From contig JAFLVP010000014.1 of the NCBI GenBank assembly GCA_022508265.1, positions 1-41,070 of the forward strand: a stretch of 41,070 nt of DNA. The letters are read 5' to 3'. The notes under the pieces were generated by a model, which saw only the letters and a program-made list of their open reading frames with translations, searched no databases and had not been told where the DNA came from. Every line of letters begins with the position of its first letter. Positions within the stretch are counted from its first letter, which is position 1. Of this stretch, positions 1-41,070 are shown in pieces. Source of the DNA: Clostridiales bacterium. GTDB lineage: Bacteria; Bacillota; Clostridia; Christensenellales; Borkfalkiaceae. The position numbers were made by a program, and so were the translations under genes.

Positions 1-54
1 ACCGGCGACCTGCTGATTACGAATCAGCTGCTCTACCAACTGAGCCACAGTAGC
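1..54 (-). tRNA. tRNA-Thr (anticodon CGT), 5' part only
   Basis: On the minus strand the sequence from 54 leftwards has an acceptor 5' strand GCTACTG, a D arm GCTC-AGTTGGTA-GAGC, and an anticodon arm GCTGA-TTCGTAA-TCAGC followed by AGGTC. The loop TTCGTAA places CGT at positions 34-36, so the tRNA reads ACG (Thr). The T arm and the 3' acceptor strand lie beyond the left edge. A promoter sits upstream at 84-111. Confidence 0.9.
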
Positions 55-83
55 AAATCTATTTAATTGCAACTTGCTATATT

Positions 84-111
84 ATTATATCAAATAAATT
101 TATTTTTGCAA
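84..111 (-). promoter_or_regulatory. SigA-type promoter for the tRNA-Thr gene
   Basis: The minus strand reads TTGCAA (111-106), 16 bp, then TATAAT (89-84). Transcription would start near 77, leaving a leader of about 23 nt before the mature tRNA end at 54. Confidence 0.6.
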
Positions 112-188
112 GCGTTTTTATGCCGTTGAAAAATTTTTATTGTCCGTTTTGCCGAATAGAAATTGAGGTTTCGTAATATTTTTATACT

Positions 189-866
189 ATGAGAGTGCGC
201 AGACGGGAAATTACACCATTTGTCGTTGCCGTTGGGGCAATTTTTGCGGTTACCGTAATCATATGCGCATTTGCCGTTTCGTGCAACACCATAACGCTGA
301 CCTTTGAGACAACTTTCTATTTCGTATGTCACAAGACTGCGGACAACTATATTTCCGCCTCGTCCATTTCCGACGCCGTTTCAAGCTACGGCGGGGCGGG
401 ATACATTCTCGAGCTCGACGGCGAATACTTTATAACCGTATCCTGCTACTACTCCGAAAACGACGCAAACGCGGTGCGCGACAGCCTTGCACGGCGCGAG
501 CTTGACTGTTTCGTGTTAAAAAAAGAGACAAAGGAGTACTCGCTGCCCCGTTCGGCGGGCAAAAATGCCGAGCTTTTCAAGGGAAATCTGAACACCCTTA
601 CCTCTCTTTCTTCGCTCGCATATACCTGCGCAAACAAGCTGGATACGGGCGAATACTCGCAAGCAAACGCAAAACAGGTCCTTTCCGACCTTTTAAAAGG
701 GCTTAAAAGCTTGCAAAGCGCGAACCTAAGCAACTGTTTTTCAAACGAGCTTAAAAGACTTATTATTATTTGCGAGGATGCGGGAAGCGGAATCGTTTAC
801 TCGAAAGATTTGCGAAAGCTTCAAATTGCCATTGCCGACACGGTTATAAATATTGAACTTTTTTAA
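189..866 (+). CDS. Membrane-anchored protein of unknown function, possibly SPOR-like
   Basis: This 225-residue protein has a basic N-terminus (MRVRRRE), one hydrophobic segment at about residues 10-32, and an extracytoplasmic remainder. Residues about 50-105 include YILELDGEYFITVSCYYSE and a stretch about not-duplicated residues that resembles the fold of SPOR (peptidoglycan-binding) domains in hydrophobic pattern, but no diagnostic motif is clear. The C-terminal half looks helical. No Shine-Dalgarno precedes ATG 189; a GTG at 195 is an alternative start. A deacetylase gene follows on the same strand, which weakly suggests an envelope role. The family was not recognised, and the SPOR idea is only an inference. 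Confidence 0.65.
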   Translation: MRVRRREITPFVVAVGAIFAVTVIICAFAVSCNTITLTFETTFYFVCHKTADNYISASSISDAVSSYGGAGYILELDGEYFITVSCYYSENDANAVRDSLARRELDCFVLKKETKEYSLPRSAGKNAELFKGNLNTLTSLSSLAYTCANKLDTGEYSQANAKQVLSDLLKGLKSLQSANLSNCFSNELKRLIIICEDAGSGIVYSKDLRKLQIAIADTVINIELF

Positions 867-871
867 TACTG

Positions 872-920
872 TTCACAAAAATATGCCTCTATTCTGCGCG
901 GTTTATCGTAATTTTTTGCA
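872..920 (+). repeat. Degenerate 5'-hairpin module of the modular repeat (copy A)
   Basis: This copy begins with TTCACAAAAAT 5 nt after the stop codon of the 189-866 gene, carries the invariant loop CTATTCTGCG at 889-898, and ends in an ATTTTTT run. The two arms pair only imperfectly, so it looks like a decayed copy. It lies before the ATG at 940 of the deacetylase gene, which argues against any longer N-terminus for that protein. Confidence 0.6.
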
Positions 921-939
921 AATTGCGCAAAATGTGGTT

Positions 940-1626
940 ATGAAGAGAAATTACAGCACAGTTTTCGCGGCAATTTTGTTGCTTGCAGTCATAATTGCGT
1001 TGGTTGCGGGGTTTACGCCTCAAAAAACGACTTTAACTTTTGCCGACAACAGTGAAAAGATAATATATCTAACTTTCGACGACGGTCCGAGTGACAGAGT
1101 TACACCCAAAATTCTGGACGTCTTGAAAGAGGAAAACGTTAAAGCCACCTTTTTTATAGTCGGTAAAAATGCCGTTTTGCGCAAGGATATTTTAAGGCGG
1201 GCGATACGCGAGGGACATGCTCTTGGCGTGCACTCCTATTCGCATATTTACAATGAAATCTACTCTTCCGTTCAAAGCCTTTTAGAGGATATTGACAAGT
1301 GCAACGAGGTAATTAAAGAGATTACGGGCGCGCCTGCCTCGATTTACCGCTTCCCCGGAGGGAGCTTTTTTCTTTCCGAACCCTTAAAACAGGCGGTGCT
1401 TGACAGGGGTATGAAGTATATAGATTGGAACGCTTCTTTAAACGACGCCGAGCTGCAAGACCCCACACCCGACAATCTTTTCGATACGGCGGTTGCAACG
1501 GCGGCGAACAGAGACAAAGTTGTTCTGCTTGCCCACGATACAACCGACAAGACAGCAACAGCCGAGGCGCTTAAAAACGTAATTCTCTATTTTAAACAAC
1601 AAGGCTATAAATTCGAAAAATTTTAA
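940..1626 (+). CDS. Polysaccharide deacetylase (NodB-homology family)
   Basis: This is a 228-residue protein with an N-terminal membrane anchor or signal (about residues 7-26) and an extracytoplasmic NodB domain. Visible motifs are LTFDDGPS (motif 1, catalytic and metal-binding Asp pair), HSYSH (motif 2, metal-binding His) and RFPGGS (motif 3), then WNASLND and a late VVLLAHD. Such enzymes remove N-acetyl groups from peptidoglycan or another polysaccharide; PdaA-like members act on spore cortex, but the substrate cannot be read from sequence. ATG 940 is chosen because the residues encoded upstream run through a repeated hairpin module and because the signal segment then sits at the N-terminus. 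The Shine-Dalgarno is weak. Confidence 0.88.
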   Translation: MKRNYSTVFAAILLLAVIIALVAGFTPQKTTLTFADNSEKIIYLTFDDGPSDRVTPKILDVLKEENVKATFFIVGKNAVLRKDILRRAIREGHALGVHSYSHIYNEIYSSVQSLLEDIDKCNEVIKEITGAPASIYRFPGGSFFLSEPLKQAVLDRGMKYIDWNASLNDAELQDPTPDNLFDTAVATAANRDKVVLLAHDTTDKTATAEALKNVILYFKQQGYKFEKF

Positions 1627-1632
1627 ATATAT

Positions 1633-1659
1633 AGCGGCGCTCGGTTGAGCGCCGCTTTT
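1633..1659. terminator. Bidirectional intrinsic terminator
   Basis: A 10-bp GC-rich stem (AGCGGCGCTC / GAGCGCCGCT) with a GGTT loop, followed by TTTTA on the plus strand and TATATATTT on the minus strand. It lies between the convergent deacetylase gene and the small membrane protein gene. Confidence 0.85.
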
Positions 1660-1677
1660 ATACCGTTTTATTTGCGA

Positions 1678-2142
1678 CTAACGGCTTTGCTGCATTAACT
1701 CCGTCAATCTTTGGCAAGCTTGTGCCGCGTTTTCGACTTGTTTATATTTAATAACTCCCTCTTTTAATACAATTTGCAGCGTGCCTAAACCCGAAGGGTC
1801 GTATTTAGATACTTTGCAGGTGGCATTTACAATATCTTTAATATCACAGCAATACCCGCCGACAAACTTCAATCTTCTTCCGCTCAAAACTATCAGCTCG
1901 GGCGGAGTTTTAGCCTTTTTTAAACTTATTATCCCCCAAATAATACCAAAAGTGCCTGCAAAAAATTCAATACAAGCCAAAAGAATTAAAGCCCACTGTC
2001 TGTCCTCGGGAACGGAAGATAAATTTAATTCTTTTACTACCACAAAGAACGCGCCCAATACCAAACCCATTACACCTACAAAAATAAAAACCAAACAAGC
2101 CTTTTCTTTTATAATGTGGCGGCGGGCTATTATTTCTTCCAT
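1678..2142 (-). CDS. Small membrane protein with two membrane segments and a soluble C-terminal domain
   Basis: This 154-residue protein has hydrophobic segments at about residues 16-36 and 49-73, then a cytoplasmic domain starting LIVLSGRRLKFVGGYCCDIKDIVNATCKVSK. The layout of two helices followed by a small beta-rich domain recalls bacterial PH-like (YdbS/bPH) proteins, which is an inference from layout only. The start is well supported by AAGGAGG with 8 nt before the ATG. The gene stands alone between a terminator at 1633-1659 and the metallophosphoesterase gene. The function is unknown. Confidence 0.7.
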   Translation of the reverse strand: MEEIIARRHIIKEKACLVFIFVGVMGLVLGAFFVVVKELNLSSVPEDRQWALILLACIEFFAGTFGIIWGIISLKKAKTPPELIVLSGRRLKFVGGYCCDIKDIVNATCKVSKYDPSGLGTLQIVLKEGVIKYKQVENAAQACQRLTELMQQSR

Positions 2143-2189
2143 TGTAAAATTACCTCCTTAATATCTTATGTGGAATTATTATTGAATTT

Positions 2190-2885
2190 TTATAATATCC
2201 GCTGGAGTGTAAAGCCGACTTTGTCGCAGGAAGTAAGAATATATTCTATGCCGTTCTTTTGAGTGCGCAGGGGGAAATAAATGGCGCCGTGAATATGCCC
2301 GAAAATGACTTTTTCAACCCCGTTTTCTTCAAAGAGAGAGGTAAAAAGCGTGTCGGGTGATTTAAGTGAAAAGGGCGGGTAGTGAATCATTGCAAGCACT
2401 CTGTCGCCCTCTTCTTTAACCTTTTTGACGGCGTCGAAGCAGAGCTTGAACCTCTCTGACTCACGCAGATACAGGCGCATATCGTTGTCGGTAAAATCAT
2501 TGCTCCCGGGGCATGTCCAACCGCGCGAACCGCAAATAACTACGTCGTTAAATTTAACGCAGTCGTTCTGCAAAAAGCAGAAAGTATCGTCGGGCGCCGA
2601 ACGGCGGATTTTGGTTATCCCGTTCCACCAATAGTCATGGTTGCCGCGGATAAAAACCTTCTTGCCGGGGAGGCAGGCAAGGCTTTGAATATCGAAGAGC
2701 CCGTCCGCTAAATTGAGTCCCCAGCTGATGTCTCCGCAGATTAAAACGACGTCTTCTTCCGACACCCTTTGAAGCCAGTCCGATTTAATTTTTTCAAAGT
2801 GATTTTCCCAGCCCTCGCCGAAGACGTCCATGGGCTTTTCGACCTTTCCCGAAAGGTGCAAATCGCTTATTGAAAATATTTTCAT
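2190..2885 (-). CDS. Calcineurin-like metallophosphoesterase
   Basis: The 231-residue protein carries the metallophosphoesterase motifs in order: SDLHLSG near the N-terminus, GDISWG, GNHDYWW, the His in MIHYPPF, and GHIHG near the C-terminus. These residues bind two metal ions in the active site. The protein resembles the stand-alone predicted phosphohydrolase group of COG1768. The substrate is unknown. There is no signal peptide, so it is likely cytoplasmic. No Shine-Dalgarno precedes the ATG; a -10 box lies only 6 nt upstream, so the mRNA may be leaderless. Confidence 0.9.
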   Translation of the reverse strand: MKIFSISDLHLSGKVEKPMDVFGEGWENHFEKIKSDWLQRVSEEDVVLICGDISWGLNLADGLFDIQSLACLPGKKVFIRGNHDYWWNGITKIRRSAPDDTFCFLQNDCVKFNDVVICGSRGWTCPGSNDFTDNDMRLYLRESERFKLCFDAVKKVKEEGDRVLAMIHYPPFSLKSPDTLFTSLFEENGVEKVIFGHIHGAIYFPLRTQKNGIEYILTSCDKVGFTLQRIL

Positions 2886-2891
2886 ATCCCT

Positions 2892-2920
2892 ATTTTACCA
2901 TATCGGGTGCATTTTTTAAA
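2892..2920 (-). promoter_or_regulatory. Promoter abutting the metallophosphoesterase start codon
   Basis: The minus strand has an extended -10, TGGTAAAAT (TAAAAT at 2897-2892), with a weak -35 TTTAAA 17 bp upstream. The ATG begins at 2885, so transcription would start at or next to the start codon. Confidence 0.5.
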
Positions 2921-2967
2921 GCGTTTTTAAATATTATTTTTATAAGACGTTTTTTGCTGTTTTGTAT

Positions 2968-3003
2968 ATTATATGGGCGTATTATGCGTCGCATAGTACT
3001 ATG
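2968..3003 (-). promoter_or_regulatory. Second possible -10 box with overlapping palindromes
   Basis: A minus-strand TATAAT lies at 2973-2968. Where a -35 box would be, two overlapping perfect palindromes occur instead: TATGCGTCGCATA (2983-2995) and CATAGTACTATG (2992-3003). They could form an operator for the metallophosphoesterase gene. No regulator is identified. Confidence 0.35.
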
Positions 3004-3060
3004 AATAAGCCTTAAATTGCTTAAAACTTGGCAAAAATACGACTTTTTTGCTTTGACACA

Positions 3061-3086
3061 AAAAAACGGCGGAGCGCGCTCCGCCG
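3061..3086 (-). terminator. Intrinsic terminator of the coat-like gene
   Basis: A perfect 20-bp palindrome, CGGCGGAGCGCGCTCCGCCG (3067-3086), is followed on the minus strand by TTTTTT (3066-3061). It ends transcription from the 3136-3789 gene. Confidence 0.88.
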
Positions 3087-3135
3087 AAAAAATTATTTAT
3101 TTTTGCCTTTATAAAAGGTTTTTTATTTGGTTTTG

Positions 3136-3789
3136 TTACTGCCTTGAGCAAGTCTTTCCCTGAGGATAAAGGGGCAGCTCGAAGAAGCCCGAGCATACCT
3201 CTTGCGAGTAATCCTGCGCGGGAGGAATTGCACAATAGCCGTAGCTGGGAACGAGCAGTTCAACGTCTATGGATATCTTCAGAATTGTGGTAAGACAAGC
3301 GTTTACGCTGAAAGTTCCGTTATCGTTAAACCTGCCCTCGGCACATACCGCGGATACTTCGCAGGTGGCTCTGTACGGCATAATCGAAGGTGCGGGTACA
3401 AACAAGATTACGTCTTGGTTGACGCTTATTTCGGACTGTGCCACTCCCTCTATTCCGTTCGCGTCGGTGTATAAAACCTCTACGGGAATATTGACCGTTG
3501 CCTGCACTCTTGCACAGCCCGGTCTGTCGGCAAGCCTTTCGATATTAAGATTTGTGATGTTGCCCGTAGAATTTATTGACCTTGCGCTTATGAAAGTAAG
3601 CGGGTATGTAGGGTTGGCGGGAAGCGGGTTGGTAAGTATAAGCGGATAGTTGTCTAACTGAATCTGCTTGATGCAGGCATCGAAAATCTTCTGTGCCTGA
3701 ATGCACACTTTCTCACACATACCGTTTAATGGATTGCCGCTTATAACGCCGGGGCATTTATCCGATTGAAAGTTGGAAAAAAATGACAT
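3136..3789 (-). CDS. Cysteine-containing clostridial protein, possibly spore-surface associated
   Basis: This 217-residue protein has no signal peptide. It opens with KCPGVISGNPLNGMCEKVCIQAQK, a Cys-bearing N-terminal pattern that I associate with conserved proteins of spore-forming Clostridia. The middle is beta-rich (VQATVNIPVEVLYTD, VILFVPAPSI), and further Cys residues occur at CEVSAVCAEG, VNACLTT, GYCAIPP, EVCSGF and KTCSRQ. A spore coat or exosporium role is plausible given the nearby LysM-like and SpoVB-like genes, but is an inference. The start has a strong GGAGG 6 nt upstream. The leader holds the direct repeat AGTACCAA twice and a sporulation-like -10 sequence. Confidence 0.65.
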   Translation of the reverse strand: MSFFSNFQSDKCPGVISGNPLNGMCEKVCIQAQKIFDACIKQIQLDNYPLILTNPLPANPTYPLTFISARSINSTGNITNLNIERLADRPGCARVQATVNIPVEVLYTDANGIEGVAQSEISVNQDVILFVPAPSIMPYRATCEVSAVCAEGRFNDNGTFSVNACLTTILKISIDVELLVPSYGYCAIPPAQDYSQEVCSGFFELPLYPQGKTCSRQ

Positions 3790-3809
3790 TTTTAACCTCC
3801 GTTATAATT

Positions 3810-3846
3810 TTGGTACTATTTAATATTGGTACTACTGTAATATATG
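3810..3846 (-). promoter_or_regulatory. Possible sporulation promoter and paired AGTACCAA sites
   Basis: On the minus strand CATATATTA (3846-3838) matches the SigK -10 pattern CATAnnnTA, with CACG 16 nt upstream as a weak -35. Just downstream, AGTACCAA occurs twice about 16 bp apart. This is a candidate for mother-cell expression of the coat-like gene. Confidence 0.3.
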
Positions 3847-3883
3847 AAATTTTTATTTTCGGCGTGAAAGCCGTAAAAGCAGC

Positions 3884-4159
3884 TTATAAAGGAATATACA
3901 ATTTTTTCGTAGGGTACAAAGGGGCGTTTGAATTGAGCTCTTTGAGCGTTTCCTCGTCTACCCCCTCTTTGAGGCAGACAGAGCGGTAGGTGTCTCCCAC
4001 CTTTACGGTATAAATCCGACACTTTTTATCGGCACGCAATATCCGTCCGCTGAAAATTCCGCCCGAAACGGGTATTTCAAGCTCCCGCTCGACGTCGCTT
4101 ACGCTCTGACCGCTCTTCACCCTGAAATATCTGTAATTTTCCCTTACGAGCGCAAACAT
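3884..4159 (-). CDS. Small LysM-like protein with two degenerate repeats
   Basis: The 91-residue protein has two LysM-like stretches: RYFRVKSGQSVSDVERELEIP (about residues 10-30) and YTVKVGDTYRSVCLKEGVDEETLKELN (about 50-76), ending in KKLYIPL, as LysM domains often do (the pattern [YF]xVkxGdt...Lk..N...i..GqxLxIP). LysM domains bind peptidoglycan or chitin-like glycans. There is no signal peptide, which fits small LysM proteins such as those on spore coats. The start has no Shine-Dalgarno. The gene diverges from the spoVB-like gene and runs towards the coat-like gene. Confidence 0.72.
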   Translation of the reverse strand: MFALVRENYRYFRVKSGQSVSDVERELEIPVSGGIFSGRILRADKKCRIYTVKVGDTYRSVCLKEGVDEETLKELNSNAPLYPTKKLYIPL

Positions 4160-4191
4160 TTGTATATGATACGCAAAAGCAACGAAAAACG

Positions 4192-4221
4192 TTCATAATC
4201 TTAAAAAGAAATTTGTAGAAT
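4192..4221 (+). promoter_or_regulatory. Promoter immediately upstream of the spoVB-like gene
   Basis: TTCATA (4192-4197), 18 bp, TAGAAT (4216-4221). The ATG is at 4229, so the predicted transcript starts at or next to the ATG. No Shine-Dalgarno is present. Confidence 0.45.
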
Positions 4222-4228
4222 AATGTAG

Positions 4229-5725
4229 ATGAAAAATATTTACAGATCTGCCGCGCAGGTTACGGTATTTTCTACGGTCGAAAAATTTTTGAGCTTTGTT
4301 TACAGAATTATCTTAACGCGAATTATCGGCGCGGAGGGTTTGGGCATCTATCAGATAAGCCTGACCGTCTTTGCCGTGTTCCTGACCGCCGCTTCAAGCG
4401 GTATTCCCGTCACCGTTTCCCGACTTATTGCAAAGAGCAACGCAAAAAACGATATAACCGGAAAACACTCGGCGGTAACTGCGGGCGTTGCCTGCACCCT
4501 TGCCGTAACCGTACCCATAGCTTTGATTTTATTTTTTGGTAAAAATGCTTTCTCCTTCCTCTTTTCCGACCCGAGATGCGCGGATATATTCGTAATTTTA
4601 CTCCCCGGACTTGTGCTGACTTCGGTCTATGCGGTAATAAGGGGTTCGTTTTGGGGAAATAAACAATTTCTCGCCTACTCCGTAATAGAACTCGCCGAAG
4701 ACGCGGTTATGGTCGGTGTGGGTATTGCGCTCATTTTCGGAGTTTCCGACCCCGTTCTCGGCGCAAGATACGCAACGATAGCCGTGCTTGCCTCGTATAT
4801 TTTTTCGTTTACCGTCTCGCTTTTCTGGTATTTTAAATCGGGCGGAAGATTTGTAAACCCCAAAAAGCAATTCAAGCCCCTGTTGTCGGCGGCTACGCCC
4901 GTAACTGCAATGCGGACCTCGACTTCCCTTTTAAACTCCGTAATAGCCGTACTTTTGCCCACCATACTAATGTCGGCGTGCGGACTTTCAAACTCGGAGG
5001 CAGTCAGCCTCTACGGTATAGCAGTGGGTATGGCAATTCCCACGCTCTTTATACCGAGTTCCTTTATAGGCTCAATCGCAGTAGTTGCCGCACCCGAGCT
5101 TTCGGAAAACTTTTATAAGGGCAACACGAAATCGGTCAGATACGACGTCGAAAAGACTTTGCGCGCCGCAATATTCATTGCAACAATTTTAATTCCGATA
5201 CTTTTTGCCGCGGGCGGCTCGATAAGTAAACTTTTGTACGACAACGAGCTGTGCGGGCAAATTGTGCAAGTTAGTGCGTTTATTATGCTGCCGATGTGCA
5301 TAACGTTGATGAGCAACACCCTTCTCAATTCTATGAACTGCGAAAAGAAAACCCTTATATATTTTACAATAGGTGCCGTGGCGATGATGAGTTGCGTTCT
5401 GTTTTTGACGCGCTATCTCGGCGTTTATTCCTACGTTTTGGGGCTTGGGCTGGCTCAAATTATAACGGCAATCTTGAATTTGCGGCTTTTAAAGAAAAAA
5501 TGCGAGGGCACGGGCTATATGCGCTTTACTCTTATGAGCGTAGCCGTAATTGTTGCCGCAAGCGTGTTCGGAACTCTCGTTCACGGGCTGATGCAAAACC
5601 TTTTGCCTCTGTTTTGGCTTATCGTTGTCAGCTCCTGCCTGATTATTTTGTTTACTTTGGCAATTTTATTCTGTCTGAATATGATTTCAATTCAGCCAAT
5701 CAAAAAAATGCTCCACAAAAATTAA
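4229..5725 (+). CDS. spoVB: SpoVB/MurJ-type polysaccharide flippase
   Basis: This 498-residue protein is a polytopic membrane protein with about 12-14 hydrophobic segments and the MOP-superfamily N-terminus (AQVTVFSTVEKFLSFVYRIILTRIIGAEGLGIYQI, broken here by family-typical GAEGLG). Its length and pattern match the SpoVB/YtgP group, which flips lipid-linked cell-wall precursors across the membrane; SpoVB supplies spore cortex synthesis in Bacillus. Which precursor this protein moves is not visible. It may act in the outer forespore membrane with the coat-like and LysM-like genes upstream. A hairpin module with loop CTATTCTGCG begins 1 nt after the stop codon. The symbol is given with moderate confidence, since paralogues are hard to separate. 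Confidence 0.82.
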   Translation: MKNIYRSAAQVTVFSTVEKFLSFVYRIILTRIIGAEGLGIYQISLTVFAVFLTAASSGIPVTVSRLIAKSNAKNDITGKHSAVTAGVACTLAVTVPIALILFFGKNAFSFLFSDPRCADIFVILLPGLVLTSVYAVIRGSFWGNKQFLAYSVIELAEDAVMVGVGIALIFGVSDPVLGARYATIAVLASYIFSFTVSLFWYFKSGGRFVNPKKQFKPLLSAATPVTAMRTSTSLLNSVIAVLLPTILMSACGLSNSEAVSLYGIAVGMAIPTLFIPSSFIGSIAVVAAPELSENFYKGNTKSVRYDVEKTLRAAIFIATILIPILFAAGGSISKLLYDNELCGQIVQVSAFIMLPMCITLMSNTLLNSMNCEKKTLIYFTIGAVAMMSCVLFLTRYLGVYSYVLGLGLAQIITAILNLRLLKKKCEGTGYMRFTLMSVAVIVAASVFGTLVHGLMQNLLPLFWLIVVSSCLIILFTLAILFCLNMISIQPIKKMLHKN

Positions 5726-5726
5726 A

Positions 5727-5769
5727 TTCACAAAAATTTAATTCTATTCTGCGCTTTTAATTTTTGTGA
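5727..5769 (+). repeat. Solo 5'-hairpin module of the modular repeat (copy B)
   Basis: TCACAAAAATTTAA pairs with TTAATTTTTGTGA around the central TTCTATTCTGCGC, with one bulge. It starts next to the stop codon of the spoVB-like gene and also overlaps the end of the convergent TSUP gene at 5757. Because the stem is AT-rich, it would be a poor intrinsic terminator. Confidence 0.72.
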
Positions 5770-6128
5770 CCTATTTTTACTGTAAAAAGTCCTTTTATAC
5801 CGAGAAAAATTAAAAATGCGCCGAAGAGCTTGCCGAGAATTTCGCCCGAAAGAAGGGACGTGGCAAATGCCGTTGCAACCGAGGTTATAAGTGCGGGAAT
5901 TACTATACCCGATACCCCCTCGGTCTTTAAAAGTCCCCTGTCTTTATGCATTTTCAGGCTGAACAGCGCCATTGGGAGAAAGGCAATTAAATTTGCCGCC
6001 TGCGCCGCGTGCTGTCCCACGCCGAGAAATATTGTGAGCACGGGAATAAGTATTGTTCCGCCGCCCATGCCCATTCCGCCGAGCATCCCCGAGAAAAAAC
6101 CCGCAAGCACATACAGATAAAAGCTCAA
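5757..6128 (-). CDS. TauE/SafE (TSUP) family transporter, C-terminal half protein
   Basis: This 123-residue protein has about four membrane segments and the TSUP signature GGMGMGGGTILIPVL near its N-terminus, then HAAQAANLIAFLP. The start is inferred as TTG 6128, which overlaps the TGA of the upstream half gene (6125-6127), with GAGG 9 nt upstream. The reading frame extends further 5' but that part only shadows the upstream gene. Full-length TSUP proteins have two repeats of this unit in one chain; here each repeat is a separate small gene. TSUP proteins move organic or sulfur-containing anions. The substrate is not evident. Confidence 0.82.
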   Translation of the reverse strand: MSFYLYVLAGFFSGMLGGMGMGGGTILIPVLTIFLGVGQHAAQAANLIAFLPMALFSLKMHKDRGLLKTEGVSGIVIPALITSVATAFATSLLSGEILGKLFGAFLIFLGIKGLFTVKIGHKN

Positions 6129-6487
6129 AACAGCATCCTCACGCCGGCAACGAGCATAACGGCTATAAATATGGCGTTGACTATGCCCGTAGGCAGTTTT
6201 TCGAGCATTAAAGCGCCTATCATTCCGCCCGCAGTCGAGCCTATGGCTGCGGGTATTACTATGCCCGGAATAAAATATCCGTTTACAATATACGTTATCG
6301 CGCTGACGAGGCACACGGGGGCAATTACCAAAATTGCCGTTGCGTGGGCGCCCTTTTCTTTGTACCCGAGCATATTTTTGAGAATTGGGACGGCAACCAT
6401 ACCGCCGCCTCCGCCGAATAGCCCGTTCACGGCGCCCGTAAGTCCGCCCGCTAAAACGCGCTTGAAATTTTTACTTTTGACGTTCAT
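6125..6487 (-). CDS. TauE/SafE (TSUP) family transporter, N-terminal half protein
   Basis: This 120-residue protein has about four membrane segments, with GGLTGAVNGLFGGGGGMVAVPIL near the N-terminus and HATAILVIAPVCLVSA following, equivalent to the first TSUP repeat. The start has AAAGG 8 nt upstream. The stop overlaps the TTG start of the second half gene, so the two are probably translationally coupled and form a heterodimer. No Cys or sulfur-metabolism gene adjoins the pair, so the cargo cannot be guessed from context. Confidence 0.85.
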   Translation of the reverse strand: MNVKSKNFKRVLAGGLTGAVNGLFGGGGGMVAVPILKNMLGYKEKGAHATAILVIAPVCLVSAITYIVNGYFIPGIVIPAAIGSTAGGMIGALMLEKLPTGIVNAIFIAVMLVAGVRMLF

Positions 6488-6596
6488 TTAAATTACCTTT
6501 TAGCCTCTGCCGACCAAATTATTCGCATATATACAAAAAGTTTTTGCATTTTTAACAAAAATAATTAAATTTTTTGCGGCATAAGCGTTTAATTGC

Positions 6597-6625
6597 TTGC
6601 ATACAAAACGCGTTTATATTAAAAT
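6597..6625 (+). promoter_or_regulatory. SigA-type promoter for the large surface protein
   Basis: TTGCAT (6597-6602), 17 bp, TAAAAT (6620-6625). The leader of about 75 nt contains a small hairpin, CCGC-GAAA-GCGG, at about 6677-6688, ahead of the Shine-Dalgarno AAGGTG. Confidence 0.6.
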
Positions 6626-6708
6626 AGAGAAGTGTGATTTATTAAATAGATAATAAGGACAAAAAAATCGCTTGCCGCGAAAGCGGTAGAATATACAAGG
6701 TGTTTTAT

Positions 6709-9700
6709 ATGGCTAAATTCAGATTCAAAAAAAGCAAAACAAGAAAAGCGGCGATAGCGGCTCTGTGTGCCGTTGCAGTAACCTGCACTTCGCTTGCGGC
6801 TGCCTGCCAACCTAACAAGGGCAGCACTACGGACGACGATACCACGAGAGCTGAAGACACAAGCACGTTGACAAACGGTAGCTTTGAGTTCTTTACCGTT
6901 CCCGACGACGCCGTCTATCTGATTAAAAACGTTCAGAACTGGTCGCGTTCGGGCGACAGCTCCGGTACTATGTCGGGTATTTTGGACACTTCCGAAAAGA
7001 ATTGGGGAGCTATTACCTCCTCCGACCTTGCGGACAAGCTGGACACCAACAACGACCTTTTGACTTCCGACGACAAATACGTGGACTACAACGGTATGAA
7101 GTCGGGCGACATTCCCTATAAGGAGCCCTACGCCGCAAAGCTCAATAAGGACTCGGTTAAGGACGACAAAATTTTAAGCAAAAACGATTTGTCGTATGCG
7201 GAGTTTCTCGGCATTAAGGAAGTTGACGGCAAATATACCTACGGCGAGGGCGACGATGCCGTTGAAGTTTACTTTGACGAAGAGTCGGGCGACTTCTACT
7301 TCGAATACGACGAGAACTCCGGGGAATATTTAAACTCCGTCCGCTATGAGGTTATTGCAAACCCCGAAACTCACTACGGCTCTTACAACGTAAAGGACGG
7401 AAAGCACTACCTCGGCGAGCACGAAATTTACGTGGACGAGGACGGCTACTACTACAAGGACGAGGACCACGAGTACTCCGAGGGCAACGTTCTGATGATT
7501 CACAACTACCCTACGGACACTAAGTACAACGGTATTCAGCAGTACTACTCTTCCTCGACCATCACTCTCGAATCCCGCACAGCCGCTAAAATTTCCGTTT
7601 GGGTTAAGACGAGCAATCTGAAATTCGACAAGGGCTATTCCCTCCTCGACGAGCAGGATAGAGGCGCGTTTATCGAAGTCGTTCAGACGGTAGGCGGAAC
7701 GACCATAGACGAGTTCACTATTAAAGCTATAAACACCGAAAAGATTTTAAAAGACAACAATGACCTTGATACCAACAACGGTTGGTTACAATACAATATC
7801 TATGTAAATGCCTGCGACTTTGCGTCCTGTACCGTTCAGCTCCGTCTGGGTCTCGGAAAGTCCAACGGCGAAACCTGCACGGGCTATGCGTTCTTCGACG
7901 ACGTTGAGGTTGTGAAGGAACGCAAAATCGAAAATACCGGTTACAGCGACGTTTCAGCCGAAATTTTGGAAAGAGGCACCTACTGCAATCTTTCGGACGA
8001 GGGCGAAGATAAGATTTTCTATGCTGACAAGGCTGTAAAGGGCGACCCCGACGACAGGCACTCCAAGGATTTCAACTACTATATCGACCTCGCTTCGGAG
8101 AGCGGCACGGACGGCTATACTACTTTCGATTTGGAAGGAAATATAACCGCCGGTCTTACCACCGAAAAAGAGGACAAGATTACCTACGCTTCGGCTAAAA
8201 CCTACAAAGGTAAGACAAATTCAAGACTTGGCGCTATTTCCGCAACAGATTATAAAACATATAACGATGCGGCGGAAATTCCTACGAATTTGGACTTTTT
8301 GGGACTGTTCACGGCAAGCGAAAGCTTTACCGATTCGCACGTTGCAGATAAATACATTAAGGGCTTAAACGACGCGCTCTTTGGAGATAAGTCGTTTGAA
8401 AAGCTTCCCACTCACGGCGATACGAGCAAGATGCTTGTAACCTTCTCGGCTTGGGGCGCTGCCTATACTTCAACTGTAAACAACCCCGATATATTTACCC
8501 TCAATGCGGGCGAACAGATGATTGTTTCCTTCTGGGTAAAGACCTCTGATATGACCAACAAGATTCCCGCAACCGTCTATATTTACGACGCTACGGACGA
8601 GGACAAAGAGAACGCAGTAGAGCTTGACATTAACACCACCGGCATTACGACCGACATCGAGGATGACAAGGATATTTATAACGGCTGGGTTCAGTGCTTC
8701 TTCTTCATTCAGAACAACACCAAAGACGACAACAAAAAATTCCAAATCGATTTCTGTTTCGGAAATACTTCGATAATTTCCGCAACCTCGTACGCCCCGG
8801 GCTGGATTGCGCTTGCCAATATGCAGACGCTGAAAATCACCGAGCAAATTTACAACCTTACGGCTACAGCAAACTTCACGAAGAAATTCCAATTCAGCAC
8901 CGACGATAAGGAAAAGACCAATAAGAAGTTTGCCGACGCTCTCGGGACTTACGATATCACCGAAGAAATTGCCCTTCCCAACGGATACAACGGTGTGAAC
9001 GGTGCAAGCTCTTCCGTTTCGGACGCAGATTACAGCCATTACTACGATATCTGGAACACCAACCGTACGGCAGGTCTTATCAACAGAGATAACTTCTTCG
9101 ATGACGACGGAAATCCCACAGATTGGAACAACTTCCTTAAAACTTACTTTACTTCCGCTTCTCAATCTGCGGCAAATTGGAACGAGGTGTTCGGCAAAGA
9201 CTGCTATCAACCCCTCATTATCGTAAACAATTTGAGAAAATATGCGGACAACGCTCATGCAAACGAAGATACCTACAACAACGGCAACTATTATTTGCTC
9301 GTGGACGATGAGTATGTAGGCGATTTCGTAGAGGACTATGCGGGCAGACGTTACAGAAAAGTAACGGAAGACGACGAGTTCGACGAGGAAGAGACCTACT
9401 ACACGTTCAAAGAGGTTGTCAACTACGGTTTCGTAGGCTCCAACAAGACGATTTCTTCGGGTGCTACCGAGGTTATAACCGTAAAGGTTATGGTAACCGA
9501 AGGTGCGACGGCGTATATCTACCTCGTTGACCCCACCACCCGCGAAGTTATGAGCTACTCCGTGCCCGGTTACACCTACTGGTACGACGACGAGGGCAAC
9601 GTTTTAGACGAGGAGTTCGACGAGGATTGGGACCGCAAGGATCGCGACAGCCACACCGTATACGATAAGCAGGACAACGGTCTTTACAAGGATAAGGACG

Positions 9701-11121
9701 GCAACTACGTTGCAAACCTTCACAACCTTAAAAAGATTTATCAGAAGGAAAAGCTTGATACCTATTATTATAAAGACGGCGACACGGTTAAGGAATACCG
9801 CGGTACCAAGTGCGTGGATGGCGTTGACTACTTCGTTGACGAAGCTTGCGAGACTCCTGCTCCTCACCGCTTGTGCAACTCCGACGATATGCCTATTTAT
9901 CAATATAAGGACGGCGCTTACTACTATATTGTAAACGGAAAGGTTTCGAGCATTAAGGTCGGAAACTTCGATGCAAAGTATGCAAGATACAATTACGACC
10001 AAAACTCCGAGAACGGCGAATCGCTTGCCGACACCGAGTACTGCATTGAAGTAGGCGACACTCACGGCAAGTGGGTAACCGTAAACTTCGTTGTAAAAGC
10101 GGGCAATAAGTCAAAGTCCTACCGCCTTGAGCTTTGGAGCGGCAAGCGCGGCGAGACGGGCGTTACCGACCAAACCGACGTTAAGGGCGCAGTTGCGTTC
10201 GATTACAGCGCCTATAACGTAAGCAATTACGACAGTATTCTCCGCACCGACGAATCTTCCTACGAGAAATCGATTATCAGAGAATATCAGGAATTGCTCG
10301 CAGGACACGAGGACGAATTCGAGCTTGATTTCACTATCAAGGATTACGAAGAACTTGCAGAGAAATATCTTTCGGAAAATACGAAGTTTACAGAGCTTAA
10401 AAACTCTTACATCGCGCACTACTACACCTACAGCTTATACGATACAGCGGAGTTTATTCCCTATAATGCAGAAGTTGCCAAGGACGGCGAGACCGATTAC
10501 GATTACACCGCTCCCGACAGCGAATCGCTTGCATATTTCCACAACGTAACGAAGGATAGCGAAGGCAATATTACCTCCTACAATACTTTCATCGACTACT
10601 CGGCTGTAGAAAAGGAAATAAATAAGACCAACGCTCCCTCGGACAGCGGTTCGGACGACAACAAGGACGGCAACTCAACCGCAGGCGAGTTCTGGTTGCA
10701 GCTTGCTTCCATACTCCTCGTTGTAGTACTCCTCTTCGTTCTCTTGGTACTCGTTGCAAGAATTATCATCAAGAGGGTAAGACGCAAGCTCAACTTGAAA
10801 AAGCAGTCCAAGAACGTTTACCGTCAACGCAAACGCTATTTGAGAAAGCTTCATATCGAGGAAGAGGAAACCGAGGAAATCGACAACCCCGCTCTTCAGA
10901 ATTCCGAAGTAGCCGAGGAAACCGTCGAGGAAACGCCTGTTGAAGATGTTTCCGCTGAAACAACGGAGGCACCCGTAGAGGAAACTCACGCAGAACCTGC
11001 AGAGGAAACTCCCGTTGAGGAAGTTAAGGAAGAAGTTTCTGCCGAGGAGGCTCCCGTTGAGGAGTCACCTGCCGAAAACACGGAAACTCCTGCGGACAAT
11101 TCGGAAAACAAACCCGAATAA
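6709..11121 (+). CDS. Very large acidic lipoprotein-like surface protein with a C-terminal membrane anchor
   Basis: The protein has 1470 residues. The N-terminus is basic, with a hydrophobic segment and SLAAAC at about residue 27, a plausible lipoprotein cleavage site. LTNGSFEF at about residue 53 begins a module typical of carbohydrate-binding beta-sandwiches; the phrases KISVWVKTSN (about 295) and MIVSFWVKTSD (about 605) mark two such units, and ATAYIYLVDPTTREVMSY (about 925) a possible third. Tyr/Asp/Gly-rich segments (YYKDEDHEY, WYDDEGNVLDEEF, LYKDKDGNY) lie between. One membrane helix occupies about 1330-1355, followed by a basic stop-transfer and a cytoplasmic-side acidic tail rich in EETPVEE repeats. 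AAGGTG 6 nt before ATG 6709 fixes the start over GTG 6700. A glycan-binding or adhesive role is inferred; no catalytic domain was seen. Confidence 0.82.
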   Translation: MAKFRFKKSKTRKAAIAALCAVAVTCTSLAAACQPNKGSTTDDDTTRAEDTSTLTNGSFEFFTVPDDAVYLIKNVQNWSRSGDSSGTMSGILDTSEKNWGAITSSDLADKLDTNNDLLTSDDKYVDYNGMKSGDIPYKEPYAAKLNKDSVKDDKILSKNDLSYAEFLGIKEVDGKYTYGEGDDAVEVYFDEESGDFYFEYDENSGEYLNSVRYEVIANPETHYGSYNVKDGKHYLGEHEIYVDEDGYYYKDEDHEYSEGNVLMIHNYPTDTKYNGIQQYYSSSTITLESRTAAKISVWVKTSNLKFDKGYSLLDEQDRGAFIEVVQTVGGTTIDEFTIKAINTEKILKDNNDLDTNNGWLQYNIYVNACDFASCTVQLRLGLGKSNGETCTGYAFFDDVEVVKERKIENTGYSDVSAEILERGTYCNLSDEGEDKIFYADKAVKGDPDDRHSKDFNYYIDLASESGTDGYTTFDLEGNITAGLTTEKEDKITYASAKTYKGKTNSRLGAISATDYKTYNDAAEIPTNLDFLGLFTASESFTDSHVADKYIKGLNDALFGDKSFEKLPTHGDTSKMLVTFSAWGAAYTSTVNNPDIFTLNAGEQMIVSFWVKTSDMTNKIPATVYIYDATDEDKENAVELDINTTGITTDIEDDKDIYNGWVQCFFFIQNNTKDDNKKFQIDFCFGNTSIISATSYAPGWIALANMQTLKITEQIYNLTATANFTKKFQFSTDDKEKTNKKFADALGTYDITEEIALPNGYNGVNGASSSVSDADYSHYYDIWNTNRTAGLINRDNFFDDDGNPTDWNNFLKTYFTSASQSAANWNEVFGKDCYQPLIIVNNLRKYADNAHANEDTYNNGNYYLLVDDEYVGDFVEDYAGRRYRKVTEDDEFDEEETYYTFKEVVNYGFVGSNKTISSGATEVITVKVMVTEGATAYIYLVDPTTREVMSYSVPGYTYWYDDEGNVLDEEFDEDWDRKDRDSHTVYDKQDNGLYKDKDGNYVANLHNLKKIYQKEKLDTYYYKDGDTVKEYRGTKCVDGVDYFVDEACETPAPHRLCNSDDMPIYQYKDGAYYYIVNGKVSSIKVGNFDAKYARYNYDQNSENGESLADTEYCIEVGDTHGKWVTVNFVVKAGNKSKSYRLELWSGKRGETGVTDQTDVKGAVAFDYSAYNVSNYDSILRTDESSYEKSIIREYQELLAGHEDEFELDFTIKDYEELAEKYLSENTKFTELKNSYIAHYYTYSLYDTAEFIPYNAEVAKDGETDYDYTAPDSESLAYFHNVTKDSEGNITSYNTFIDYSAVEKEINKTNAPSDSGSDDNKDGNSTAGEFWLQLASILLVVVLLFVLLVLVARIIIKRVRRKLNLKKQSKNVYRQRKRYLRKLHIEEEETEEIDNPALQNSEVAEETVEETPVEDVSAETTEAPVEETHAEPAEETPVEEVKEEVSAEEAPVEESPAENTETPADNSENKPE

Positions 11122-11138
11122 AACAATATAATTAAAAG

Positions 11139-11166
11139 CTCCGTGCAATCGCACGGAGTTTTTTTT
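11139..11166 (+). terminator. Intrinsic terminator of the large surface protein gene
   Basis: Stem CTCCGTGC / GCACGGAG with loop AATC, followed by eight T residues. Confidence 0.92.
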
Positions 11167-11175
11167 AAAAACTAA

Positions 11176-11197
11176 AGCCACCCGACATCGGGTGGCT
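11176..11197 (-). terminator. Intrinsic terminator of the rsmF-like gene
   Basis: A 10-bp stem, AGCCACCCGA / TCGGGTGGCT, with a 2-nt centre. On the minus strand it is followed by TTAGTTTTTAAAAAAAA. It is back to back with the plus-strand terminator at 11139-11166. Confidence 0.8.
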
Positions 11198-11212
11198 TAT
11201 TGTATGCGTGTT

Positions 11213-12505
11213 CTATATTCTTATTCCTTTCGGTAAGTGGTTTTTGGCGATACCGTTTACTACTTTGCACCAGCCGAGAGGCTGTCCCGAGCAGGTCACA
11301 AGCCGCCATCCGTTGTCGCTGTCGCACTCAAATGTAAGTCCGCGAAGATACTTTAAAGCTGTGTCCTTATCCACCTCTACGCACTTTGCCTCGTCCTTTG
11401 TAAGCGCCATTGCAAGGGTGTGCGAAACTTCAAAGCGCTTCCAATCATTGCTCGGTCTGCCGAGGAATACCCCCGCCCGTCTTACTATAACGCCGCAGCC
11501 GAGTCGGGGTACGTGAACAGGCGCGAATATGCCGAATAGACTTGTTCCGCGCTGATGCAGTACGGGAATTTTTATTTTTAAGGCTTGGCTCTCCCACTCG
11601 CGGTACAGCCGTTCGTATATTTCATCGTACTTCTGCTGAACGGGCTTCAGCTCGGTCTGCTCTCCGCTCTTTTTTTCCATTACCGCATAGAAATGCCCCT
11701 CGCCGCGTACCTCGTGCGGGTAGAGCTTGCGCATTTCCAAAAGCTTTATATCCGGGTGTGCGTTCAAGAAGCTCTCTATCTGCTCCTCGTCCTCCTGCCT
11801 TGCAAAGGTGCAGGTGGAATACACCATTTTGCCGCCGCCCGCAAGCATTTTGTACGCCTCTTCGAGAATTTCTTTTTGCCGTTTGGCGCACGCTTTTACG
11901 TTTTCGGGACTCCACTCTATAACGGCGTTCTCCTCTTTTTTGAACATTCCCTCGCCCGAGCAGGGAGCGTCCACGAGTATTTTGTCGAAGTAATTCGGAT
12001 AGTGCTCGGCAAGCGCCTTGGGCTTTGAAAAGGTAACTATGCAGTTTCTTATGCCCATCCTCTCTATATTGCTCTCCAATATAAAGCAACGCTTTAAGTC
12101 GGGTTCGTTTGCCACAAGCTCGCCCTCGCCTTGAAGATAGGAGGCAATCTGCGTGGCTTTCCCGCCCGGGGCGGCGCATAAGTCGAGTACCCGCTCCCCC
12201 CTTTTTATATCGAGCTTTGAAACGGGCGACATCGCCGAGGGCTCCTGCACGTAGTAAAGCCCCGCAGCGTGCTCGATTGTGCGACCCGCGCCGTCGGTAT
12301 CCTTAATATAAAATCCGCGCTCTTCCCAAGGAATTCTATTATCGAGCGTCAAGGGGGAAATTTTTTCGAACTCCTCTACGGAAATTTTTAATGTGTTTAC
12401 ACGTATTCCCTTTTCGGGGGGCAAATCGTAGCTTTTCAAAAACTCGGCGTAGTCTTCGCCGAGCTCTTTTTCCATTATTTTAAGAAATTCAACGGGAGGT
12501 TTCAT
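11213..12505 (-). CDS. NOL1/NOP2/Sun-family rRNA cytosine-C5 methyltransferase (RsmF-like)
   Basis: This 430-residue protein has the class I methyltransferase signature LDLCAAPGGKATQIAS (SAM binding), then VDAPCSGEGMF and VYSTCTFARQEDEEQI, which hold the two Cys residues used by m5C rRNA methyltransferases. The C-terminal third (about residues 290-430, with PRLGCGVIVRRAGVFLGR) matches the extra RNA-binding region of RsmF/YebU-type enzymes. The target is likely 16S rRNA. The start is set at ATG 12505 because AAGGAG lies 7 nt upstream; the longer reading at 12529 lacks this. It overlaps the 3' end of the exonuclease gene by 17 nt, so the two are probably cotranscribed. Confidence 0.88.
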   Translation of the reverse strand: MKPPVEFLKIMEKELGEDYAEFLKSYDLPPEKGIRVNTLKISVEEFEKISPLTLDNRIPWEERGFYIKDTDGAGRTIEHAAGLYYVQEPSAMSPVSKLDIKRGERVLDLCAAPGGKATQIASYLQGEGELVANEPDLKRCFILESNIERMGIRNCIVTFSKPKALAEHYPNYFDKILVDAPCSGEGMFKKEENAVIEWSPENVKACAKRQKEILEEAYKMLAGGGKMVYSTCTFARQEDEEQIESFLNAHPDIKLLEMRKLYPHEVRGEGHFYAVMEKKSGEQTELKPVQQKYDEIYERLYREWESQALKIKIPVLHQRGTSLFGIFAPVHVPRLGCGVIVRRAGVFLGRPSNDWKRFEVSHTLAMALTKDEAKCVEVDKDTALKYLRGLTFECDSDNGWRLVTCSGQPLGWCKVVNGIAKNHLPKGIRI

Positions 12506-13445
12506 CCAAATACTCCTTGAATTCTTCAAGCGACATTATTCTTTTGCCGAGCGTCGTTGCCTTTTGCGTGCGCGCCTCGCTCTCCTCGGTGTGAACGCAG
12601 ATGTTACAGTCATCGACCTTCTGCGCGTATCTTCCGCCCGCCTCATAGAGCTTGTTCACAAGCGGAAGGGATAAATCGAGGTCATCCTCTATGCACCTTG
12701 CAAATATTACCTGCACGCCCGAAAGAGGGGCGCCCTTTTTCGGCCTTTTGGAAAATACCGTGTTGTGAAAGGTGATTCTTGCACGCGAACGCGCCTCTTT
12801 TGCCGACTTCTTTTCGTTTTTATACGCCTTTTGTCTTGCGCTCTGAGGGGACCTTATGTTATATTTTTCAATCTTGCCGGGGGTAAATTTGAGTTCCTCC
12901 AAAAGGCGGGAAGCCCCGCAATTTTTGGCTTTGCAGATTGCCTCTATTATGCGCATTGTGGCGTATGCGTCATCCACTGCCCTGTGTGGCGTGAACTCGA
13001 CGCCCAAGTCCTGCGCAATATGCTCAAGCCCCGCCTGATGGGTAAAGTCGTTTTTGTAGGTCATATATATCAGCTGACTGTCCGCAAAGGCAAAGTTGAA
13101 AGAGGGTAATTTAAACCGCTGGGTTTCAAGCTTTAAGTATTTTACATCATTTAATACGGCGTGCCCGAACACGAGTGCGTCCTTATCCTCCAAGAGCTCC
13201 TTTATCCTGCCGTAAACGCGTCTAAAAGGCGGGTGCTTTTTAAATTCTTCGTACTCGTAGGGGAGTTTCAAACCTTTGTCGCCCCGTCTGTCGGTCAGCT
13301 CGAATTTGCCTTTAGGGTTTATAAGTATGTCCTCTTTTTCAAGAATATTAAAATCTTCGTCGCACACGACGTACCCGAAAGCGCAGATTTTTGCAAAGGT
13401 TTTATGTACACACGCGCACTCGATATCGAAAAATACAAGTTTCAT
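12489..13445 (-). CDS. DEDDh 3'-5' exonuclease with a C-terminal BRCT-like domain
   Basis: The 318-residue protein starts MKLVFFDIECA, the exonuclease I motif (Asp and Glu metal ligands). Motif II is in FGHAVLNDVKYL, and motif III is HRAVDDAYATM, placing it in the DnaQ/PolC epsilon-like family. Residues about 230-318 (GVQVIFARCIEDDLDLSLPL, LYEAGGRYAQKVDDCNICV) look like a BRCT domain, as in some DnaQ-type exonucleases. A role in DNA repair or RNA trimming is likely but not specified. ATG 13445 is chosen at the catalytic-domain boundary; it has no Shine-Dalgarno and lies 8 nt from a -10 box. Confidence 0.85.
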   Translation of the reverse strand: MKLVFFDIECACVHKTFAKICAFGYVVCDEDFNILEKEDILINPKGKFELTDRRGDKGLKLPYEYEEFKKHPPFRRVYGRIKELLEDKDALVFGHAVLNDVKYLKLETQRFKLPSFNFAFADSQLIYMTYKNDFTHQAGLEHIAQDLGVEFTPHRAVDDAYATMRIIEAICKAKNCGASRLLEELKFTPGKIEKYNIRSPQSARQKAYKNEKKSAKEARSRARITFHNTVFSKRPKKGAPLSGVQVIFARCIEDDLDLSLPLVNKLYEAGGRYAQKVDDCNICVHTEESEARTQKATTLGKRIMSLEEFKEYLDETSR

Positions 13446-13452
13446 TAAAACT

Positions 13453-13481
13453 ATTTTAACATACCGCCCGCCGAATATCAA
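13453..13481 (-). promoter_or_regulatory. Promoter next to the exonuclease start codon
   Basis: The minus strand reads TTGATA (13481-13476), 17 bp, TAAAAT (13458-13453). The ATG begins at 13445, so the predicted start site is at about 13446. This is a strong leaderless candidate. Confidence 0.6.
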
Positions 13482-13499
13482 CCAAAAGGCGTTGCCACG

Positions 13500-13528
13500 T
13501 TGACTTTTCACTAAGGAAGTTTTATAAT
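13500..13528 (+). promoter_or_regulatory. SigA-type promoter close to the 13540 gene start
   Basis: TTGACT (13500-13505), 17 bp, TATAAT (13523-13528). The predicted start site is near 13535, only about 5 nt before ATG 13540. The AAGGAAG at 13513-13519 lies inside the promoter spacer, so it cannot act as a ribosome-binding site. Confidence 0.65.
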
Positions 13529-13539
13529 TTTTGTATCAT

Positions 13540-14232
13540 ATGAAAAAAGTATTAACTATTGCCGTCCGAGGCGACGTCTCAAATTTAAATTCGGAATTTG
13601 AGGAAGTTGAAATCATTCAGGCAGACGACGCAAAGCTTAAAAAATGCAAGAGCAAGTACACCGTATTTTTAAACGGCGGTTTTACATACGGCGACTTGCG
13701 CGCCCTTTTGGAAAAGGCGGAAAGTGCGTCCGCCGATATTCTCGCCTTTGAAGGCGGATGTCTTTTAAAAACCTCGCTTGTAAAATACCCCGATTCGGGT
13801 ACGGATATTTTCAGCTTGCAAATAAGCAGTATTTTAAACTGCAAGTCCATTGAAAGAACCTCGCTTGCCCCCTTTAAGCTTTCGGACGTCATAGACTGCG
13901 ACAGCGGAGCGCTTGAAAGGCTGAAAAGTGTCGTCAAGGAGTACGCTGCGGCAAAAACAAAGGTGCCCGTGGAGGTCTACTCCTATGCCCGTAATCTTAT
14001 TTGCGAAAGGCTCGTTTTGGTCTATAAAAGCTATATGCTTGCAATTAGAAACGGGGCGGATTGTAGCCTGCTTGTGGAATTCGACAGAGATATTAAAGCT
14101 TATGATATGGTCTTATACAAGGTATTCGGAAACCGCTTTAACCACGTCGAGCTTGAAAAATTGAGGGCAAAGAGCTTTAAAATTTCCTTTATCACTGCAA
14201 TTAAATACAAAAAAGAGCTTAAAATTAACTAA
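13540..14232 (+). CDS. Conserved-looking protein of unknown function
   Basis: This 230-residue soluble protein has no signal peptide or membrane segment. An N-terminal stretch, VEIIQADDAKLKKCKSKYTVFLNGGFTY followed by ADILAFEGG, has alternating beta and helix elements vaguely like the nucleotide-sugar region of GT2 glycosyltransferases, but the DxD motif is absent, so this is not claimed. The second half is helical and basic. Codon use matches the neighbours. A TTG at 13531 is in frame but lies upstream of the predicted transcription start, so ATG 13540 is preferred. The gene is monocistronic and ends at a strong terminator. Confidence 0.6.
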   Translation: MKKVLTIAVRGDVSNLNSEFEEVEIIQADDAKLKKCKSKYTVFLNGGFTYGDLRALLEKAESASADILAFEGGCLLKTSLVKYPDSGTDIFSLQISSILNCKSIERTSLAPFKLSDVIDCDSGALERLKSVVKEYAAAKTKVPVEVYSYARNLICERLVLVYKSYMLAIRNGADCSLLVEFDRDIKAYDMVLYKVFGNRFNHVELEKLRAKSFKISFITAIKYKKELKIN

Positions 14233-14270
14233 TATAAAAGCGGCGCAGAAATCTGCGCCGCTTTTATATT
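14231..14270. terminator. Bidirectional terminator between the 13540 gene and serS
   Basis: A perfect 19-bp inverted repeat, with arms AATATAAAAGCGGCGCAGA (14231-14249) and its complement (14252-14270), separated by 2 nt. A and T tracts flank the GC core on both sides. It overlaps the stop codon of serS. Confidence 0.92.
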
Positions 14271-15558
14271 AGTTTTTGGGGGATATTTTGTCCTTTCCGC
14301 CCATATATTTTCTCAAAACTTCGGGGATATATACGCTGCCGTCGGCTTGAAGATGGTTTTCAAGGAAAGCTATGAGCATTCTCGGAGGGGCAACTACGGT
14401 GTTATTCAAAGTGTGAACAAACTCGTTTTTGCCGTCCGCGCGCTTGTATTTAATATCCAGCCTTCTCGCCTGCGCGTCGGTTAAGTTGGAACAGCTTCCC
14501 ACCTCGAAATATTTTTTCTGTCGGGGGCTCCACGCCTCTATGTCGCAGCTCTTGTATTTGAGGTCGGCCAAATCGCCCGAACAGCAGATGAGCTGGCGTA
14601 CGGGAATTTCCATTGATACAAAGAGTTCTACGGTGTAATTCCACATCTTTTCGTACCAATAATCGCTCTCGCCGGGCTTGCAGAGTACTATCATCTCCTG
14701 CTTTTCGAACTGATGAATACGGTAAATTCCGCGCTCTTCCAAGCCGTGCGCGCCCTTTTCCTTTCTGAAACAGGGCGAATATGAAGTAAGCGTTTGGGGA
14801 AGGGAATTTTCGGGCAAAATCTGGCCCATAAATCTGCCTATCATAGAGTGCTCGGAAGTGCCTATAAGGTACAAGTCCTCGCCCTCTATCTTGTACATCA
14901 TTCCCTCCATTTCCTCAAAGCTCATAACGCCCGAAACGACGTCGCTCCTTATCATAAAGGGGGGTATGCAGTAGATAAAGCCCTTGTCAATCATAAAGTC
15001 GCGGGCGTAGGTTATAATTGCCGAGTGAAGGCGGGCAATATCGCCCGTCAGATAGTAAAAGCCGTTGCCGCTCGTCCGTCTTGCGCTGTCCAAATCGACC
15101 CCCGCAAGCTTTTCTAAAATTTCTACGTGATAGGGAACCTCGAAGGGCTTCTCCTTGGGCTCTAAAAACACCTTGCCCTGTACGTTGCAGCTGTCGTCCT
15201 TGCCCAAAGGTACGTCGTCCGCAATTATGTTGGGTATGCTCATCATAGCCTTTTTGAGCGCCCCTTCAATCTCCGAACACTCCGACTCTATGACGGTAAT
15301 CCGCTCGTTATTCTTTTTGGAGAGGGCCTTTGCCTCCTCTGCCTCGTCTTTTTTGCCCTCGCGCATGAGCTGCCCTATGCTCTTTGCAAGCGTGTTGCGC
15401 TGGGCACGGAGGTTGTCGCCCTCCTGCTGAAGAGCGCGCTTTTTTATATCAAGCTCTATAATCTCGTCAACGAGGGGCAATTTTTTATCCTGAAACTTTC
15501 TTTTAAGGTTTTCCTTTACAAGTTGGGGGTTTTTACGGATAAGTTCGATATCAATCAT
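14269..15558 (-). CDS. serS: Seryl-tRNA synthetase
   Basis: This 429-residue class II synthetase charges tRNA-Ser. The N-terminal coiled-coil tRNA-binding arm spans about residues 30-100 (KKRALQQEGDNLRAQRNTLAK and EEAEEAKALSKKNNERI, the usual antiparallel hairpin). Motif 2 is FRKEKGAHGLEERGIYRIHQF, with the ATP-binding Arg, and motif 3 is NNTVVAPPRMLIAFLENH. Its length is normal for the family. The start has AAAGG 7 nt upstream. A leader of only about 40 nt, containing a small GCCGT-AAAAA-ACGGC hairpin, leaves no room for a T-box. Confidence 0.97.
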   Translation of the reverse strand: MIDIELIRKNPQLVKENLKRKFQDKKLPLVDEIIELDIKKRALQQEGDNLRAQRNTLAKSIGQLMREGKKDEAEEAKALSKKNNERITVIESECSEIEGALKKAMMSIPNIIADDVPLGKDDSCNVQGKVFLEPKEKPFEVPYHVEILEKLAGVDLDSARRTSGNGFYYLTGDIARLHSAIITYARDFMIDKGFIYCIPPFMIRSDVVSGVMSFEEMEGMMYKIEGEDLYLIGTSEHSMIGRFMGQILPENSLPQTLTSYSPCFRKEKGAHGLEERGIYRIHQFEKQEMIVLCKPGESDYWYEKMWNYTVELFVSMEIPVRQLICCSGDLADLKYKSCDIEAWSPRQKKYFEVGSCSNLTDAQARRLDIKYKRADGKNEFVHTLNNTVVAPPRMLIAFLENHLQADGSVYIPEVLRKYMGGKDKISPKN

Positions 15559-15606
15559 TTTAGCCTTTTAGCCGTTTTTTACGGCAAATTCTTCAATTTT
15601 TTATAA

Positions 15607-15635
15607 ATTATACTTCAAAAAGCGCGTTATTGCAA
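15607..15635 (-). promoter_or_regulatory. SigA-type promoter of serS
   Basis: The minus strand reads TTGCAA (15635-15630), 17 bp, TATAAT (15612-15607). Transcription would start near 15600. Confidence 0.75.
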
Positions 15636-15654
15636 TTAAATTGCACTCAAATTA

Positions 15655-15683
15655 TTGAAAAAAGATATTTTAAGTGATATAAT
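15655..15683 (+). promoter_or_regulatory. SigA-type promoter of the P-type ATPase gene
   Basis: TTGAAA (15655-15660), 17 bp, TATAAT (15678-15683), divergent from the serS promoter 20 bp away. Confidence 0.75.
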
Positions 15684-15737
15684 TAAAAATGTGTAAATAA
15701 TCGGCGCTTTGAATTTGGCGCTCATTAAAAGGTGGAT

Positions 15738-18614
15738 ATGAAAATATTATTAAAACCCCAAAACAACGACCCTAAAAAGGACGGCTCGGACGGAAAAAAC
15801 GAGAAGGTTGAGGCAGCTGTAGAGGCTCCCGAAAAACCCAAGAGGACTACAAAAAAAGTCACTCCCGTCCCCGCAAAGGAGAAGTCCGAAGTAAATGAGG
15901 AAGTCTCCGAAGTCGAAAAGGTTGAAAAGCCCGTTAAAGTCGTTAAGGCTAAAAAGGCCGTAAAGTCCGAAGTTCCCGAGGAGGAAAAGCCTGTAAACGA
16001 GGAAGTTTCCGACGCGGAAAGTGAAGAAAAACTCGCAAAAGAGGACTTTAAGGACGGCGTTCAGATGGCGCTTTTCCCCACCGACGAGCAAAAGGATAAC
16101 CCCGAAGCCGACGAGCAGGAAGAACCATTCGACAAGGAAAAGATTAAAAAGTACTTCAAGCGTCATCCCAAAAAGGAAATAAATACCAAGGTAGAACGCT
16201 TTTCGCCCAAGCTGAATAAGGGTCTTACGCAAAAACAGGTTGAAACGAGGTTCAGACAGTTCCTCTTTAACGACACCAACAATTCCAACACCCGCTCCTA
16301 TACGAGCATAATCGTCGGTAACGTCTGCACCTTCTTCAATTTGCTGTGCCTTATCGCGTTTATCGCGCTCCTTCTTGCGAGCACGCCCGGTTTTTCAAAC
16401 TACCTCGTCATAGTTATTACGACTGTAAACATAGGAATAGGTATCTTTCAGGAAATTCGCGCAAAGCACTCCATAGACAGGCTTGCTCTGCTCGCCTCTA
16501 ATACGATAAAGGTCATACGCGACGGCGAAACTGTCGATATTGACGTCAAAGACGTGGTTTTGGACGACGTTTTGGTTCTTGAGCTCGGAAATCAGGTTCC
16601 CGCAGACTGCATACTTGCAGACGGAAGCGTTGAAGTAAACGAGAGCCTTTTGACGGGCGAATCGATTGCAATTAAGAAATCGGTCGGCGATATACTTTAC
16701 GCAGGAAGCTTTATTTCAAGCGGAAACGGCAAATTCAGAGTTGAAAAGGTGGGCAAGGAAACTTACCTTGAAAAATTAACTTCCAAAGCCAAGAAGTACC
16801 GCCGCCCCAACTCCGAGCTTATGAACTACACCAAGCTCATAATTAAGGTTGTATCCATAATTATTATTCCCCTTGCGATATTTACCTTTTTGACCACGTA
16901 CCATAACGTTGAAACAAAATTTTTAGAGGGCGTTTGGGGAAATGCTCTATTCCCCAAGAGGGAAGTTATATACGCTATACGGCGAACCTGTACGGTTATT
17001 ATAGGTATGATTCCCTCGGGTATGCTCCTTCTTACAAGCGTTGCGCTTGCACTCGGCATTTTGAGGCTTGCAAAGAGCAACACGCAGGTAAAGGATATGT
17101 ATTCCCTTGAAATGCTTGCCAGAGTTAACGTTTTGTGCCTTGATAAGACGGGAACTATCACGGACGGCAGAATGCAGGTAAACGATACGGTAATTTTGAA
17201 CACCGTGGGCAATTACTCTGTCAACGATATTATGGGCAGTATGTTAAGAGAGCTTGACGCAAACAATCAGACCTCGATTGCCCTGTTCAATCATTTCGGA
17301 TTCAGCAACGCGCTTACGGGAGTTGCAAAAATTCCCTTCTCTTCGAAGAGAAAGCTTTCCGCCGTTACGTTTGACGAAGCGGGAACCTTTGTAATGGGCG
17401 CACCCGAATTCGTTTTAAAGCCCTGCCCTGCTAAAGTTGAAAGAATTGTAAAACAGTACGCGAATATGGGACTCCGCGTTATAGTGCTTGCGCACTCCAC
17501 CTCTCCCATTGTCGGCGACAAGCTGCCCTCTGTTATGAAGCCCGTTGCCATTATTTCGATTGCAGACAACGTGCGCGACGACGCCATAGATACAATAAAA
17601 TGGTTCAAGGAAAATGACGTAAACGTAAAGGTTATTTCGGGCGACAACCCCATTACCGTATCCGAGGTTGCAAAGCGTGCGGGCGTTACCGGTGCAGAGA
17701 AATTTATATCCCTTGACGGACTCAACGATACCGAAGTTGAAAACGTTGCAAATAAATACACCGTGTTCGGCAGAGTTTCGCCCGAGCAGAAAGCCGTTTT
17801 GGTACGCGCTATCAAGGCGCAGGGCAATACCGTTGCAATGACCGGCGACGGCGTAAACGATATTCTGGCACTCAAAGAGGCGGACTGCGCTATATCGGTT
17901 GCCTCGGGCAGTGAGGCGGCAAGAAACGTCAGCCACCTCGTGCTCATGGACAACAACTTCAATTCCATGCCCAAGGTAGTTGCAGAGGGCAGGCGGGTTA
18001 TAAACAATATTCAGAACTCCTCCGCCCTCTACCTTATGAAAACGCTGTTCACGGCTATGCTTGCAACAATTTGCGTGCTTATGTCTACGCCCTATCTGTT
18101 TATGCCGCAGAATATGTTGCTTTTGGAAGTTGCAATTATTGCAGGTCCCTCATTCTTCCTCTCACTTCAGCCCAACAATGAGCGAGTGCAAGGAAAGTTT
18201 ATTTCGCACGTAATGAGCGGAGCCGTCTCGGGCGCACTGTTAATGATTATTTGTACTATGTCAATGTACGTGCTGGGTAAAATATGGCCGGGCGTATTCG
18301 GTAATAACAACTTGGCAATGTGTATGCTGGCAATGACTTTCTCGGGCTTCGTTATGGTGTACCGAATATGTCAGCCCTTAAACCTGTATCGCATAGTGCT
18401 GTGCATAGGTGTTCTTGCAATATGTATAGTCTCGCTTACCGTGCCGCTGATTACCAACCTGCTGTTGTACACCGGTTGGAGCAGCCTGAATTGGGAATAC
18501 GGTCAGTTACTCGCTATCGTCGTAGTAATAGAGGCTGCCTTCCCTTTATCTGGCGCGCTTATCGAGTTGTCGCACGTACTGATGCCATCGACAAAGAAGA
18601 AAAGACGGTCATAA
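15738..18614 (+). CDS. Cation-transporting P-type ATPase with a long charged N-terminal tail
   Basis: The protein has 958 residues. Residues 1 to about 160 are a low-complexity Lys/Glu/Pro/Val-rich cytoplasmic tail (EVSEVEKVEKPVKVVKAKK). The ATPase core follows: two membrane helices, LTGES in the actuator domain, CLDKTGTITDG with the phosphorylated Asp, and GDGVNDILALKEADCAI in the hinge, then about six C-terminal membrane helices. It groups by layout with the Exp7/CaxP-like HAD-IC ATPases of Bacillota, some of which export calcium; the ion cannot be assigned here. No CPC-type metal motif was seen, which argues against a copper or zinc pump. AAGGTGG supports ATG 15738 over GTG 15732. Confidence 0.92.
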   Translation: MKILLKPQNNDPKKDGSDGKNEKVEAAVEAPEKPKRTTKKVTPVPAKEKSEVNEEVSEVEKVEKPVKVVKAKKAVKSEVPEEEKPVNEEVSDAESEEKLAKEDFKDGVQMALFPTDEQKDNPEADEQEEPFDKEKIKKYFKRHPKKEINTKVERFSPKLNKGLTQKQVETRFRQFLFNDTNNSNTRSYTSIIVGNVCTFFNLLCLIAFIALLLASTPGFSNYLVIVITTVNIGIGIFQEIRAKHSIDRLALLASNTIKVIRDGETVDIDVKDVVLDDVLVLELGNQVPADCILADGSVEVNESLLTGESIAIKKSVGDILYAGSFISSGNGKFRVEKVGKETYLEKLTSKAKKYRRPNSELMNYTKLIIKVVSIIIIPLAIFTFLTTYHNVETKFLEGVWGNALFPKREVIYAIRRTCTVIIGMIPSGMLLLTSVALALGILRLAKSNTQVKDMYSLEMLARVNVLCLDKTGTITDGRMQVNDTVILNTVGNYSVNDIMGSMLRELDANNQTSIALFNHFGFSNALTGVAKIPFSSKRKLSAVTFDEAGTFVMGAPEFVLKPCPAKVERIVKQYANMGLRVIVLAHSTSPIVGDKLPSVMKPVAIISIADNVRDDAIDTIKWFKENDVNVKVISGDNPITVSEVAKRAGVTGAEKFISLDGLNDTEVENVANKYTVFGRVSPEQKAVLVRAIKAQGNTVAMTGDGVNDILALKEADCAISVASGSEAARNVSHLVLMDNNFNSMPKVVAEGRRVINNIQNSSALYLMKTLFTAMLATICVLMSTPYLFMPQNMLLLEVAIIAGPSFFLSLQPNNERVQGKFISHVMSGAVSGALLMIICTMSMYVLGKIWPGVFGNNNLAMCMLAMTFSGFVMVYRICQPLNLYRIVLCIGVLAICIVSLTVPLITNLLLYTGWSSLNWEYGQLLAIVVVIEAAFPLSGALIELSHVLMPSTKKKRRS

Positions 18615-18620
18615 ATTAAC

Positions 18621-18797
18621 TCACAAAAATAGCCTGCTATTCTGCGCAGGCTATTTTTCGTGATTTTGAGAAACTATGTTTCTCTGCCCGCAATCTTAAG
18701 GGGCAAACAAATACTAAATTGCGGGCATTCACTTCCAGTGAGCCGTAAGCATACGCAAATCGGGTGCGAAAGGAAAAAGCGTGGTTTTTCCTTTCGC
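18621..18797 (+). repeat. Modular multi-hairpin element, near-complete copy C
   Basis: The order is: hairpin 1 (18621-18663; AAAAATAGCCTG / CAGGCTATTTTT with loop CTATTCTGCG), hairpin 2 (GAGAAAC-TAT-GTTTCTC), hairpin 3 (TGCCCGCAAT ... ATTGCGGGCA, enclosing GGCAAACA), a short TCAC-TTCCA-GTGA hairpin, and a terminal hairpin at 18766-18797 (GCGAAAGGAAAAA / TTTTTCCTTTCGC). It starts 6 nt after the ATPase stop codon, in the same orientation. It aligns along its length with the minus-strand copy at 29938-30131. It contains no ORF. Confidence 0.85.
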
Positions 18798-18818
18798 CGT
18801 AAAGCGTTTTAAAATTTT

Positions 18819-18860
18819 TCACAAAAATAGCCTGCTATTCCGTGCAGGCTATTTTTTGAG
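18819..18860 (+). repeat. Solo 5'-hairpin module (copy D)
   Basis: This is nearly identical to hairpin 1 of copy C (AAAAATAGCCTG / CAGGCTATTTTT), but the loop is changed to CTATTCCGTG. It lies 21 bp beyond the end of copy C, giving the order 5' module, middle, 3' module, 5' module. It may be the start of a truncated tandem copy. Confidence 0.75.
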
Positions 18861-18870
18861 TTATAAACAA

Positions 18871-18898
18871 CCCGCGCCGAGCAAAAGCTCGGCGCGGG
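18871..18898 (-). terminator. Intrinsic terminator of gyrA
   Basis: A 12-bp GC stem, CCCGCGCCGAGC / GCTCGGCGCGGG, with a 4-nt loop, followed on the minus strand by TTGTTTAT. It lies 28 nt beyond the gyrA stop codon. Confidence 0.85.
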
Positions 18899-18926
18899 GT
18901 TTATTAAATACGATATTTTATTTATT

Positions 18927-21509
18927 TTACTCTTCCGAATCGGTTGAGATTTCGGTTGTTTCTACGACTTCATCGGGTGTTTCGGCTAAATCTTCGGCTG
19001 TTGCCTCCTCGGGGGCGGCGGTCTCAGCCTCGTCGTCGCGCTCGGTTACGGCTACGGTTGCCACGCACCCGTCTTTAAGGCGCATAAGGCGCACACCGCG
19101 CGTTGCTCTGCCGATTTTCGAGATTGCGTCGCAGTGCATTCTTATTATCGTTCCGCCGTCCGAGATAATCATTATATCCTCGTCCTCGCTGACCTGTTTC
19201 AAGTTTACAAGGCTACCCGTAATTTCGTTGAATGTGCCCGCCTTTATGCCCTTGCCTGCTCTGCCCGTCAAGCGGTAATCTTCGAGGCGTGAGCGCTTAC
19301 CGAAGCCGTTTGATGTCACGGTTAAGATATCCTTGCTTTCGTCCACCGTGAGCATATCTACGATTGCATCGTCTGCGCCGTCGAGCTTCATTGCCTTTAC
19401 GCCCGCAGTATCCCTGCCCATTGCGCGGACCTTGCTCTCGTCAAAGCGGATACACTTGCCCGAGCGGGAGGCTATCATAATTTCGCTTGAACCCGTAGTG
19501 AACTGAACGGAGATGAGCGAGTCGCCCTCGTTCAAGCGGATTGCGATTTTGCCGTTTCTGTTTATTCTTGCAAACTCCTCTACTTTGGTCTTTTTGATAA
19601 GTCCGTTCTTGGTGGCGAACGCGATATAGCCCTCGGTAGTGTCCTCAACGGGGATAATATTGGTAATCTTTTCCGTCTGTTCAATCTGAACAAGGTTGAC
19701 AATAGCTCTGCCTCGCGCAGTTCTTTGAGCTTCGGGAATTTCAAACGCCCTTATTCTGTACACCTTACCGTAGTCCGAGAATAAAAGGAGCGAGTCGTGC
19801 GAGGAGCAGACAAACATCTTTTCGACAAAGTCCTCCTCCTTGGGACGGTGAGCCGTAATTCCCATACCGCCTCTGTTCTGCGCTCTGTACTCGGCGACGG
19901 GCAATCTCTTTACATACCCCGAGTGGGTCATTGAAACGACAACCTGCTCTACGGGAATTAAATCTTCGTCCACGATGTCGCCCGAGAAATCTACGGCAAT
20001 TTCCGTCTTTCTCTCCGAGGGGTATTTGCGCTTGATTTCAAGCAGGTCGGTTTTAATAATTTCAAGAACTCTGCTCTCGTTTGCGAGAATATCCTTGTAA
20101 TCCTCTATAGCCCTTTCGAGGCTTGCGAGCTCCTCGTTGAGCTTATCCACTTCGAGGTGGGAAATTCTGTAGAGGCGCAGTTCTGCAACCGCCGTAGCCT
20201 GCCTTTCGTCCAAAAGGAATTTGGAAGTGAGCTGTTGAACGCAGTCGGTCTTGTCCTTTGCGTTTTTGCAAACTTCGACGACCTCGTTGATGCTCGCCTG
20301 CGCAATTACGAGTCCGCGCAGAATGTGTGCGCGCTCCTCCGTCTTGGTCAACTCGTACTTGGTGCGGCGGATAATAATGTCTTTCTGATGTTCGAGGTAA
20401 TAATATAAGCACTCTTTGAGGTTTAAAATTTTGGGCGTGCCGTCGACGAGCGCAAGCATTATTATACCGTCGGACACCTGTAAGTTGGTGTGCTTGTATA
20501 AAAGATTTAAAACGACCTGCGCGTTTGCGTCCTTTTTTACCTCGATGACGATGCGCATACCGTCTCTGTCGCTCTCTTCCCGTATGTCCGAAATGCCCTC
20601 TATCCTCTTATTTTTAACGAGGTCGGCAATGTTTTCTATAAGCTTTGCCTTGTTGACCTGATAGGGAATTTCGGTGACAATAATGCGGGTGCGGCTCTGG
20701 TTTCCGCTTTGATATTCTTCGATTTCGCAGCGGGAACGGATAATTATGCTGCCCTTACCCGTTCTGTAAGCCTTTTTTATACCGCTTCTGCCCATAATGA
20801 GCGCACCCGTGGGAAAGTCGGGGGCGGGAACGTATTCCATAAGACCGTCTATATCTATTTCGGGATTGTCTATAAGGGCTATAACACCGTCTATGCACTC
20901 TCCGAGGTTGTGAGGCGGTATGTTGGTCGCCATGCCCACCGCAATGCCGTCCGAGCCGTTTACAAGCATATTGGGGAAGCGCGAGGGAAGTACCGCGGGC
21001 TGCATACCCGTATCGTCGAAAGTGGGGTAGAAGTCAACGGTCTCCTTGTCGAGGTCCTTGAGCATTTCGGATGCAAGCTTTGAAAGCCTTGCCTCGGTAT
21101 ATCTCATTGCCGCGGCGGGGTCGCCGTCGACCGAGCCGAAATTGCCGTGTCCCTCTACGAGGGGGAAGTTTATCGAGAAATCCTGCGCAAGGCGGACGAG
21201 CGCGTCGTAAACCGAGCTGTCGCCGTGGGGATGATATTTACCCAAGCAGTCACCGACGATACGCGCGCATTTTCTGAACGCCTTGTCGGAATAGAGCCCG
21301 AGCTCGTGCATAGAGTATAAAATTCTGCGGTGAACGGGCTTTAAACCGTCGCGCACGTCGGGTATGGCGCGGGATACATTTACCGCCATTGCGTACGCTA
21401 TGAAAGATTTTTTAAGTTCCTCGTCTACCTCTCTGTCCAAAAACTTGGTCAGCGCAAGGGTGCGTTTAAATTCTTCTGTCAGTTCCGGACTCGTTTCTTT
21501 CTTTGCCAT
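18927..21509 (-). CDS. gyrA: DNA gyrase subunit A
   Basis: This 860-residue protein is the DNA-cleaving subunit. The active-site Tyr is residue 137 in [11 protein letters not shown]. The quinolone region reads [21 protein letters not shown], with Ser and Asp at the positions commonly mutated in resistance, so the residues look like the susceptible type. The GyrA box that allows DNA wrapping is present as QNRGGMG (about residues 545-551), so this is gyrase rather than ParC. The C-terminus carries an acidic tail ([14 protein letters not shown]) of the kind that tunes supercoiling. The start has AAGGAG 7 nt upstream, and gyrB ends 66 nt upstream, so the pair forms one operon. Confidence 0.97.
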
Positions 21510-21575
21510 ACTTACTCCTTTTTATTGCGGTGCAATCCACCGTTTCGCAGTTATAATTTACTGAAATGGTACTTT

Positions 21576-23501
21576 TTAAATATCCAACTCGGCTACGAGC
21601 TTTGCGTTTTCTTCGATGAACTGTCTGCGAAGCTCGGGCTGTTCTCCCATAAGCAGCGAGAAAAGTCTGTCCGCCTCCACTGCGTCCTCTACGTTAATGC
21701 GAACGAGGGTGCGCCTTGCGGGGTCCATAGTCGTCTCCCAGAGCTGTTCCTTGTTCATTTCGCCGAGACCCTTGTATCTCTGAAGCTCGAACTTGCCGTC
21801 GTAGCTGTTTTTAAACTCCTCTAACGCCTTGTCGTCGTAGAGATAGGTGTCCTCTATGCCCTTGCCCGAAACCTTGTACAAGGGGGGCTGTGCCGCATAT
21901 ACGTGCCCGTTTTCAACGAGGGGACGCATATAGCGGAAGAAGAAAGTCAATAAAAGTATTCTTATGTGCGAGCCGTCCACGTCGGCATCGGTCATAATTA
22001 TTATTCTGTCGTATCTTAACTTGCTTTCGTCGAAATTTTCCTGAATTCCGCAGCCGAAAGCCGTAATCATCGCCTTGATTTCCTCGTTTTCAAGCACGCG
22101 GTTAATCCTTACCTTTTCAACGTTTAAAATCTTACCTCTCAAAGGCAGAATTGCCTGAAAACGCCTGTCTCTGCCCTGCTTTGCCGTACCGCCTGCGCTG
22201 TCGCCCTCGACTATATAAATTTCGCACAGCTCGGGTCTTTTATCGGAGCAGTCGGCAAGCTTTCCGGGGAGCTTGGTGCTCTCGAACACGCCCTTGCGGT
22301 GTGTCTCTTCGCGCGCAAGCCTTGCCGCCTCCCTCGCCCTCTGCGCCGTAATACAGCGGAGAATAAGCTCTTTTGTTTCGGCGGGATGTTCTTCAAGGTA
22401 GGTGCCGAACTTGTCGGTTACAGCCTTCTGTACGAAGCCTCTGACATAGGTAGAACAGAGCTTTGCCTTGGTCTGGCTCTCGTACTGAGCGTCGGCAATT
22501 TTGACGGATACGACCGCCGTAATGCCCTCACGGACGTCGTCGCCCGAAAGCTTTTCGTTCTCCTTTAAGATGTTGAGGCGCTTGCCCGCGTCGTTTATGA
22601 CCTTCGTTAGAGCCGCTTTAAAGCCGTCGAGGTGGGTTCCGCCGTCGGGCTGACGGATATTGTTTGAGAAGGGGAAAATCTGCTCGGAATAGCCGTCGTT
22701 GTACTGAATTGCAACTTCGAGGAATTTGTCGTCCCCCTCGTTCTCTTCAAAGTACACGGGCTTTTCAAACAGCACTTCCTTGCCCCTGTTGATATCTTCG
22801 ATAAAGTGAACTACGCCGCCCTCGTAGCAGAAGCTGTCGTGCCTCTCCTTTTCGCCGCGATAGTCCGAAAGCGTGAGCGTCAAGCCCTTGTTGAGATAGG
22901 AAAGCTCCCTTAAAAGGGTCTTTAATGTGTCGTAGTTGAACTCGGTGGTCTCGAGTATGGTTGCGTCGGGGTGGAAGGTTACGGTGGTACCCGTCTTGTC
23001 CGTGTCGCCCACTATTTTAAGGGGTTCTTCGGGAATACCGCAGTGATAAACCTGACGGTAGATGTGACCGTTCTGGCAAACCTCGGCAGTTAAAGTGTCC
23101 GAAAGCGCGTTTACGCAGGAGACGCCCACGCCGTGCAGTCCCGACGAAATTTTATAGCCGCCCGCCTTGTTGCCGCCGCCGAATTTACCGCCTGCGTTGA
23201 GGTTGGTTAAGGCAAGCTCTACGCCGCTTATTCCCGCTTCCTTATTTATGCCCGTGGGAATACCTCTGCCGTTGTCCTGAACGGAACACGAGCCGTCGGC
23301 AGTGATTATTACGTTAATCGTGTCGCAGTAGCCTGCCAAAGCCTCGTCTATTGAGTTGTCTATAACTTCCCTCACAAGGCAGTGCAGACCCTTCTCGTCC
23401 GTGGGTCCGATATACATACCGGGATGTTCGCGAACGGGCTCTAAACCCTTTAATGCGCGTAAGGAATTGGCGTCGTAATTGTTCTCTATTTTTTCAGGCA
23501 T
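21576..23501 (-). CDS. gyrB: DNA gyrase subunit B
   Basis: The 641-residue protein is the ATPase subunit of gyrase. The GHKL ATP site shows EVIDNSIDEALAG, DNGRGIP and GLHGVGVSCVNALS. The TOPRIM domain shows IVEGDSAGG and DADVDGSHI, which hold the metal-binding acidic residues. The length is normal for Gram-positive GyrB, with no insertion. The start has GAGAGG about 7 nt upstream, after a leader of about 30 nt from a strong promoter. It precedes gyrA; recF and dnaA are not next to it, unlike in Bacillus. Confidence 0.97.
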   Translation of the reverse strand: MPEKIENNYDANSLRALKGLEPVREHPGMYIGPTDEKGLHCLVREVIDNSIDEALAGYCDTINVIITADGSCSVQDNGRGIPTGINKEAGISGVELALTNLNAGGKFGGGNKAGGYKISSGLHGVGVSCVNALSDTLTAEVCQNGHIYRQVYHCGIPEEPLKIVGDTDKTGTTVTFHPDATILETTEFNYDTLKTLLRELSYLNKGLTLTLSDYRGEKERHDSFCYEGGVVHFIEDINRGKEVLFEKPVYFEENEGDDKFLEVAIQYNDGYSEQIFPFSNNIRQPDGGTHLDGFKAALTKVINDAGKRLNILKENEKLSGDDVREGITAVVSVKIADAQYESQTKAKLCSTYVRGFVQKAVTDKFGTYLEEHPAETKELILRCITAQRAREAARLAREETHRKGVFESTKLPGKLADCSDKRPELCEIYIVEGDSAGGTAKQGRDRRFQAILPLRGKILNVEKVRINRVLENEEIKAMITAFGCGIQENFDESKLRYDRIIIMTDADVDGSHIRILLLTFFFRYMRPLVENGHVYAAQPPLYKVSGKGIEDTYLYDDKALEEFKNSYDGKFELQRYKGLGEMNKEQLWETTMDPARRTLVRINVEDAVEADRLFSLLMGEQPELRRQFIEENAKLVAELDI

Positions 23502-23538
23502 TTATCTACCTCTCCGAAAAAAATTTAGCTTCGAATTT

Positions 23539-23567
23539 ATTATACCATATTATATAATCGATTGCAA
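23539..23567 (-). promoter_or_regulatory. SigA-type promoter of gyrB-gyrA
   Basis: The minus strand reads TTGCAA (23567-23562), 17 bp with a TGG extension, TATAAT (23544-23539). It is the best promoter match in the window. Confidence 0.8.
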
Positions 23568-23629
23568 ACGATAGAGCAAAAAATTTCAAAAATAAGAGTA
23601 AAAATTTGGCAAAAACACATACTTTTTTT

Positions 23630-23785
23630 ATGAAAAATTTTAAGTGCGGGCATAGCGCGGATTCGGATATTTTAAACGACTTTTACGAGTGCGGAAGCTG
23701 CGGAAATCACATCTGTAAAACGCAGGTTGAAAGATGCGGAACGGTCTGTCCAAACTGCTTTGGTAGACTTTACAGAGTCAATTAA
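23630..23785 (+). CDS. Small Cys-rich (zinc-ribbon-like) protein of 51 residues
   Basis: The reading frame gives 51 residues with seven Cys: KCGHS (C6), YECGSCGNHIC (C21, C24, C29) and RCGTVCPNC (C36, C40, C43), plus His at 8 and 27. The CxxC pairs suggest a small zinc ribbon. There is no signal peptide. It has no Shine-Dalgarno; CATACTT, close to the SigG -10 pattern, lies about 5 nt before the ATG. It stops just before the 23791-23819 terminator, which supports a real gene. The function is unknown. Confidence 0.6.
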   Translation: MKNFKCGHSADSDILNDFYECGSCGNHICKTQVERCGTVCPNCFGRLYRVN

Positions 23786-23790
23786 AAACG

Positions 23791-23819
23791 AAACCGCCGA
23801 CGGTTACCGTCGGCGGTTT
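23791..23819. terminator. Bidirectional terminator
   Basis: A 13-bp stem, AAACCGCCGACGG / CCGTCGGCGGTTT, with a TTA loop, between the convergent 51-residue protein gene and the M50 protease gene. Confidence 0.88.
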
Positions 23820-24534
23820 ACATATACTCTTGTTTTAATTGTTCAAATCTCTCTTTATACTTTTGAGCCTCTTCTTCGTTGCCCTTGGCTTTCATATACC
23901 CGTAGCGGAGCTCGGTTAAGGCGATAAAGCTTTGGTCGTCCTCGCGTATCTGCGGCAGGTCGAATAAGAGCTTTTCGTCAACCTCCTGTATGGGTTTTCC
24001 GTTTAAAACCTGCGCCTGCACCGTTAAGACGGCGATTAAAACCTTGCCCTCGTCCTTATCTTTTACGATTTCATCTACTACAAGTCCGTCTGCTTTGCCC
24101 GAGGGAAAATGCACGGGGAACGCGTTTAATAATATAAGATATATATTTGCAGGAATGAGAAAGGACAACCAAACGGGGGCGATATTAAAGCTTATCAGAG
24201 TCCCTAAAATAAGTCCGATAACCACATTGATAGCACATCCACCGTACACTGTTGCAATGACGCGTGCTTTGAGTTTGTCCTCTTTGTTTGGCATTAGCGC
24301 ACAGCTTGACGAGCCTAATAAACTGAAATGAGGTTTAGTTTTAATTCCGCACATCGCGCCGAACAGCATATGCCCGAGTTCGTGCAAAAGCGACGAAAGC
24401 GGAATTGCGGCTATCATAGCGACCCAAACGGGTATTGCCCACAGTCCCAGTTCAAACCAGCAGGTTGCGCCGTACACACCCGCAAAAAGAGCGAAAGCCA
24501 ACGCAGAAAAAATGATACAGGTTGAACTTTTCAT
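23818..24534 (-). CDS. M50-family membrane metalloprotease (site-2-protease-like)
   Basis: The 238-residue protein begins with a hydrophobic segment, then HELGH (zinc-binding HExxH) in the second helix. A later NAFPVHFPSGKADG carries the NxxPxxxxDG-type motif with the third zinc ligand. About four membrane segments precede a soluble, helical C-terminus (about residues 165-238). M50 enzymes cut membrane-embedded substrates, for example anti-sigma factors or, in SpoIVFB, pro-SigK; this one lacks the CBS domain of SpoIVFB, so its substrate is unknown. The start ATG 24534 overlaps the ppx stop as ATGA, with AGAGGG upstream. Confidence 0.85.
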   Translation of the reverse strand: MKSSTCIIFSALAFALFAGVYGATCWFELGLWAIPVWVAMIAAIPLSSLLHELGHMLFGAMCGIKTKPHFSLLGSSSCALMPNKEDKLKARVIATVYGGCAINVVIGLILGTLISFNIAPVWLSFLIPANIYLILLNAFPVHFPSGKADGLVVDEIVKDKDEGKVLIAVLTVQAQVLNGKPIQEVDEKLLFDLPQIREDDQSFIALTELRYGYMKAKGNEEEAQKYKERFEQLKQEYM

Positions 24535-25394
24535 AGCTTGCCCTCTTTGAAGATAATAAAGCCCTCTAAATTGTCGCTTTCGGATACGGTAACTACGGAT
24601 ACATTGAGCGCACGCATAATCGTTGATAAAAGCAGCGTTCCGCCGCCCATAATTTCGGATGACTGCGCACAGATTGTGGTTGACTTTATATGCTCGACGT
24701 CCTCGGTCAAAAGCCAAGTTGCAAGCTTGTCCACCTCGGCTAAACTCAAGACCGTTCCGTCTGTAATTTCAGGTGCGTACTCCGTTAGTTTGTGTTTTAC
24801 GGAGGCAAGACGGGTCGCCGTTCCGCCGATTGCGTACATTTTGAAATTGCTTGCGTCGATTTTTCCGTATTCTGCAACCTTTTCGTCAATTATACTTTGA
24901 AGAGCGGCTCTGTCCCGTTTTGCGCTGTCGAAAAGGCGCACAGCGCCTATATTTACGCTCTTTGCGTACACCGTTTTGCCGCTTTTACGCAGGGTAATTT
25001 CCGTGCTTGCGCCGCCTATGTCTATAATTCCGCCGTCGGATGAGCCGAGCGCGCCGAGTATTCCGCACTCCGCCTCTTCTTCCCCGCTCAAAACGCAGAT
25101 ATCCAAACCACACAGCTCTTTAACGCGCTTTAAAAAGTCGCACCCGTTAGTTGCCGTGCGCACCGCGGCGGTTGCAAAGGCGTAAATTTTTCCCGCACCG
25201 TCCTCTAACGCTTGCTTGTAAAAGTCGTTTACGGCAAGCGCAGTCCGCTCCAAGGCTTCGGGGGATAAAACGGGGGTTTTGTTTAGCCCTTCGCCAAGCC
25301 TTGTTGTGCAAAGACGCTTATATAAAGTTTTTCCGCCTTCAAAGGTTGCAAGGCGGACTGAATTCGAACCGATGTCGATTGCTGAAATTTTCAT
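24531..25394 (-). CDS. Ppx/GppA-family phosphatase
   Basis: The 287-residue protein starts MKISAIDIGSNSVRLA, the sugar-kinase/Hsp70-like phosphate-1 motif. It continues with FATAAVRTATNG, LSGEEEAECGI and IDIGGASTEI, all hallmarks of exopolyphosphatase/guanosine pentaphosphatase enzymes. It is the short form (about 300 residues, without the C-terminal HD domain). It probably degrades polyphosphate or pppGpp; which is not decidable. The reading frame extends to 25427, but that part overlaps divIC, so ATG 25394 just after the divIC stop is preferred; no Shine-Dalgarno is visible there, so translation may be coupled. Confidence 0.88.
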   Translation of the reverse strand: MKISAIDIGSNSVRLATFEGGKTLYKRLCTTRLGEGLNKTPVLSPEALERTALAVNDFYKQALEDGAGKIYAFATAAVRTATNGCDFLKRVKELCGLDICVLSGEEEAECGILGALGSSDGGIIDIGGASTEITLRKSGKTVYAKSVNIGAVRLFDSAKRDRAALQSIIDEKVAEYGKIDASNFKMYAIGGTATRLASVKHKLTEYAPEITDGTVLSLAEVDKLATWLLTEDVEHIKSTTICAQSSEIMGGGTLLLSTIMRALNVSVVTVSESDNLEGFIIFKEGKL

Positions 25395-25396
25395 AA

Positions 25397-25657
25397 TCAG
25401 TTTTTGGAAGGATGATAGCCGTACCATGCCAGCAAATCCATGCGGTACTGCCAGGACTTGAGATAGTCAAGCTCGTTTTCCGAGTCTTTTATCAGCTCCT
25501 CGTACGAACGGATTTGCTCCTGAAGGTTCTTTTTTTCATTGCTCATGTTTACGATCGTCGCCAGCTGGCATATTATCACTACTGCGAAGATTACTATCAG
25601 CAGCACGGCGGCGACGGTTGATGCCGCTACGATGCGGTTTTTCTTTGCTTCGTCCAC
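25397..25657 (-). CDS. divIC: Septum formation initiator, DivIC/FtsL-type
   Basis: This 86-residue bitopic protein has a short basic N-terminus, one membrane helix (about residues 10-33) and a coiled coil (MSNEKKNLQEQIRSYEELIKDSENELDYLKSWQY), ending in YGYHPSKN. This is the DivIC/FtsB layout; such proteins help assemble the division septum. The start is GTG 25657, with GAAGGT 8 nt upstream. It overlaps the 3' end of yabQ by 122 nt in another frame, which is unusually long. Its position after yabP-yabQ is standard in spore-formers. Confidence 0.85.
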   Translation of the reverse strand: MDEAKKNRIVAASTVAAVLLIVIFAVVIICQLATIVNMSNEKKNLQEQIRSYEELIKDSENELDYLKSWQYRMDLLAWYGYHPSKN

Positions 25658-26006
25658 GTTTTTTTACCTTCTTGGGTCTGTTTGTTATCTTATTATATAC
25701 TTTTCTTGCGAAAAACGCAACAATTTGATGAAAACTTTTTAAATATAGGAGCGCGCCGATGGCACAGCCTATGAGCATATACAGCCTCAATGAGGAAAAG
25801 CCGAACATCGTAGACAGGAAAATAAACCCCGCCGCAAAGACGAGGCAATATATAATGTCGGCGGCAAAAATAAAAATTTTGTCCTTTACCGTGTAGCTTT
25901 GAGTGTCTACTCCGCACAGAACGCAGCGCGCCACGAACAGCACGTCGTAGACAAGCCCGCTGACAATTCCGCAAAAAATACAGGTTATAAATATGAAAAT
26001 TTGCAT
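25536..26006 (-). CDS. yabQ: Spore cortex biosynthesis protein YabQ
   Basis: This 156-residue protein has about four membrane segments (IFIFITCIFCGIVSGLVYDVLFVAR and later ones), then a basic tail, NRPKKVKKRGRSKEKPHRSG. The pattern and the yabP-yabQ-divIC order fit YabQ, a membrane protein needed for cortex formation in Bacillus. The ATG at 26006 overlaps the TAA of yabP (TAATG), so translation is coupled. The last 40 or so residues are encoded in the overlap with divIC and look disordered. Confidence 0.88.
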   Translation of the reverse strand: MQIFIFITCIFCGIVSGLVYDVLFVARCVLCGVDTQSYTVKDKIFIFAADIIYCLVFAAGFIFLSTMFGFSSLRLYMLIGCAIGALLYLKSFHQIVAFFARKVYNKITNRPKKVKKRGRSKEKPHRSGINRRRRAADSNLRSSDNMPAGDDRKHEQ

Positions 26007-26257
26007 TATCTGAACAGTTTTTGTTTAAGCGAGCTTCCCTTTTTTACGTAGCGCACCGAGACTATTTCGCCCGTTGCCGAAAATGCCCCGCTCGTCTTTG
26101 AAAAATTTATTATCTTCATACCGCTGCCGCCGACTACTATTCTGCCGCCTGAATAGCTTAAAACTATCTGCCTGTCGGAAAAGCTGTCAACGCTCGAAAT
26201 TTGAGTTGCACTCACTCTTTTACACTGTTCTATCGATAGGTTGTGTCCTTCTTCCAT
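26006..26257 (-). CDS. yabP: Sporulation protein YabP
   Basis: The 83-residue protein contains ISSVDSFSDRQIVLSYSGGRIVVGGSGMKIINFSKTSG, interrupted by no gaps relative to the YabP/YqfC family, and GEIVSVRYVKK. YabP proteins are small, beta-rich sporulation proteins of unknown biochemical role. The start is set at ATG 26257, with GGGGAG and GGGAAG upstream. The frame is open up to 26317, but that part lacks family similarity. It is the first gene of the yabP-yabQ-divIC cluster. Confidence 0.85.
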   Translation of the reverse strand: MEEGHNLSIEQCKRVSATQISSVDSFSDRQIVLSYSGGRIVVGGSGMKIINFSKTSGAFSATGEIVSVRYVKKGSSLKQKLFR

Positions 26258-26332
26258 CTTCCCGCTCCCCAATAATTTTGTATATTTTATGCTCGGAAAG
26301 TTCGGATAATTCGACATATAACTAAAATTAAA

Positions 26333-26356
26333 CGCGGCGCAAATTTTTGCGCCGCG
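26333..26356 (-). terminator. Intrinsic terminator of typA
   Basis: An 11-bp stem, CGCGGCGCAAA / TTTGCGCCGCG, around TT. On the minus strand it is followed by TTTAATTTT. It separates typA from yabP. Confidence 0.8.
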
Positions 26357-26371
26357 CCAGAATATATAATT

Positions 26372-28204
26372 TTACATTATGCCTTTTTTAAGTTTTGCGT
26401 TGGCTTTGGCGCGGAGTTCGCTGTCCAGAATACGCTTTCTTATGCGGATATTTTTGGGAGTTACCTCCAACAATTCGTCGTCCGCGATAAATTCAAGGCA
26501 CTCTTCGAGGCTCATTTTCTTGGGGGTTATGAGCCTTAACGCGTCGTCCGAAGAGCTTGAACGGGTATTAGTTAAATGCTTTGTCTTGCACACGTTTACG
26601 TTGATATCGTCGCTTTTGGGGCTTTCGCCTATTACCATGCCCTCGTACACGGGAGTACCCGCGCCGATAAACAGCGTTCCCCTGCCCTGCGCGTTGAAAA
26701 GTCCGTAGGTTACCGCCTCGCCCGTTTCAAAGGCTATGAGCGAACCCGTGTTTCGGCGCGAAAGCTCGCCCTTGTAGGGTTGGTATTCGAAGAACACGCT
26801 CGAGAAGATACCCTCGCCCTTGGTGGACGTCAAAAATTCCGACTTGTACCCGAAGAGTCCGCGGGCGGGAATTATAAATTCAAGTCTCGTACGGCTGCCT
26901 ATTGCACTCATATGCAGAAGCTCGCCTTTGCGGTTTCCCATACTCTGGAAAACTGCGCCCGTACTTTCGTCGGGAACGTCGACTATAAGCCTTTCCATAG
27001 GCTCGTACTTTACGCCGTCAATCTCCCTGTACATTACGCGGGGCGTGGAAACTTGAAATTCGTAGCCCTCCCTTCGCATATTTTCAATGAGAATGGAGAG
27101 GTGCATCTCGCCTCTGCCGCACACGCGGTAGCTGTCCGCCGAGCCCGTTTCCTCGACCCTTAAAGATACGTCCTTTAAAAGCTCTTTAAAGAGTCTGTCG
27201 TGCAGGTGGCGCGTCGTGACCCACTTGCCGTCCTTGCCCGCAAAGGGCGAATCGTTTACAGAGAATGTCATTTCGACCGTGGGTTCGGTAATCTTGACGA
27301 ATTTGTGGGGCTCTACGCAGTCGGTCTGACACACGGTGTCGCCTATGTTGATTTTTTCAAGACCCGAAAAGCAGACTATATCCCCCGCCTTTGCACTTTC
27401 GCAGGCAACGCGTTGCAAACCGTCTATCTGATACAGGTTTGCAATTTTGCCGGGAGCGTGAAGCTGTATATTGTTGTAGTTGCACACCGTGACGGCCTGC
27501 CCCTGCCTTACGACTCCGCGCTCTATTCTGCCTATGCCTATGCGCCCGACGTAGTCGTTGTAGTCTATGGACGAAACGAGGAGCTGTGTTGCACCCTCGG
27601 TGTCCGCCTCCATGGGCTGAATATGCGTAAGTATAGTTTCGAAAAGAGGGGTCAAGTCCTTGCCCTTTTCGTTTAAATCGAGGGTTGCCGTACCGTCTCT
27701 GCCCGAACACCATACGACGGGGCTCATAAGCTGGTCGTCGGAGGCGTCAAGTTCTAAAAGTAGTTCCAAAATCTCGTCCTGAACCTCGGCAAGGCGGGCG
27801 TCGGGACGGTCTATTTTGTTTACGACGATAATCAGTCTGTGCCCCATTTCAAGCGCCTTTTGTACGACAAAGCGGGTCTGAGGCATGGGTCCTTCGGCGG
27901 CGTCAACGAGCACGAGTACGCCGTTTACCATCATCATAACGCGCTCAACCTCGCCCGAAAAGTCGGCGTGTCCGGGCGTGTCAACCACGTTTATTTTTAC
28001 GCCCTTGTAGCTTATCGAAGTGTTCTTTGCAAGAATGGTTATGCCGCGTTCGCGCTCCAAATCGTTGGAGTCCATAACGCGTTCCTCCACCGCCTGATTT
28101 TCGCGGAAGGTGTGACTCTGCTTTAACATTGCGTCGACAAGCGTCGTCTTGCCGTGGTCTACGTGCGCGATTATCGCTACGTTTCTTAAATCTTCTCTTA
28201 ACAA
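26372..28204 (-). CDS. typA: GTP-binding protein TypA/BipA
   Basis: This 610-residue translational GTPase has G1 AHVDHGKTT (about residues 13-21), G2 region RGITI, G3 DTPGHADF and G4 NKIDRPDA, followed by EF-G-like domains and the TypA-specific C-terminal domain, which contains [13 protein letters not shown] and [16 protein letters not shown]. TypA acts on the ribosome in assembly and stress adaptation. The start codon is TTG (28204), supported by AGAGG 7 nt upstream. It lies downstream of gpsA and ends at its own terminator. Confidence 0.95.
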
Positions 28205-28243
28205 AATTCTGCCTCTTTAAAATAGTCTAATCTTTATAGTTTT

Positions 28244-29233
28244 TTAAAATTCCGATTTGGTTTCTCTCTCAAACAGTTTTAATATGATATCCATACAATG
28301 CTTGGGTCCGTCGCCGTTTTCGAATACGCGCGAGAGGAAGCACGCCTCGTACACCGCGTTGGTTATGGGGAGCTCTATACCGAGTTTGTCGGCAAGCTCT
28401 TTTATGGCTTTTGCAGTCATAACGCCCTCGGCAAGTTTGTCGAACTTGGTGCCGTGCGCCATCATTTCGCCGTAACGGCGGTTGTGGGAATACTCCGAAA
28501 AGAGTGTGGTTTCGTAGTCGCCGAGGTGCGCAAGCCCGTACGCCGAATTGAATTCGCCGCCCATTGCAGTTATGAGCTTTCCGACCTCGTACGCACCGCG
28601 CGCCATTAAAGGCCCCTTTAAACTTACATATCCGCTACCGTCGAGTACGCCTGCGGCAATGCCCATTACGTTTTTTGCCGCCGCGCCTATTTCAGAGCCT
28701 ATAATATCGTTGCCGTAGTAAAAACGGATTAAGTTGCTCTTGAAATTGTCGGCAATGTACCTCTTTAAATTTTCGTCATAGCTGTCTATGACCATGCAGT
28801 TGGGTATGCCCTTTGTGAAAGCCTGAATATGCCCCGGTCCTACCCATACGGCTATCTTGTTTTTATCTATTCCGCTCTCTATTAAAACTTCGGAGAGGCG
28901 CTTGCCCGTGCTCTCCTCTATGCCTTTCATACAGAGTATGAAAATTTTGTCCTTGACGTTGTACGCCGTGACCTTTTTCATAAAACCGCGCAAGCCCTGC
29001 GAGGAGATTGAAATTATTATAATTTCGCTCGAATTTACGGCGTATTCCAAGTCGCAAGTCAGCGTTATTGACTTGTCAAGCTCGACGTACTCGTTTCTGC
29101 CCGTGTTTTTTAAGACCTCGTACGAATAATCCCCCTCGGGTCCCCAGCTTATTACTCTGTTTTTAAGTACGGTCGCCTGATACCATGCTATAAACGAGCC
29201 CCAACGCCCGCAACCTAATACGGAAATGTTCAT
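28244..29233 (-). CDS. gpsA: Glycerol-3-phosphate dehydrogenase (NAD(P)+)
   Basis: The 329-residue protein makes sn-glycerol 3-phosphate for phospholipids. The Rossmann motif is GCGRWGSFIAW. The catalytic Lys region reads EIGAAAKNVMGIAAGVLDG, and the conserved C-terminal loop reads GLAHLGDYETTLFSEYSHNRRYG; most relatives have GLAGLGDLxxTCxSxxSRN, so this copy is a divergent version of the motif with the same frame of Asp, Ser and Asn-Arg. Length is normal. The start has AGAGGT 7 nt upstream. recR precedes it and typA follows. Confidence 0.9.
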   Translation of the reverse strand: MNISVLGCGRWGSFIAWYQATVLKNRVISWGPEGDYSYEVLKNTGRNEYVELDKSITLTCDLEYAVNSSEIIIISISSQGLRGFMKKVTAYNVKDKIFILCMKGIEESTGKRLSEVLIESGIDKNKIAVWVGPGHIQAFTKGIPNCMVIDSYDENLKRYIADNFKSNLIRFYYGNDIIGSEIGAAAKNVMGIAAGVLDGSGYVSLKGPLMARGAYEVGKLITAMGGEFNSAYGLAHLGDYETTLFSEYSHNRRYGEMMAHGTKFDKLAEGVMTAKAIKELADKLGIELPITNAVYEACFLSRVFENGDGPKHCMDIILKLFERETKSEF

Positions 29234-29286
29234 ATTTTTACCTCTTAATTTTTAAATCTAATGCCCGTCTAAAAAGCATAGAAGCA

Positions 29287-29317
29287 AGCAGTGCAACACA
29301 GTTATGCGCCGCTTATA
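29287..29317 (-). repeat. Short intergenic repeat X2 within a hairpin at the recR stop codon
   Basis: Positions 29295-29317 match 30636-30658 at about 20 of 23 bases, around a shared TGCGCCG core. On the minus strand the recR end AAAAAGCATA pairs with TATGCTTTTT about 36 nt later, so the hairpin encloses the repeat and straddles the stop codon. Confidence 0.55.
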
Positions 29318-29903
29318 TGCTTTTTCTCTCTGTTAAGGCACGCGAAAGTGTGACTTCGTCTGTGTATTCAAGTTCCCCACCGACGGGAATACCGTGCGCA
29401 AGGCGGGTTACGTTCACGCCGAGGGGCTTTATAAGCTTTGCTATATACATAGCTGTTGCCTCGCCCTCTACGTCGGGATTGGTTGCCATTATTACTTCCG
29501 TTACCTCGCTGTTTATGCGGGAAAGAAGCTCTTTAATGCGGATATCGTTGGGGCCTACTCCGTCCATAGGGCTTATTACGCCGTGCAGAACGTGATAGAC
29601 GCCCTTGTATTCGTGCAGTTTTTCCATCGCGATTACGTCTTTGGGCTCTTTGACAACGCAAATCTGCGCGGGACGGCGGGTTTTGCAAATTTCGCACTCC
29701 TCGTTTTCGGAGAAATTTCCGCACGTTTTGCAGTATTTTACACGGCTCTTGCAGTACAGCACGCTGTCGGCAAATTCCTTTGCCTCCGCTTCCGTCATCT
29801 GAATAATTTTATAGGCGTAACGCTGCGCCGTCTTTTTGCCCACGCCGGGGAGCTTGGAAAACTGATTGATAAGTCTTCCGATAGGTTCGATAAATACTTC
29901 CAT
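29313..29903 (-). CDS. recR: Recombination protein RecR
   Basis: This 196-residue protein acts with RecF/RecO in recombinational repair. It shows the helix-hairpin-helix [19 protein letters not shown], a Cys4 zinc finger ([12 protein letters not shown]...CEICKTR), and a TOPRIM domain starting [13 protein letters not shown] with [15 protein letters not shown]. Length is normal. The ATG is preceded by a weak GAGAT. It follows dnaX and ybaB, the common order, but 230 nt separate it from ybaB, filled by a modular repeat element. Confidence 0.96.
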
Positions 29904-29937
29904 ATCTCAAATCAATAAAAATTTTATAAAATTATTT

Positions 29938-30131
29938 GCGCAAGGAAAACCGCGCTTTTCCGCAAGCGCACTCAATTTGTGCTAACTTGCACTCACACCG
30001 AAGTCTTGCGTAGGTGCAGAGTGAATGCCCGAAATTATATATCTGTTTGCCATTATGATTACGGGCAGAGAGACAGCGTCTCTCAAATCACGGAAAAATT
30101 ACTACGCAGAATAGTAGTAATTTTTCGTGAA
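29938..30131 (-). repeat. Modular multi-hairpin element, near-complete copy E
   Basis: Read on the minus strand it has the same order as copy C: hairpin 1 (AAAAATTACTA / TAGTAATTTTT with loop CTATTCTGCG), hairpin 2 (GAGAGAC-GCT-GTCTCTC), hairpin 3 (TGCCCGTAAT ... ATTTCGGGCA enclosing GGCAAACA), a longer CACTC ... GAGTG hairpin, and a terminal hairpin at 29938-29969. Stems 1 and 2 differ from copy C by paired changes that keep base pairing. It starts 4 nt after the ybaB stop codon, in the same orientation. Confidence 0.85.
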
Positions 30132-30135
30132 CTTT

Positions 30136-30504
30136 TTATATTAGCCCTTTACCCGCCTTTGCGTAGGGGCCCATCTTTTCTTCGTAAACTTTGTCCGCCT
30201 TTGCGTATCCGTCGTTGATTGCCGCCATTATAAGATCCTCGAGCATTTCAACGTCGTCTTCGTCGGATATATCGATAATTTCGGACAGCTTGCTGCCGAA
30301 CTCTATGCCGTTTATGATTTTTTTGCCGTTCATATATACGACGACAGTTTCGTCGCCCTCTTCGCCGCCGCCCGAAAGCCCGACGACTTCCCACTCCTCA
30401 AGCTCTTTGTCGGCTGCCTGCATCTGCTCCTGCATCTTCTGGGCTTCGCGAAGCATATTCTGCATACCGCCCATTCCACCCATTCCGCCTTTAAATCCTG
30501 CCAT
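30136..30504 (-). CDS. ybaB: YbaB/EbfC-family nucleoid-associated protein
   Basis: This 122-residue protein begins with a Gly/Met-rich stretch (FKGGMGGMGGMQNM), then a helix, LREAQKMQEQMQAADKELEEWEV, a beta region VVGLSGGGEEGDETVVVYMNGKKII, and a C-terminal helix DVEMLEDLIMAAINDGYAKADKVYEEKM. This is the YbaB fold, a DNA-binding tweezer dimer. It has AAGGAG 6 nt before the ATG, and sits between dnaX and recR, where it is usually found. The C-terminal extension is short. Confidence 0.93.
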   Translation of the reverse strand: MAGFKGGMGGMGGMQNMLREAQKMQEQMQAADKELEEWEVVGLSGGGEEGDETVVVYMNGKKIINGIEFGSKLSEIIDISDEDDVEMLEDLIMAAINDGYAKADKVYEEKMGPYAKAGKGLI

Positions 30505-30532
30505 AATTTCACTCCTTAAATTTTACTAAACT

Positions 30533-30658
30533 TAATTTGGGTATCCCCTTGACTTAGAAACAAGCAAGACAAGGCAAGCAAGCACCGACCGCAACGAGTG
30601 TACTTTGCGTACACGAGCAAGGCGGCGCGAAGCTTAACACAGTATTGCGCCGTTTATA
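30533..30658 (-). repeat. Structured dnaX-ybaB spacer containing short repeat X1
   Basis: Positions 30636-30658 form the X1 copy of the repeat shared with 29295-29317. The spacer also holds a CGGCGC / GCGCCG stem (30623-30652), a perfect GTGTAC-TTTGC-GTACAC hairpin (30598-30614), and AAGCAAGACAAGGC. No ORF or known RNA family was recognised; an SRP RNA core was looked for and not seen. Confidence 0.5.
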
Positions 30659-30672
30659 AGACAAGAACTTTT

Positions 30673-32355
30673 TTACTTAATATCTATATCAGTTCCGCTA
30701 AAATTTTGTTTGAGTTCCTCAAGTGCCTTTTCATAGTCCGACTGTTCGGGCGATTTGTACTTTATTTCGTGTTCATATACGCCCAATTCAGCCAAAACTT
30801 CGGCTATATACGAAGAATTTTCGTTTCGGTTCAATGCCTTGAAAACGGCGTCGTTGTCTGTTGTAAATATTATCTTGTCGCCCTCGAAAGAGTGCTCCAA
30901 ATCCATACAAAGGGTAAATAGAACGGCATTTTTGCGGGTCGTGCGAAGGCTTTTAATAAACTTCGCAAAGACCGTGCCTTTGTCCGTTTGACCCGACGAG
31001 CCGGTATTGCTTGCGTTATCCAATAGCGTACCCTGAACAGCTTCTTTTTTCTCGGCTTGTGCAGTAAAGGGGTTTTGCTCGTCATCCTGCACCGATACCG
31101 GCTTTTCTTTGACCGCGGGGGCGGTTTCCCTGACGACGGGTTTTTCTTCGGGTTTTATGGGTTTTTCTGCCGTTATCACGGGTTTTGCGGGGATTGAGTA
31201 TTCGCCGCTCTTCAGCTTTTGCTCAAGCGCGTTGATTTTGCCTATTAAAGCGTCTATATTGTAGTCCGAAAGGGGAGTTGCGCTCTTGAATACCGCGGTT
31301 TCCAACGTTATACGGGCGCTTGAAGAATATTTCATTTCGTTCTCTGCGGAGGATAAAATTTCCGTAACCCGCAGAAGCTTGTGCCCGTCTGCAAGCGAGG
31401 CTACCCGCGCTATCTCGGCGTAGGTCTCCTCGGGAAGATTTACGATTTCTTTGGCATTTCTGCACACCTTGACTACGGTGCACTCGTTCAAAAACGAGAG
31501 CATATCCTTTATGAGTACGCCCACGCTCTTGCCCGTTGCAAGAATTTCCTCCACCGCACTCAACGCCTCGGAGGCGTTTTCCTCTAAGATTGCGCCGCAG
31601 ATTTTGCTCACCCTCGCGTATTCGGCACTGCCCAATACGGCGTTGACGTCGTTATAGGTCAGTTTGCCGCGGGAATACGAGGCGCACATATCGGCAATCG
31701 AGAGGCTGTCGCGCGCACTTCCCGCACCTGCGCGGGCTATGGCGGTTACCGCCTCGTCCTCGAACTCCTTGCCCGTTTTTATAAATACGCTCTTTATGAG
31801 CTCTTCCAAGTCCTTTCTCGGAATGAGTTTGAAGTCGAAGCGCATACAGCGGGAAAGTATTGTTGCGGGAATTTTCTGCGGTTCTGTGGTCGCGAGAATA
31901 AATATTGCGTGGCGGGGCGGTTCTTCAAGCGTTTTTAACACGGCGTTGAACGCCGATGCCGTGAGCATGTGAACCTCGTCGATGATATAAACCTTGTATT
32001 TGCCCGCTACGGGGGGATATTGCACCTTTTCGCGTAGGTCGCGCATTTCGTCCACACCGTTGTTGGACGCCGCGTCTATTTCGTAGACGTCGAGGTTGCT
32101 CCCCTCCGAAAGCGCCTTGCACGCCGCGCATTTGCCGCAGGGCGAGCCGTCCACGGGGTGTTCACAGTTGATGGCGCGCGCAAAAATTTTGGCGAGAGTG
32201 GTTTTGCCCGTTCCTCTCGGTCCGCAGAAAAGATAAGCGTGACCCACCTTGTCGGTCGCAATCTGATTTTTTAAAATGCGTACTATATGTTCCTGCCGAA
32301 CAACTTCGTCGAAGGTTCGGGGACGGAAGGTTCTGTAAAACGCAAGATAGGACAT
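30673..32355 (-). CDS. dnaX: DNA polymerase III subunit tau/gamma
   Basis: The 560-residue clamp-loader subunit has Walker A GPRGTGKTT, a zinc site in CEHPVDGSPCGKCAAC, Walker B IDEVHML, SRC motif LSRCMRFDF and sensor 2 GSARDSLS. Residues about 370-450 are a Pro/Lys/Glu-rich linker, and the last 100 residues form the tau-like C-terminal domain. AAAGGAG lies 5 nt before the ATG. It follows sigH by 25 nt and precedes ybaB, so it belongs to the same transcription unit. No canonical frameshift signal for a gamma product was confirmed. Confidence 0.95.
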   Translation of the reverse strand: MSYLAFYRTFRPRTFDEVVRQEHIVRILKNQIATDKVGHAYLFCGPRGTGKTTLAKIFARAINCEHPVDGSPCGKCAACKALSEGSNLDVYEIDAASNNGVDEMRDLREKVQYPPVAGKYKVYIIDEVHMLTASAFNAVLKTLEEPPRHAIFILATTEPQKIPATILSRCMRFDFKLIPRKDLEELIKSVFIKTGKEFEDEAVTAIARAGAGSARDSLSIADMCASYSRGKLTYNDVNAVLGSAEYARVSKICGAILEENASEALSAVEEILATGKSVGVLIKDMLSFLNECTVVKVCRNAKEIVNLPEETYAEIARVASLADGHKLLRVTEILSSAENEMKYSSSARITLETAVFKSATPLSDYNIDALIGKINALEQKLKSGEYSIPAKPVITAEKPIKPEEKPVVRETAPAVKEKPVSVQDDEQNPFTAQAEKKEAVQGTLLDNASNTGSSGQTDKGTVFAKFIKSLRTTRKNAVLFTLCMDLEHSFEGDKIIFTTDNDAVFKALNRNENSSYIAEVLAELGVYEHEIKYKSPEQSDYEKALEELKQNFSGTDIDIK

Positions 32356-32380
32356 TTTTACTCCTTTAACTACATTGTGT

Positions 32381-32929
32381 CTACTGTAAGTATTGCTTTA
32401 CGAGTTTTGATTTTGCGCGGGACAGAGCGTTGGATACGCTCTTTTGCTCTTTTTGAAGTGCGGAAGAAATTTCGCCGACGCTCATACCGTCGAGATACAT
32501 TAGGGTAACTTTGAATTCGAGCGAGGATAAATCCTTTGAAATTTTCTGTAAAAATTCGCGGCGGCTCTCCTGAAGTATTATCTCGTCCTCGGGATTTACG
32601 GAGGAGATTTTATCGCCTATTTCGACTATCGGCACAAAGTTGTTCAAAGCCGAATTTTTGTTGCCGCCCGACTTTTTAATGGCGTCCACGACGGCGTTGC
32701 GTATGCAGGTATAGGCGTAAGTGGAAAAATTTGCGCCCTCTTTATTATAGCCGTTTATAGCGGAGTATAGCCCCACCATCCCCTCTTGAACCAAATCCTC
32801 ACTCTCGCCGCCTACGAGAAAAAAACGGGCGGCAATCGCCTTTACGAGGGGGGAATATTTATTTAAAAGGAGCTCCTCCGCCCCTTTATTTCCGCCTTTT
32901 GCGGATAATACGAGTTCTTCGTCCGTCAT
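32381..32929 (-). CDS. sigH: SigH-type RNA polymerase sigma factor
   Basis: This 182-residue sigma-70-family protein has region 2 in DEELVLSAKGGNKGAEELLLNKYSPLV and EDLVQEGMVGLYSAINGY ... FSTYAYTCIRNAVVDAI, and region 4 in LSSLEFKVTLMYLDGMSVGEISSALQKEQKSVSNALSRAKSKL. The order mrnC-rlmB-sigH is the one typical of clostridial and bacillar sigH (spo0H), the sigma factor for the start of sporulation. No Shine-Dalgarno precedes ATG 32929; the nearest upstream sequence is the left arm of a 276-bp inverted-repeat element. Confidence 0.88.
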   Translation of the reverse strand: MTDEELVLSAKGGNKGAEELLLNKYSPLVKAIAARFFLVGGESEDLVQEGMVGLYSAINGYNKEGANFSTYAYTCIRNAVVDAIKKSGGNKNSALNNFVPIVEIGDKISSVNPEDEIILQESRREFLQKISKDLSSLEFKVTLMYLDGMSVGEISSALQKEQKSVSNALSRAKSKLVKQYLQ

Positions 32930-32939
32930 TTTTGTCTTA

Positions 32940-33215
32940 TAAGTTTAGGAGAGCCAAACCAGCAAGGTTTTTGCAATAAAATCTTTGCAATACTTTGTCG
33001 TTTGAACTTGACGTATATTCGATACGCCTGCGTCCCAACTCCTTGTCTTGCTTTGCTTTTTTTGCAAAAACTGCCGTGCACCCTAAGTAAGTATATTTTG
33101 ATGATTTTTGTGCGGATTGCGCGCAGGAATACTGAACGTATTTCAAGCGCAAGCCGTGCGGAAAGCGCGAAATATACACCCTTAGGGCTTCGCTTGTTTG
33201 GCTCTCCTAAACTTA
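32940..33215. mobile_element. MITE-like segment bounded by perfect 20-bp inverted repeats
   Basis: TAAGTTTAGGAGAGCCAAAC (32940-32959) has its exact reverse complement at 33196-33215. The 236-bp interior holds no credible gene; short ORFs on both strands lack ribosome-binding sites and family similarity. The right arm encodes the last residues of rlmB, and the left arm ends 11 nt before the sigH start codon. No clear target-site duplication was seen and no transposase is present. Confidence 0.6.
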
Positions 33216-33910
33216 ACTTCATACGCCGCTATGCCGAGGGCAACCGAGGCGTTGAGTGAGTTTACACTGCCGTATAAGGGCAAGGCGAGCGTGAAATCGC
33301 ACTTTTCGCGGGTGAGCCTTTTAACTCCGCTGTCCTCGCCGCCGATAACGAGCGCAACGTTGCCGCTTAAATCGCTTTCGTATATGCTTTTGCCGTCCGC
33401 CTCCAAGGCGTACAGCCAAAAGCCCCTTTTTTTGAGCTCGTCAACGGTGCGGTTTAAGGAACTTACCTTTGCAACCTTCATATGCTCGGCGGCGCCCGCC
33501 GAAATGCGCACGACCGCCTCCGTGACGCTCGCAGAATTGTTTGTCGGGATTATTACGCCGTTCGCACCTACGCACTCGGCAACTCTTATGATTGAGCCGA
33601 GATTGTGCACGTCTTCTATTCCGTCACAGAGAATTATAAGACCTTTCCCATCCACAACAGACGATAAGATTTCGTCCAAAGAGGAATATCTGAAGTCCGA
33701 AGTAAAGGCAATTACGCCCTGATGCCTCTTTTCGACGCTCTCGCGATTGAGAGCGCGCTCGTCTACGAACTGCACGCGTATGCCCTTTTTGCGCGCCTCC
33801 GAAAAGATTTTGAGTAGCACGCCCTGCGGGTTTTTGATTATTAAAATTTTATCTACCGTTTTATCGGTCTTTAAAAGCTCCGAAACGGCGTTTCTGCCCT
33901 CTATTTTCAT
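33182..33910 (-). CDS. rlmB: 23S rRNA 2'-O-ribose methyltransferase RlmB (SpoU family)
   Basis: This 242-residue SPOUT methyltransferase shows an N-terminal substrate-binding domain (EGRNAVSELLKTD) and the SpoU motifs NLGSIIRVAECVGANGVI, ALVIGGEDSGVKRL and SVNSLNASVALGIAAYE. RlmB methylates G2251 of 23S rRNA (E. coli numbering). The C-terminal ten residues, KFRRAKQAKP, are encoded in the right inverted repeat of the 276-bp element and have no counterpart that I recognise in relatives. mrnC ends 1 nt upstream, so the two genes are coupled. Confidence 0.92.
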   Translation of the reverse strand: MKIEGRNAVSELLKTDKTVDKILIIKNPQGVLLKIFSEARKKGIRVQFVDERALNRESVEKRHQGVIAFTSDFRYSSLDEILSSVVDGKGLIILCDGIEDVHNLGSIIRVAECVGANGVIIPTNNSASVTEAVVRISAGAAEHMKVAKVSSLNRTVDELKKRGFWLYALEADGKSIYESDLSGNVALVIGGEDSGVKRLTREKCDFTLALPLYGSVNSLNASVALGIAAYEVKFRRAKQAKP

Positions 33911-33911
33911 C

Positions 33912-34298
33912 TCACTCGCTCAAAAGATAAGAAATTCTGTCGTATTGTCCGCTCAGATAGAGGTAGCCGATTACTGCCTCTATCCCCGTGGAGTTGTTGT
34001 ATTCGTATACGCTGGCACTCTTGCTGCGCGTGGATTTTTTTGCGTTTCTGCCACGCTTGAATATCCCCTGCTCTTCTTCCGAAAGCTTGGGCAGTACCCG
34101 CTCCAAAAGAGTGTTCTGTCCGTGCGCCGACACTTCCGAAGAGGTATGCTTTTGCAGCTCGTTAGGGGTGTAGTCGTGCAAAAGCACCAATTTTTGCCGG
34201 ACGTAGAGAGAGTAAACCGCGTCGCCTACGAACGCAAGGGTTATGGGGCTTATCACTCTCGCCTTATCGGGCGGAATTGTGTCAAACAAACTTACCAT
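33912..34298 (-). CDS. mrnC: Mini-ribonuclease III
   Basis: The 128-residue protein is an RNase III domain without a dsRNA-binding domain. FVGDAVYSLYVR has the catalytic Asp, and STGIEAVIGYLYLSG the catalytic Glu; RGRNAKKSTRSKSASVYEYNNSTG is the signature middle part. In Bacillus it matures 23S rRNA. The N-terminus LFDTIPPDKARVISPITLAF aligns with relatives, supporting ATG 34298. There is no Shine-Dalgarno, and the -10 box lies 10 nt upstream. It heads the mrnC-rlmB-sigH operon. Confidence 0.93.
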   Translation of the reverse strand: MVSLFDTIPPDKARVISPITLAFVGDAVYSLYVRQKLVLLHDYTPNELQKHTSSEVSAHGQNTLLERVLPKLSEEEQGIFKRGRNAKKSTRSKSASVYEYNNSTGIEAVIGYLYLSGQYDRISYLLSE

Positions 34299-34308
34299 AT
34301 TCTTACAA

Positions 34309-34337
34309 ATTATACCACTTATTCATAAAAAAAGCAA
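34309..34337 (-). promoter_or_regulatory. Promoter of the mrnC-rlmB-sigH operon, near the start codon
   Basis: The minus strand reads TTGCTT (34337-34332), 17 bp ending in TGG, TATAAT (34314-34309). The predicted start site is about 34302, leaving 3-5 nt before the ATG. Confidence 0.65.
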
Positions 34338-34351
34338 TTATTCCATACTAT
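34322..34351 (+). promoter_or_regulatory. Candidate SigG-like promoter of the cwlD-like gene
   Basis: TTCATA (34322-34327), 16 bp, CATACTA (34344-34350). CATACTA is the SigG -10 consensus, and cwlD is known to be under SigE/SigG control in Bacillus. The GTG start at 34357 follows within 6 nt. The sequence overlaps the divergent mrnC promoter. Confidence 0.45.
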
Positions 34352-34356
34352 ATACT

Positions 34357-35049
34357 GTGAAAATAATAATTGCCAAAAAAAGAGTTTTAATTATTGCCGC
34401 AGTGATAATTTTTACGGGCGCGCTTTTGGGCGTTATCTGCGGCGTCGGCGCAACCAGCGAGACCTTTAATCAGGGCGAAAAAGTTATAGTTATCGACGCG
34501 GGACACGGCGGGATTGACGCGGGGGTTGTAGGCGTTGCAACCTCCTCAAAAGAGAGCGATATTAACCTCGCAATTTCAAGGCAGCTTAAAAGCTACTTTA
34601 TTGCCGCAGGGTTTAAAGTGGTTATGACCCGCACGAATAACGGCGGGCTGTACGGGAGTTCTTCAAGCGGATTCAAAAAACGGGATATGCAAAAACGCAA
34701 GGAAATTATAGAAAGCTGTAACGCAGATATGGTCATTTCCGTGCACCAGAATTTTTGTCCCATCCCCTCGAGAAGGGGTGGAACGGTGTTCTTCGATAAA
34801 GGTAGCGACGTCGGGCGCGAACTTGCAAACTGTATTCAAAAATCCATAAACAATATGGAGGAATGTGTTTCCAAAAATACTGCTTTAACGGGTGACTACT
34901 TTATGCTCAAATGTACCGAAAGCCCCTCCGTAATCGTTGAGTGCGGTTTCCTCTCCAACAGCGAGGATGATAAACTTTTAAACAGCGATGACTATCAGAA
35001 AAAGATTGCCTACGCCATATTCAAAGGAGCTGTCGCCTACTACGGCTGA
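34357..35049 (+). CDS. cwlD: N-acetylmuramoyl-L-alanine amidase, CwlD-like
   Basis: The 230-residue protein has an N-terminal membrane anchor (VLIIAAVIIFTGALLGVICG) and an amidase_3 domain. Zinc ligands are visible in IDAGHGGIDAG (His), the Glu of KESDINLA, and ISVHQN (His); the catalytic Glu lies in VIVECGFLSN. CwlD removes stem peptides from muramic acid during cortex synthesis so that muramic-delta-lactam can form. Membership in CwlD rather than a vegetative amidase is inferred from the size and from a SigG-like promoter. GTG 34357 is the most plausible start, with no Shine-Dalgarno. Confidence 0.82.
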   Translation: MKIIIAKKRVLIIAAVIIFTGALLGVICGVGATSETFNQGEKVIVIDAGHGGIDAGVVGVATSSKESDINLAISRQLKSYFIAAGFKVVMTRTNNGGLYGSSSSGFKKRDMQKRKEIIESCNADMVISVHQNFCPIPSRRGGTVFFDKGSDVGRELANCIQKSINNMEECVSKNTALTGDYFMLKCTESPSVIVECGFLSNSEDDKLLNSDDYQKKIAYAIFKGAVAYYG

Positions 35050-35065
35050 AATTGCTAATATTTTA

Positions 35066-35204
35066 AATTGCCCCACATATATGCCTCAAATAACGGGGTT
35101 TTTATTTGGAATTCCAAATCAAAAAATTTAAATTACCCCTTATATATGCCTTAATTACTAATTAGATAAAAAATACAATTACCCCCTATATATGCCTTAA
35201 TTAA
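35066..35204. repeat. Three imperfect copies of a 27-bp repeat
   Basis: Copies begin at 35066, 35131 and 35177, with consensus AATTRCCCCNYATATATGCC and then TYAAWTA. Copies 2 and 3 are nearly identical. Spacings are 65 and 46 bp, so this is not a CRISPR array. The perfect 16-bp palindrome ATTTGGAATTCCAAAT (35104-35119) lies between copies 1 and 2. The region lies 3' of both cwlD and clpC. Confidence 0.7.
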
Positions 35205-35216
35205 CGCAATTTAAAG

Positions 35217-35240
35217 AGCCCGCGGCGAGTGCCGCGGGCT
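35217..35240. terminator. Intrinsic terminator of clpC, possibly bidirectional
   Basis: Stem AGCCCGCGGC / GCCGCGGGCT with a 4-nt loop. The minus strand continues CTTTAAATT and the plus strand TTTGGGTTATTTTT. Confidence 0.8.
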
Positions 35241-35274
35241 TTGGGTTATTTTTAAATTTTACGGTTTGATTGTG

Positions 35275-37773
35275 TTATTTTTCGGAGCGGAATACAAGCT
35301 CGCCGTCGTTTACTCCTACCGTGACGGTTTCGCCGTGCAGGATATGTCCTGCCAGAATTTCGTCCGAAAGTCTGTCCTCTATTCGCTTTTGAACGACCCT
35401 CTTTAAAGGTCTTGCGCCGTACATATCGCTGTAACCCTCGTCCAAAAGTTTATCCATTGCCTCATCGGTTACAACCAGCTTTATCTGCCTGTCTTTGAGT
35501 CTTTCGGCGAGCCCCTCTATAATCTTGCGACAGATTTCGCCAGCCTCCTCCTTGGAGAGCTTGCGGAATATTATAATGTCGTCGAGTCTGTTTAAGAACT
35601 CGGGCTTGAACTGCTCTTTCAACGCCTCGTTGATGTTGTCTTTCATCCTGTCGTAGCCCGCGTCCGCCTCGTCGCCCGAGGTAAAGCCGAAGTTTGACAT
35701 CTTCTTAATCTGGCTTGCACCGACGTTGGAGGTCATTATGATTATCGTATTTTTGAAGTTTATGACCCTGCCCTTACTGTCGGTAAGTCTGCCGTCGTCG
35801 AGTATTTGAAGTAATATGTTGAATACGTCGGGATGCGCCTTTTCAACCTCGTCGAAAAGCACCACGCTGTATGGCTTTCTGCGGACACGCTCCGTGAGCT
35901 GACCGCCGTTGTTATCGTCGTAGCCGATATAGCCCGGAGGCGCGCCTATGAGCTTGGATACCGAGTGTTTTTCCATAAACTCGGACATGTCAAGCCTTAT
36001 CATAAGCTTTTCGTCGCCGAACATTTCCTCTGCAAGCGACTTTGCAAGGTCGGTTTTGCCCACGCCCGTGGGACCTACGAATACGAACGAACCTATGGGC
36101 TTGTTGGGCTCGTTGAGACCCGCCCTTGCGCGGCGGATTGCCTTTGATACTGCCGTAACCGCCTCGTCCTGACCTATAATGCGCTTGTGAAGGTTTTCTT
36201 CGAGGTGTAAAAGCTTTTCACTCTCCTGCTCGGTGAGTTTAACTACGGGAACGCCCGTCCAGCCGCTGACGATTTCGGCAATTTCGTTTGAGCCGATATA
36301 GGGCGCAGTGGTCTGTTTTTCGCCTTTCCACTCGGAATTGAGCTTTTTGATTTTTTCTTGAATTTCACTCATCTCATCGACGAGTTTTTGTGCCTGATAG
36401 TAATTTTCGCCCTTTGCCGCCTTGTTCTTTTCAAGGTTGAGCCTTTTGAGCTTTTCTTCAAGCTCCTTTACCTCGTCCGGACTTTTAAGGCTGTTGAGGC
36501 GGGCGCGTGAAGCCGCCTCGTCTATGAGGTCAATAGCCTTGTCGGGCAAAAATCTGTCCGTTATATATCTGTCCGAGAGGGTCGCCGCCGCAATTATCGC
36601 CTCGTCGGATATTACCACCTTGTGGTGCGCTTCGTATCTGTCGCGAAGTCCGCGCAGAATTTCCACCGTGTCCTCAACCGTGGGTTCGTCTACCTGAACG
36701 GGCGTAAACCGCCTTTCGAGTGCGGCGTCCTTTTCGATATATTTTCTGTATTCTTCAAGGGTGGTTGCGCCTATAGTCTGCAGCTCGCCGCGGGCAAGCA
36801 TGGGTTTTAAGATGTTCGCCGCGTCCATATTGCCGTCCGAGGTGGCACCCGCACCGACTATCTGATGAATTTCGTCTATAAATAAAATTACGTTGCCCTT
36901 GCTCTTTATGGAATTGACTGCGTTTTTGAGCCTTTCCTCAAAGTCGCCCCTGTATTTGGCGCCCGCAACCATACCCGCAAGGTCGAGCGAGAAAACTATT
37001 TTGTCTTTCAGAAGGTCGGGGACCTCGTTTTTGACTATTGCCTGCGCAAGCCCCTCCACAACCGCACTCTTACCGACGCCCGGTTCGCCTATCAATACGG
37101 GGTTGTTCTTGGTACGGCGGGAGAGAATCTGAATAATTTTTTCTATCTCTTTCTTCCTGCCGATTACGGGGTCTATCTTGCCCTCGCGCGCCTTTTGGGT
37201 CAAATCGTCGCCGTATTGAAGCACTTCCTTTGAAAGCGAGCTCGAGCTCTTTTTGGGTTCCTTATTGCTTTGAGGCTTTTGGTGTACGTCGAAGAAGGCT
37301 TTGAAAGGAACTTCGTCGTCTTCCTCTTCCATTTCCATATTGCCGTTGATTGCAAGCTCAAGCCTGCCGGCAAGAGTGGACATATTTACGCCCAAAGCAT
37401 AGAGTATACGCATCGCAAGGCACTCGGTTGAGGACATCACGGCAAGGAGCATATGTTCCGTTCCCGCAAGCGAGGAATCGCCGTTTATATCCATCGAAAG
37501 CTCGATAGCGCGCTCTATCATATGTTTGGTGCGGGGTGTGTAGCCCCTTATGTTGGAATCCTTGTCAATGGAGCGGGCAAAAAAGTCGCGGTACTCCGCC
37601 TCCTTTACGCCGCAAGCGGTCAAAATTTTGCAAGCCGCGCAACCAAAGCAGTTAAGCATTGCAAATACGATATGCTCGCTGCCGATATAGCTGCTTCCGT
37701 AAACCTGCGCCGCCTCCTCGGCAATCGAGATTACCTGTTGCAGATTGTCTGTAAATTTATTGTTGTAATCCAT
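35275..37773 (-). CDS. clpC: ATP-dependent Clp protease ATP-binding subunit ClpC
   Basis: This 832-residue Hsp100 unfoldase has an N-terminal double Clp-N repeat (residues about 1-145), first AAA+ domain with [13 protein letters not shown], a middle region with a UVR-like stretch ([21 protein letters not shown]), and second AAA+ domain with [13 protein letters not shown]. It unfolds substrates tagged by arginine phosphorylation for ClpP. GAGGAAG lies upstream of the ATG, and mcsB ends 20 nt earlier, so mcsA-mcsB-clpC is an operon. Confidence 0.96.
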
Positions 37774-37793
37774 ACTTCCTCACTATGCTTTAA

Positions 37794-38804
37794 TTAACCG
37801 TTTTGGAAAATCTTTTTTAAATATTTTGCCGTATATTGCGCGCGATATACGTCGCGCTCTACGGGCGTAAGCTCGCGCTCCGCCGCAGAATTTATGTTTG
37901 AAGGTCTCATCTTTACCACTAAATCGTCGATGAGCGACACGTCGTCAAGCTTTGAAAACCCGAGGCACGCGCCAAGCTTTACGTTAGCGGAAAGTTTTAT
38001 GAGCTCGTCTGTGGAGAGCTTTGCGCAGTTGGTCAAAATGCCGTACGAACGCATGCACTCGTCGCGTAGCTCAAGACTGTTTGCACCATTTGCAAGCGCG
38101 TTGCGCTCTACCCTCTCGAGCTCGCTTATCTTCCCCACAAACTTCTCTACCCGAGCTAAAATTTCTTCCTCGGTGACTCCGAGAGTTATTTCGTTGCTTA
38201 TCTGGTACATATAGCCCTCTGCCTCGCTCCCCTCGCCGTAGATGCCCCTTACCGTGAGCCCCTTGGGGTAGAGAAGGCGTATTACTTCGGGCATTTTTCC
38301 GCACAGCGTGATTGCGGGCAGAAACATCATCACCGAAGCCCTCATCCCCGTGCCGAGGTTGGTGGGGCAGGCGGTGAGATAGCCGAACTGTTCGTCGTAG
38401 GCAAATTTCATCGAGCGGGAAATGCTGCCGTCTATCTCCGACATCGTCTCATACGCAAGGCGCAAATCGAGCCCCTTTACGATGCACTGTTCCCTAAGAT
38501 GGTCCTCTTCGTTTATCATTACCGAGACGCTCTCTTCGTGGTTTATAAGTGCCGCCGAAATGCGTTTGTTAGCTATTAAATTGGGGCTTATCAGATGGTT
38601 TTCCTTTAAAGAAAGCGCCTTTTCTTTGGAAATTGCGTCCATATGATAGAGCCTGAACTCCTCAAGTCGGGACAGTGCCGCCGCCACGAGACGGATAATT
38701 TCCTTGGCCTGCTTTTCGTCCTTTAAATGTGAGGGAAAGGGATAGCCCTCCAAATTGCGGGCAAGTCTTACACGGGTTGAAACTACGCAGGAGTTGTCAA
38801 TCAT
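37794..38804 (-). CDS. mcsB: Protein arginine kinase McsB
   Basis: The 336-residue protein has the guanido-kinase start CVVSTRVRLARNLEGYPFP, the CK-like loop GIYGEGSEAEGYMYQISNEITLG, and RDVYRA near the C-terminus, matching the RDxxRA motif that binds phosphoarginine. McsB phosphorylates Arg on misfolded proteins and marks them for ClpC-ClpP. GGAGG precedes the ATG. The start overlaps the stop of mcsA by 8 nt, so the two are translationally coupled; McsA activates McsB. Confidence 0.96.
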   Translation of the reverse strand: MIDNSCVVSTRVRLARNLEGYPFPSHLKDEKQAKEIIRLVAAALSRLEEFRLYHMDAISKEKALSLKENHLISPNLIANKRISAALINHEESVSVMINEEDHLREQCIVKGLDLRLAYETMSEIDGSISRSMKFAYDEQFGYLTACPTNLGTGMRASVMMFLPAITLCGKMPEVIRLLYPKGLTVRGIYGEGSEAEGYMYQISNEITLGVTEEEILARVEKFVGKISELERVERNALANGANSLELRDECMRSYGILTNCAKLSTDELIKLSANVKLGACLGFSKLDDVSLIDDLVVKMRPSNINSAAERELTPVERDVYRAQYTAKYLKKIFQNG

Positions 38805-39294
38805 TGTCCCCTCCTTCCGTCCCGAAAAGGGAATTTGTAATCTCTTTTATGCGCTTGTGCAGTATGCCCGCGTCGGTAAATCTCTTTTCCCTTAGCGCAA
38901 CTTCAAGCTCCTCCTGCAGAGTTTTGAGTCTGCGGTGAAGTCCGAACTCGTCCTTGTTCGTGCCCACTTTTCCCACGTGGCGGACCTCGCCCTGTATGCG
39001 CTTTATGGCTATAAGAAGCTCGTCTTTGAACACGTCGTAACAGCTTGCACAGCCTAATAGCCCCGTGCGCTCGTAGTCGGCGTAGGTCGTTCCGCAGACG
39101 GGACACACCTTTATTTCGGCATCCGAAATACCGAAAAGTCCAGCCCAGACGTCGCTGTTTGCCTTTGAATGAAGCTCGCCGTACAGCGAAGCGTAACAGC
39201 TTTTGCACAGGTGACTTTCGAATTTTTCTCCGTTTATCGTTTCATAGTAATTGAAAGTTGCCGGATTTTTTTTACAGTGCTGACAGATGTTCAA
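38797..39294 (-). CDS. mcsA: McsA, activator of the McsB arginine kinase
   Basis: The 165-residue protein starts NICQHCKKNPATF and contains Cys pairs CQHC, CKSC, CPVC and CASC, which make two zinc-binding sites, then a C-terminal UVR motif, LQEELEVALREKRFTDAGILHKRIKEI. The start chosen is TTG 39294, with AAAGGA 7 nt upstream, directly before the first Cys motif. An in-frame ATG at 39360 would add 22 residues encoded by a repeated hairpin, so it is unlikely. No ctsR gene precedes it, unlike in most Bacillota. Confidence 0.9.
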   Translation of the reverse strand: MNICQHCKKNPATFNYYETINGEKFESHLCKSCYASLYGELHSKANSDVWAGLFGISDAEIKVCPVCGTTYADYERTGLLGCASCYDVFKDELLIAIKRIQGEVRHVGKVGTNKDEFGLHRRLKTLQEELEVALREKRFTDAGILHKRIKEITNSLFGTEGGDND

Positions 39295-39326
39295 AATACT
39301 TTCCTTTATATAATAAATTACATCGG

Positions 39327-39356
39327 AAGGAAAAACCACGCTTTTTCCTTTCGCAC
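39327..39356 (-). repeat. Solo 3'-hairpin module in the mcsA leader
   Basis: These 30 bases are the exact reverse complement of 18764-18793, the terminal hairpin of copy C (GGAAAAAGCGTGGTTTTTCC core). It lies in the predicted 5' leader of mcsA-mcsB-clpC, between the -10 box and the TTG start codon. Confidence 0.85.
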
Positions 39357-39374
39357 TCATTTTCTTTCAATATA

Positions 39375-39416
39375 ATTATACAACGTTTTTTACTTGAGTA
39401 AACAATATTTTTGACC
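39375..39416 (-). promoter_or_regulatory. Promoter of mcsA-mcsB-clpC with a CtsR-like half site
   Basis: The minus strand has TTTACT (39402-39397), 16 bp, TATAAT (39380-39375). The -35 is within TTTACTCAAGTAAA, a near-palindrome. GGTCAAA (39416-39410) lies just upstream and equals one half of the CtsR operator, but no proper second half follows. Confidence 0.5.
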
Positions 39417-39453
39417 TTATTAAAATTTTTTTGAGTTTTTCCCTACTCGATTG

Positions 39454-39482
39454 TTGAATTCATTTCAAATACATGGTATAAT
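39454..39482 (+). promoter_or_regulatory. SigA-type promoter of the scaffold/GGGtGRT operon
   Basis: TTGAAT (39454-39459), 17 bp ending in TGG, TATAAT (39477-39482). Confidence 0.75.
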
Positions 39483-39514
39483 ATACGCTGTTAATAATTA
39501 TGGAGGATATCGTA

Positions 39515-40240
39515 ATGCAATATTCAAAAGAGATTGAACATATGATTTGCGTTGCCAAGGGCGTTTCGGGCAAGTTCGAACACGGCCCCGCCCCCATCCC
39601 CGAGGAGGGCTCGTGGGTTCAGGCAAAGGAAATCAAAGACATTAAAGGTTTTACGCACGGCATAGGCTGGTGCGCTCCCCAACAGGGTGCGTGCAAGCTC
39701 TCTTTAAACGTCAAAGACGGTATTATCGAAGAAGCTTTAGTTGAAACCATAGGCTGCTCGGGTATGACCCACTCCGCCGCTATGGCCGCGGAAATTCTGC
39801 CCGGCAAAACTATTTTGGAGGCTCTCAATACCGACCTCGTGTGCGACGCTATAAATACGGCTATGCGCGAGCTGTTTTTGCAGATAGTTTACGGCCGAAC
39901 GCAGTCTGCGTTCTCCGAGGACGGTCTTCCCATCGGCGCAGGGCTTGAAGATTTGGGCAAGGGACTTCGCTCGCAGGTGGGAACTATGTACGGCACCAAG
40001 TATAAGGGCGTAAGATACCTTGAAATGGCAGAGGGCTACGTTATCGCTCTCGCACTTGACAAAAACGACGAGGTTTGCGGCTACAAGTTCGTTTCGCTCG
40101 GCAAAATGACCGACTTCATTAAAAAAGGTCTTTCCCCCAACGAAGCCTACGAGCAGGCAATCGGCACTTACGGCAGATACTCCAAAGAGAGCGGCGCTGT
40201 TAAGCATATAGACCCCAGAACGGATAAGGAGGTTGACTAA
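39515..40240 (+). CDS. NifU/IscU-like iron-sulfur scaffold-type protein (GGGtGRT partner)
   Basis: The 241-residue soluble protein has GWCAPQQGACKLSLNV, VETIGCSGMTHSAAMAAEIL and further conserved stretches related to the IscU/NifU scaffold fold, with Cys at GWC, GAC and GCSG. It is found next to GGGtGRT-family genes in Clostridia and is annotated there as a cluster-assembly scaffold, but its client is unknown. GGAGG 8 nt upstream favours ATG 39515 over the in-frame ATG at 39500, which overlaps the ribosome-binding site. The next gene starts 1 nt after the stop. Confidence 0.8.
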   Translation: MQYSKEIEHMICVAKGVSGKFEHGPAPIPEEGSWVQAKEIKDIKGFTHGIGWCAPQQGACKLSLNVKDGIIEEALVETIGCSGMTHSAAMAAEILPGKTILEALNTDLVCDAINTAMRELFLQIVYGRTQSAFSEDGLPIGAGLEDLGKGLRSQVGTMYGTKYKGVRYLEMAEGYVIALALDKNDEVCGYKFVSLGKMTDFIKKGLSPNEAYEQAIGTYGRYSKESGAVKHIDPRTDKEVD

Positions 40241-40241
40241 T

Positions 40242-41070
40242 ATGGCGCTTTTTGAAAGCTATGAAAGACGCGAAGCTAAAATTTTAGGCGTACTTAAACA
40301 GTACGGTATTAAAACTATCGAAGAGTGTAAAGATATTACCCTTGCAAAGGGAATCGACGTAGATAAAATCGTTCGCGGCACGCAGCCTATCTGCTTTGAA
40401 AACGCAGTCTGGGCTTACACCGTCGGCGCGGCTATCGCCATTAAAAGCGGCGCTAAAAAGGCTAATCAGGCGGCAGAACTCATTGGCGTCGGACTTCAAA
40501 GCTTCTGCATCCCCGGTTCGGTTGCGGAAAACAGAAAGGTAGGTTTAGGTCACGGCAACCTCGGCGCTATGCTCCTCTCCGAGGAGACCGACTGCTTCTG
40601 CTTCCTCGCAGGTCACGAATCCTTCGCGGCGGCAGAGGGTGCAATTAAGATTGCTGAAAACGCCAATAAGGTTCGCACAAAGCCCTTGAGAGTTATTTTA
40701 AACGGTCTCGGCAAGGACGCGGCTTATATCATTTCGAGAATTAACGGCTTCACCTATTGCAAGACGGTGTTCGACCCCTACACCGAGACGGTTAAGGTTA
40801 CGGACAGCGTCGCGTTCTCCGACGGTCCCCGCGCTAAAGTAAGATGCTACGGCGCAGACAATGTTCCCGAAGGCGTTGCAATTATGAAGCTCGAAAATGT
40901 TTCCGTATCCATTACGGGCAACTCCACCAACCCCACAAGGTTCCAGCACCCCGTTGCAGGCACCTATAAAAAATGGTGCGTTGAGAACGGCGTGAAGTAC
41001 TTCTCGGTAGCAAGCGGCGGCGGCACGGGCAGAACCCTCCACCCCGACAACATGGCGGCAGGTCCTTCCT
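40242..41070 (+). CDS. GGGtGRT family protein, 3' end beyond the window
   Basis: At least 276 residues are visible. The eponymous motif SGGGTGRTLHPDNMAAGPS lies at the end of the visible part, and the start MALFESYERREAKILGVLKQYG is typical. Other segments include GHGNLGAMLLSEETDCFCFLAGHESFAAAEGAIK. The family has no assigned biochemical function; its constant pairing with a scaffold-like protein suggests a role linked to iron-sulfur or another cofactor. AAGGAGG lies 8 nt before the ATG, and the gene is coupled to the one before it. It is cut by the window end. Confidence 0.88.
   Translation, partial: MALFESYERREAKILGVLKQYGIKTIEECKDITLAKGIDVDKIVRGTQPICFENAVWAYTVGAAIAIKSGAKKANQAAELIGVGLQSFCIPGSVAENRKVGLGHGNLGAMLLSEETDCFCFLAGHESFAAAEGAIKIAENANKVRTKPLRVILNGLGKDAAYIISRINGFTYCKTVFDPYTETVKVTDSVAFSDGPRAKVRCYGADNVPEGVAIMKLENVSVSITGNSTNPTRFQHPVAGTYKKWCVENGVKYFSVASGGGTGRTLHPDNMAAGPS

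Follow-up and report, generated by a model that had tools for sequence, protein, structure and literature searches.

Short five-hairpin intergenic repeats in Borkfalkiaceae, with paired stems that are probably kept on folded DNA

A 41,070-nt stretch of a Clostridiales genome (the window, taken at its full length) carries two complete copies of an apparently undescribed repeat family, the members of which we regard as probably being short, non-autonomous, BOX/REP-like intergenic DNA repeats with stems kept on folded DNA and not on transcribed RNA. What was directly observed for this family is a scatter of up to tens of copies in a genome, sites that are not occupied alike in relatives, strong covariation, tandem arrays and mosaic bodies. 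A preliminary description of the same DNA had reported a modular multi-hairpin repeat in two copies, an observation that is real and understated. Both copies were found where it had placed them and with the same hairpin order (copy A at 18620–18814, plus strand; copy B at 30131–29926, minus strand); instead of two copies, however, a covariance model (CM) found 52 places at E ≤ 1 in the 1.55-Mb source genome, 30 of these below 1e-18, and the window itself also holds three remnants. The elements and their hairpins (H1–H5) are as follows.

18620..18814, plus: copy A, whole element (H1–H5 and tail); match to CM R1 at 18620–18809, E 1.9e-51
18620..18663, plus: copy A H1, with variable stem, loop CTATTCTGCG and a single bulged C in the 3' arm
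18668..18684, plus: copy A H2, GAGAAAC TAT GTTTCTC
18685..18727, plus: copy A H3, with a large loop containing GGGCAAACA
18744..18755, plus: copy A H4, CGTA AGCA TACG, followed by CAAATCGG
18766..18797, plus: copy A H5, with loop GCGTGG
18798..18814, plus: copy A AT-rich tail, from the 3' boundary profile of 183 copies
18818..18858, plus: H1', a second H1-type hairpin 3' of copy A, its variable stem being that of copy A H1
29926..30131, minus: copy B, whole element; match to CM R1, E 1.0e-35
30088..30131, minus: copy B H1
30068..30084, minus: copy B H2, GAGAGAC GCT GTCTCTC
30026..30067, minus: copy B H3, with a loop containing GGCAAACA
29979..29992, minus: copy B H4, placed by alignment; the single-sequence fold pairs the region differently
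29938..29971, minus: copy B H5, with loop GCGCGG, placed by alignment; the single-sequence fold pairs the 5' part differently
872..915, plus: remnant, H1 only; the close relative HAN107 has a complete 250-bp element here, then the same remnant
5727..5769, plus: remnant, H1 only; HAN107 has a shortened element of 138 bp here
39318..39356, minus: remnant, H5 only; HAN107 has a complete element here

Copy A begins 5 nt past the stop codon of a P-type ATPase gene, with gyrA convergent on its far side, whilst copy B lies between ybaB and recR in operon sense, 4 nt past the ybaB stop codon. The stretch before H4 in copy B (29993–30025) is longer than in other copies. At the copy A site, H1', which the preliminary description had not listed, is also present in HAN107, where that genome's own H1 has a different stem. 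Compared with dinucleotide shuffles, copies A and B gave folding z values of −6.2 and −5.2, respectively, with 0 of 200 shuffles folding as well.

The unit of the family is ∼195 bp and reads (G)TTCAC-H1-H2-H3-H4-CAAATTGGGT-H5-CGTTAATTATTT(TAAA), its 5' end being TTCAC and its 3' end ATTTTAAA; in the 5' flank profile only a G at −1 stands out (61 %). Complete copies that were read have one each of H1–H5, and variation takes the form of whole-unit tandem arrays (L323) and additional insertions at H4 or H2, along with mosaic bodies (L051, L055, L033, L043 and L057). An H1-type hairpin past the tail was seen in 25 of 79 copies, and in 11 of these 25 the neighbouring H1 was its best or tied-best match. 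From species to species the hairpins retain their order and spacing, and the unpaired segments persist: CAAATTG or CAAATCG is present in 158 of 185 copies, and among copies from the sister genus 16 of 17 have CAAATTG and 15 of 17 an H5 loop of GCGTGG or GCGCGG. The stem differences first reported between the two window copies (AGCCTG/CAGGCT versus TACTA/TAGTA in H1; GAGAAAC/GTTTCTC versus GAGAGAC/GTCTCTC in H2) are correct. The loops presented alongside them as fixed are so only in part: CTATTCTGCG in H1 is common locally (18 of 28 distinct copies from the source genome, 30 of 46 from HAN107) but occurs at only 26 of 111 other loci examined, and GGCAAACA in H3, found in copy B of the window, is replaced in other species by GGCACACA, GGCGCACA and the like.

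The further copies that the preliminary description had proposed looking for proved to be many. Beyond the source genome, CM searches found the element in 80 of the 93 congeneric genomes, with per-genome counts (lower bounds) ranging from no match to at least 63; HAN107 alone has 59 CM places, whilst 13 of the 93 congeners were without a match at E ≤ 1e-6. Weaker copies occur in seven of nine genomes of the sister genus. Outside the family, CM search of 230 further genomes of the order found no copy; 214 of these were assigned to that set from their order in the list. The host clade consists of uncultured gut bacteria. One exact element pattern had no match in viral_contigs and copy A had no blastn match in plasmids or phages; we therefore rejected phage or plasmid cargo. 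A known Rfam RNA was likewise rejected: the sole match to Rfam 15 at gathering thresholds over the whole window was a tRNA at 1–54, and in a search of 14 loci at E ≤ 5 no match lying on an element attained the gathering score. Nor did the literature on Borkfalkia, Coproplasma and Borkfalkiaceae, judged from titles and listings, contain an account of the repeat, in line with the early remark that it was not recognized as a described family.

The compensatory changes reported at the outset are borne out on a far larger scale. In a model-fitted alignment of 97 copies from other genomes, both-side changes were seen at 48 of 48 modelled pairs, and covariation, which had been proposed as a check, was very strong, with a score of 0.620 against 0.172 ± 0.005 for shuffled and ≤ 0.111 for slid alignments. 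A MAFFT alignment of 22 copies from the source genome had double changes at 32 of the 48 pairs. Over all helices except the outer helix of H5 we counted 3718 Watson–Crick pairs, 36 G.U (1.0 %), 26 A.C and 64 others, whereas 28 tRNAs of HAN107 gave 551 Watson–Crick, 47 G.U (7.9 %) and no A.C pairs. The G.U share is thus eight-fold lower in the elements (Fisher's test, 2.7e-8 for G.U:A.C and 2e-20 for G.U:Watson–Crick), although pair counts are not independent events because the copies in an alignment are related. A search for stems by Watson–Crick pairing only, in 185 of 190 copies (those left out contained N, were shorter than 150 bp or were identical), gave 39 G.U and 76 A.C pairs in H1–H3, and 105 against 51 over the whole of H5. 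The clear excess of G.U over A.C that marks a functional RNA was accordingly absent from H1–H4 and the inner helix of H5, the outer helix of H5 being the exception, with 69 G.U against 27 A.C pairs and 103 other mismatches (alignment A3), due partly to one G.T column. Taken alone, this outer helix would fit an RNA, and it does not fit cleanly with folded DNA. Of the two carriers originally put forward, RNA or folded single-strand DNA, DNA is therefore favoured for H1–H4, since G.U is scarce there and differs little from A.C, whilst the outer helix of H5 stands apart.

That paired substitutions imply selection on structure, as was first argued, is not supported in that form, because copies exchange modules and template switching can fix both arms. 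In PMC8794818, template-switch mutations at palindromes are described as able to yield double Watson–Crick changes in a single event, and such switching could produce Watson–Crick-only change without selection. It is, as such, conceivable that mutation and recombination alone keep the pairing, the arms being renewed as palindromes undergo template switching and copies convert one another, and the structure itself not being selected. Mosaics and differing stems at orthologous sites (e.g. L043) are visible, and the likeness of H1' to its neighbouring H1 points the same way. Mutation alone would not, however, keep hairpin order, spacing and unpaired segments as they are kept across species and into the sister genus, and this counts against such an account, which we judge improbable.

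Site occupancy was compared at ybaB-recR in 30 of 39 genomes in which recR was found (the gap in L155 being taken by reading). Besides the copy in the source genome, copies in opposite orientation are present in L161 and L162 and, weakly, in L159, whilst 24 of the 30 loci have a gap of 0–77 nt with no CM match in it; L157 and L158 have long spacers without a CM match, and L160 and L154 show a partial or weak match elsewhere in the locus. At eight sites the element is complete in either HAN107 or the source genome but absent from the other or reduced there to a remnant (window 872, window 39318, C28 of the source genome near 1960, L044, L046, L048, L052 and L056), and at L032 the two genomes have elements of opposite orientation. 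This comparison took in 52 of 59 HAN107 places, 49 of them in sequence covered, of which 30 were unplaced, the source side being around 30 copies plus the window; 13 of the 15 sites occupied in both genomes were aligned together, and L055 and L060 were compared separately. Some of the differing sites would be accounted for if old copies had been lost. Neither a clean same-species empty site nor crisp junctions at the differing sites were found, and since no mobilizing protein was identified either, transposition itself is something that we infer.

With gene positions taken from a simple ORF picker, elements in co-directional gaps are nearly evenly oriented (sense to antisense 26:18 and 14:12 in two counts, neither significant). 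Where the upstream gene is in sense, the 5' end falls 1–8 nt past the stop codon in 20 of 37 copies; in a second count it falls 0–8 nt past a sense stop in 15 of 23, whereas the 3' end never does so (0 of 21), a contrast picked after the data had been seen. This preference could indicate a host role at 3' ends, in which H1 would serve as a terminator or mRNA-end hairpin and the rest of the element would protect or process operon transcripts, copies being recruited behind stop codons. Terminator-like scores were indeed obtained for copy A H1 and for overlapping matches in the H5 region of copy B. Nevertheless, sense and antisense copies are about equal, antisense copies occupy ybaB-recR in two congeners, copy B lies inside dnaX-ybaB-recR, where termination would be harmful, with an H1 that terminator scoring did not call terminator-like, and 13 of the 93 congeners gave no match at E ≤ 1e-6; we thus hold a host-useful role of this kind to be very unlikely. 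A host function is not required by the data, and H1 can resemble a terminator hairpin when it stands behind a stop codon.

Another possibility, that structured RNA is the selected form, either as small RNA genes or as an RNA-mobile element (retro-transposed or protein-bound) with stems that covary for RNA folding, draws on five strongly covarying hairpins and their conserved unpaired segments, on the G.U excess in H5 and on the good folding of copies A and B as RNA. It has to be set against the scarcity of G.U relative to tRNAs and its small excess over A.C elsewhere, the near-even orientation to genes, the lack of an Rfam family on the elements and the differing occupancy of sites between relatives. 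Moreover, no reverse transcriptase (RT) match was found in the source genome (94 % complete) or in G002, G006 and G016, although 11 of 25 genomes, including the copy-rich G014 and G024, have one. We consider an RNA basis unlikely.

Y1_Tnp (PF01797) was similarly without a match in the source genome and in the copy-rich G002, G006, G014, G016 and G024, and matched in 6 of the 25 genomes; an RT-borne or RAYT-borne element was rejected, as the source genome, G002, G006 and G016 had neither match, bearing in mind that an absent gene may be missed because the assemblies are incomplete. Y2_Tnp (PF04986), which would mark an IS91/Helitron-like element, matched in 0 of 25 genomes, with 14 control genomes equally silent, and PF00589 matched in all 25 genomes and all 14 controls, a presence too general to bear on IntI. 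In 1.17 Mb of HAN107, judged from the isolated pieces listed there, we found no copy that would be autonomous by carrying a gene between its H1 and H3. Two inserts of 296–298 bp in HAN107 are another repeat. Across 186 copies no target duplication was detected and k-mers shared between flanks were near shuffled expectation, the largest deviation among 24 tests being at k = 7 including the first T (5 against an expected 1.6, a value reached in 4 of 500 shuffles); a classic MITE with target duplication was therefore rejected. Lagging-strand bias, which would have supported a single-strand target on that strand, was absent (18 versus 21 of 39 scored copies), and lagging-strand targeting was rejected on this count.

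Amongst known systems, the likeness to pneumococcal BOX that had been suggested holds in both build and behaviour. BOX (boxA-boxB-boxC; Streptococcus pneumoniae and S. suis) is short, modular, intergenic, palindrome-rich and present in many copies, with gain and loss of modules, and the present family likewise consists of dispersed intergenic repeats of separable hairpin modules. In BOX, however, the tandem internal boxB modules vary in number where our elements have one each of five hairpins, and it is for our family that nearly pure Watson–Crick covariation is documented; the hosts belong to different groups, and the likeness is one of build and behaviour, with no sequence relation claimed. 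REPs occur near stop codons. REP/BIME and REPIN with RAYT (TnpA-REP) are further palindromic extragenic repeats in many copies, but our unit of five hairpins is larger and the source genome gave no Y1_Tnp match. PMC3049150 mentions, for some of the pneumococcal repeats, ends without IS similarity and insertion sites that are hard to define, which is a further point shared with our family. PMC3733652 gives REP palindromes as 20–40 bp and names GTAG/CGTC tags; at the foot of our palindromes, judged from the 5' flank profile only, neither tag was seen. DDE MITEs (e.g. the Correia element and RUP) are also short, non-autonomous, intergenic and base-paired, although the ends of our elements are not mutual inverted repeats and show no duplication above chance. 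Integron attC hairpins are recognized as single-strand DNA. Hairpins of IS200/IS605 are described in PMC6006769 as recognized in the same form; our elements differ in lacking both lagging-strand bias and, in the source genome, a Y1 transposase match.

For BOX/REP-like repeats kept on folded DNA, we envisage that copies would be spread by a host or resident recombinase or transposase, neither RT nor Y1 being indicated, and that this putative enzyme may act on a folded single strand or cruciform with the 5' H1 end as its fixed end. New insertions would survive mainly at gene junctions, above all just past stop codons, and modules would later be exchanged amongst copies by recombination. Selection on hairpin DNA while copies spread may maintain the perfect arms, helped by template switching and conversion. 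A bolder view, which we put forward as rather doubtful, is that the family stands for a class of mobile DNA that moves as a single strand folded into several hairpins, the 5' one forming a fixed end, with neither terminal inverted repeats nor target duplication, with an enzyme other than RT or Y1 and with whole-arm Watson–Crick replacement, and that G.U versus A.C counts would separate DNA- from RNA-borne structures generally.

These findings introduce a repeat family that was described nowhere we searched and is common in its clade of gut bacteria, and it looks sufficiently like structured RNA for covariation screens to be misled. Through the contrast in G.U share with the tRNAs of a relative, DNA hairpins and RNA structures can be distinguished by a simple test, and the range of copy numbers within one genus makes the missing mobilizer searchable by comparison of gene content.

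Both hairpin clusters of the preliminary description were present in the window, each folding far below shuffled sequences, and were found to be whole elements (copies A and B):

18620–18814, plus strand: copy A, whole element
30131–29926, minus strand: copy B, whole element

Using copy A as a blastn query, we obtained at least 53 matches in the source genome at E ≤ 1 (40 of 55 candidates scored), whilst a covariance model, for which 22 own-genome copies were aligned with MAFFT, placed at least 52 there at E ≤ 1, 30 of these below 1e-18 (150 of 1034 first-look candidates scored), making copies A and B two among many. Contig C23 (103.5 kb) carries 16 of the 52 places, including 10 of the 30 strong ones. 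In the close relative HAN107 (genome G057, which, judged by coordinates, is identical with G234), 59 places score at E ≤ 0.001, 11 of them clustered on contig C13 (90.6 kb).

Copies were likewise recovered from related Clostridia. Among 41 genomes searched at E ≤ 0.01, 23 had matches (the source genome and 22 of 24 congeners), with none in 16 genomes of other families. At E ≤ 1e-6, matches were found in 14 of 248 genomes of the order: seven of eight in the genus and, weakly (1e-7 to 1e-10), seven of nine in its sister genus, with none in the single genome that represents a third genus within the family or in the remaining 230 (214 placed outside the family from list order). A wider search of the genus found the repeat in 80 of 93 genomes. 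Record titles for 44 pattern-matching stretches included Candidatus Borkfalkia faecavium, stercoripullorum, isolate UBA11940 and Clostridia MAGs; from these titles, the host family is probably the Borkfalkiaceae of GTDB. Neither plasmids and phages nor viral contigs (searched with one pattern) gave a match.

The anatomy of the element was derived from the 22 own copies, 97 copies from other genomes and direct reading. It begins with a fixed (G)TTCAC, followed by hairpin H1, whose stem is highly variable and whose 3′ arm has one bulged base; then come H2 and H3, the latter with GGGC-x-x-AC in its large loop. A short linker leads to H4, and CAAATTGGGT separates this from H5, behind which an AT-rich tail fades ~4 bases past ATTT. 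Sister-genus copies retain CAAATTG in 16 of 17 cases and an H5 loop of GCGTGG or GCGCGG in 15 of 17. Behind the element, another H1-type hairpin occurs in 25 of 79 own and HAN107 copies, lying 4–11 bases past the model's end in 24 and best or tied-best matched by the element's own H1 in 11. Whole-unit tandem arrays also occur, most clearly at locus L323.

Several copies are interrupted by other sequences. A second repeat of ~297 bp, with ends ACGGGTATTCAACCC...GGGTTGAATACCCGT, is inserted in the H1 3′ arm of several copies, and H1 may be its preferred target; it also occurs outside H1 (HAN107 C1, about 730260–730540). The H1 loop is similarly interrupted by other sequence at sister-genus loci L328 and L329, and at L328 the hairpin fragment 3′ of the element begins likewise. 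A common insertion of ~58 bp, GCGAGCGAAGCGA...GTGCAAA, lies at H4 at several distinct sites; at L051 it is present in HAN107 and absent from the source genome. At L158, L169 and L173 other dispersed-looking sequences (...CCTCCTGTCATTCTGAG..., ...GGAGCTGTCAACGCAGTTGACTGAGGGG...) adjoin half H1 hairpins or occupy gene junctions. These insertions, and RNA features at loci with a copy, are as follows:

Own C28, about 3250–3545 (L055/L010): second repeat in H1
HAN107 C12:22141–22438 and C6:11999–12294: second repeat in H1
HAN107 C12, about 1–115, and C3, from 33103: second repeat in H1
Own C41:3717–3965 and C23:8531–8778; HAN107 C1:164489, C1:326243 and C12:22430: ~58-bp H4 insertion
L074:188–404, minus strand: T-box leader, below gathering score
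L083:2705–2845, minus strand: L10 leader
L071:15–310, minus strand: tmRNA

The compensatory changes first noted between two copies were also seen in alignments of many copies. RNAalifold gave 48 pairs for the own copies, 32 with changes on both sides. In an alignment of 97 matches from 80 loci of other genomes, which was fitted to the model and thus leans towards it, double changes were found at all 48 pairs and 95.2 % of cells were paired (70.5 % when shuffled); the covariation score, for copies that are related, was 0.620 compared with 0.172 ± 0.005 shuffled and ≤ 0.111 slid. The preliminary description took such substitutions to imply selection on structure; the paired substitutions stand, whilst selection is likely but not proven, as double Watson–Crick changes can also arise by template switching at palindromes (PMC8794818).

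With regard to the folded form, the helices of this alignment, the outer helix of H5 excepted, comprised 3718 Watson–Crick, 36 G.U, 26 A.C and 64 other cells, whereas 28 HAN107 tRNAs gave 551, 47, 0 and 0, respectively (Fisher, 2.7e-8 for G.U : A.C and 2e-20 for G.U : Watson–Crick). A Watson–Crick-only stem search of 185 distinct copies, which has no preference for G.U over A.C, found 39 G.U and 76 A.C in H1–H3. H5 was the exception, both overall in this search (105 versus 51) and for its outer helix in the alignment (69 versus 27). With G.U scarce and in little or no excess over A.C outside H5, the H1–H4 stems look like DNA palindromes.

Flanking genes were sense-sense for 26, anti-anti for 18, sense-anti for nine, anti-sense for four and incomplete for four of 61 own and congener copies; for 40 complete HAN107 copies the counts were 14, 12, nine and five, and five copies in this set overlap a called ORF. 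Orientation was not significantly biased in co-directional gaps (26 : 18, p = 0.29; 14 : 12, p = 0.85), nor did it follow GC skew (18 : 21 among 39 scored copies). Among copies with a sense gene upstream, 20 of 37 from the source genome and congeners had their 5′ end 1–8 nt past its stop codon and 15 of 23 from HAN107 had theirs 0–8 nt past, whilst the 3′ end was equally near a facing gene's stop in none of 21 (Fisher, 2.4e-6, for a comparison picked after the data were seen). In five of the 23 HAN107 sense copies the upstream called ORF ends 13–16 nt inside the element, and therefore H1 may supply its stop codon.

Sites turn over between genomes. The ybaB–recR junction, which holds copy B, has a gap of 0–77 nt in 24 of 30 loci read, and copies of opposite orientation in L161, L162 and, weakly, L159. 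Thirteen aligned sites are filled in both the source genome and HAN107: bodies are closely similar at six, partly or wholly different, in most cases between similar flanks, at six, and in opposite orientation at one (L032). Some bodies are mosaic: at L051, agreement with the counterpart covers H1–H2 and is lost within H3, leaving the own H3 broken; at L055, H5 and the tail agree and the middle differs. Copy B with 60-base flanks on each side is identical at 324 of 326 positions, above most other common sites. Eight further sites have a complete copy in one genome and none or a remnant in the other (window 872 and 39318, own C28 near 1960, L044, L046, L048, L052 and L056), and showed no crisp junction. 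Mobility is supported by these differences in occupancy and orientation.

Among 25 genomes searched for candidate mobilisers, RT matches were found in 11, Y1_Tnp in six and Y2_Tnp in none, the control genomes being silent for Y2_Tnp too; Y1_Tnp had no match in the source genome, G002, G006, G014, G016 and G024. PF00589 matched in all 25, which says little because XerC/D is nearly universal. When tested for membership, the repeat did not qualify as an RT-borne element, RT having no match in the source genome, G002, G006 or G016, or as a DDE MITE, target duplication being undetectable across 186 copies. We infer both a mobilising enzyme and an intermediate. The repeat behaves like BOX/REP elements, although it failed the membership tests for REP–RAYT; on this analysis, we consider it a new family that is BOX/REP-like in behaviour.
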